Source: Bacteroidota bacterium
GTDB lineage: Bacteria; Bacteroidota; Bacteroidia; Chitinophagales; Chitinophagaceae
DNA: 37,994 bases
Direction: 5' to 3'
Assembly (NCBI GenBank): GCA_005883765.1
Contig: VBAQ01000149.1
Coordinates: 1-37,994, forward strand
The translations under genes and the position numbers were made by a program. A model generated the notes under the pieces. The model was not told the DNA's origin. It saw only the letters and a list, made by a program, of their open reading frames with translations, and ran no database searches. Of the stretch, positions 1 to 37,994 are shown piece after piece; the first letter of the stretch is position 1; each line of letters begins with the position of its first letter.

Positions 1-21
1 TAAAACCACCATCAATATCGA

Positions 22-648
22 ATGACAAAGCCCGCCATCCTCCTTGTAAGCCTCACCTTGCTGTTTACCACGACCTGGTCTCAAAACATTACCAGCAAAA
101 AGACCGTTATTGACAACCCGGCTGATATCAGCATTACCAGTAACTCAACAGACTTGCCGTTCTTTACCTCGTCTGCAGATGCGGAAAAAATTGTGACGAG
201 CATCATGAGTGCGATGGGACTTGAGTCTGATTTTAAGATTAAGGAAGCCCATGTCCCAAATGTAGAGGCAAAAATTCGTCACCACGAACGATACATTTTA
301 TACAACCCCCAATTCATAAGCCAGGTAAATACGGTGACCAGGAATAAATGGGCCAGCATTTTTATTTTGGCTCATGAAGTAGGCCATCATCTTGACGGGC
401 ATACTCTCCTTGACATCAATAGTCGCCCCGGTATTGAATTGGAGGCAGACCAGTTTGCCGGTTTTGTTTTATGCCGTATGGGTGCCACGCTTAAGCAAAC
501 TCAGTTGGCGATGTACTATATCGCCAATATTGACGCTTCAAAAACACATCCTGGCAGGGCAGATCGTCTCCTTGCTATCGAAAAAGGATGGAACAAGGCT
601 GAAGCAGAGGTTGCTGGTGTGCGTGATAACGGAAGTACTTCAAACTAG
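22..648 (+). CDS. Secreted M48-like zinc metalloprotease
   Basis: This 208-residue protein has an N-terminal signal peptide (about residues 1-21, hydrophobic, ending ...TTTWSQ). The zinc-protease motif HEVGH lies at residues 118-122 and is followed by ELEAD at 139-143, the spacing and sequence expected for the third metal ligand in M48-type peptidases. The likely place of action is the periplasm or cell envelope; the substrate is unknown. The protein is short compared with full M48 family members such as HtpX or BepA and has no visible membrane helices or TPR region, so it is close to a minimal catalytic domain. The start is the first ATG and directly precedes the signal peptide. The gene starts only 21 nt into the window, so its promoter and upstream neighbour cannot be judged. 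Confidence 0.8.
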   Translation: MTKPAILLVSLTLLFTTTWSQNITSKKTVIDNPADISITSNSTDLPFFTSSADAEKIVTSIMSAMGLESDFKIKEAHVPNVEAKIRHHERYILYNPQFISQVNTVTRNKWASIFILAHEVGHHLDGHTLLDINSRPGIELEADQFAGFVLCRMGATLKQTQLAMYYIANIDASKTHPGRADRLLAIEKGWNKAEAEVAGVRDNGSTSN

Positions 649-966
649 AGCATAAAAAGATTTCCAATTAAAAATTTGCTGAGCCTCAAAAGAGACGTCT
701 TCGCACTAAAGATGTCGACGATTTTCTATCACGCGAAAGTTTAAGGCCTTAATTGCTTGCAAGGTGTCTACCACAGAAATTTTTCATGGGACGCAAAGAA
801 CACAGAGTAGCCGCAGAGATCGCAGATTGAAAATTTGTCTCGCCGTAAATTCTTTGCGCTCACCGCATTTCCTTTGGGGGCTTTGATTTCCCAACAATTC
901 GACGGGAAGGCGTCTCGCCTATCTCATGAACGATTGCAGACGACAGAGGAGCAAGACGGCAAGTTG
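649..966. other. Gene-free spacer downstream of the protease
   Basis: No credible coding region is visible. An open frame on the plus strand at 835-1053 runs straight through the tRNA and has no family resemblance. The spacer holds a short 9-nt periodic array (790-825) and a 9-bp inverted repeat, CGCAAAGAA at 792-800 against TTCTTTGCG at 850-858. I see no terminator with a clear T-run for either flanking gene. Confidence 0.6.
790..825 (+). repeat. Degenerate nonamer array (4 units)
   Basis: Cut every 9 nt from 790, the sequence reads GACGCAAAG, AACACAGAG, TAGCCGCAG, AGATCGCAG. All four units end in AG and share a CGCA or CACA core, so the 9-nt period is visible although the units are diverged. 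It resembles the ACGCAAAGA-type spacer repeats that I associate with Bacteroidota genomes. No function is evident. Confidence 0.5.
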
Positions 967-1039
967 AGCGGCAAAAGGGGCTCGAACCCTCGACCCTTAG
1001 CTTGGGAAGCTAATGCTCTACCAACTGAGCTACTGCCGC
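967..1039 (-). tRNA. tRNA-Gly (anticodon CCC)
   Basis: The minus strand folds into a complete cloverleaf of 73 nt. The acceptor arm is GCGGCAG paired with TTGCCGC (one G-T wobble), the D arm is GCTC/GAGC, the anticodon arm is TTAGC-TTCCCAA-GCTAA, and the T arm is GAGGG-TTCGAGC-CCCTT. The anticodon in the 7-nt loop is CCC, which reads GGG glycine codons. The discriminator base is U, as usual for glycine tRNAs. The 3' CCA is not encoded and would be added enzymatically. Confidence 0.96.
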
Positions 1040-1067
1040 GTTTATCCCGATGACTATCGTGACTAAT

Positions 1068-1601
1068 TTACGAAACAGAATTTGCAAAGGAAATTCTTTT
1101 TGCCAGCCAACTCTCTTTTATTGGAATGATCCAATTATTTTCCAACTCTTGCTTTGATTGAACCATATTATTAAGATAAAGCGTATCCGGCGAGAGAAAC
1201 CTGTTATCAATTGCATATTGCAATTGGGTCATTGGCAGCAGTTGAATCCGATAGTGATCAGATTTGTCTTTCATGGCAAACGCCAGATTTGTTCTGTCGA
1301 ACATGTTGACGCCAAAATTTTTTTCTATTTCTTTAATAAGCCTCACTGAACTATCAGTACTGCAGCCACTCACTCCGGTTGCTGTTTCGTCGGCGATCAA
1401 AACGGCAAATTGACCGAAGAACAAGTGAGCCGCTCCTTTTACGGGCACCCCATGCGAATGCCAGTCATGAATAAATTGAGTCATCATTTCTTCGATCTGC
1501 AAGGCCTCACTCACGGTAAATATTCGGCTTGACTGATAGACCCATACTCTTGAATCGGGATGAAAATTACCGTCAAGAAGGTATTTATATTCGAGATTCA
1601 T
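1068..1601 (-). CDS. Conserved Bacteroidota hypothetical protein
   Basis: This 177-residue soluble protein has no signal peptide or membrane segment. It carries the pattern GCSTDSSVRLIK near residues 99-110, with Cys-Ser-Thr-Asp at its core. To my knowledge this pattern marks a conserved Bacteroidota family that databases often label, probably wrongly, as an ABC transporter ATPase. I see no Walker A motif, so I do not assign that function. The ATG start is followed directly by a conserved-looking N-terminus (MNLEYKYLL). The gene stands alone, divergent from nothing and convergent with nothing nearby except the tRNA on the same strand. Confidence 0.72.
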   Translation of the reverse strand: MNLEYKYLLDGNFHPDSRVWVYQSSRIFTVSEALQIEEMMTQFIHDWHSHGVPVKGAAHLFFGQFAVLIADETATGVSGCSTDSSVRLIKEIEKNFGVNMFDRTNLAFAMKDKSDHYRIQLLPMTQLQYAIDNRFLSPDTLYLNNMVQSKQELENNWIIPIKESWLAKRISFANSVS

Positions 1602-1794
1602 GCCGCTAAATTACGAATACAAAATGTATCAATGAACAATCTAACCAACCACCCGGTGCTAATTGGAGTGTGTGTTAGATCTACACAAGAAAAGAATGGA
1701 AGCATTTTCAAAAATGGGAGGCAATAGAGGCCAGGGAAAAATTAAATATAATGTTGCGGTCAATTAAATAAAAAATTGTCGTTTGTCATTGGCA

Positions 1795-2577
1795 TTAAAG
1801 ATCCAGCCATTCTGCAACCAATTCCGCCACGTCCATCACTTTCACTTCGGTCTCCTTTTCTTTATTTTTTACTCCATCGGTAAGCATAGTATTGCAGAAA
1901 GGGCAGGCAGAGGCAATTACCTCTGCTCCCGTTGAAATTGCTTCATTGGTTCTTTCAAAATTCACTCTTGTTGTTCCTTTTTCTTCCTCTTTGAACATTT
2001 GTGCCCCACCGGCTCCGCAACAAAGTCCATTGCTTCGACAGCGCTTCATCTCGATCAATTCAGCATTTAGAGCTTCAATGATCTTTCGCGGCGCCTCATA
2101 AATATTATTTGCCCGACCTAAATAACAACTGTCATGATAGGTGATCTTTTTTCCCGGCAGCGAAGAGTTATCCTTCAATTTTATTTTCCCCTGCTCAATG
2201 AGTTGTTGCAGAAACAAACTGTGGTGAATCACTTCATAATTTCCGCCCAACGGTGGGTATTCATTTTTGATAATGTTAAAACAGTGGGGACAGGCCGTAA
2301 CGATCTTTTTTATCCCGTAATTATTTAAGGTTTGGATGTTCTGGTAAGCCATCATCTGGAATAAAAATTCATTGCCCGCCCTTCGCGGCGGATCTCCCGT
2401 GCACATTTCTTCTTTTCCAAGAATAGCGTAGCTAATTTCACATTTTGAGAGTATGAGTGCAAATGCCTTTGTAATTTTTTGTGCCCGCTGATCAAAACTT
2501 CCTGCACAACCCACCCAGAACAAAATTTCAGGAGATTCACCCTTTGAGACTAATTCCGCTACTGTAGGTATGTGCAT
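1795..2577 (-). CDS. (Fe-S)-binding CCG-domain protein, HdrB/GlcF-like
   Basis: The protein contains two cysteine-rich CCG domains of the heterodisulfide-reductase subunit B / glycolate-oxidase GlcF / LutA type. The first has Cys24 in WVGCAGSF, Cys59 in CTGD and Cys96/Cys99 in ACPHC. The second has HDSCYLGR, then GLCCGAGGAQ and ACPFC in the C-terminal half. Such proteins pass electrons through an Fe-S centre and usually act with a membrane Fe-S oxidoreductase. The probable partner is the protein at 14014-15348. I chose the ATG at 2577 because the protein then begins MHIPTVAEL, as I recall for homologues; an upstream in-frame ATG at 2610 would add 11 unconserved residues. The electron donor and acceptor are not evident. 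Confidence 0.85.
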   Translation of the reverse strand: MHIPTVAELVSKGESPEILFWVGCAGSFDQRAQKITKAFALILSKCEISYAILGKEEMCTGDPPRRAGNEFLFQMMAYQNIQTLNNYGIKKIVTACPHCFNIIKNEYPPLGGNYEVIHHSLFLQQLIEQGKIKLKDNSSLPGKKITYHDSCYLGRANNIYEAPRKIIEALNAELIEMKRCRSNGLCCGAGGAQMFKEEEKGTTRVNFERTNEAISTGAEVIASACPFCNTMLTDGVKNKEKETEVKVMDVAELVAEWLDL

Positions 2578-2652
2578 GACAAAATTTGTTTCAAATCTAA
2601 ACAATCTCAATTAAAGAATGCACGTGTGAATGAATACGAACAATGAAATCTG

Positions 2653-2685
2653 TTTTCAATTCTAGCTGCTCATAGTTTATTTTTG
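2653..2685 (+). promoter_or_regulatory. Promoter of the ATP-grasp gene
   Basis: TATTTTTG at 2678-2685 fits the Bacteroidota -7 consensus TAnnTTTG exactly, and TTTT at 2653-2656 lies 21 nt upstream in place of TTTG. Transcription would start near 2691, leaving only about 5 nt before the ATG at 2696, so the mRNA may be nearly leaderless. Confidence 0.45.
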
Positions 2686-2695
2686 CCAATACACA

Positions 2696-3739
2696 ATGAG
2701 CATAAAAAAAATTTTCAAGAGGCTCTTCAATTGGGAACTGTGGCCATTCTACGCGTTATATGCGCCTATCGGGCCCGTTTGGTTTTGGTACTGTCTTCGT
2801 TCGAGATCGTTTTGGTTTTTCAGTTCGTCTAATCCTACTATCACATTTGGAGGGTTTGAAGGTGAAAGTAAAAGGGAAATGTATGAACAGCTTCCACCCG
2901 ATTCGCACCCTAAAACGATTTACATCCTTCATGATCTTTCTTTTGAGGAAGTCAAGAAAAGAATTTGCGAGGCGGCTTTTAATTATCCTTTCATTGTAAA
3001 GCCTGATGTTGGCATGAAAGGGATCCTATTCCGCAAAATCGAAAATGAGGACCAATTAGAAAAATACCACAGCCGAATCCCTGTCGAATACATTGTCCAG
3101 GACCTGGTTGATTTGCCCATCGAAGTGAGCGTATTTTATTATCGGCATCCCACACAAGAAAAAGGTGTCATCAGTGGTTTCATTCAGAAAGAATTGCTCG
3201 AGGTATATGGTGACGGCAAGAGCACGTTGTGGCAACTTATACTCGAACATCCCAGAGCGAAACATCGATTGGAGGAAATGAGGCATCGGCATGAACACAG
3301 GCTTGACAGGGTGTTGGAGAAGGGCCAGCATTTTTATTTGTCTTATGCGGGCAATCACAATCGCGGCGCCAGGTTCATCAACCTCGAAAAAGAGATCGAT
3401 GACCGTTTATTAAAGGTCTTCGATGATCTTAGTCACTATACCAATAAGTTTTATTATGGCCGGTATGATATCAAATGTAAATCGATCGAAGATCTCAAAC
3501 AGGGGGAAAATTTTTCTATTCTTGAATTCAATGGTTGTGGCGCAGAGCCCAACCATATCTATGACGCGGGCATGCGATTGGGAAAAGCGTATTTGGAGAT
3601 TTTAAAACACTGGAAGGCCCTCTACCAGATCAGCAGGTACAATCATAAAAACGGCACTCCTTACTGGACATTCAGAAGAGGTCAAAAATTCCTCAAACAA
3701 GCCAAAAGGCATTTCAAGATGCTCGAAGAATTTGATTAA
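2696..3739 (+). CDS. ATP-grasp enzyme, D-Ala-D-Ala ligase-like
   Basis: This 347-residue protein shows ATP-grasp elements in order: FIVKPDVGMKG (about residues 100-110, nucleotide-binding lysine and glycine-rich loop), YIVQDLV, EVSVFYYR, the loop with DGKSTL, and the Mg-binding end RYDIKCKS ... ILEFNGCGAEPNHIY. The family joins a carboxylate to an amine or similar nucleophile with ATP. The N-terminal 45 residues are rich in Trp, Tyr and Phe and probably dock the enzyme to the membrane. Similar proteins are often annotated D-alanine--D-alanine ligase, but this lacks the standard Ddl N-terminal domain, so the substrate is open. The gene diverges from the CCG Fe-S gene. Confidence 0.78.
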   Translation: MSIKKIFKRLFNWELWPFYALYAPIGPVWFWYCLRSRSFWFFSSSNPTITFGGFEGESKREMYEQLPPDSHPKTIYILHDLSFEEVKKRICEAAFNYPFIVKPDVGMKGILFRKIENEDQLEKYHSRIPVEYIVQDLVDLPIEVSVFYYRHPTQEKGVISGFIQKELLEVYGDGKSTLWQLILEHPRAKHRLEEMRHRHEHRLDRVLEKGQHFYLSYAGNHNRGARFINLEKEIDDRLLKVFDDLSHYTNKFYYGRYDIKCKSIEDLKQGENFSILEFNGCGAEPNHIYDAGMRLGKAYLEILKHWKALYQISRYNHKNGTPYWTFRRGQKFLKQAKRHFKMLEEFD

Positions 3740-3885
3740 AAATTCAACACGCAAAAGTTAACAAATACAAAAATTACGGACGTTCTTAACATTTTTCAGT
3801 GAATAATGTTATTAAAACTTGTAAAAGCAACCATTCAAACCCAAAAGACGTTCTTGTATATTAAATAAAGCCTGGTAAAAGATTT

Positions 3886-4422
3886 ATGAAAAGAATATTC
3901 CTGAGTTTTTCTGTTATCGTTTTGTCGTTTGCCCTGTTTTCCCAATCCTATACTCCCACTGATGAGGGATCGAAAGTGCATTTTAGCATAAATAATTTTG
4001 GTATCGCAACGGGTGGTAATTTTAAGGGACTTTCGGGCTCGATAAAATTTGATCCCGCTAACCTTGCCGCTTCTGATTTTGATGTAAGTGTTGACGCGAA
4101 CAGCATTGATACCGACATTGAAGCGAGAGACAATCATTTGCGCAAAGCCGAATATTTTGACGTTGCGGCTTATCCAAAACTATCATTCAAATCGACGAGG
4201 ATCACCAAAACAAATAGCGATGGCTACTTTTACCTGTTCGGGACTATTACGATCAAAGGAGTCACTAAAGAAATTAAATTCCCTTTTACTGCCACGGCTA
4301 AAAACGGGGGTTATCTTTTTGAGGGAAACTTTAAATTAAATCGTCGTGATTTCGGCGTTGGGAAAAACAGCATTTCTCTTTCAGATGATCTTACCGTTTC
4401 CCTTTCCGTTTTTGCAAAATAG
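3886..4422 (+). CDS. YceI family periplasmic protein
   Basis: A signal peptide (residues 1-19) precedes a single YceI-type lipocalin-like beta-barrel of normal family length (178 residues in all). Recognisable blocks are GTITIKGVTKEIKFPF in the third quarter and the closing LNRRDFGVGKNSISLSDDL. YceI proteins bind long polyisoprenoid or amide lipids in the periplasm, and their precise role is unsettled. The ATG is the only start that gives the signal peptide. A 9-bp direct repeat, GACGTTCTT, occurs twice upstream (3779-3787 and 3847-3855). The stop codon overlaps the first unit of a nonamer array. Confidence 0.92.
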   Translation: MKRIFLSFSVIVLSFALFSQSYTPTDEGSKVHFSINNFGIATGGNFKGLSGSIKFDPANLAASDFDVSVDANSIDTDIEARDNHLRKAEYFDVAAYPKLSFKSTRITKTNSDGYFYLFGTITIKGVTKEIKFPFTATAKNGGYLFEGNFKLNRRDFGVGKNSISLSDDLTVSLSVFAK

Positions 4423-4527
4423 GTTTCAAAGGTTCAAAAAGTTTAAAAAATTTCAGAGGTTTAAGAAGTTTCAGGAGTTACTAGTCAACTTTTGGAACCC
4501 TTGTAACTTTTGAAACCTTTTGAACTT
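4421..4527. repeat. Mirror-arranged nonamer array between yceI and the LysE gene
   Basis: From 4421 the plus strand reads in 9-nt steps as AGGTTTCAA, AGGTTCAAA, AAGTTTAAA, AAATTTCAG, AGGTTTAAG, AAGTTTCAG. From 4527 back to 4483 the minus strand reads AAGTTCAAA, AGGTTTCAA, AAGTTACAA, GGGTTCCAA, AAGTTGACT. The same kind of unit is thus arrayed in both orientations, meeting near 4482. The outer 21 nt (4423-4443 and 4505-4525) match at 17 positions and could form a hairpin in DNA or RNA. Confidence 0.8.
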
Positions 4528-4538
4528 ACATTTGTCCG

Positions 4539-5258
4539 ATGCAGTCCTTGGTAAGAATTTTTTTTACGGGCATGTTCATAAGCTTTCTCGGCTCCTTGCC
4601 ATTAGGAACCTTGAATGTTGCCGCGATGCAGATCTCGATTACTGATGGCTACACCCAGGCTATTTTATTCTCATTGGGTTCCTTGTTGGTGGAAATGATT
4701 TATGTACGCATCTCGCTTATTGGGATTGACTGGATAAGAAAACAAAAAAAAATATTTACGATCCTTGAATGGGTAACGTTATTTATAGTGATCGCTCTTG
4801 CGGCTTCAAGTTTTCATGCCGCTCTTCATCCCAGGACTGGCAAGAATATTATTCTCAGCAGCACGTTGCCGCGTTTTTTTCTTGGAGCCACTATGTGTGC
4901 CGTAAACCCGGTGCAAATTCCTTTTTGGTTTGGATGGAGTACTGTCTTGTTTACCAAAAAGATGTTGCTACCAAGAGCAGATAATTATAATTCTTATATT
5001 CTGGGAATCGGGGTCGGGACCTTTGTCGGTAATTGTTTTTTTATTTTTGGAGGACAGCTCATCGTGGCAAAATTAAATACTAACCAGGCGACTCTTAGCT
5101 GGGTGATTGGTGGAATTTTTGCCATTACTGCGCTGATACAAATCTGGAGAATGTTTAAGAAAACAGATGCCGTACATAAATTAGAACATCCTGAAGAAAT
5201 GACCCATGGTCTTGAAAAGAGAATAGAGCCCCATAAACATTCCACAAATAAACGCTGA
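4539..5258 (+). CDS. LysE-type translocator family membrane protein
   Basis: This 239-residue protein has about six hydrophobic segments, starting with FFTGMFISFLGSLPLGTLNVAA, where the small-residue Gly-Ser-Leu-Pro-Leu-Gly-Thr-Leu-Asn stretch is typical of the LysE/RhtB exporters. Family members export amino acids or other small solutes across the inner membrane. The substrate cannot be inferred here. The C-terminus ends in a charged His/Lys/Glu tail of about 40 residues facing an aqueous side. The gene lies 17 nt before the DinB-family gene on the same strand, so the two are likely cotranscribed. Confidence 0.8.
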   Translation: MQSLVRIFFTGMFISFLGSLPLGTLNVAAMQISITDGYTQAILFSLGSLLVEMIYVRISLIGIDWIRKQKKIFTILEWVTLFIVIALAASSFHAALHPRTGKNIILSSTLPRFFLGATMCAVNPVQIPFWFGWSTVLFTKKMLLPRADNYNSYILGIGVGTFVGNCFFIFGGQLIVAKLNTNQATLSWVIGGIFAITALIQIWRMFKKTDAVHKLEHPEEMTHGLEKRIEPHKHSTNKR

Positions 5259-5275
5259 AGTTAAAATAAGAAACT

Positions 5276-5770
5276 ATGGCTTATAAAGACGCATTGATCG
5301 ATGAATTAAAATATGAATCCGGTCTCACTAAAAAAATGCTCGAAAGAGTTCCTTTAGAAAAATCCGACTGGAAGCCGCATGAAAAATCCTTCACGCTTGG
5401 AAGACTCGCCACTCATGTTGCCGAGGTGCCACACTGGATATCCAGGATCATTACCATTGATGATTGGGATTTTGCGGTACGAGGCTTTAGCAAGCAAATT
5501 GCTCAATCAAAAGAAGAATTGATGGATATTTTTCAAAGTAAGCTGAACAAAGCAATTGAAGATCTCGGGTCGATGCATGATGAAGACTTCGATAAAACAT
5601 GGATTGTGAGGAATGGTGACCAGATGAGACGTGAGCTGCGCAAAATGATCGCCATTCGCAGTTGGGGCTTTAGTCATTTCATTCATCACCGGGGACAGTT
5701 ATCTGTCTATCTTCGCCTGCTTGACGTGCCCGTGCCGGGTATGTATGGCCCGAGTGCAGATGAGAGATGA
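5276..5770 (+). CDS. DinB family metal-binding protein
   Basis: This is a four-helix DinB/YfiT-like protein of typical size (164 residues). Metal-ligand histidines are visible in LATHVAEVPHW near residues 46-55 and in HFIHHRGQLSVYLR near 137-150, matching the three-histidine site of the family. Many relatives are thiol transferases using bacillithiol or mycothiol, but for most Bacteroidota members the substrate is unknown. The ATG is preceded by only 17 nt after the LysE-type gene, which suggests an operon. Despite the name, membership does not imply damage induction. Confidence 0.88.
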   Translation: MAYKDALIDELKYESGLTKKMLERVPLEKSDWKPHEKSFTLGRLATHVAEVPHWISRIITIDDWDFAVRGFSKQIAQSKEELMDIFQSKLNKAIEDLGSMHDEDFDKTWIVRNGDQMRRELRKMIAIRSWGFSHFIHHRGQLSVYLRLLDVPVPGMYGPSADER

Positions 5771-5825
5771 ACTCATGCAAAAGTAGAAGTAGCCTTTCGG
5801 GATCGTTCGTATTGAGCTACTCTGT

Positions 5826-5960
5826 TTCTCTGACTATAAAATTGGTGAGAGGATTCGTGTGCATTTTAACTGTATTTATTTTCTCTCCTGTTTTTTCAAA
5901 TTTCATCTTGCCCGGCAAATATTAATTCTCGACCGGTACTTGCTCAAGACGGGTTTGTAG
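5826..5960 (+). pseudogene. Decayed 5' fragment of the downstream T9SS-type protein gene
   Basis: This stretch is a degenerate copy of the first about 100 nt of the gene starting at 6165. A 46-nt core around 5845-5890 matches 40 positions of the corresponding block near 6180-6225, encoding VRGFVCILTVFIFSP in place of TRGLVCIITVFIFSP. A 2-nt deletion after the CCT codon at about 5888 shifts the frame, a stop follows, the ATG is replaced by CTG, and the region after GACC carries a deletion before TGCTCAAGACGGG. It is therefore a dead signal-peptide-encoding remnant of a paralogue, left by tandem duplication. The following 200 nt no longer align by eye. Confidence 0.75.
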
Positions 5961-6164
5961 AGAAAAATAATTGAATTTATTTGTCATTGCCGATCCATAT
6001 CCAGATGTCTTCACCTGGCCCAAATGTCACCGTTGGGTCTGAAAGACCCGGCGTCCATGAAGGTAGAGATACTATACTCCGGCACAAATCGTTATTTTAT
6101 CGGCACAGTTTAAACGGCCGATACAATTTGCTTTCTATAAAAGAATAATTCGAATCCGTTGCTT
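5961..6164. other. Spacer before the T9SS-type gene
   Basis: No gene is assigned. The minus strand has a 40-codon open stretch (5977-6096) ending GEDIWIWIGNDK that looks protein-like, but it lacks a clear start and neighbours. It may be a remnant of something older or chance. The nearby upstream start codon of the next gene is decided at 6165. Confidence 0.4.
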
Positions 6165-8603
6165 ATGTCTTATATATTGACGAGAGGGTTGGTGTGTATT
6201 ATAACTGTATTTATTTTCTCTCCTACTTTTACTCAAATTCAATCTTGCCCTGCAAATATTAATTTTTCGACCAGTGATTTATCCTTTTGGTCTGCTCAAA
6301 CGGGCCTCGTCAATGGGCCAAGCCAAAGTTATCCCGCCCCTAATAGTGGCGTTTCTATTATCCCGGAATATACTATTGCAAATACGGGTATTAAAATTAT
6401 TACAGCTTCAACCAATGACCTCTATGGCGGGTTTCCAACTGTTCTTGTGATCAATGGTTATTCTTATAATTACTCAGTACAAATCGGTTCCACAGCCACT
6501 TCTTACGATCTTCATACGGCTGTACAAAATCCCGGAGGTTTTACCAGGTCAGTTACCTATCTCATCAACGTTCCGGGAGGATCAACTGTGGTTCCCTATA
6601 CCATGACCTATGCGTATGCGATGGTTTTGGAAAATGGCACGCATAACTCGAATGAACAACCCATGTTCAAAGCCACCTTAACCGCCAATGGAAATGTGAT
6701 TGATTGTGCTTCTCCGCATTATAACCTTCCTACATTTAATAATGCCGGTAGTGGAAGTGGCTCTACCGGGGCTACATTGGATACAGCTGCAGCGCTGGCA
6801 AATGGCTTTACGAATTGCCCTGTTTTGTTTTTGTCTCATTCCGGACAACAAGGTACTGGAACGTTATTGCGTGATGTATGGACAAAAGGTTGGACAGAAG
6901 TAACGTTTGATCTATCACCTTATCGCGGTCAGCAGGTGAGCCTGACATTTGAAGCGGATAATTGTGTGCCGGGTGCTCATTTTGCATATGCTTATGTTGC
7001 TCTTCGCAATAGCTGTGCAGGCCTCGAGATAAGTGGTGATACCACAGCTTGCACAAATAATAGCTCCGTTTATTCTGTACCTGCACTGGCAGGGGCTAGT
7101 TATAATTGGACAGTGCCTTCCGGTTGGACCATAAATTCGGGAAGCAACACCGCTATAATTCATGTAACACCGGGAACGACGGGCGGGAGCATCACGGTGA
7201 ATGAAATAAATAGTTGTGCTAATTTGAACGACACGATGACGGTGAAGGTGACACCCCCTACAGTTTCAGGGCAGGTGCTTAGTAGTGCCACTGTTTGTAC
7301 CGGAACAAACAGCACGATACTCAGAGTAAGCGGATCTGTTGGAAATATTTTGAACTGGTTGTCTTCCACTGATGGAATTAAATGGAATACGATTACTTCC
7401 ACAGGCACAAATTACACGGCAAAAAACTTAACCGGCACAACGATGTACAGGGCATTGGTACAAAATGGAAGGGCCTGTAGCATTGATACCAGCGCTGCCG
7501 CAACAATAACTGTTGATCCAAAAAATGCCGGGGGTATTTTAAATGCGAACAATCCCAATGTCTGCCTGGGACAAACCACCAACAGCATTTTTACATTGAC
7601 AGGCAATACCGGCGCTGTTGTTAACTGGCAACAATCGCAGGACAGTACAAACTGGACTAATTTTTCCCCGTCGAAAACCGATTCGGTTTATAGCATTAAC
7701 GGAATAAACTCTGACATGCATTACAGGGTTATTGTAAAAAGCGGCGTATGTCCTGCTGACACCAGTTCTGTCGCTTCGATTCATTTCTTCAATGTGCTTT
7801 TTCCGAGCGCAACAATTGATCCTGATTCTGCTTCTATCTGCTATGGCAAGTCTGCGCAGTTGAATGCTAATATAAATACCGGTACTTCATATACATGGAG
7901 TCATGGAACCACGTTGACCAACCAGGGTAATGGCACTATCAGTTCATTGCCTTTCAATATTCATGCAACAGCCACACCCGCTGCTACCACAAATTATGTG
8001 CTGACGGTTAACAATGCTGGTTGTCCGAATGCATTGATGGATACATTTCATGTAAACGTGTCGCCACGCATAATTGTGTTTGCGGGCAATGATACAAACG
8101 TGATAGCTAATCAGCCGCTTCAGTTGCATGCGACAGTCAGTGATCCCACAGCCAATCAATTTATGTGGTCGCCTGCCACCGGTTTAAGTGCTACAAATAT
8201 TCAAAACCCAATTGCCTTATTGAATTCAGCGATAGTAGATGGATCTATCACCTATATTGTGCGTGCAACGAATGCAAATGGGTGTTACGGCGAAGATGCT
8301 ATCACTGTAAAAGTTTTTACCACTGGCCCTGATATTTTTGTTCCCACTGCCTTCACTCCTAATGGGGATGGACGCAATGATATTCTTCGACCCATTCCCG
8401 TGGGGATAAAACAAATGAATTTTTTCAGGATTTATAACCGCTGGGGGCAACTTGTTTTTAGTACAAGTGAAATGGGGAAAGGCTGGGATGGTAACATTTC
8501 TGGTCAACCACAATCCACCGGTAATTTTGTATTCATGGTGGAGGGGGTTGATTACACAGGCAAGATCATTTTCAAAAAGGGAAATGTGATGTTGATAAGG
8601 TAA
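6165..8603 (+). CDS. Secreted Ig/PKD-repeat protein with T9SS type-B sorting domain
   Basis: The 812-residue protein begins with a signal peptide (MSYILTRGLVCIITVFIFSP...). A large N-terminal beta domain of about 250 residues follows, then several Ig-like/PKD-like modules of 75-90 residues, each with paired cysteines and a late Ser/Thr-rich strand. The last about 90 residues are the gliding-motility-associated C-terminal domain: VPTAFTPNGDGRND, IYNRWGQLVF, WDGNISGQ and a final KKGNVMLIR. That domain directs export through the type IX secretion system and attachment to the surface. The role is likely adhesion or surface binding. I start at ATG 6165; an upstream TTG at 6159 would add two residues before the conserved start. 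A decayed copy of its 5' end lies upstream. Confidence 0.9.
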   Translation: MSYILTRGLVCIITVFIFSPTFTQIQSCPANINFSTSDLSFWSAQTGLVNGPSQSYPAPNSGVSIIPEYTIANTGIKIITASTNDLYGGFPTVLVINGYSYNYSVQIGSTATSYDLHTAVQNPGGFTRSVTYLINVPGGSTVVPYTMTYAYAMVLENGTHNSNEQPMFKATLTANGNVIDCASPHYNLPTFNNAGSGSGSTGATLDTAAALANGFTNCPVLFLSHSGQQGTGTLLRDVWTKGWTEVTFDLSPYRGQQVSLTFEADNCVPGAHFAYAYVALRNSCAGLEISGDTTACTNNSSVYSVPALAGASYNWTVPSGWTINSGSNTAIIHVTPGTTGGSITVNEINSCANLNDTMTVKVTPPTVSGQVLSSATVCTGTNSTILRVSGSVGNILNWLSSTDGIKWNTITSTGTNYTAKNLTGTTMYRALVQNGRACSIDTSAAATITVDPKNAGGILNANNPNVCLGQTTNSIFTLTGNTGAVVNWQQSQDSTNWTNFSPSKTDSVYSINGINSDMHYRVIVKSGVCPADTSSVASIHFFNVLFPSATIDPDSASICYGKSAQLNANINTGTSYTWSHGTTLTNQGNGTISSLPFNIHATATPAATTNYVLTVNNAGCPNALMDTFHVNVSPRIIVFAGNDTNVIANQPLQLHATVSDPTANQFMWSPATGLSATNIQNPIALLNSAIVDGSITYIVRATNANGCYGEDAITVKVFTTGPDIFVPTAFTPNGDGRNDILRPIPVGIKQMNFFRIYNRWGQLVFSTSEMGKGWDGNISGQPQSTGNFVFMVEGVDYTGKIIFKKGNVMLIR

Positions 8604-8721
8604 GCCTTTGAGTAATATTTGTGTTTCGTCGCGATCTTTTGCTTATTTTTCATAAACATTACAAAGTGCTGTGTTGACCTAATGCAGCCAGAGACAATCG
8701 CAATTCAACTAAATTCACCGC

Positions 8722-10140
8722 ATGAATAATTCTCAGCAACTCAATCGCTCATTGGGATTAGGAATGGTGGTCGTGGTTGTAATTGGCAACATCATCGGTT
8801 CTGGCGTTTATAAAAAAGTAGCGCCGATGGCCGCCGAGTTACATTCTTCGGGTTGGGTTTTGATCTGTTGGGTGCTTGCGGGCATTATCAGTTTGTTTGG
8901 TGCATTAAGCAATGCTGAAATTGCAAGCATGCTGGCCGATACGGGAGGGGAATATGTTTATTATCAAAAAATATACAACCGCTTTTTTGCTTTTATTTTT
9001 GGCTGGTCGCTTTTCATTGTCATACAGACGGCTTCCATTTCAGCATTGGCTTATGTTTTTTCGCAATCGTTGAACAGCATTGTCCCATTGCCGCCCGTTC
9101 TTTCTTCGTGGCAGCATATAAACATTGCGGGCGTATTTTATCCATTTGAAAACTTCAATGTTAAACTCACAGCCATTCTTCTCATTCTGGTACTCACCTG
9201 GCTAAATAGCCTGGGAATAAAAATAGGGGCAAGATTTAGTGCGGGGATTTTGATGCTTGTATTTACCGGTATCCTCACCATTATCATTTTTGGATTAAGC
9301 AGCCCTCACTCCCACATCGGGAATGTCTTTGAAATGAAGACGACAAACAATTTGCCTGTTACATTCAGTGCAGTATTTACAAGCATGCTGGCTGCATTTT
9401 GGGCTTACCAGGGTTGGGCAACTGTAGGGTATATTGGTGGAGAGGTTAGAAATCAATACAAAAATATTCCACGCGGCATCGCTATTGGAGTGTTTATCAT
9501 CATTGCCACATATGTAACCGTGAATGCGACCTATCTTTCTTTATTACCAATAACAACATTGGAAAATATTTATCGATCACAAAACATGGTTGCCGCGATC
9601 GAGGCTGTAAAAGTTTTCTGGGGAAGCCATGGAGGTTTGTTTATTTCAGCACTGATCGCTGTTACCACGTTGGGCTGTACACATGCAACAATACTGGTAA
9701 GCTGTCGCACTTATTTCGCGATGGCAAAACAAGGAATGTTTTTTCCAAAATTAGCGAAGCTGAATACCGCGCATGCTCCGGTTAATTCTTTATGGTACCA
9801 GGGCACATGGGCCTGTATCCTGGTACTATCCGGCACCTTTGATCAGTTGACCGACATGATCATTTTTGCTGTGTTTATTTACTATGGAGCTACAACGCTT
9901 GGCGTTTTCATTCTGCGCAAAAAAATGCCGGACGCTCCACGGCCCTATAAAGTGTGGGGTTACCCGGTTGTTCCTGCTATTGTTGTTTTGTTCAGCGCCG
10001 CGTTATTTTTCAATACAATTTATGCCCGCCCGAGGGAAGCAGCCATTGGAATGGTGTTGATGTTGACAGGCGTACCGATATATTTGGTGTTGAGGAAGAG
10101 AAAGAAAAAACATGATCAGGCGATGATCGATGAAACTTAA
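8722..10140 (+). CDS. APC superfamily amino-acid permease
   Basis: The 472-residue integral membrane protein has about 12 hydrophobic segments and the APC-superfamily entry motif GNIIGSGVY at about residues 22-30 (Gly-Ser-Gly binding loop in helix 1). Helix 6 carries AAFWAYQGWATVGYIGGE, another substrate-site signature of the LAT-like amino-acid transporter group. A short Lys/Arg-rich tail closes the protein. It should take up or exchange amino acids across the inner membrane; the specificity is unknown. The gene is transcribed alone, followed by an AT-rich spacer. Confidence 0.9.
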   Translation: MNNSQQLNRSLGLGMVVVVVIGNIIGSGVYKKVAPMAAELHSSGWVLICWVLAGIISLFGALSNAEIASMLADTGGEYVYYQKIYNRFFAFIFGWSLFIVIQTASISALAYVFSQSLNSIVPLPPVLSSWQHINIAGVFYPFENFNVKLTAILLILVLTWLNSLGIKIGARFSAGILMLVFTGILTIIIFGLSSPHSHIGNVFEMKTTNNLPVTFSAVFTSMLAAFWAYQGWATVGYIGGEVRNQYKNIPRGIAIGVFIIIATYVTVNATYLSLLPITTLENIYRSQNMVAAIEAVKVFWGSHGGLFISALIAVTTLGCTHATILVSCRTYFAMAKQGMFFPKLAKLNTAHAPVNSLWYQGTWACILVLSGTFDQLTDMIIFAVFIYYGATTLGVFILRKKMPDAPRPYKVWGYPVVPAIVVLFSAALFFNTIYARPREAAIGMVLMLTGVPIYLVLRKRKKKHDQAMIDET

Positions 10141-10223
10141 ATTTCAGTTGCCCATTTGTTGGCACCGAATGTTAGCAGTAATAGTTCTATTCGTCCTATA
10201 TAAATTAGGTTTCTGATAATGAT

Positions 10224-10474
10224 TTAATGGTAGAAAGAATTTGTTCCTGAATTCTTCTCATCTTTTTCTTCATCATCAGACCATTCATTTTTTACCATTA
10301 GATTTGCTGGTTGATAATAAGATTCGTTTATTATCCTTGTATTATTATCGCTAAGTTTTTCAAGATAGAAACAAAATAGTGGGTCTTTAATCATTTTACT
10401 CATGCCTTTAGTCACCACATAAATGATAAACCGCAAATTCATTTTGTTTTTATTGATAACAACAAAATCATTTC
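10224..10474 (-). pseudogene. Possible gene remnant, unknown protein
   Basis: An open stretch on the minus strand encodes about 82 codons up to the stop at 10224. An ATG at 10442 would give 72 residues, but the frame upstream of that ATG continues with NDFVVINKNK, which looks like the same beta strand as the MNLRFIIYVV that follows. That suggests the interior of a longer lost gene rather than a real start. There is no recognisable domain, the C-terminus is acidic (WSDDEEKDEK), and no ribosome-binding site is visible. It could also be a genuine short hypothetical gene. Confidence 0.3.
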
Positions 10475-10512
10475 ATCAATTGAGGCTGCCCTTTTATCTT
10501 GTCATTAAAGAT

Positions 10513-11172
10513 TCACGATTTAAGTACTTTTATATTAAACATTGGCAGACCAAATGACATCAGCAACCTTACCGAAAGAATCAAAAATCCTTCCATTGCC
10601 CTGGCTCCGGTAATATCACCTATGTCAATAATGTTTTCAATTTTCCAACCAAACTCCGTCAATAGTGTTTTTGTCCTGGTCTTTGCGCTTTCATCGTTGC
10701 CGGAAATAAATATAGAATGGTCGCCATTATTTAATTGCTTTGGATTAACTGCAAGAGCCATTCCTAGTGTATTAAGTGTCTTTACTACTTTAGCGTTGGG
10801 AAAATTATGCTGAATAGATTCACCAAGTGAATTGGTATTAGCCAATTCAGGAATCAGGGTTGGCGGTTTTGTGGTAAAATCAAAAGGATTGGCAACATCA
10901 ATTATAATTTTTCCGGCAAAATCTGTATTGGCAAGTTCTAATGCATCTAATGCAAACCTGCCATTAGTTGCATTAAAAATAATTTCACCAAAGCCTGATG
11001 CTGCTGCAAATGTCCCGTAAGAAGCGTTTTCGGAAGAATGTTTGTTAACAAAGTCTAATCCTTTTTGGTTGTTAGCTTCTCTTCCGCCCATCATTACCTG
11101 GTGTCCATTTTCAATTAATCTTGAACCCAGCAGGTTTCCAACTTCTCCGGTTCCTAATATTCCTATTTTCAT
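10513..11172 (-). CDS. NADPH-dependent F420 reductase-like oxidoreductase
   Basis: The 219-residue protein starts with a Rossmann dinucleotide-binding motif, MKIGILGTGEVGNLLGSRL (GxGxxG), followed by GGREANN after the second strand, which fits NADP binding. Later landmarks are IIFNATNGR, IIDVANPFDF and VVKTLNTLG. This is the family of F420-dependent NADP reductases, which in organisms without F420 includes many uncharacterised NAD(P)-binding enzymes; substrate and cofactor partner are not known here. It is the last gene of the block led by the Crp/Fnr gene, 68 nt after the DoxX gene. Confidence 0.82.
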   Translation of the reverse strand: MKIGILGTGEVGNLLGSRLIENGHQVMMGGREANNQKGLDFVNKHSSENASYGTFAAASGFGEIIFNATNGRFALDALELANTDFAGKIIIDVANPFDFTTKPPTLIPELANTNSLGESIQHNFPNAKVVKTLNTLGMALAVNPKQLNNGDHSIFISGNDESAKTRTKTLLTEFGWKIENIIDIGDITGARAMEGFLILSVRLLMSFGLPMFNIKVLKS

Positions 11173-11240
11173 TTTTATATTTTTATGTTGTTAGTCATTA
11201 TGATAAGTGCAATTGATACTACTTGTTTCATTTCCCTCGG

Positions 11241-11681
11241 TTAGTTTGCAATTTTTTCGTCAGCCGAAAACTTGCCACTTCCGTCGATGAGTGTAGCTAA
11301 AGCAAGTCCAATTATTAACAAATGGAATTCGTACCCTTCGCCTTTTTGGGTACCAGCCCAATTCATAAAAAATCCATTGTTGAGATGTGTAGTAATGACT
11401 GCGCCGAACATTTCTATAATTACCAGCACACTCCATAAACGACTTGCAAAACCAGCTATCAGTGAAAGAGACCCAAAGAACTCAATTATGATTACTAAAA
11501 AACCGATAAGCCAGGGCAAGTGCATCGTGCCTGTAAAGAATCCCATTGTCCCGCTAAAACCATAACCACCAAAAATACCCAGCATTTTTTGGGCACCATG
11601 TGGGAAAAGAATTAAACCAATTGTCAAACGAGTCACTAAGCCTGTCCAGTCGTTGTTTGTTCTGAAGATTTTATTTTTCAT
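11241..11681 (-). CDS. DoxX family membrane protein
   Basis: This 146-residue protein has four hydrophobic segments. The family signature GLILFPHGAQKMLGIFGGYG lies near residues 18-37 and FFGSLSLIAGFASRLWS near 68-84. DoxX-like proteins are inner-membrane proteins linked to redox processes such as thiosulfate:quinone oxidoreductase or respiratory detoxification. The exact reaction is unknown for most members. It lies 8 nt after the NTF2-like gene, so the two are almost surely cotranscribed. Confidence 0.88.
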   Translation of the reverse strand: MKNKIFRTNNDWTGLVTRLTIGLILFPHGAQKMLGIFGGYGFSGTMGFFTGTMHLPWLIGFLVIIIEFFGSLSLIAGFASRLWSVLVIIEMFGAVITTHLNNGFFMNWAGTQKGEGYEFHLLIIGLALATLIDGSGKFSADEKIAN

Positions 11682-11689
11682 TTTCTTAA

Positions 11690-12178
11690 TTATTTTGTCT
11701 TGTTAAACATGTAGCATGCAATCTTCCATTGCCCATTGTCTTTTTGAAAAACAAACAACTCTCTGTTTTCTTCAGAGACTGTTTGCCCGTTTGCATGAAT
11801 CAAGGCTGTTCCTTTTGAGTTGGTTACTGCATAAGCATAATCGCCACTTACTACAATTTCTTCAATAAAAAATTCAATATGGATCTGTATTGTTTTAAAT
11901 ACAAACTCATAAGAATCTTTCAGCTGTTCTTGCCCTTTGGCTGTTGGTGCATTGGTTGGCATAAATACACCGTCCGTAGTGTAAAGTGTTAATACTTTGG
12001 ATGGGTCTGATGCATTGAGCGCATCACGATAAGAAATAAGCAATTGCTCAATTGCTGATTGTTCTGTTGTTTTCATTTCTGTTTTGTTTTGATCTTTCGT
12101 TAATGTTTGTGCTATTACTTTATTCTGTACATGGAATAAGAGCAAAATGACAAATGACGAAATGGTTATTGCCTTCAT
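11690..12178 (-). CDS. Exported NTF2-like / SnoaL-like protein
   Basis: A hydrophobic N-terminus (residues about 5-23, ISSFVILLLFHVQNKVIAQ) looks like a signal peptide. The rest is a cone-shaped NTF2-like domain of the SgcJ/EcaC/ketosteroid-isomerase type: helix IEQLLISYRDALNASDPSKVLTLY, then TTDGVFMPTNAP, and a closing strand ENRELFVFQKDNGQWKIACYMFN. No catalytic residues can be named. It probably binds a small hydrophobic ligand in the periplasm. It precedes DoxX by 8 nt and follows the Crp/Fnr gene after a 99-nt gap. Confidence 0.8.
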   Translation of the reverse strand: MKAITISSFVILLLFHVQNKVIAQTLTKDQNKTEMKTTEQSAIEQLLISYRDALNASDPSKVLTLYTTDGVFMPTNAPTAKGQEQLKDSYEFVFKTIQIHIEFFIEEIVVSGDYAYAVTNSKGTALIHANGQTVSEENRELFVFQKDNGQWKIACYMFNKTK

Positions 12179-12277
12179 TTTGTTATTGTTTTAATGACAA
12201 CTCAAAGGTGGTGCATAACGTAAACAACTACCAATAGACCAGTTTAAGAAATAGTCTTAATCCAGGTTAAGGGTGAA

Positions 12278-12859
12278 TCACTTTTGCGAAATATGATTTC
12301 GGATTTTGCTTAAAAATTCGGGTGTAATACCCAGGTAGGAAGCAATTTGAGTATTCGGAAGCCTGTTGGACAGAAGTGGGTATTGATCTAAAAACGAGAG
12401 GTATCGCTCTTCGGCGGTTGAACTTATTTTTTGTAAAATCCTGTTTTGAAGTTCCACAAATTTATCTTCTATTATTACCCTGAAAGTTCTATTAAATTTT
12501 GGGTATTGCGTATACAAATAAATCAAGTTGGATTTTTCCAACTGTAATATTATTGACGGCTCTATGGCTTCAATAAAAAGCTGGCTTCCTTTTTCTGAAT
12601 GAAAACTGCCAATGTCAGAAATCCATTCATTTTCCGAGGCAAATTGAATGTTGTGCGCTTTTCCACTTGCATCTACACCATACATTTTGAAACAACCGGA
12701 AACTACAAAACTGTAGTGTCGGCAAACGTCACCTTCGTGCAAAATAAATTGCTTTCTTTTGATATTTTTTTCAATCACGCGATTAGTCAATTCTTCCTTC
12801 TCCTTGTCGTCAAGCGAAAGGTAATTGTCAAAATACGATATGAGTTTATTTACTGTCAC
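12278..12859 (-). CDS. Crp/Fnr family transcriptional regulator
   Basis: The 193-residue protein has an N-terminal cyclic-nucleotide-binding fold (FILHEGDVCRHYSFVVSGCFKMY, about residues 38-60) and a C-terminal winged helix ending PNTQIASYLGITPEFLSKIR, the recognition helix typical of this Bacteroidota subgroup. There is no Fe-S cysteine cluster like that of Fnr. It likely regulates the three redox-associated genes downstream on the same strand, and perhaps itself. Homologues in the phylum are abundant and mostly uncharacterised, so the effector is unknown. Confidence 0.88.
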   Translation of the reverse strand: MTVNKLISYFDNYLSLDDKEKEELTNRVIEKNIKRKQFILHEGDVCRHYSFVVSGCFKMYGVDASGKAHNIQFASENEWISDIGSFHSEKGSQLFIEAIEPSIILQLEKSNLIYLYTQYPKFNRTFRVIIEDKFVELQNRILQKISSTAEERYLSFLDQYPLLSNRLPNTQIASYLGITPEFLSKIRNHISQK

Positions 12860-12896
12860 GGTATCCTTTGGTTTGCCACTAATGTCTTGTTTTGCG

Positions 12897-12904
12897 CAAA
12901 TTTA
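12897..12904 (-). promoter_or_regulatory. -7 element of the Crp/Fnr gene
   Basis: On the minus strand TAAATTTG fits TAnnTTTG exactly. Transcription would begin near 12890, about 30 nt before the ATG at 12859. I see no clear TTTG at the -33 position, so activation by a regulator is possible. Confidence 0.4.
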
Positions 12905-13100
12905 AGCCTTGTTCGTGTTTGTTTTAAGGTGTTCATCAATTTTAAACAACTGTACCAATAATACGGTTAATATAACAATTTCCAGCTGTTGGTGTCGAGA
13001 TTTACCTTGTAACATTTCTTTATTTGAACACCAACAGCGTAAAAATCTTTCAAAAAACTGAATGCCTCATTTTTCGTCCGCCCGGTTTTAGCTCGGCAGT

Positions 13101-13958
13101 TTATTTTTCTGTCGTCATTGTACGAATTCGATTTATATAATTTGTTACATTCTGTTCTTCGTTTGTATTGTAACTAAAGTTCATTGCCTGAGCAATTTTG
13201 CCTGCAAGACGACCGAATATCTCTGTCATTAGAAATAAAGAGTTCCAGATATTATCTATGTCGCTGTCAGGATAAGTCGAGAGAATTGTATTATAAAGCT
13301 CAGGCGAAATGTAAGGTTTCATATTTCGTCCACCTTTTCCGAATGATACGGTAAACCCGGTCTTGATGCCGATATGCCATTCAATGATTTTTAGAAACAT
13401 TGCCCGGACAGGAATTTCAAGCATTTCTTTGGCGTAGGTAATTTCTTTTCTCCAAAGCCCCTTCGCGACGTATGTGCTTACCCACCAAAATTCATTGCAA
13501 CAGTCTGCAAACTCTTTTTCAGTCGGCCGTTTAATCAGGTAGTCTGCATTGCTTGGTGGCGGCAGTTTTTCGAAAAGGTGATCTTTATCCAATAGTACGA
13601 TTGTTAGACTATCGTGTTTATGTGAGGTTTTTAATTTGTCAAATGGGAAGAGTGCCAGATCAATTCTGTTTCCGTCTTTAAATAACATCAGGTAATGAAA
13701 AGAATGATCGTCTTTGTGGTCCGGTATCATTTCTTCCGGAAGTTGCAGGATCAGCCTTTCACCAAAAACATCGATCCATGAATGGTCCTTTAAAAAGCTG
13801 TCTATTTTTTTAACGATGTAAACAATATCGAAGTCCTGAAGAATATCTTTTACAATTTTTGGATTCGCCCTGGAGCCATTGAGTAAAACAGCTCTAATTC
13901 TGTCGTCGGTTTTTGCGACATGCAAGATCAGGGTGATAATTTCTTCTTCGCTTCTCAT
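13101..13958 (-). CDS. aadE: Aminoglycoside 6-adenylyltransferase, ANT(6)/AadE-like
   Basis: The 285-residue protein matches the ANT(6) family across its length. The nucleotidyltransferase core is visible as RAVLLNGSRANP (about residues 22-33) with the metal-binding pair in DFDIVY, then DGNRIDLALF. Further signatures are LLDKD, CCNEFWWVSTYVAKGLWRKE and SVSFGKGGR-like TVSFGKGGR. Members transfer AMP from ATP to the 6-hydroxyl of streptomycin. In this chromosomal setting, with no mobile element nearby, it may be an intrinsic resistance gene or act on another substrate. It lies 55 nt after the membrane Fe-S gene on the same strand and could be cotranscribed with it. Confidence 0.88.
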   Translation of the reverse strand: MRSEEEIITLILHVAKTDDRIRAVLLNGSRANPKIVKDILQDFDIVYIVKKIDSFLKDHSWIDVFGERLILQLPEEMIPDHKDDHSFHYLMLFKDGNRIDLALFPFDKLKTSHKHDSLTIVLLDKDHLFEKLPPPSNADYLIKRPTEKEFADCCNEFWWVSTYVAKGLWRKEITYAKEMLEIPVRAMFLKIIEWHIGIKTGFTVSFGKGGRNMKPYISPELYNTILSTYPDSDIDNIWNSLFLMTEIFGRLAGKIAQAMNFSYNTNEEQNVTNYINRIRTMTTEK

Positions 13959-14013
13959 TGTGAGCGATGGATTTCAGTTGATATTTTATGCAAGCAAAGA
14001 ATCGCCCTGCTTT

Positions 14014-15348
14014 TCAATTGTCCATCTCACTCGCCCACCTATCTCTCTCATCGGGACTAAACTTCCACGGCGCAAAATTATTTTCGACATTACTGAACAT
14101 TGCATTCCATTCCTGCGGGGCATTGCTGTCTTCCATAATGAGCGAGCGGCGTAGTTCCAAAATAATTTCTAGCGGTGAAATAGAGACGGGGCACTCCTCG
14201 ATACAAGCCTGGCATGAAGTACAGGCACGTAATTCCTCAACGGTTATATAGCTAAAGAGATTTTTCCCATCTTCCTTAAACTCTCCATTTTTATCAATGT
14301 TTCTTCCCACCTCTTCCATCCGGTCGCGTGTATCCATCATAATTTTTCTAGGCGATAATAATTTACCCGTTATGTTAGCCGGGCAGGCAGCAGTGCATCT
14401 TCCGCACTCCGTGCAACTATAAGCATCGAGCAAATTCCGCCAGCTCAAATCAAAGACATCTTTCGCGCCGAACTTTGATGGAGGTGTTACCTCCGCCGGA
14501 ACTGTCTCAGGTTGCATCGCGTACAGCACCTCATTTTGAACAGCAGGCATATTTTTCATTTTGCCCTCTGGCTCAAGCCTCGTGTAGTATGCATTGGGAA
14601 AGGCGAGCAAAATATGAAGATGTTTAGAATATGGCAGGTAGTTGAGAAAGGCAAATATGCCCGTAATATGGAGCCACCAACAGGTTCGCTCGATGCCTTG
14701 CAAGGTGGAAGTTGAGGCTGTCCAAAGGGCTCCTTTCGGAAAGGTTAAGGGAGAGGAAAGAAATCCGCTGACGAGAAAGTTTCCCACATCATGATAATTT
14801 TCATAGCCGCGGAGTTGCAGCGCCCGGTCTGTTGTGTTCATGGTAAGAAAAAAGGTCATGAGCAGAATTTCAGTGATTAAAATATAATTTGCATCACTGC
14901 GTGGCCAGCCATCCAGGTCGCGACTTCTGAAGCGCTTAAGTTTTAAAATATTTCTGCGTGCCAGGAAAATAATGCAGGCGGCAAGAACAAGTACAGCCAA
15001 TATCTCAAAGGCATCTATTAAAAAAGTATAAAACCCACCAAAGGCATTGGAGAAAAGACGATGACTGCCCAGTCCACCATCGAGAACAATTTCCAACACT
15101 TCAATATTGATAATGATAAATCCGGCATAAATGAAAAAGTGGATGACAGCTACCAGTGGGTTACGGAACATTTTTTTTTGACCAAATGCGAGCAGCAAAA
15201 CATTTTTCCAACGTCGTGAAGGATTATCGCTGTAGTCTTCATCATGTCCCAGTAAAATATTTCTTCTGATTTTCTTTATGTTCTTTGCGAAAAGCCAGAT
15301 GGAAAAGACGACAAGAATGATAAACAAGATTTGCTGAAACATTTGCAT
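14014..15348 (-). CDS. Membrane Fe-S oxidoreductase, 4Fe-4S ferredoxin domain
   Basis: The 444-residue protein has about five or six membrane helices in residues 1-270 and a cytoplasmic C-terminal part with two 4Fe-4S motifs: CTECGRCTAACPANITGK and CTSCQACIEECPV. This matches the membrane and ferredoxin-like half of heterodisulfide-reductase-type electron carriers. In other Bacteroidota, as I recall, it stands next to a CCG-domain protein like the one at 1795-2577. It would move electrons between the quinone pool and a soluble partner. Here the partner gene is about 11 kb downstream on the same strand. The start gives MQMFQQ; the second Met is equally possible. Confidence 0.85.
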   Translation of the reverse strand: MQMFQQILFIILVVFSIWLFAKNIKKIRRNILLGHDEDYSDNPSRRWKNVLLLAFGQKKMFRNPLVAVIHFFIYAGFIIINIEVLEIVLDGGLGSHRLFSNAFGGFYTFLIDAFEILAVLVLAACIIFLARRNILKLKRFRSRDLDGWPRSDANYILITEILLMTFFLTMNTTDRALQLRGYENYHDVGNFLVSGFLSSPLTFPKGALWTASTSTLQGIERTCWWLHITGIFAFLNYLPYSKHLHILLAFPNAYYTRLEPEGKMKNMPAVQNEVLYAMQPETVPAEVTPPSKFGAKDVFDLSWRNLLDAYSCTECGRCTAACPANITGKLLSPRKIMMDTRDRMEEVGRNIDKNGEFKEDGKNLFSYITVEELRACTSCQACIEECPVSISPLEIILELRRSLIMEDSNAPQEWNAMFSNVENNFAPWKFSPDERDRWASEMDN

Positions 15349-15450
15349 TAAGCTAAGTTAGGCTAAGAGAACAAAAGAGAAAAAGAGGATTCTGGTTTTA
15401 GAAACTTCCATAATAATCCCTATTCACTAATTAATAATTCCAGATTAGAT

Positions 15451-15458
15451 TAGTTTTG
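15451..15458 (+). promoter_or_regulatory. -7 element of the PyrR-like gene
   Basis: TAGTTTTG fits TAnnTTTG, 17 nt before the ATG at 15476. No TTTG is seen at the -33 spacing. The leader would be about 12 nt, too short for an attenuator of the kind PyrR uses in Bacillus. Confidence 0.4.
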
Positions 15459-15475
15459 TCCGCAATTAATCATAA

Positions 15476-15973
15476 ATGCCCAACAAAAAATATATACTCG
15501 ATCAGCAAGTGGCCGCAAAGAAATTACAGCGCATGGCGTATGAGATCCTGGAAAATAATATAGATGAAAACAGGATCATACTTGCAGGCATTCCGGAAAA
15601 CGGAACTGTGATAGCCCGAAATATTCAAAAAATTCTTTCTGAAATTTCTTCTATTAAGACTGAATTGATACATATTTCATTGGACAAGCGTCTGCCTAAG
15701 GAAGTGAAACTGGATAAAAACGTTGACTTCAATAACCAGGTGGTGATCATCATTGATGATGTAGTAAACAGTGGGAAAACGCTACTGTATGCAGTAAAGC
15801 CTTTTCTTGAATTCCAGCCCAAAAAAATTCAGACCCTTGTCCTCGTGGAACGCAGCCACAACAATTTTCCTGTTCAGCCGGACTATGTAGGTCTCTCCAT
15901 TTCAACCACCTTGCAGGAGCATATTTTTGTGGAGGTAGATGGAGAAAAAATTTCCGGAGCTTATCTAGAATGA
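15476..15973 (+). CDS. PyrR-like phosphoribosyltransferase
   Basis: This 165-residue type I phosphoribosyltransferase has the PRPP loop VIIIDDVVNSGKTLLYA at about residues 86-102 and the early LAGIPENGTVIAR loop. The closing VERSHNNFPVQPDYVGLSI corresponds to the DRGHRELPI-PDYVGK stretch of PyrR. The enzyme would transfer phosphoribosyl to a base such as uracil. It does not sit in a pyrimidine operon, and its leader is short, so RNA-binding attenuation is unlikely and the true substrate is open. A strong hairpin with a T-run lies directly after the stop. Confidence 0.8.
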   Translation: MPNKKYILDQQVAAKKLQRMAYEILENNIDENRIILAGIPENGTVIARNIQKILSEISSIKTELIHISLDKRLPKEVKLDKNVDFNNQVVIIIDDVVNSGKTLLYAVKPFLEFQPKKIQTLVLVERSHNNFPVQPDYVGLSISTTLQEHIFVEVDGEKISGAYLE

Positions 15974-16044
15974 GCGGGAGCGTGACCGGGAGTTTTTGGG
16001 AGAGCCGGTCGCCGATTTTCTTTTTACTCTGCTCGCTTTTTTTT
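15971..16044 (+). terminator. Intrinsic terminator of the PyrR-like gene
   Basis: GACCGG at 15984-15989 pairs with CCGGTC at 16005-16010. An outer AGCG(G)GAG near 15973 can pair with CTCGCT just before an eight-T run (16037-16044). The structure starts at the stop codon of the PyrR-like gene. Confidence 0.55.
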
Positions 16045-16140
16045 ATCTTAGATAGCAATTTTCCATTGGAATTTATTTCTTGCTGAACTGAGGTAGATTT
16101 ACCAGGTCATTTCAAAATTTTGTTATCATAAAAACTGTTT

Positions 16141-17102
16141 ATGAAGAAATTATTTTCTAACCGTGGAGTGCTGATCATTGTAGCCGCCTGCCTGCTCACT
16201 GGCTGCGGGACGGTGGATGTTTACCAGAAATATCATAAGAGTGTCGTGATGATTTATCATACCTACCTGTACCAGGTGACGATGGGAGCAAGTTCCTGGT
16301 ATTTTTTATTGACGGGGAGGGACGAATAGCGACAAATAAACACGTCGTGGATGATTGGTTTGGCAGTTATGAAGCTACAGTGAGAAACATCTTAAGGGAC
16401 TGGATGCAGAACAATGTGTTGAGCTACGGGCACCAGAAAGACAGCGCCACACAACGGATCAGTGAATGGAGTGCGATCCGGTACGATCTGAATCGCACGG
16501 ATGAGGAACGTGAAAATGCCGGTACCCAGGTGGACGCATGGCAGAGATTGCAAAGTGAATGGGCCGGCGATCAAAATTATTATGATGGTTTACTCAGTTC
16601 CCTGGGCGAGGCAAAATTCAAAGTAGTGACCTTGTTCTTAGGATATGCCCTTGACGGCACCCATACAGATAATATCAATGATTACAAGGAATGTGTAAAA
16701 ACAAATGTTTCGAAGGATGATAACATTGATCTTGCCCTCATTCAAACAAAGGATAAGAAATTGCCTTCCGATGTAAGCGACCCGATCAGGTTAGATGATG
16801 TAACAAATGACGGCCAGGTGAAAGTCGGAGAAGATGTAGCATTAGTGGGTTATAATTGGGGACCTGTGATCGCCAGCTCTGATAAAGGTTTGCGCGTACA
16901 AAAAACGGACGGCAAAATAAGCCAGGAATCAGATGGCATACGGGTATTGTATTCTATTCCATCCCTTGCAGGGTCTAGTGGTTCACCGGTTTTCAATAAA
17001 TCAGGCAAACTCGTGGCGATAAATTATGCAGGCTACAGTACAACGCAAAGTTTTAACTATGGCATCCTGGCAAAATATTTAAAAACGCTTGCCATGCAGT
17101 AA
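16141..17102 (+). pseudogene. Trypsin-like serine protease lipoprotein, frameshifted
   Basis: One gene is split over two frames. The first frame (16141-16329) has a lipoprotein signal (LLTGCGTVDV, Cys22) and stops at TAG 16327. The second frame carries the rest of the protease: FFIDGEGRIATNKHVV with the catalytic His, DLALIQ with the Asp, and AGSSGSPVFNKSG with the Ser nucleophile. The break falls on the T6 run 16302-16307. A seventh T would restore one protein of about 320 residues with every key residue intact. The run also forms T TTT TTA in phase, a classic -1 slippery heptamer, so recoding is possible. Otherwise it is a recent single-base deletion or an assembly error. Separate starts at GTG 16347 would lose the catalytic His. 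Confidence 0.85.
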
Positions 17103-17123
17103 GAAGGGGACGAGAAAAAACGT

Positions 17124-18152
17124 TCAAAAATAAAATAGGAAACCCTTCATTTTTCCTTTCGAATCCATCATCAACGCGGGGGAAGGACATTTAAAAGCAT
17201 TCATACAAAACAAAACTGTCCGCAACCATTTTTTGCTTGTCTGGATCTTAGTGAAGTCGATATCTGGTGCCAGGTAGAATTGTCTTTTTCTGGAAATGTC
17301 TGTGCGATCGATCGGAGATCCGGGATCGCCGTCTACCCATTTGTTCTCAAATCCACCAAACATTCCATCAGCGCCATACCCAAATGAAATATTTAACCAC
17401 GCGGGTAAATTGTTTTGCGAAAAAAATGATTTCAGGTTGACACTGAACCAATATGTTTGAGCATTGTAATCTTTGAGCATTCTTTCATACCAGGCCTTTC
17501 CAAATAGTTCATCTGCTCTTTTGTTTAAAGTTGGTTCACCATAATCTTTATGATGAAAAGAAAACTTGTATTGGATCCTTTGCTCGTTCCATAATAATTG
17601 CTGCGAGATCAAAAAGCCCGAACCAAAAATATTGGCGCTGATATCGCTCCAGCTCCATCCCCATTTAGAAGAATGTGCGTCTAAAAATTCTATGGCGGTC
17701 AGATAAGCCATTCCGGTCAGACCACCGATGAGAGTTGATTTTTTTTGAGACAAGCCTGCCCATTGCCACATGGCGCCGCAAGCTCTGCCGGTGTTATAAG
17801 CCGTCCAACCATGCCCGACTTTGTCAACCTGCAACCACTCTTTGCTATCATTGAAAGTATGGAACGAAGTGTGAGGGTAATTTTTATACCAGGTGTTGTT
17901 CAGAATTATCAGTGAGCTTCCGTAGCCAACTACATTGATCCCAGTTACGAAAATTATTCTTTTTTTATCAGGATGCCTTACTATGGGATCATAAAATCTC
18001 CCTACCATCAGGTTTTTTTGAAGAAGAGTATCCGGGACCATTTCTATTTTGGTTAAAATAGTATCCTGCGAAAAAGAACAGTTCCAGGGCAAAAGAAAAA
18101 GCGCAATAATGCCAAACTTTGTTCCCTGCCTATGTACAAGTGCTGACCTCAT
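17124..18152 (-). CDS. DUF2279 family protein
   Basis: The 342-residue exported protein has a signal peptide when started at ATG 18152 (MRSALVHRQGTKFGIIALFL...). The family core is VDKVGHGWTAYNTGRACG and AIEFLDAHSSKWGWSWSDISAN, with several small-residue hydrophobic stretches, followed by QQLLWNEQR. This Bacteroidota family is predicted to be in the cell envelope, possibly the outer membrane; its function is unknown. Two in-frame ATGs upstream (18173 and 18224) would put charged sequence before the signal peptide. The pgm promoter also lies in that stretch, which supports the short form. The gene converges with the protease gene, with 21 nt between stops. Confidence 0.78.
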   Translation of the reverse strand: MRSALVHRQGTKFGIIALFLLPWNCSFSQDTILTKIEMVPDTLLQKNLMVGRFYDPIVRHPDKKRIIFVTGINVVGYGSSLIILNNTWYKNYPHTSFHTFNDSKEWLQVDKVGHGWTAYNTGRACGAMWQWAGLSQKKSTLIGGLTGMAYLTAIEFLDAHSSKWGWSWSDISANIFGSGFLISQQLLWNEQRIQYKFSFHHKDYGEPTLNKRADELFGKAWYERMLKDYNAQTYWFSVNLKSFFSQNNLPAWLNISFGYGADGMFGGFENKWVDGDPGSPIDRTDISRKRQFYLAPDIDFTKIQTSKKWLRTVLFCMNAFKCPSPALMMDSKGKMKGFLFYF

Positions 18153-18179
18153 AAAAACAAAAATACGGCTCATTTGCTG

Positions 18180-18212
18180 TTTGACGGGGAACGACGAAAA
18201 TTCATAACTTTC
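18180..18212 (+). promoter_or_regulatory. Promoter of the phosphohexomutase gene
   Basis: TTTG at 18180-18183 and TAACTTTC at 18205-18212 are separated by 21 nt, close to the Bacteroidota consensus TTTG / TAnnTTTG with one mismatch in the last base. Transcription would start near 18218, leaving a leader of about 52 nt. Confidence 0.5.
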
Positions 18213-18269
18213 CGAAGGATTCATTAAATCTTCTCCCGAAATTACCGGGACTTAAATCTGAAACAACTT

Positions 18270-19994
18270 ATGGACGCAGCAATTCAAGCGAAAATCAATA
18301 CATGGCTGAATGGCCATTTTGATCAGCAAACAAGAGACGAAATAAACCGTTTACAAAAAGAAAACCCTGATCAACTAGCCGATGCATTTTATAGAGACCT
18401 GGAATTTGGCACAGGTGGCTTGCGGGGGATCATGGGAGTCGGCACGAATCGCATGAATAAATACACAGTGGGCATGGCTACGCAGGGTTATGCAAATTAT
18501 TTGAAACAAGGTGTTCCTAAAGAGGAAGTGCGAGTGGCCATTGCGCATGATAGCCGGAACAACAGCCGTTTTTTTGCCGAGACCACAGCTAATGTTTTCG
18601 CGGCTAATGGCATCAAAGTTTTTTTGTTTGATAGTTTGAGACCAACACCAGAGCTGTCTTTCGCTATTCGTCATTTGAAATGCCAGGGAGGAGTGGTGTG
18701 TACGGCTTCGCACAATCCTAAAGAATATAATGGTTACAAAGCATATTGGAATGATGGTGCACAATTAGTGCCTCCGCACGACAAAAATGTCATCAAAGAA
18801 GTGGAAAAAATTGGGTCGGTGGAGAATGTGAAGTGGACCGGTGCTTCGGAAAATATTACGATCATCGGCAAGGACGTAGACGGAGCTTACATGCAAATGG
18901 TGAAAGGTTTAAGCGTGTATCCGGAGATCATCCAAAAGCAGCACGATCTAAAAATTGTTTACACACCGATTCATGGCAGCGGGATAAAACTCGTTCCGGA
19001 AGTTTTGAAACGGTTTGGCTTTACAAATGTTCACATTGTTAAAGAGCAAATGGAACCAGATGGAAACTTTCCAACTGTAAGCTATCCTAACCCGGAAGAG
19101 AAAGCGACTATGAGCATTGGCTTGCAAAAAGCTCAGGAGCTGGACGCAGATATTTTACTGGGCACAGATCCCGATGCCGACCGCGTGGGCATAGGAGTGA
19201 AAGATAATCATGATGAATGGGTGTTGATGAACGGAAATCAGACTGCCGTGCTTGCTTTCAATTATTTAATCGAGGCGAGAAAGGCAAAAGGAATTGCGCA
19301 GCCCAATGATATGGTGATAAAAACGATCGTGACAACAGACATGATCGATAAGATCGCCCAGCACAATGGTGTGAACTGCTATAATGTGCTGACCGGTTTT
19401 AAGTGGATAGCTGAAATGATACGTGAAAAAGAAGGAAAGGAAAATTATGTTATCGGCGGAGAAGAAAGTTTTGGCCTGATGATCGGCGACAAGATCCGGG
19501 ACAAAGACGCCGTGAGTGCGGTGGCCCTTCTTTGTGAAATGGCAGCGTATGAAAAAGAGAAAGGAAGGAGTTTGTTTGAAAAATTGCTCGACCTCTACGT
19601 TCAATATGGATTTTATTATGAAGAATTGATCTCTATTACAAAAAAAGGAATGGATGGGCAAAAACAAATTGCGGCCATGATGGAAGAATTCAGAAGCAAT
19701 CCTCCTAAAATGATCGATGGATTACCCGTGGTTGAATTGCTTGATTACGAAAAACGCATTGGCAGAAACCTGGCAACGGATGAGAGTTGGGAAATTAAAT
19801 TGCCAAAATCGAATGTGCTGCAATTTGTATTGGCCAGCGGTGACAAGATCTCCGCGAGGCCGTCTGGCACTGAGCCCAAGATCAAGTTTTATTTCAGTGT
19901 CAATGCGACATTGAAATCACCGGAAGAGTTTGATGCGATGCAGAAGCAGTTGCAGAACAAAATAGAAAGAATTATTGCTGAACTAAACTTGTAA
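18270..19994 (+). CDS. Phospho-sugar mutase (phosphoglucomutase/phosphomannomutase)
   Basis: This 574-residue alpha-D-phosphohexomutase shows all four family motifs in order: the phosphoserine loop TASHNPKEYNGYK (about residue 148), the metal-binding loop GTDPDADRVGIG (about 297), the sugar-binding loop GGEESFG (about 397), and the phosphate-binding loop RPSGTEPKIKFYF (about 533). Length and motifs fit the PgcA/PGM2-like group, which interconverts glucose-1-phosphate and glucose-6-phosphate. It is soluble and cytoplasmic. It would supply glucose-1-phosphate for glycogen and envelope sugars. The gene has its own promoter and a palindromic repeat follows its stop. Confidence 0.95.
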   Translation: MDAAIQAKINTWLNGHFDQQTRDEINRLQKENPDQLADAFYRDLEFGTGGLRGIMGVGTNRMNKYTVGMATQGYANYLKQGVPKEEVRVAIAHDSRNNSRFFAETTANVFAANGIKVFLFDSLRPTPELSFAIRHLKCQGGVVCTASHNPKEYNGYKAYWNDGAQLVPPHDKNVIKEVEKIGSVENVKWTGASENITIIGKDVDGAYMQMVKGLSVYPEIIQKQHDLKIVYTPIHGSGIKLVPEVLKRFGFTNVHIVKEQMEPDGNFPTVSYPNPEEKATMSIGLQKAQELDADILLGTDPDADRVGIGVKDNHDEWVLMNGNQTAVLAFNYLIEARKAKGIAQPNDMVIKTIVTTDMIDKIAQHNGVNCYNVLTGFKWIAEMIREKEGKENYVIGGEESFGLMIGDKIRDKDAVSAVALLCEMAAYEKEKGRSLFEKLLDLYVQYGFYYEELISITKKGMDGQKQIAAMMEEFRSNPPKMIDGLPVVELLDYEKRIGRNLATDESWEIKLPKSNVLQFVLASGDKISARPSGTEPKIKFYFSVNATLKSPEEFDAMQKQLQNKIERIIAELNL

Positions 19995-19995
19995 A

Positions 19996-20021
19996 GTCCC
20001 CTCCAGCTCTCCCCAAGGGGG
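19996..20021. repeat. C/G-rich palindromic repeat between convergent genes
   Basis: CCCCAAGGGG at 20011-20020 sits inside a C-rich stretch and fills the 29-nt gap between the stops of two convergent genes. It is the sort of short extragenic palindrome also present at 23400-23416. It could act as a weak bidirectional terminator, although there is no long T-run on either side. Confidence 0.45.
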
Positions 20022-20023
20022 TT

Positions 20024-20683
20024 CTAAAAATTCTCAATTTTATCGATGGCTTCTTCTCCAGGTTTACGGGCAGGTTTCCTCCATTGGGGGAAATACAAAG
20101 GGGGCCTTGGAATGATCATTGGAACACTCTGCTGATATGATTTATAAGCATCGCCAAATTCCCTTTCCATTTTTTTTTCTTCAAACTTCAAACCGATCAA
20201 TGTATAGATCGTGATGATCGCATCTGTTATGAATAGGCTCAGGTACGGATAAACGATGAGCAGGCCCCAAATAAATATGAACGTCCCGGCATACAAAGGG
20301 TGGCGAACGATTCTATGCACACCCGTGATCATTAATGCATTTTCTTTTCTGTTTTCAATTAAACCTTTCAATCCGCTCAACTGCATAAAATATTTCACAA
20401 TACACAGGCACATGATGGTTAATCCAAATCCAGCGACGATGATTCCAAGCTTTAAAGAAAGTCGGGTTGGCGTAAACAAGCTGTAAGATGTGATCGTGAA
20501 CTGATAGATCAGGACAAGAGTAAAGCTCGCCAAAGCAAATAATGTGTAGTAGAGTCGGTAGAATTTATACCGATACCGCATCCTGGTTTCAGCGATTTTT
20601 TTAAAGCGTAAGGAGGCCAGCACACTATGGAACACACAAAATAAAATCCAGCCTGTTGCCAATATGATGTGAGGCGCGATCAT
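20024..20683 (-). CDS. Isoprenylcysteine carboxyl methyltransferase-like membrane protein
   Basis: The 219-residue protein has about five hydrophobic segments. The C-terminal half has the family signature GVHRIVRHPLYAG followed by LKFEEKKMEREFGDAYKSYQQSVP, the RHPxYxG...EExxL...Y pattern of the isoprenylcysteine methyltransferase/phospholipid methyltransferase group, where SAM binds between membrane and cytoplasm. The acceptor is unknown in bacteria. The gene is on its own, convergent with the phosphohexomutase. Confidence 0.8.
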   Translation of the reverse strand: MIAPHIILATGWILFCVFHSVLASLRFKKIAETRMRYRYKFYRLYYTLFALASFTLVLIYQFTITSYSLFTPTRLSLKLGIIVAGFGLTIMCLCIVKYFMQLSGLKGLIENRKENALMITGVHRIVRHPLYAGTFIFIWGLLIVYPYLSLFITDAIITIYTLIGLKFEEKKMEREFGDAYKSYQQSVPMIIPRPPLYFPQWRKPARKPGEEAIDKIENF

Positions 20684-20812
20684 TTTTCTAAAGACAAAAA
20701 TTTCAACTGCAAAAATACGTGATCATTTAGTGAACGGTAAAGTGTCATTGCAAAATGGCTTTGACGTGTCGGCCCTGGCGGGAAGCTTTAGTACCAACGC
20801 TAAGGACAGGGC

Positions 20813-20838
20813 AAAAAAAAAGGCACTTCATCAGTGCC
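20813..20838 (-). terminator. Intrinsic terminator
   Basis: A six-bp perfect stem, GGCACT/AGTGCC with a 5-nt loop, is followed on the minus strand by nine T. No protein gene lies upstream on this strand within 1 kb, so it most likely ends a non-coding transcript. Confidence 0.7.
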
Positions 20839-20938
20839 GACTCTCTATGGGTGGATGGTTTTAATTTCTTATGTTTCGAATGATATTGGGTGTTGTAGTA
20901 ATGGGTTAGTAAGTAATTTCTTCGACGACACAAATCTA
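20813..20938 (-). ncRNA. Candidate small RNA with its own promoter and terminator
   Basis: On the minus strand TAGATTTG (20938-20931) is a perfect TAnnTTTG -7 element. About 105 nt further comes a clean intrinsic terminator: GGCACT-gatga-AGTGCC (20838-20822) followed by nine T (20821-20813). The transcript of about 113 nt between them is A/C-rich, with segments such as ACCATCCACCC, and has no convincing open frame. The open frame that crosses it, 20745-20951, runs through the terminator. I cannot name an RNA family. Confidence 0.5.
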
Positions 20939-20990
20939 ACATGCAAAGCACACTTTCTATCGGACTTTCGTTGAACAGGCTATAATTGGC

Positions 20991-21034
20991 GGTGAATTTG
21001 TGTGATATTAAAGGCGAATTTGTGGGATATTTAT
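20991..21034 (+). repeat. 22-bp tandem repeat upstream of pcm
   Basis: Two adjacent 22-nt units (20991-21012 and 21013-21034) agree at 18 positions; the shared core is GAATTTGTG-GATATT. They lie 43-86 nt before the pcm start codon, where a regulator or a duplicated -33 element (each unit has TTTG) could act. Confidence 0.6.
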
Positions 21035-21076
21035 AAAGACCCTCAACTTTCCTGCATTTATTAAATTGCAGCGCCT

Positions 21077-21730
21077 ATGCGACCAACCGATGACACTTAC
21101 CGACATAAAGGACTAAGAAAAAAACTAACGGCAGGCATTCGTGAAAAGGGAATCACTGACGAACGTGTACTAAATGCCATTAACGAAATTCCCCGACATT
21201 TTTTTCTCGACTCCGCTTTTGATGAGGCCGCTTATGCTGACCGCGCATTCCCGATCGGTGAGGGACAAACTATTTCACAACCTTATACAGTCGCATATCA
21301 AAGCCAGTTGCTCGAGGTAAAGCCGTTTGATAAAGTACTTGAGATCGGCACAGGCAGTGCTTACCAGGCTGTACTGCTTGCTCAAATGGGAGCACAGGTT
21401 TACACGATTGAGCGCCAAAAAAAATTATTTGAGCTGAATAAGAAGTTCGAGTATTTAAGGAAATTCCCTAACATTAAATTTTTTTATGGTGACGGATTTG
21501 AAGGATTGCCTACATACGCACCATTTGATAAAATACTTATTACTGCTGCAGCACCGGAAGTTCCGCCGAAATTAGTTGAACAATTAAAGACCGGGGGCAT
21601 GATGGTATTACCCGTTGGTTCCGGTGAAGTTCAGCGCATGATGCGCATCACTAAACTTCAAAATAGTGCTATAAAGGAAGAGGTCTTTGATCACTTTTCC
21701 TTTGTGCCCATGTTGGAGGGTAAAAAATAG
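21077..21730 (+). CDS. pcm: Protein-L-isoaspartate O-methyltransferase
   Basis: The 217-residue enzyme matches Pcm end to end. Landmarks are [19 protein letters not shown] near the N-terminus, [15 protein letters not shown], the SAM-binding [17 protein letters not shown] (about residues 90-106), TIERQ, and the late [14 protein letters not shown] with LPVGS. It methylates isoaspartyl residues in damaged proteins with SAM so that they can revert to aspartate. It is cytoplasmic. It stands alone; a 22-bp tandem repeat and a candidate sRNA gene lie upstream. Confidence 0.95.
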
Positions 21731-21926
21731 AGCCATCTCTCTTCAGATGTCCGGCTTGGGCAGTTACCAGGGAATTCGTCATAATGAGCTATTAGAACGC
21801 ATGTATCATAGATTGCCAAAGGAATTTGTCTTTATGCGCGAACTTCTTTTATCGGCTCTCTGCCGCTCACCCGGGCACTGGCGTTTGCAAGCTGAGAGGG
21901 AGAGCGAAGACCAGTCGTATCTTGAA

Positions 21927-23255
21927 TTACTGAATAATCTGCCCTGAGAGTCTCAACAATTCTGTCTCGGAAACTTTTGCGTTGTACCTTGCCGCGATCA
22001 AACGGTTCTCTGCATCGGCAAGACTATTTTGTGCTTCTTTTAATTGTAATAACGTGGCGGCGCCCAATTTGTAGGTCTGAAAAACAATGTCAAGATTTTC
22101 TCTTGCCAGCAAAATATTTTCTTCTTCCAATGCCAGCGCTTTTTTCTGTTGCTCATAATTCTGAAATGCATTGATCACTCCCAGCGTTGTCAGCGACCGT
22201 TGATTTTCGTAATAAATAGCCTGGTAGGTAATATTCCATTTAGCCTGGCGGATCAGCCGGCGTTGATTGAAATTGTTCAGGATCGGAATGGTTGCGGTGA
22301 ATCCATAATTATAACCATTCACCTGGTTAAACAATGTAGAAAAAGTATTTAGCACAGCCTGGTTGGTGGTGCGGTTAAAATTGTAGGCGGAATTAAATGA
22401 GAGGGTAGGAAAGAGCTCAGCCTTTCGCTCTTTTAATTGAAGTTTAGCGATGTCAATATTTTTTTTTGCCAGTAATACGGAAGGATTATTTTTTTCGGCT
22501 ATACTCAGAATATCACCAAGCGAAATATTTTCATTAATGGTAATGGTGTCCACTACATCATACGCAGTGAACTGCGGCACCGCCATGGCCTGGTTCAGCT
22601 GTTCTTTTAGTTGCTCTATCAACGCCTGTTGTTGCAGCTGTGCTGCCTTTTGCGCATTCAGATCAATTTTACTTTGCAGCAAGTCAGGTTTGATCCCGAC
22701 GCCGACATCGAGCCGGTATTGCGCCAGCCGCACTCTTTCACTGTCAATCGACATCTGCTCTTCAATCGCACTTAACTGTTGTTTCTGTCTTACGATGTTA
22801 TAATAATCATTGATGACGGTGGCCACTGTCGTTACCACCTGGTTCCGGATCTCCAGTTCGCCAAATTCCACTAATTTTTCCAACCGGTCGCGGGTTATAA
22901 ACATTTTCAAACCATCAAACAAGGTCCAGTTCAATGCGAGTTGCGAGCTAATATTGTTTGATTTTAGTCCGCTTTTGTCCCGCTTTGTACCATCCGACAA
23001 AGTTTGTTTTTGTGCATTGTTGCTCCATGATGTGCCGATATTTCCATTTAACCTTGGAACAAAGGCGGCGTTGCGATAGGAATAGTCGATCGCTGCTATT
23101 GTTGAATCGTTTCTTGATAAAATGATATCGTAATTTTTTTGCAGGGCATTGGCAATGGCTTCATCAAGCGTTAATATTTTTTGTGCCGATGCCGAGAGGG
23201 CAATTGAAACAAATATGAAAAGCAGGAACAGAGAATGGATGCCGATTTTTTTCAT
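21927..23255 (-). CDS. TolC family outer-membrane efflux protein
   Basis: The 442-residue protein starts with a clear signal peptide ([20 protein letters not shown]...) and has two repeats of the TolC/OEP helical hairpin, with long coiled-coil stretches rich in Gln, Ala and Leu (for example [18 protein letters not shown]). It forms the trimeric outer-membrane duct of a tripartite pump. It is the last gene of the adaptor-pump-TolC set. The frame is open for 67 codons upstream of ATG 23255, but that part is encoded by extragenic palindromes and has no family resemblance, so I start at the signal peptide. Confidence 0.9.
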
Positions 23256-23259
23256 GTGA

Positions 23260-23452
23260 CGAACTGCGCTGCTACTATCAACTTTCGTTACGACGTGCGC
23301 CCGGTCCGGTACGGACAGGCTCCGTTCAACTTTCTTCCTTTCAATTGAACAGGGCGCTGAGCTTGTCAAAGGGTCATCCGCGCGGAGCCGCGCATTCTTC
23401 TCCCCCGTTGGGGGAGTCAGAGGGGGCCTAAATGTTGGTTTGGGTTTTACTT
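23260..23452. repeat. Cluster of extragenic palindromes between pump and tolC genes
   Basis: The 197-nt gap holds several repeat-like elements. One is CTCCCCC-GTT-GGGGGAG at 23400-23416, a perfect 7-bp stem. Another is GCGCGG-AG-CCGCGC at 23380-23393, a perfect 6-bp stem. A third, around 23345-23375, contains GCTGAGCTTGTCAAAGGG, similar to the ...GACAAGCTCAG... repeats I know from other Bacteroidota. The hairpins could stabilise the mRNA end or reduce read-through into tolC. Confidence 0.6.
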
Positions 23453-26400
23453 TCATTCTGCGTGTAATGTTTCTAGCTGTTCATGGCTCACCATTTTGTC
23501 CTTAATTCCAAGCTCTTCGTCCAGGTCGAGTTTTTTCTTTTTTGAAGATAAGAAAGTATATAAAGCGGGTACAACAAACAAGGTCAGTACAAGGGCAAAC
23601 AACAGCCCTCCCACAATGACGACCCCCAATGGAATGCGGCTCTTCCCTGCTGAGCCGACTGCCAATGCGATGGGCAATGCACCCAACGTTGTTGCCAAAG
23701 TGGTCATCAATATGGGTCGCAGACGTGCGGCTGCCGCGTCGACGGCGGCAGAAAATTTTTGTTCACCCCGTCTTCGTTTCTGATTTGCGAATTCAACGAT
23801 CAGGATACCGTTCTTTGTCACCAATCCAATGAGCATGATGATACCTATTTCAGAAAATATATTTAACGTTTGCCCAAATACTTTCAACGTCAAAACGGCT
23901 CCCGCAAGCGCCAGGGGCACCGTGATCATGATGATAAATGGATCAAGAAAACTTTCGAATTGCGCGGACAGAATAAGAAAGATCAGGCCCAATGCCAGGA
24001 AAAAGGCGAAAGCCGTGTTGGATGAACTTTCGGCAAAATCTCGCGAGGCTCCACTTAAGGACGTTGCAAAAGATTCATCCAAAACTCTATCGGCAATTCG
24101 CTGCATTTCTGCAATGCCATCGCCAATAGTTTTGCCGGGGACCAGGCCGGCTGCAACAGTAGCGCTCTTAAAGCGATTAAAATGATAGATGGTGGGCGGA
24201 TTGGCTGTCTCAACCATGTTTACCAAATTATCAAGTTGAATCAGCTCGCCTTTATTATTTCTTACGTAGAACGATTTTAAATCCAATGGGTCATCACGCT
24301 GACTCCGGTCTACCTGGGCTATGACCTGGTATTGTTTTCCATTCATGATGAAATATCCAAAACGACGACCACTCAATGCCAACTGCAAAGTGTTATTTAC
24401 ATCGAGAACAGAAACGCCAAGCTGATTTGCTTTTAACCGGTCAATGGTAATTTGTAATTCCGGTTGATTGAATTTCAGATTTACATCTGAGCCCTGGAAA
24501 ATGGGACTTTTTCTAACCTCTTCCAGAAACTGTGGAACTTTTTCTTTGAGCTTATCGAAATTCAGATTCTGTAAGACAAATTGTACAGGAAAAGAGCCGC
24601 GTCCGCCAAGTCCTACCGAAATGGTTTGTTCCTGTATAGCAAACGCCCTCACATTTGTATACTTGCGAAACATTCCTGTCATTTGCTGTGTGATCTGATC
24701 CTGGGACCGATGCCGCTGGCTTGCATCCACCAATCCCATGCTGATGAATGCAGCATTGCTTCCGCCCCCTCCAAAGCCGGGTGCAAAAGTGTACACTGCC
24801 TCTTTTTCAGGGACTGAGTCCATCAGCTGCTGACCAATATTGTAGGCCACTTTATCTGTATAATCAAAATCCGCACCCTCAGGTCCGGTGATCGACACAC
24901 GTATGCGATTGCGATCTTCTAAGGGAGCGAGTTCAGAAGGAAGGCTCGTTCCTATGAAATAAATGATGCCAGCGCAGACAAGAATGATCACAAAGGCCAA
25001 CCATCGCATTCTCATAAATCCCTGCAGGGCTCTGCGATACCCGCTTTCCATGCCGGCAAAGAAAGGTTCTGTTTTGCGGTAGAACCAGGAGTGCTTTGAT
25101 GGATCTTTTTTTGACATGTAAATATTCAGTACAGGAGTAAGAGACAAAGAGACAAACGCCGAAATTAACACCGCACCCGCCAGCACCATACCAAATTCAC
25201 GAAACAGGCGGCCTACAAAACCCTGCAGAAAAATGATCGGCAGGAAAACAACGGCCAGTGTCAGGGACGTAGCAATAACAGCAAAATAAATTTCTTTGGA
25301 ACCTTCCAGGGCAGCTTTGCGTTTGTTCATCCCGAGTTCCATTTTCTTGAAAATATTTTCTGTTACCACAATGCCATCGTCAACGACCAGGCCTGTAGCA
25401 AGCACGATGGCCAGCAGCGTGAGCACATTTATCGAAAACCCTGAAATGTACATGATGAAAAATGCGCCGATGAGTGAAACAGGAATATCAATGAGCGGTC
25501 TGAAAGCAATGGTCCATTCGCGAAAGAAGAGAAAAATGATCATCACAACCAGTCCAATGGCTATCGCAAGGGTTTCTTTTACTTCAGTGACCGCCTTACG
25601 AACGAATTGAGTTCTGTCATAACCCACATTCATTGTCATATCAGCGGGCATATCCTTTTTTATCTGCCCCAGGCGCTTGTATACTTCATCGGCAATAGCT
25701 ATTTGGTTGCTTCCTGGTTGAGCCACGATAGCAAGGAACACGGCTGATGCATTATTCTTACGTGCAGAAGCCTCCTCATTTTCTTGTCCCAGCTCAGCAG
25801 TGCCCACATCCTTCAGCCTGACCACGCCACTACTGTCTTCATGCAAGATCAAGTTATTGAAGTCTTCTTCTGTTGTGAGCTTGCCATACGTCTTAACGAT
25901 GAGTTGCGTTTCATTTCCTCTCACTTTTCCGCCAGGCAATTCTATATTTTCTTTGTTGAGGGCATTTTGTATATCGGTGAACGTAAGTCGGTACGAATTG
26001 AGTTTTTCCGGATCGATCCACAAGCGCATCGAATATCGCCTGCCGAACACACTGACCGAGCTTACACCAGGAATAGTTTGTAAACGCTCCTGCACGACGT
26101 TCTCTGCAAAGTCTGTCAGTTGCATCAGGCCTTTCTTCTCACTTTGAAGAGGAATAAAAAGAATCGGATCGGAATCCGCATCCGCTTTGGTTACAATAGG
26201 AGGGGCGTCTATATCCTGGGGCAAATTGCCCAGGGCCTGCGATACCTTGTCACGAACATCATTAGCCGCCTGCTCGAGATCAAATCCCAATTCAAATTCA
26301 ACAGTGATTGCACTTGCTCCCTGCTGGCTGGACGAGGTAATATTCTTTACACCTTGCACACCATTGATGGATTTTTCAAGTGGTTCCGTGATCTGCTGCT

Positions 26401-26578
26401 CGATAATATCTGCATTGGCGCCTATGTAAGAAGTACGCACATTCACTACAGCGGGGTCAATGGCAGGATACTCTCTTACGCCCAGGAAAGTATAACCAAT
26501 CACTCCAAATATGATGATTATGATCGAGCAAACAATTGCCAGCACTGGCCTTCGTAAACTGAGTTCTGATAAATTCAT
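23453..26578 (-). CDS. RND efflux transporter permease (AcrB/HAE1-like)
   Basis: The 1041-residue inner-membrane pump subunit begins MNLSELSLRRPVLAIVCSI, the usual RND start. It has 12 membrane helices in two blocks split by large periplasmic loops. The proton-relay aspartates appear in LATGLVVDDGIVVTENIF (helix 4), and LVTKNGILIVEFANQKR marks helix 10-11. It would export drugs or other hydrophobic compounds with the adaptor and TolC using the proton gradient. Start ATG 26578 is chosen; the 17 codons upstream in frame are made by a heptamer array. A short charged tail follows the last helix. Confidence 0.95.
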   Translation of the reverse strand: MNLSELSLRRPVLAIVCSIIIIIFGVIGYTFLGVREYPAIDPAVVNVRTSYIGANADIIEQQITEPLEKSINGVQGVKNITSSSQQGASAITVEFELGFDLEQAANDVRDKVSQALGNLPQDIDAPPIVTKADADSDPILFIPLQSEKKGLMQLTDFAENVVQERLQTIPGVSSVSVFGRRYSMRLWIDPEKLNSYRLTFTDIQNALNKENIELPGGKVRGNETQLIVKTYGKLTTEEDFNNLILHEDSSGVVRLKDVGTAELGQENEEASARKNNASAVFLAIVAQPGSNQIAIADEVYKRLGQIKKDMPADMTMNVGYDRTQFVRKAVTEVKETLAIAIGLVVMIIFLFFREWTIAFRPLIDIPVSLIGAFFIMYISGFSINVLTLLAIVLATGLVVDDGIVVTENIFKKMELGMNKRKAALEGSKEIYFAVIATSLTLAVVFLPIIFLQGFVGRLFREFGMVLAGAVLISAFVSLSLTPVLNIYMSKKDPSKHSWFYRKTEPFFAGMESGYRRALQGFMRMRWLAFVIILVCAGIIYFIGTSLPSELAPLEDRNRIRVSITGPEGADFDYTDKVAYNIGQQLMDSVPEKEAVYTFAPGFGGGGSNAAFISMGLVDASQRHRSQDQITQQMTGMFRKYTNVRAFAIQEQTISVGLGGRGSFPVQFVLQNLNFDKLKEKVPQFLEEVRKSPIFQGSDVNLKFNQPELQITIDRLKANQLGVSVLDVNNTLQLALSGRRFGYFIMNGKQYQVIAQVDRSQRDDPLDLKSFYVRNNKGELIQLDNLVNMVETANPPTIYHFNRFKSATVAAGLVPGKTIGDGIAEMQRIADRVLDESFATSLSGASRDFAESSSNTAFAFFLALGLIFLILSAQFESFLDPFIIMITVPLALAGAVLTLKVFGQTLNIFSEIGIIMLIGLVTKNGILIVEFANQKRRRGEQKFSAAVDAAAARLRPILMTTLATTLGALPIALAVGSAGKSRIPLGVVIVGGLLFALVLTLFVVPALYTFLSSKKKKLDLDEELGIKDKMVSHEQLETLHAE

Positions 26579-26580
26579 AT

Positions 26581-26608
26581 TGTGAGTTGTGAGTGCTGAG
26601 TTGTGAGT
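26581..26608 (-). repeat. Heptamer array, left edge of S23 cassette
   Basis: Four perfect-register 7-nt units on the plus strand: TGTGAGT, TGTGAGT, GCTGAGT, TGTGAGT. The array ends 2 nt from the start codon of the RND pump gene and would lie in the pump's ribosome-binding region. Confidence 0.85.
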
Positions 26609-26618
26609 AATGAAAATG

Positions 26619-26972
26619 CTACTTGTCAATCATACCGCTCAGCAATTTGAATGTTTTTATAATATTTTCACCAAGGACCTGCAACTGTTCCAGGCTTACA
26701 TAACTTAACTTATATGCAATGCCAATCGCAGCATCTATTTCAATCACAGACCCCCTCGCGATTTCATAAAATCTTGTTCTATGACCTTTCGACTTTCCGG
26801 AGCACCCCTCCGCAATATTCAAATGCACTGATAAAGCAGCTCTCCTGATTTGTTGAACCATTGCAAATTGTTCTGAATCGGGTAATAGCTTTGTTATTTT
26901 ATAACATTCTATTCCGAGTTCCTGAGAGAATTTGAAAACGTCAAGTTTTGTATGAGCAAGCTGTAAAAACAT
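26619..26972 (-). CDS. Four-helix bundle protein, S23/IVP family
   Basis: This 117-residue protein matches the small four-helix-bundle family first found in 23S rRNA intervening sequences and related to the Avd accessory protein of diversity-generating retroelements. The signatures are KLDVFKFSQELGIECYKITKLLP at the N-terminus, QIRRAALSVHLNIAEGCSGKS in the middle and FYEIARGSVIEIDAAIGIAYKL. Members are basic and bind nucleic acid, at least in the Avd case; the role of this group is not known. It sits inside an efflux operon to which it has no obvious relation, and I see no reverse transcriptase or variable repeat in the window. Confidence 0.88.
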   Translation of the reverse strand: MFLQLAHTKLDVFKFSQELGIECYKITKLLPDSEQFAMVQQIRRAALSVHLNIAEGCSGKSKGHRTRFYEIARGSVIEIDAAIGIAYKLSYVSLEQLQVLGENIIKTFKLLSGMIDK

Positions 26973-27003
26973 ATAACAAGGTTTAAGGTTACCGCTTCAA
27001 TTC

Positions 27004-27024
27004 ACTCACCACTCACCATTCACT
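27004..27024 (+). repeat. Heptamer array, right edge of S23 cassette
   Basis: Three 7-nt units, ACTCACC, ACTCACC, ATTCACT, in the orientation opposite to the array at 26581-26608. The last unit overlaps the stop codon of the adaptor gene (27020-27022). Confidence 0.8.
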
Positions 27025-28111
27025 TACCCATCTTTGATAACGTTACGTCGCTACCGGGACGAAGGAACAACAAGCCCGACGTGATCAGGGTATCTCCGGG
27101 GAATAGGCCGGATAATACCTGGACGTTGGCGGAATCGCGTACGCCGGTAGTGATCTCCATGGGAAGAGCCTTGTTGCTTTTAAAAACAAAGACCTGTTTT
27201 TTTCTTCCCTGTGGTATTACAGCGCCATTTGGTATCATGATCGCGTTCGGATTGTTTCCAAGGATCATCTTCACATTTGCAAAGGTCCCCGGTATCAATG
27301 CAGGATCAGTGTTCTTTACCAATGCTCTTACGGTAAGACTCCTGGTGTCTTCACCTATTGACGTTTCGGTAGCAATGACATTGGCAGAAAAAGTTTTTTC
27401 AGAACCATTCAGTGTAAATGAGACCACTTGTCCATTTTTTATTTCCGATCCATATTTTTCTGGTACACTGAACTGAAGCTTCAGTTTATTGACCTCACTA
27501 ATAGTTGTCACAACGGTTGAAGGAGTGACAAAGGCTCCAGGGCTGATATATTTCAAACCCAGCTTACCGCTGAATGGAGCCCTGATTTCTGTTTTTGTAA
27601 TATTGGCTCTTGTAATTTCAATATCTGCTTTAATGTTATTCACGTTTAAAGCGCTGGCATCATAATCGGCCTTGCTGATGCCCTGGATCTTTAATAATTG
27701 CGCCGAGCGCTCTTCATTTGTTTTTGCAATTTCCAATTGCACCTGAAGTTTCCTCAGTTGCCCCTGCAGATCGCCATCGTAGATCTTAGCCAGCAAAGCG
27801 CCTTTGCTAACGAACTTGCCTTCGGCAACATTCAATTGGACCAGTCGACCGGATATCTCAGGATGTATCTCCGTGGTTTCATTGGCCATCAGGCTTCCTG
27901 AGATCTCAATTCTTTCATTAATGAGCGTAGGGTTGACTACAAAAATATCAACGGCCATGGGTGGCTGCTTTGCGCCGGCCATGCCCGCGGGTCCGGCCGG
28001 TGTACCGGAAGATGCTGTTTGGCTGGTAGTTTTTTTGTCCGAGCTGCCACAAGCGGATAGAACAAATAGAACAATTCCTGTCAGAAAAAAATTGAATGGT
28101 TGAAGTCTCAC
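27020..28111 (-). CDS. RND efflux periplasmic adaptor (membrane fusion protein)
   Basis: The 363-residue lipoprotein has a signal with lipobox LSACGS (Cys21) and then the adaptor layout: a barrel-sandwich half (VAEGKFVSKGALLAKIYDGDL), an alpha-helical hairpin rich in Lys, Gln and Glu, the second half (TEIRAPFSGKLGLKYISPGAFV), a beta barrel, and a membrane-proximal domain ending VQVLSGLFPGDTLITSGLLFLRPGSDV. It bridges the RND pump and TolC in the periplasm. It is the first gene of the operon, with a good promoter upstream. Its stop codon is overlapped by the cassette's heptamer array. Confidence 0.94.
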   Translation of the reverse strand: MRLQPFNFFLTGIVLFVLSACGSSDKKTTSQTASSGTPAGPAGMAGAKQPPMAVDIFVVNPTLINERIEISGSLMANETTEIHPEISGRLVQLNVAEGKFVSKGALLAKIYDGDLQGQLRKLQVQLEIAKTNEERSAQLLKIQGISKADYDASALNVNNIKADIEITRANITKTEIRAPFSGKLGLKYISPGAFVTPSTVVTTISEVNKLKLQFSVPEKYGSEIKNGQVVSFTLNGSEKTFSANVIATETSIGEDTRSLTVRALVKNTDPALIPGTFANVKMILGNNPNAIMIPNGAVIPQGRKKQVFVFKSNKALPMEITTGVRDSANVQVLSGLFPGDTLITSGLLFLRPGSDVTLSKMGK

Positions 28112-28136
28112 TTAGTCAATTATGATTAAAGCATTA

Positions 28137-28169
28137 AAAATATAGATAATCGGATTGTTAGACGTCAAA
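28137..28169 (-). promoter_or_regulatory. Promoter of the efflux operon
   Basis: On the minus strand TTTG (28169-28166) is followed after 21 nt by TATATTTT (28144-28137), one base off TAnnTTTG. The spacing equals that of the phosphohexomutase promoter. Transcription would start near 28131, giving about 20 nt of leader. A GACGTC palindrome directly after the TTTG could be part of an operator. Confidence 0.5.
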
Positions 28170-28238
28170 CTTTTATCATCCATGCTATCTTAACATCCGA
28201 AACTTATAAACGGTTTTCATTCCGGATAGAAGGAATAT

Positions 28239-29360
28239 TCAGCATTTTGCAATTAACGCCCGCTTGATTTTTTTTGACTTGTATAAAAGATCCTGCTTTT
28301 CTCGGTTCAAAACGGTGACGTGACCCATTTTGCGGCCCGGCTTTGTTTGCTTTTTGCCGTATAAATGTACGAAGGCATTTTCCATTTGCAGCACTTCATC
28401 CAGCCCCTCGTATTTTACTTCGCCGTTATAACCTTCAGCACCAAGAATGTTGATCATAATGGAGGGAAGAATAATGTCTGTGTTTCCGAGCGGATAACCA
28501 AGTATTAACCTCCAAAGCATGTCAAATTGTGAGCTGTAATGGGCTTCGATAGTATGATGGCCACTGTTGTGTACACGGGGTGCTGTTTCATTCACAAACA
28601 CATCGCCCTTTTTGTCGGTAAACATTTCGATAGCAAAAATGCCAGGTGAATCAAAGTGACGGACAACGGTCAGGGCTATCGCTTCTAATTTCCAAAGGAT
28701 CTTCTCATCCAGGTCAGCGGGACAAAGCTGGTAATCTAACACGTTCAGATCGGGATCGAACAGCATTTCTACCGGGGGATAGATAGCTGTTTCTTTTTTT
28801 TCATTGATGGCAACAATTAGCGCGATCTCCTTATGAATATTGACGAGCTTTTCAAGCACAGAAGGCTTGTCAAAACCCTTTCCAACATCTTCGATCGTTT
28901 CCAAAACCTGTACGCCACGACCATCATAACCTCCTTCGCCTAATTTATGTACCGCGGGCAGAAAATTTTTCCTTGAATCCAGCTCCTGCAGATTTTTTGT
29001 AATGACAAACTCCGCAGTTGGAATTTCATATCGCTGGTAATATTGTTTTTGAAGGATCTTATTTTTTACCGTCTTCAATACAGAGGGCTTCGGGTAAATT
29101 CTTACGCCTTCAGTCTCTAATTTCTCCAGCGCTTCTACATTTACATTTTCTATTTCAATGGTAATGGCGTTCAGATTTTTGCCAAAACTGTAAACGGCAT
29201 CAAAATCTTTGATATCGCCTTTCACAAAATGATAGCAGAGATGAGCGGCGGGACACTCAGCATCATTTTCCATCAACCAGGGTTCGATTGGATAATTGGC
29301 TGCTGCCTGCAGCAACATCCGCCCAAGCTGACCACCACCAAGGATGCCGATTTTTTGCAT
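28239..29360 (-). CDS. purK: N5-carboxyaminoimidazole ribonucleotide synthase
   Basis: The 373-residue ATP-grasp enzyme opens with MQKIGILGGGQLGRMLLQAA, the PurK N-terminus. It has the ATP-binding HKLGEGGYDGRGV, the IHKEIALIVA strand, and the metal site in FAIEMFTDKKGDVFVNETAPRVHNSGHHTIEA. It converts AIR, bicarbonate and ATP to N5-CAIR in purine biosynthesis. PurE, its usual partner, is not in the window. Start ATG 29360 gives the family N-terminus; the 32 codons upstream are open but unconserved and contain a palindrome. Confidence 0.95.
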   Translation of the reverse strand: MQKIGILGGGQLGRMLLQAAANYPIEPWLMENDAECPAAHLCYHFVKGDIKDFDAVYSFGKNLNAITIEIENVNVEALEKLETEGVRIYPKPSVLKTVKNKILQKQYYQRYEIPTAEFVITKNLQELDSRKNFLPAVHKLGEGGYDGRGVQVLETIEDVGKGFDKPSVLEKLVNIHKEIALIVAINEKKETAIYPPVEMLFDPDLNVLDYQLCPADLDEKILWKLEAIALTVVRHFDSPGIFAIEMFTDKKGDVFVNETAPRVHNSGHHTIEAHYSSQFDMLWRLILGYPLGNTDIILPSIMINILGAEGYNGEVKYEGLDEVLQMENAFVHLYGKKQTKPGRKMGHVTVLNREKQDLLYKSKKIKRALIAKC

Positions 29361-29488
29361 AAACCCCCTTTCCGCCAGGCGGAGAGTTAAGTGAAATTTT
29401 TGAACGGCGAAAATAAGCACAGAAAGCGAAACGGTCATGTTAATAAGCAACTGCAAAAATTAAATATTGTTATTTTTGCGTTATTATC

Positions 29489-29578
29489 ATGCGTCCCGAT
29501 TATCCGCATAAAATCTTTCCTGATTTCCGCAATCATTTCTTTCTGCTGATGGAGACATTAGCTATGGATGCGAAGTAA
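29489..29578 (+). CDS. Possible 29-residue leader peptide upstream of hppD
   Basis: The frame begins 11 nt after a perfect TATTTTTG promoter element and encodes MRPDYPHKIFPDFRNHFFLL... with four Phe and one Tyr among 29 residues. The next gene breaks down the tyrosine product hydroxyphenylpyruvate, so a Phe/Tyr-sensing leader can be imagined. There is no known family, and a chance open frame is just as likely. Confidence 0.22.
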   Translation: MRPDYPHKIFPDFRNHFFLLMETLAMDAK

Positions 29579-29623
29579 GCCGCGAGCTTCGATCACGGAT
29601 GTCGCTCAATAGCATACCAGGCG

Positions 29624-29673
29624 CTGAAGAGTGCGACGCAACAAAAGTCCAAAAGACGTCTTAAGCTGGTAAC
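29624..29673 (+). repeat. Dispersed 50-nt repeat, copy 1
   Basis: This begins CTGAAGAGTGCGACGCAACA and shares 22 of its first 24 positions with the minus strand of 36617-36667. The rest aligns loosely up to a common GCTGG-TA-C end. Its centre holds the palindrome AAGACGTCTT. It lies 40 nt before hppD. Confidence 0.75.
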
Positions 29674-29713
29674 AAAAAATAAAAAAGATAAACATACACG
29701 ATAAACTTTTCAT

Positions 29714-30847
29714 ATGCCGTCAACAACAGCTGCTAAAAATAAGTCAGCAGGAGAAACAGATTTTTTGCCACTGCTGGGAACAGATTATATAGAATTCTAT
29801 GTAGGCAATGCCAAGCAGGCGGCGCATTATTATATAACGGCTTTTGGTTTCACTCCATGGGCATATGCCGGACCGGAAACGGGAGTAAAGGATAGAGCAA
29901 GTTATGTGGTGAGGCAGAACAAACTGACTTTCGTTTTAACATCGTCGATAAAGAATGGCACACCGGTCGCCGACCATGTGTATAAACACGGCGATGGAGT
30001 GAAGGCCCTGGCGCTATTGGTAGATGATGCAAGAGCGGCATGGAAAGAAACGACCGGGCGCGGGGCTGAAAGTTACATGGAACCTGCTGTTTTAAAAGAC
30101 AAGGAAGGAGAAGTAGTCCTTAGCGGCATTCGATTATACGGAGATACGGTTCACGTGTTTGTTGAGCGAAAAAATTATACCGGCGCCTTCATGCCCGGCT
30201 ATGTGAGCTGGACAATCCCGCATTTCCAAATTAAGGAGACCGGGTTGCAATATGTAGATCATTGTGTAGGAAATGTCGGCTGGTATCAAATGAATCGATG
30301 GGTGAAATTTTATGAGGACACCATGGGGTTCAAAAATATACTCAGCTTTGATGATGAAGACATCTCAACCGAGTACTCGGCCTTGATGAGTAAAGTGATG
30401 AGCAATGAAAATGGTTTTGTGAAATTTCCGATCAATGAACCGGCTGAAGGAAAGAAAAAAAGCCAGGTCGAAGAGTACCTTGAATTTTACAATGGAGAAG
30501 GGGTGCAACATATTGCTTTAGCGACCAATGATATTGTCGCGACCATAAAAGAACTGATGAGTCGTGGAGTGGAATTTTTGAGAGTCCCAACGACCTATTA
30601 CGATGACCTCATGAGCAGGGTCGGGCATATTGACGAAGATCTCGAACCGCTCAAGGAGCTCGGAATATTGGTCGACAGGGACAATGAGGGCTATCTGTTG
30701 CAATTATTCAGCAAGCCCGTGGAAGACAGGCCCACATTATTTTTTGAGATCATACAACGTAAGGGAGCAAAGAGTTTTGGCAAAGGAAACTTCAAGGCCT
30801 TGTTTGAGGCCATGGAAAGAGAGCAGGCTTTGAGGGGAAATCTTTAG
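29714..30847 (+). CDS. hppD: 4-hydroxyphenylpyruvate dioxygenase
   Basis: The 377-residue enzyme has two vicinal-oxygen-chelate domains. The first (about residues 20-165) opens with LLGTDYIEFYVGNAKQAAHYY. The second holds the iron ligands: His in YVDHCVGNV, His in GVQHIALATND, and Glu in LFFEIIQRKG. The C-terminal helix lies after GNFKALFEAMEREQ. It converts 4-hydroxyphenylpyruvate and O2 to homogentisate in tyrosine breakdown. The later genes of the pathway are not adjacent. The start is the ATG at 29714. Confidence 0.96.
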   Translation: MPSTTAAKNKSAGETDFLPLLGTDYIEFYVGNAKQAAHYYITAFGFTPWAYAGPETGVKDRASYVVRQNKLTFVLTSSIKNGTPVADHVYKHGDGVKALALLVDDARAAWKETTGRGAESYMEPAVLKDKEGEVVLSGIRLYGDTVHVFVERKNYTGAFMPGYVSWTIPHFQIKETGLQYVDHCVGNVGWYQMNRWVKFYEDTMGFKNILSFDDEDISTEYSALMSKVMSNENGFVKFPINEPAEGKKKSQVEEYLEFYNGEGVQHIALATNDIVATIKELMSRGVEFLRVPTTYYDDLMSRVGHIDEDLEPLKELGILVDRDNEGYLLQLFSKPVEDRPTLFFEIIQRKGAKSFGKGNFKALFEAMEREQALRGNL

Positions 30848-30937
30848 GAATGTTACGCGTCGGGTGTGCGGCTTACGTGTCCGCTATAGAGCTTTTGCGA
30901 AAAATTATTCACAAAATATCAAATTTAGTAGAGTGAT

Positions 30938-30965
30938 AACTCAGAGCTCTTAACTCATAACTCGA
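30938..30965 (+). repeat. Heptamer array upstream of the transpeptidase gene
   Basis: In 7-nt register the sequence reads AACTCAG, AGCTCTT, AACTCAT, AACTCGA. Three units share AACTC. The array precedes a possible -7 element, TATCTTTA at 30973-30980. Confidence 0.65.
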
Positions 30966-31047
30966 TTTTTTCTATCTTTACAAATCATTTAAAATTTCTT
31001 AATACTTAAGGTTGGTCAATTACGTTTTAAAGGATAAATATTCCCGA

Positions 31048-32238
31048 ATGAGAAACCTCTGTGCGCTACTTGTTTTTACCGTCCTTTTCTTATCCGCTTC
31101 CGCCCAGAAGAATGGAACTTCTTTTGCCAGTGTCTCCACATCATTCATGGAGTACCAAAAAACATTGCCTCGTCCTGCTGAAGCTCTTGCACGCAAAGAA
31201 GATACCCTGGAAAAACAATTTAAAGCAAAGAAACTGGTATGGCCCGCTAAATATATTTACATCCGTTCCTTCAAATACGACAGCCAAATGGAAGTATGGG
31301 CAAAGAACGATATCAAAGAGCCATTCCAGCTTTTCAAAACTTATAAAGTGTGTGCATTGGCCGGAACGCTGGGCCCGAAAAGAATGGGAGGCGATTTCCA
31401 GGTGCCGGAGGGATTTTATTATATCAATGAGTTCAACCCCAAAAGCACGTACTACTTATCACTGGGAATAAATTATCCGAACGCATCAGACAGGATCCTG
31501 AGTGACTCGCTGGATCCGGGTGGTGACATTTACATCCACGGCAGTTGCGTAACGGTAGGTTGCATTCCGATCACCGACAATCAAATTGATGAGCTATACA
31601 TTCTTGCTGCACATGCCAAGGACGCGGGGCAAGATTTTATCCCTGTCCATATTTTCCCGATCCGCTACAATGTGAAAAGAAGTGTTGATTTCCTCAATGG
31701 TCTCACCAAGGACGACCCGGAACTAAAACAATTTGCCGTGAGGTTGGAAGATGCATTTGATTATTTTGAAAAATATCATCAATTGCCTGTCGTCATGGTA
31801 AATGAAAAAGGGAATTATGTAATTGATGGAATCGTTCGGAAATCCATTGCAACCGAAAAAGAAGCAAAGCCTGTTCGCAAGCCGGTCGCTCATCGCACCC
31901 GCAATATTCCTGATCTTGTAGACGTACGTGAGTGGCCACAGTTCCCGGGTGGTGGACAGGCCTTCTTAGATTACCTGGAACAAGTGGGAAAAGAAATGGT
32001 GGCTTACCTGCCCGGTTCTATGAAAAAAGCACACGTGCAAGTTGAATTCATAATTGATTCGGATGGAACTCCTGTTAATTTTAAAGTTGTAAAAGGAGTG
32101 GATGAGGATTTTGATGATGAACTCATTAGTCATCTTGAAAAAATGCCGAACTGGCAACCGGCTGTTATGAATGATAAAAAAGTGGCAAAAAAAATGAAGC
32201 AATCCATTGAGATCGCGGCACAGGCTCCCAATCCTTAA
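31048..32238 (+). CDS. L,D-transpeptidase with C-terminal TonB_C-like domain
   Basis: The 396-residue exported protein has a signal peptide (MRNLCALLVFTVLFLSASAQ). A YkuD L,D-transpeptidase domain follows, with DIYIHGSCVTVGCIPI holding His164 and the presumed catalytic Cys172. The early FKTYKVCALAGTLGPKRMGGDFQVPEGFY stretch is like that of murein YafK/ErfK enzymes. The last about 90 residues, starting VDVREWPQFPGGGQAF and containing HVQVEFIIDSDGTPVNFKVVKG, resemble the TonB C-terminal domain found in many Bacteroidota envelope proteins. It would act in the periplasm on peptidoglycan cross-links. Start ATG 31048 gives the signal peptide; the 12 codons before it do not. Confidence 0.85.
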   Translation: MRNLCALLVFTVLFLSASAQKNGTSFASVSTSFMEYQKTLPRPAEALARKEDTLEKQFKAKKLVWPAKYIYIRSFKYDSQMEVWAKNDIKEPFQLFKTYKVCALAGTLGPKRMGGDFQVPEGFYYINEFNPKSTYYLSLGINYPNASDRILSDSLDPGGDIYIHGSCVTVGCIPITDNQIDELYILAAHAKDAGQDFIPVHIFPIRYNVKRSVDFLNGLTKDDPELKQFAVRLEDAFDYFEKYHQLPVVMVNEKGNYVIDGIVRKSIATEKEAKPVRKPVAHRTRNIPDLVDVREWPQFPGGGQAFLDYLEQVGKEMVAYLPGSMKKAHVQVEFIIDSDGTPVNFKVVKGVDEDFDDELISHLEKMPNWQPAVMNDKKVAKKMKQSIEIAAQAPNP

Positions 32239-32258
32239 TCGAAAAATTCTTTTCTCAT

Positions 32259-32903
32259 TTGAAGGCGTATTTCATCAGTGGTTTGGGCGCGGATAGAAGA
32301 GTTTTTTACAAAATTCAATTGCCGCCCGGTTATCAACCCATTTATCTCGACTGGATCGACCCTCTTCCAAATGAAAATTTTTCTGACTACGCAAAACGTT
32401 TTTCGGCGATGATAAAGCCTGGTGAGGACTTTATCCTGATCGGTCTTTCTTTTGGTGGAATGCTTGCTTCTGAGCTTGCCAAGATACTCTCTCCAAAAAA
32501 AATCATTATCATTTCAAGTGTCTCTTGCTACAAGGAGCTGCCCTGGTATTTTAAGTTAGCAGGAAAATTAGGCCTACAAAAAATCCTTACGCCTTCCATT
32601 TATAAAAAGGCGACGATCCTAAACCGGATCATGGGTCCGGGGAATAAGGAGATGAAGCAAATTGTATATGATTATGTGAAAAGAACGGACCCAAATTTTA
32701 TTCGCTGGTCATTAAATGAGATATTGCGCTGGAATCAGCCCGCCAGGCTTTCAGGATTGATTCATGTCCACGGCTCCAACGATCACTTGCTCCCTTGCCG
32801 GTATACAAATGCCGACTATGTCATAAAAAAGGGCGGTCACTTGATGGTGATGAACATGGCAGGGGAGGTGAATAAGATTCTTCAAAACATCCTGGAAGGT
32901 TAA
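32259..32903 (+). CDS. Alpha/beta hydrolase, TTG start
   Basis: The 214-residue protein begins KAYFISGLGADRRVF, the first strand of an alpha/beta hydrolase. It has the nucleophile elbow IGLSFGGML (Ser near residue 64), an Asp in HVHGSNDHLLP and a His in GGHLMVMN, giving a complete catalytic triad. I cannot name the substrate; it could be an esterase or lipase. The only good start is the TTG at 32259, since the hydrolase fold begins right there and there is no ATG before residue 50. It starts 20 nt after the transpeptidase stop and may be cotranscribed with it. Confidence 0.78.
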   Translation: MKAYFISGLGADRRVFYKIQLPPGYQPIYLDWIDPLPNENFSDYAKRFSAMIKPGEDFILIGLSFGGMLASELAKILSPKKIIIISSVSCYKELPWYFKLAGKLGLQKILTPSIYKKATILNRIMGPGNKEMKQIVYDYVKRTDPNFIRWSLNEILRWNQPARLSGLIHVHGSNDHLLPCRYTNADYVIKKGGHLMVMNMAGEVNKILQNILEG

Positions 32904-32910
32904 GAGTTTT

Positions 32911-33108
32911 TCAGCCTTTAAATTGAAATGTCTTAATTTCTTTTTTTAGATCTTGCAATAAATTTTTAATAGCTCTTAATTCTGTCCTGTTTTCGGCGGC
33001 AGACAATAACTTAATTCTTTTTTTTTCATTCTTTAGAAAGTTCTTTTTTTCCGCTTCCGATAAAGAAGTGTATCGAACAAATAATTTATCTATTTCTTTT
33101 TTATTCAT
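32911..33108 (-). CDS. Small basic helical protein, function unknown
   Basis: This 65-residue Lys/Glu-rich protein is predicted to be helical (MNKKEIDKLFVRYTSLSEAEKKNFLKNEKKR...). It has no recognised domain. It lies 45 nt behind the aspartate kinase stop on the same strand and could be cotranscribed. The amino-acid composition is like a real small protein rather than a shadow frame, and nothing overlaps it on the other strand. Confidence 0.5.
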   Translation of the reverse strand: MNKKEIDKLFVRYTSLSEAEKKNFLKNEKKRIKLLSAAENRTELRAIKNLLQDLKKEIKTFQFKG

Positions 33109-33153
33109 TATCTATTTCTTTTAGAAGTTGTAATTAGAATTAATAAAATTTGT

Positions 33154-34419
33154 CTACTGTTTCATCAAAATTTGCATGGTTTCTATGGTCTCTTGTCTGA
33201 GTAAAATAGTTTTTCCCTTTGTTAGTTTTTCAACGATCTCTTTGTTGTAATGCCGGATTGTAAGCAGGGTCAGGTCTTTCATCACCTGCACATCAAAAAT
33301 TTCCGACACTTCCAAAGCAAGTTTTTCAATTTTTTCAATTCGGTCATCTAAAACGGCAATAAAACTGATGGCTGTATTTTGAGTAAGATTTGGTTTAATT
33401 TTTATTTTGCCAAGGAGGCGATATAGATCTGCCACATGATGTTCCCCAACAAAAGAAAAATCCTTGGAACTCATTTCGATCATGATTTGATTTTCTTTAA
33501 GCACGATGATCGGCGGCAATTTATGTAATGGCCTGTTGTGAATTTTCGTGCCTGGCAGTGCGGCATTGAGAAAACATTTTACATATAGCGGGATATTTTT
33601 ATTCTGCAGCGGCTTTATCGTTTTAGGATGGATCACCTGCGCACCGTAATAAGCCATTTCGATCACTTCATTGTAGTTGAGTTCAGATATTGGTTGCGCA
33701 TCCTGGAATTGCTTGGGATCCGCGTTCATTACAGATTCCACATCTTTCCAGATAGTTTGACTTTCTGCATTCAGCATATTGGCAAAAACAGCAGCGGTAT
33801 AATCGCTCCCTTCTCTCCCGAGAGTTGTGCTCTCGTTTTCGTCTGTGGCGCCAATAAAGCCCTGGGTTAAAAGAATATTGTGCTCAGAAAAAAGTGGGAC
33901 TATTGAATCAGTAACTTTCGAAGAAGTGAATTCCCAATCGACATTGGCATCTCTGAAATTATCATCGGTCCTGATTACATCTCTTACGTCAAACCACTTA
34001 TTAGCTATCCCAATTTCGTTGAGATAAAAACTTATGATCGACGTGGATAATAACTCGCCGGTGCAAACTACCTGGTCATAATAATAGTCATATTCCCTTT
34101 GAGGCTTGTCATAAAGCAACCATTCCGCTTCTGTAAAAAAATCTTTCATTCGTTTTTCACAAGCCGGGTATTGGGTAGCGAGCAATTGTTTTGCCATGGT
34201 AAGGTGTTGTTCCCTTATAAGATCAAACGCCTTCAGAGCTTCGTCTTTTTTGCCTTCATAAAAAGATCTTACCACTTTTTCCAAAGCATTGGTGGTCTTG
34301 CCCATTGCCGAAATGACGATGAGTATCTTTTCTTCTGAATAATGTTTCAGAATATCACCAAGCTTTGAGATTCTTTCTACATTGTTTACAGAGGCACCAC
34401 CAAATTTGAAAACTCTCAT
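33154..34419 (-). CDS. lysC: Aspartate kinase
   Basis: The 421-residue enzyme starts MRVFKFGGASVNNVERI with the KFGG phosphate-binding motif of aspartokinases. It has the substrate loop TLGREGSDYTAAVFANML in the middle and two ACT regulatory domains in the last third (around IEMSSKDFSFVGEHHVADLYR and IEKIEKLALEVSEIFDVQV). It phosphorylates aspartate in the lysine, threonine and methionine pathway and is probably inhibited by an end product through the ACT domains. Homoserine dehydrogenase is not fused to it. It is divergent from fbp. Confidence 0.93.
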   Translation of the reverse strand: MRVFKFGGASVNNVERISKLGDILKHYSEEKILIVISAMGKTTNALEKVVRSFYEGKKDEALKAFDLIREQHLTMAKQLLATQYPACEKRMKDFFTEAEWLLYDKPQREYDYYYDQVVCTGELLSTSIISFYLNEIGIANKWFDVRDVIRTDDNFRDANVDWEFTSSKVTDSIVPLFSEHNILLTQGFIGATDENESTTLGREGSDYTAAVFANMLNAESQTIWKDVESVMNADPKQFQDAQPISELNYNEVIEMAYYGAQVIHPKTIKPLQNKNIPLYVKCFLNAALPGTKIHNRPLHKLPPIIVLKENQIMIEMSSKDFSFVGEHHVADLYRLLGKIKIKPNLTQNTAISFIAVLDDRIEKIEKLALEVSEIFDVQVMKDLTLLTIRHYNKEIVEKLTKGKTILLRQETIETMQILMKQ

Positions 34420-34422
34420 TCC

Positions 34423-34443
34423 ATTTCAGATTTCAGATTGAAG
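34423..34443 (+). repeat. Heptamer array upstream of lysC
   Basis: Three 7-nt units read ATTTCAG, ATTTCAG, ATTGAAG, starting 3 nt from the lysC start codon. Confidence 0.65.
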
Positions 34444-34466
34444 GGAGGCAAAAATATTCAATATTC

Positions 34467-34505
34467 TCCGAAGGTCCGAAGGACTCCTTTGGAGAGTCCT
34501 TTGGA
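34467..34505. repeat. Octamer pair and hairpin between lysC and fbp
   Basis: TCCGAAGG occurs twice in tandem at 34467-34482. TCCGAAGGACTC (34475-34486) is the reverse complement of GAGTCCTTTGGA (34494-34505) at 11 of 12 positions. The last mismatch is compatible with a G-U pair in RNA. It resembles extragenic palindromes seen elsewhere in the phylum. Confidence 0.6.
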
Positions 34506-34536
34506 TAATCTCCAATCTTCAAGACTTTTTAACGCT

Positions 34537-34544
34537 TATTTTTG
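34537..34544 (+). promoter_or_regulatory. -7 element of fbp
   Basis: TATTTTTG fits TAnnTTTG. Transcription would begin near 34551, about 18 nt before the ATG at 34569. This also argues against starting the fbp protein at the TTG codons from 34542 on, which overlap the promoter. Confidence 0.45.
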
Positions 34545-34568
34545 TTGCTCTTGATTCAAACTCTTGCC

Positions 34569-35579
34569 ATGAATATTGTCAATAGACAAGTACTGACCCT
34601 CGATGAATTTACCATCCAGCAACTCAGGCAATTTCCGCAGGCAACGGGTGAACTCAGCGGCCTGCTGCGTGACATCGGCCTTGCCGCCAAACGGATAAAC
34701 GTCGAAGTTAATAAGGCAGGGCTTGTAGATATTCTTGGTGATGCCGGCGAGATAAACGTACAAGGTGAGGATGTAAAGAAACTAGACGTGTTTGCCAACA
34801 ACCAGTTGACGGCTGTGCTGCATCATGGCATCAGTTGCGCAGGCATCGCCAGTGAAGAGATCCAAGACTATGTTGCTTTTGACGATGAAGTAAGCAAGAA
34901 CTCAAAATATGTTTGTTTGTTTGATCCGCTTGATGGAAGCGGCAATATTGACGTGAACGTTTCGATCGGAACTATTTTCAGCGTATACAGGCGCGTAACA
35001 TCAAAAGGAAGCATAGCAACAAGGGAAGATTTTTTACAACCTGGCCGAAGCCAGGTGGCTGCAGGTTATGTTGTTTACGGCTCATCCACGATGCTGGTAT
35101 ATGCAACCAGAAGGGGTGTGAATGGTTTTACACTTGATCCATCGATTGGTGAATTTTGTCTAAGCCATCCCGGTATCAAGTGTCCTGAAAATGGAAAGAT
35201 ATACTCTGTTAATCACGGAAATTTTTTTCAGTATGACGCCAGGGTGAAACAATATATTGACGTTTGCCAGAAAAAAGCAAAAGCAGATGGAGGCCCATAC
35301 ACGCAGAGATATATTGGCAGCATGGTTGCTGATGTTCATCGTAATCTCATCAAAGGCGGAATTTTTATGTACCCCGGTACCATGGATAAACCAAAAGGCA
35401 AACTTCGCTTATTATATGAGTGCAATCCTTTTGCTTTTATTACTGAAGTTGCAGGAGGTAAAGCAACTGACGGCAAACAACCGATTCTGGACATTAAGCC
35501 AATGGAGCTTCATCAGCGAACACCTTTTTTTATCGGGAGCAAGAATATGATGGAAGAGCTGGAAAGTTATTTAAGCTGA
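34569..35579 (+). CDS. fbp: Class I fructose-1,6-bisphosphatase
   Basis: The 336-residue enzyme has the class I FBPase metal loop [21 protein letters not shown] (about residues 115-135) and the active-site block [21 protein letters not shown] near residue 270. It hydrolyses fructose-1,6-bisphosphate to fructose-6-phosphate in gluconeogenesis. It is cytoplasmic and normally needs Mg2+ and is inhibited by AMP in this class. The start is ATG 34569 ([14 protein letters not shown]); the nine codons before it overlap a promoter element. Confidence 0.95.
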
Positions 35580-35623
35580 AGGTAATTTTTTCGCCAGCTA
35601 CCATATAAAAATTTATTGATTGA

Positions 35624-35645
35624 TTGCAAGGTTGTACACTTGCAA
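35624..35645. promoter_or_regulatory. Dyad operator overlapping the kduD promoter
   Basis: TTGCAAG (35624-35630) and CTTGCAA (35639-35645) are perfect inverted 7-mers around an 8-nt centre. The right arm overlaps TACACTTG (35635-35642), a near match to the -7 element, 14 nt before the kduD ATG. A dimeric repressor bound here would block transcription. The regulator is not in the window. Confidence 0.55.
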
Positions 35646-35658
35646 CAAGTTTTTTGTA

Positions 35659-36426
35659 ATGAATAATTCCCTCTTTGATCTATCGCGCAAAACTGCACTC
35701 GTCACCGGTTGTAACAAAGGTATTGGCAAAGGAATGGCGGTAGGGCTGGCTGAAGCCGGGGCAGACATTATTGGTGTGTCGGCAACGATGCCATTGCAGG
35801 GAAGTGAGATTGCAAAGGCGGTAATCGGCCTCGGGAGAAAATTCACAGCATATCAATCTGATTTTTCGGACAGAAAAAATTTGTACGCCTTCATTGCAAA
35901 GGTTCACCAGGAGAACTCCACCATAGATATTTTAGTGAATAACGCAGGAATGATCTTACGCAAACCCGCTGCCGAACATCCTGATGAATACTGGGATAAA
36001 GTGATGGCGGTTAATTTAGATGCGCAGTTTATTTTAGCAAGAGAAATTGGCAAACACATGCTGCAGCGAGGCAAGGGAAAAATTATTTTTACAGCTTCCC
36101 TGTTAAGTTTTCAGGGCGGAATTACCGTCCCGGGCTACGCGGCAAGCAAGGGTGCTGTTGCAAGTCTGGTTAAAGGGTTGGCAAATGAATGGGCAGTCAG
36201 GGGAGTCAATGTAAATGCGATAGCGCCCGGTTACATTGCAACAGATAATACAGAACCATTGCGTAACGATGTTGAAAGAAATGCGTCCATATTGTCCAGG
36301 ATCCCCGCCGGACGTTGGGGACAGCCTGATGATTTTAAAGGAGCCGTTGTTTTTTTGGCATCCGCCGCTTCTGATTATGTGCACGGGACTATTTTAACTG
36401 TCGATGGTGGGTGGATGGGAAGGTGA
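35659..36426 (+). CDS. kduD: 2-deoxy-D-gluconate 3-dehydrogenase / DKII reductase
   Basis: This 255-residue short-chain dehydrogenase has TGCNKGIGKGMA (NAD-binding), NNAG, the catalytic Ser in FTASLLSFQGG, and YAASKGAV with Tyr and Lys. The whole sequence and the neighbouring kduI point to KduD, which reduces 2,5-diketo-3-deoxygluconate to 2-keto-3-deoxygluconate in uronate and pectin breakdown. The start ATG 35659 gives MNNSLFDLSRKTALVTG; the 13 codons before it cover the operator. Confidence 0.9.
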   Translation: MNNSLFDLSRKTALVTGCNKGIGKGMAVGLAEAGADIIGVSATMPLQGSEIAKAVIGLGRKFTAYQSDFSDRKNLYAFIAKVHQENSTIDILVNNAGMILRKPAAEHPDEYWDKVMAVNLDAQFILAREIGKHMLQRGKGKIIFTASLLSFQGGITVPGYAASKGAVASLVKGLANEWAVRGVNVNAIAPGYIATDNTEPLRNDVERNASILSRIPAGRWGQPDDFKGAVVFLASAASDYVHGTILTVDGGWMGR

Positions 36427-36441
36427 AAACAAAACCCCTGT

Positions 36442-36484
36442 CCCCTAACGCTTGCGCCAAAGCTTCAGCGTCGGCGCAAAGGGG
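36442..36484. repeat. Extragenic palindrome after kduD
   Basis: CCCC (36442-36445) and GGGG (36481-36484) enclose TTGCGCC (36452-36458) and GGCGCAA (36473-36479), a perfect 7-bp inner stem. It begins 15 nt after the kduD stop. Confidence 0.6.
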
Positions 36485-36568
36485 AACTTCGTTCGGGCAG
36501 TTTTTGTTGAATGAAAAAACATAAAGTTGAAATGATTAATTAATGAGGTTGATGCAAATCTGAAGTTT

Positions 36569-36610
36569 GGCCTGTCTCTTCTGAGGGAGAGGGATAAGAG
36601 AGTGAGGTTA
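36569..36610 (+). repeat. Palindromic element, copy 1
   Basis: A diverged copy of the element at 36752-36792. Both share GGCCT at the left, GGGAGAGGGATAA or GGAGAGGGATAA in the middle, and GTGAGGT at the right. The palindrome is imperfect here. Confidence 0.65.
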
Positions 36611-36616
36611 ATTTAT

Positions 36617-36667
36617 GTAGCCAGCCATAGAATTACTATTAAACTTCTGTTGCGTCGCACACTTCAG
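36617..36667 (-). repeat. Dispersed 50-nt repeat, copy 2 (inverted)
   Basis: On the minus strand this begins CTGAAGTGTGCGACGCAACA and matches 29624-29673 at 22 of the first 24 positions. Further in it has ATAG-TAATT-CTAT where copy 1 has AAGACGTCTT, and it ends GCTGGCTAC against GCTGGTAAC. Confidence 0.75.
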
Positions 36668-36751
36668 GGTTCAGTTCTTTGTTCAGCAGTGCTGAAAAAA
36701 ATAATGAGAGTTGATGAGTTCATTAAATTGCTAAATTAAAAACAAAAGCCT

Positions 36752-36792
36752 GGCCTCCCTCTCCTTTTGGAGAGGGATAAAAGGGTGAGGTA
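36752..36792 (+). repeat. Palindromic element, copy 2, abutting kduI
   Basis: TCCCTCTCC (36756-36764) and GGAGAGGGA (36769-36777) form a perfect 9-bp stem with a TTTT loop, followed by TAAAAGGGTGAGG. The final GGTGAGG (36784-36790) is 6 nt before the kduI ATG and is the best ribosome-binding site available. Confidence 0.7.
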
Positions 36793-36796
36793 CGTC

Positions 36797-37627
36797 ATGC
36801 AAATACGATTTACAACGAGTCCCAAAGAAACTGCAGCAATGAACACACAAGAATTGCGGAGCAATTTTCTTGTTGAAAATTTAATGGTGGATGATGAGGT
36901 GAAACTCGTGTATTCACACTATGACCGTGTAATTATTGGTGGCGCCAAACCAGTCAATAAAGTATTAGAATTATCAGCCCATTCTGAATTAAAAGCAGAT
37001 TATTTTTTGGAAAGAAGAGAAATTGGGATCATCAATATTGGTGGAGCAGGCATAGTGGGAGCCGACGATGAAAGTTTTTCTTTAAATAAATTAGATTGTG
37101 TTTACCTCGGTAAGGGGATTCGAAAGGTTTCATTTAAGGCCGATGATCCTTCGGTTCCCGCGGTGTTTTATTTTCTGTCAGTCCCCGCACATGCCACGCA
37201 TTCAAATCATCTAATGAAAAAAGAAGAAGCTTCGCCGGTGACCATTGGTGACACAAAAACAGCCAATCATCGCACTATTTACAAATACATTCATGCGGAC
37301 GGAATAAAAAGCTGCCAGTTAGTAATGGGTCTCACCGTTCTGGGAGTAGGAAGTGTCTGGAATACCATGCCCGCGCACACTCATACGCGCAGGACCGAAA
37401 TGTATTTTTATTTCGAAGTTGCTGCCGAGCATCGCGTTATTCATTTAATGGGTCAGCCGCAGGAGACAAGACATTTGATTGTCGCCAATCATGAAGCCGT
37501 TATTTCACCACCGTGGTCGATACATGCAGGTTGTGGGACCTCCAACTATTCATTTATCTGGGCAATGGCTGGGGAAAATTATAATTACACCGACATGGAT
37601 GCTGTGACAATACGTGAGTTAAAATGA
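36797..37627 (+). CDS. kduI: 5-dehydro-4-deoxy-D-glucuronate isomerase
   Basis: The 276-residue protein aligns with E. coli KduI (278 residues) over its length. It shares ELRSNFLVENL, YSHYDRVIIGG, YFLERREIGIINIGGAG, MGLTVLG...WNTMPAHTH.RR.EMYFYF, MGQPQETRH and SPPWSIHAG. The metal ligands are in PAHTHTRRTE and WSIH. It isomerises 4-deoxy-5-ketouronate to 2,5-diketo-3-deoxygluconate, the step before KduD. I start at ATG 36797 to match the E. coli length; the open frame begins 10 codons earlier inside the repeat. A heptamer array follows the stop directly. Confidence 0.94.
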   Translation: MQIRFTTSPKETAAMNTQELRSNFLVENLMVDDEVKLVYSHYDRVIIGGAKPVNKVLELSAHSELKADYFLERREIGIINIGGAGIVGADDESFSLNKLDCVYLGKGIRKVSFKADDPSVPAVFYFLSVPAHATHSNHLMKKEEASPVTIGDTKTANHRTIYKYIHADGIKSCQLVMGLTVLGVGSVWNTMPAHTHTRRTEMYFYFEVAAEHRVIHLMGQPQETRHLIVANHEAVISPPWSIHAGCGTSNYSFIWAMAGENYNYTDMDAVTIRELK

Positions 37628-37669
37628 GCAATGGGCAATGGGCTGTAGGCAGTAGGCAATGGGCAATTC
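37628..37669 (+). repeat. Heptamer array directly after kduI
   Basis: Six 7-nt units in perfect register: GCAATGG, GCAATGG, GCTGTAG, GCAGTAG, GCAATGG, GCAATTC. The first base follows the kduI stop codon (37625-37627). Confidence 0.85.
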
Positions 37670-37796
37670 AGAGGTCGTCATACTTGTGTGTGAGAGGTCT
37701 TTCGCTGATTATAATAAATTTTCGAAAATAGCGTGAGGCAAAAAAACCCCGCTCAAGTGAACACTCAAAACACTATTCATTTTTAATTATTTCTAT

Positions 37797-37994
37797 TCAC
37801 TTCAGTGGTTGTTTTAAAAGTATCACTGAAAATCCTTCAACCTTGATCTTGGTATTCGCTCTATATTTTTCCCCTCCATGCTCCGACACAAAGTTTAGGT
37901 TTGTGTCAAGTATTTTCATCCAGTTATCTCCATATCTCTTCGTCGGCAGCTTATAATCCACCGGCTCACTATGCGCATTAAAGATGACATAAAA
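37797..37994 (-). CDS. glgX: Glycogen debranching enzyme GlgX, 3' end only
   Basis: The minus strand encodes the last 65 residues of a protein that runs out of the window. They begin FYVIFNAHSEPVDYKLP and continue KRYGDNWMKILDT and GFSVILLK before TGA. The pattern NAH.E...LP...W...DT and a closing F-S-V-I-L is that of the C-terminal beta domain of isoamylase-type GlgX/TreX enzymes, which remove alpha-1,6 branches from limit dextrin. It converges with kduI; 169 nt separate the stops. Confidence 0.8.
   Translation of the reverse strand, partial: FYVIFNAHSEPVDYKLPTKRYGDNWMKILDTNLNFVSEHGGEKYRANTKIKVEGFSVILLKQPLK

What the first reader, a model, noticed from the sequence alone, without database searches (positions are those of the whole stretch)
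26579..27024. S23-like gene enclosed by inverted heptamer arrays, set exactly between the pump and adaptor genes
Seen: the 441 nt between the adaptor stop codon and the RND start codon hold only a 117-residue four-helix-bundle (S23/IVP) gene. At one edge are four TGTGAGT-type heptamers; at the other, three ACTCACC-type heptamers in opposite orientation. Known: S23 genes were first described in 23S rRNA intervening sequences whose ends pair with each other, and relatives serve diversity-generating retroelements. Inference: this may be an insertion unit of the same kind living in a protein operon, with an mRNA stem around the gene that could be cut or could uncouple pump and adaptor translation.
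Basis: partly seen in the sequence, partly recalled or inferred. Interest (0 to 1): 0.68.

Follow-up and report, generated by a model that had tools for sequence, protein, structure and literature searches.

The report
S23 gene with matching heptad-array ends
A small gene of unknown function sits between two bacterial pump genes as a unit framed by mirrored seven-letter repeats; the same kind of unit recurs in many bacterial phyla, and in the one family surveyed the genomes with this type of gene are mostly the ones with scattered copies of its repeat, which points to an overlooked kind of mobile element.

Summary
Confirmed and extended. The 441-nt adaptor-pump spacer holds one S23/IVP gene (PF05635) between inverted period-7 arrays. 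By eye, all 13 Pfam-detected S23 genes of this genome have such arms (period 8 in one), each with its own heptamer; the two arms of a gene match each other (mean 22.2 against 12.8 for re-paired arms, 0 of 10,000 permutations). The rule holds in sets of 76 loci (own genome and relatives) and 79 named loci from many phyla; random segments rarely show it.

Heptamer similarity follows S23 similarity at unrelated sites (Mantel r 0.25, 0 of 2000). Arrays are frequent in most S23-bearing genomes sampled and nearly absent from five without S23. GTGA-type arrays occur in 35 of 38 genomes with window-type S23, 17 of 60 with only weaker S23 hits, 4 of 49 with no hit. Reverse transcriptases and Y1 transposases explain this far less well. 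Homologous pump junctions are empty, decayed, or hold other arrays.

Best reading: an IVS-like insertion unit outside rRNA whose S23 protein recognises cognate heptad arrays and spreads or maintains them. Mobility is inferred; the chemistry is unknown. Arm mismatches show no RNA wobble bias. A regulator with heptad binding sites is the main rival.

The parts
26579..27024 (-). the whole S23/heptad-array unit between adaptor stop and pump start
   Evidence: spacer of 441 nt against 6-30 nt in 13 of 23 homologous junctions
27000..27028 (-). 5' arm (S23 sense): heptads of GGTGAGT/GGTGAAT type, overlapping the adaptor stop codon at 27020-27022
   Evidence: inverted match to 26580-26608
26619..26972 (-). 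S23/IVP four-helix-bundle gene, 117 aa
   Evidence: PF05635 95.3 bits; a profile of 15 S23 proteins including this one hits PDB 2gsc (XCC0516) at E 1.8e-31; lone-sequence AlphaFold2 model has four helices, mean pLDDT 65
26580..26608 (+). 3' arm: four TGTGAGT-type heptads on the + strand, inverted to the 5' arm, ending 1 nt before the pump ATG
   Evidence: period-7 array, 17 of 21
23453..26578 (-). RND pump (ACR_tran), host gene downstream
   Evidence: start ATG at 26578
27020..28111 (-). membrane-fusion adaptor (HlyD_D23), host gene upstream; its stop codon lies in the array
37623..37668 (+). further GGGCAAT-type array at the end of another gene; best match among own S23 arms is to a different unit of this genome (L005, contig C303)
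   Evidence: alignment score 25 to L005 arms

Best explanation
The S23 gene and its two inverted heptad arrays are one insertion unit, related to the S23-bearing intervening sequences of 23S rRNA but sitting between protein genes. Both ends carry the same heptads reading inward on the C-poor strand. The S23 protein, whose family includes a pentameric ring of four-helix bundles, most likely binds the cognate heptads (perhaps one unit per subunit) and thereby causes copies of the ends to be made or kept elsewhere: with the gene (a full unit) or without it (hairpins and arrays). It is read through from the host operon. When S23 decays, arrays remain as relics. Shown by computation: the unit, the matching arms, heptamers that follow S23 similarity, association of dispersed arrays with S23 presence, empty junctions, decayed copies. 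Inferred: binding, read-through expression, mobility in trans. Unknown: which enzymes cut and join, and whether the substrate is DNA or RNA.
For: Arms of each unit match each other: 13 own loci, 76 family/order loci, 79 loci of many phyla, each 0 of 10,000 permutations. Period 7 and some 8: in 76 loci, windows of 15 or more in 21 upstream at period 7 in 35, at 8 in 12, at most 1 at other periods from 5 to 13 (14 is the double of 7); in 79 wide loci 44 upstream and 59 downstream at period 7. Array similarity follows S23 similarity between genomes with non-homologous flanks, in fixed orientation: Mantel r 0.254, 0 of 2000, against -0.152 for reversed arrays. Arrays: 1 in 400 kb of five S23-free genomes against 43 period-7 and 11 period-8 in 400 kb of five S23-bearing ones. 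GTGA arrays (4 or more hits): 35 of 38, 17 of 60, 4 of 49. Arrays of G000 match own S23 arms better than those of G005 or G008 (p 0.0003, 0.0004). RT presence: p 0.27; genomes with 366 and 248 array hits have neither RT nor Y1 at E 1e-8. Homologous junctions are empty, hold relics, or hold other arrays. PF13366 loci as control: 0 of 18 with period-7 windows. Coxiella's rRNA IVS also has GACAGAT heptads before S23 (PMC4990558, passages).
Against: No transposition was observed; no target duplication or exact boundary could be defined. I know of no catalytic residues in S23. 12 of 76 and 9 of 79 S23 loci score under 16 for their arms. One S23-bearing genome sampled (G031) had no arrays in 80 kb and G014 only two. 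Three genomes with window-type S23 lack GTGA arrays (G059, G133, G147), and four without a hit to the window S23 have them, G102 with 286 but an equally high reversed-pattern control. Own-arm preference of arrays was not significant in G005 against G000 (p 0.16) or in G008 (7 arrays). The GGATG test was thin: 5 of 147 genomes with 4 or more hits, two of them the genomes with the closest S23. Y1_Tnp presence correlates weakly with arrays (p 0.0019). The Thiohalocapsa heptamer also hits genomes whose own S23 has another heptamer, six times in one. Arrays also frame an ordinary gene, rpsI. Shared descent of gene and arms could give the clade-heptamer match without recognition.
Confidence: 0.6

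Rival explanations
1. S23 is a ring-shaped nucleic-acid-binding regulator (in the manner of TRAP, recalled) and the arrays are its binding sites in mRNA leaders and trailers. Arrays next to its own gene are autoregulatory sites; the rest are its regulon. Spread would be by host selection, not by selfish mobility.
For: Arrays at S23 units sit between stop and start codons; the 5' arm is C-poor (10.8% C, 25.2% G), like an unstructured single-strand site; GTGA arrays go with the matching S23; pentameric relative (2gsc; oligomer as told in the introduction of PMC4990558). Similar heptads in Beggiatoaceae were proposed to act in translational regulation (PMC4679880, passages).
Against: The homologous pump junction is empty in 13 of 23 genomes and holds different heptamers or S23 relics in others; arrays lie in frame inside a valS gene; up to 1004 pattern hits in a 3.7-Mb genome; a fixed regulon would not be expected to vary so.
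Confidence: 0.2
2. The hairpin arrays are the mobile or self-expanding entity, made by host replication or repair (slippage, snap-back copying), and the S23 gene is passive cargo carried between two arms.
For: Arrays outnumber S23 genes (23 in 191 kb of G000 against 13 S23 genes in 4.67 Mb); units expand (about 12 units at the L010 site in G001); no known catalytic motif in S23; other small ORFs (PF13366) sit between other inverted ends.
Against: Arrays are almost absent from the S23-free genomes sampled and go with the S23 type; period 7 is not seen around PF13366 genes (0 of 18).
Confidence: 0.15
3. One reading: an mRNA intervening sequence whose stem is cut (by RNase III in the rRNA case) and separates adaptor and pump messages.
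For: The predicted RNA closes the arms around the gene (MFE -120.4, z -2.49); sense orientation 57 to 6 between co-directional genes; the rRNA IVS of Coxiella is cut by RNase III (PMC4990558, abstract).
Against: No G-U over A-C excess in arm mismatches (148 against 177, p 0.12); arms here are shorter and more mismatched than the 28-bp stem told for Coxiella; does not explain dispersed arrays.
Confidence: 0.05

Closest known systems
S23-bearing intervening sequences (IVS) of 23S rRNA (Leptospira, Coxiella)
   Same: S23/IVP gene between terminal inverted repeats; Coxiella's has tandem GACAGAT heptads before S23 (PMC4990558, introduction and passages)
   Different: here between protein genes, many copies per genome, each with its own heptamer, plus dispersed gene-less arrays
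REPIN/RAYT elements
   Same: a gene next to its own repeat type, with many dispersed hairpins of the same type and proposed co-evolution (PMC3116915, passages)
   Different: units are 7-nt tandem arrays, not single palindromes; S23 is no Y1 transposase; array-rich genomes without Y1 at E 1e-8 exist
Heptad repeats of unknown origin: GGGAATC in Xanthomonas and GGGGA(T/C)T in Nostoc; TAACTGA in Beggiatoaceae, cyanobacteria and Bacteroidota
   Same: period 7, largely intergenic; for Xanthomonas and Nostoc between aligned ORFs, mostly sense just after a stop or antisense just before a start, with 70 and 75 convergent pairs in Xcc and Xac (PMC4692102 abstract, one section, passages; PMC4679880 passages)
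   Different: neither text links them to S23 as far as searched: 's23' 0 times in PMC4679880, 'xcc0516' and '23s' 0 times in PMC4692102; 13 plasmid S23 loci (12 cyanobacterial) show period-7 windows upstream in 10 and downstream in 8
Avd of diversity-generating retroelements
   Same: homologous protein fold (PMC10053308, passages; its pentameric state is recalled)
   Different: array-rich G022, G044, G009 and G004 lack RVT_1 at E 1e-8

Membership tests
23S/16S rRNA intervening sequence (IVS) | encodes an S23/IVP ORF (ORF-bearing subtype) | tested here: met
   PF05635 95.3 bits
23S/16S rRNA intervening sequence (IVS) | complementary termini that close a stem | tested here: met
   20 nt at 85%; RNA fold closes the arms, z -2.49
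23S/16S rRNA intervening sequence (IVS) | located inside an rRNA gene | tested here: not met
   lies between adaptor and RND genes; no Rfam match at 26300-27300
23S/16S rRNA intervening sequence (IVS) | excised from RNA by RNase III without religation | not testable with these tools
   needs RNA-end mapping
REPIN/RAYT | gene flanked by cognate inverted repeats that also occur dispersed as hairpins | tested here: met
   18 of 62 sampled arrays have an inverted mate; association with S23 type; own-arm preference in G000, weak or absent in G005 and G008
REPIN/RAYT | flanked gene is a Y1 (HUH) transposase | tested here: not met
   gene is PF05635; Y1_Tnp absent at E 1e-8 from array-rich G009, G004, G001
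Diversity-generating retroelement | reverse transcriptase with TR/VR pair | tested here: not met
   no RT among the five window genes scanned; RT presence not associated with arrays over 147 genomes (p 0.27); TR/VR not searched
Classical IS / MITE | fixed terminal inverted repeats and target-site duplication | tested here: inconclusive
   ends are inverted but differ between copies; no duplication could be defined because no closely related empty site was found

The most novel reading that the evidence does not exclude
S23 proteins are the specificity factors of a previously unrecognised class of mobile element found across many bacterial phyla: each S23 clade writes or spreads its own 7-nt (or 8-nt) tandem repeat as inverted ends, without transposase or reverse transcriptase of its own. 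The rRNA IVS, the cyanobacterial heptanucleotide repeats, the TAACTGA repeats and the Xanthomonas GGGAATC repeats would be products of one system.
Probability: 0.45. Interest if true: 0.95.

Novelty: new variant of a known kind. Interest (0 to 1): 0.85.

Why it matters
S23/IVP proteins have no known function (so told in PMC4990558), and the dispersed heptanucleotide repeats of several phyla have had no maker. A link between an S23 clade and its heptamer would give both a testable cause, would explain why S23 genes turn up inside cas, partition, respiratory and efflux operons, and would define a repeat-specific element with no known enzyme.

Tried and rejected
RNA-stem selection: the G-U against A-C test was flat. 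A reverse-transcriptase partner (PF00078) and a Y1 transposase partner (PF01797) do not explain the arrays as S23 does, though Y1 keeps a weak association. A general property of small genes: of 18 PF13366 (GxxExxY) loci (12 partial ones of the 30 returned were left out) none has a period-7 window, and of 132 small non-S23 ORFs 3 score 20 or more and 6 have period-7 windows in both flanks. Rfam: no match. Promoter/terminator scan: at background. The first random-segment control was spoiled by runs of N and redone without them. In some searches the downstream flank of L032 was misplaced; mended, which left the conclusions unchanged. The second heptamer test (GGATG) was too sparse to prove a double dissociation. 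The Xanthomonas prediction (XCC0516 framed by GGGAATC) could not be tested: no Xanthomonas genome was reached.

Full report
The adaptor stop (27020-27022) and the pump start (26578) leave 441 nt that carry one S23/IVP gene, 26619-26972 on the - strand, PF05635 with 95.3 bits. Four TGTGAGT-type heptads lie at 26580-26608 and about three ACTCACC-type heptads at 27000-27024. The upstream array runs over the adaptor's stop codon; in the same-genus genome G001 the adaptor ends with other codons (by reading).

This genome holds 14 PF05635 matches, which I read as 13 genes because two matches on contig C106 are halves of one frameshifted gene; two of the 14 are under the curated cut-off. By eye their flanks all show inverted arrays of period 7 (8 in L003), each with its own heptamer. 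Aligning each upstream flank to the reverse complement of each downstream flank gave 21.3 for true pairs and 11.1 for swapped pairs (max 18) with 180-nt flanks, and 22.2 against 12.8, 0 of 10,000 permutations, with 250-nt flanks. A further frameshifted S23-like gene, not reported by the Pfam search, lies in L150 230-677 between ACAAGGC-type arms (by reading).

Relatives: 31 of 39 genomes have PF05635. I analysed 76 loci: the 13 own ones, one from each of 25 relatives, and 38 from G001, G005, G008 and G011. L082 and L085 were dropped for short flanks, four loci were duplicates, and many further places listed were not fetched. The downstream flank of L032 was misplaced at first; the numbers here are the mended ones. 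True pairs average 21.8 against 12.4; none of 10,000 permutations reaches this; 35 of 76 exceed the 99th percentile of swapped pairs, 33 of 76 beat every other partner, and 12 of 76 score under 16 (L003, L019, L031, L037, L040, L078, L079, L083, L084, L086, L094, L097). Windows of 15 or more in 21 were found upstream in 35 loci at period 7, 12 at period 8 and at most 1 at other periods from 5 to 13; downstream in 44, 11 and at most 2; period 14, the double of 7, in 29 and 36. Orientation: 57 sense between co-directional genes, 6 antisense between co-directional genes, 10 mixed, 3 without a neighbour on one side; neighbours were picked by longest ORF, so some may be wrong.

Controls: of 1000 random 350-nt segments without N from stretches of S23-bearing genomes, 50 reach score 16, 6 reach 20, and 3 have period-7 windows in both flanks; of 132 small non-S23 ORFs, 12, 3 and 6. 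Of S23 loci 64 of 76 and 70 of 79 reach 16, 45 and 49 reach 20. PF13366 (GxxExxY) genes have inverted ends of another style in some cases, and 0 of 18 show a period-7 window.

In 79 loci the arms match (23.6 against 12.7 permuted, 0 of 10,000), with period-7 windows upstream in 44 and downstream in 59; 9 of 79 score under 16. Besides Bacteroidota, arms of score 20 or more occur in records titled Omnitrophica (L201), Bacillota (L222), Selenomonadales (L233), Clostridia (L249), Pyrinomonadaceae (L226), Kiritimatiellaeota (L236), Thiohalocapsa (L231), Deltaproteobacteria (L269), Alphaproteobacteria (L266) and Planctomycetota (L273); the Treponema locus (L228) is weak. Of 24 plasmid records with an S23 match I fetched 13, 12 of them cyanobacterial; period-7 windows lie upstream in 10 and downstream in 8 (the gene limits of the unannotated L335 were guessed). 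Of 11 viral contigs I looked at 8 and judged by eye that 5 have repeated arms.

Clade and heptamer: 67 of 76 loci had an arm and a protein good enough to type. Over 1960 pairs from different genomes without homologous flanks, array similarity rises with S23 similarity (Mantel r 0.254, permutation maximum 0.161, 0 of 2000), while reverse-oriented arrays give -0.152. The 11 closest protein pairs average 15.8 in array score against about 7 for distant ones. This fits transfer of gene and arms as a unit; it does not by itself prove recognition.

Dispersed arrays: in 80 kb from each of five genomes without PF05635, 1 period-7 array and no period-8 array was found in 400 kb; in five genomes with it, 43 and 11, although G031 had none and G014 two; G005 had 22 and 7 in 400 kb and G000 23 in 191 kb, part of which is N. 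Of 62 arrays in the G000, G005 and window sample, 18 have an inverted mate within 3 kb at score 18 or more, where shuffled arrays reach 14 at most. In 147 family genomes, three-unit GTGARNN arrays (4 or more hits) occur in 35 of 38 genomes with window-type S23 (best E at most 1e-19), 17 of 60 with only weaker hits and 4 of 49 with no hit to the window S23, some of which have other S23 genes; medians 31.5, 0.5 and 0. I chose the cut-offs after seeing the hit list, and no tree correction was made; the genomes come from 100 genera. In G000, 30 arrays (a few beside the S23 relic of L150) match own arms better than those of G005 (p 0.0003) or G008 (p 0.0004); in G005 (31) and G008 (7) the trend was weak or absent. 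In Thiohalocapsa the S23 heptamer recurs at a few other places, mostly on the same contig; of 12 other genomes 3 have hits too, one of them six.

Junction history: one search returned 30 pump loci; I used 27 (own included) and left out three at 30-35% identity. Only G001 (93%), G020 and G013 (76, 75%) are close, so the rest may not be orthologues. 4 of 27 have no adaptor hit. Of the other 23, 13 have spacers of at most 30 nt without arrays, 5 have period-7 arrays (own; G001 with the S23 tail and 3' arm only; G010 and G034 with other heptamers and no S23; G031 with an S23 N-terminal relic between its own arms), 4 have longer spacers without arrays, and 1 is masked (relics by reading). In G001 other own S23 sites hold a hairpin of another heptamer (L009 site), an S23 relic with an expanded array (L010 site), a PF13366 unit (L012 site), an unrelated repeat (L001 site), or S23 (L003 and L004 sites).

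Mechanism: both ends present the same C-poor heptads reading inward (C 10.8%, G 25.2% in the 5' arm), as the ends of a mobile unit bound by one protein would. The S23 relative XCC0516 is a pentamer (2gsc, E 1.8e-31; oligomer as told in the introduction of PMC4990558). That a ring might take about one heptad per subunit is my inference. Arrays (4 or more GTGA hits) go with window-type S23 (p 7e-16), weakly with Y1 transposase (83 of 147 genomes, p 0.0019) and not with RT (46 of 147, p 0.27); among the array-rich, G009 and G004 have neither enzyme. The mRNA stem is possible but not visibly selected.

Literature: nine searches of the held library showed in their listings no paper that ties S23 genes outside rRNA to heptad arrays; most subscription papers and bioRxiv preprints are not held. 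Closest are the Coxiella IVS paper with its heptads (PMC4990558; abstract, introduction, passages), the Xanthomonas/Nostoc heptad paper (PMC4692102; abstract, one section, passages), the TAACTGA paper (PMC4679880; passages) and a note of 18 IVP genes in cas loci (PMC3936711; passages). The older cyanobacterial STRR literature is recalled.

Noticed in passing
L137 4769-4836, 5503-5546, 6362-6396: Heptad arrays lie inside open frames of a valyl-tRNA synthetase gene (identified by eye) without introducing stops.
   Followed up: no
L128 10905-11431: Ribosomal protein S9 gene (by eye) framed by inverted AGCTATC-type arrays; ordinary genes can sit between matching arrays too.
   Followed up: no
L274 about 1700-2200 (G001 C122): The L012 junction holds a GxxExxY (PF13366) gene between CACGCAAAGGCGCAA inverted ends in the same-genus genome: a second cargo type with its own end style at the same site.
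   Followed up: partly
L333, L334, L337: S23 genes sit between cas6 and cas4 or between cas10/cmr2 and cmr3 on cyanobacterial plasmids; published IVP-CRISPR associations may simply be insertions.
   Followed up: partly
L004, L008, L340, L330: S23 units sit between parA-parB-like and nuoF-nuoG-like genes (by eye), beside a partition gene on a plasmid, and antisense between nrdB and nrdA, i.e. inside core operons.
   Followed up: no
L003, L074, L089, L103, L091, L105: By eye two S23 groups go with period-8 instead of period-7 arrays; one search typed 12 of 67 loci as period 8.
   Followed up: partly
G102: 286 GTGA-pattern hits without a hit to the window S23, but the reversed-pattern control is equally high (302), so its repeats may be of another kind.
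   Followed up: no
window 37623-37668: GGGCAAT-type array beginning near the stop codon of the gene that ends at 37627; its best match among own arms is the S23 unit on contig C303.
   Followed up: yes
L003, L005, L010, L093, L150: Several S23 copies are broken by stops or frameshifts while their arrays remain, as expected of decaying insertions.
   Followed up: no
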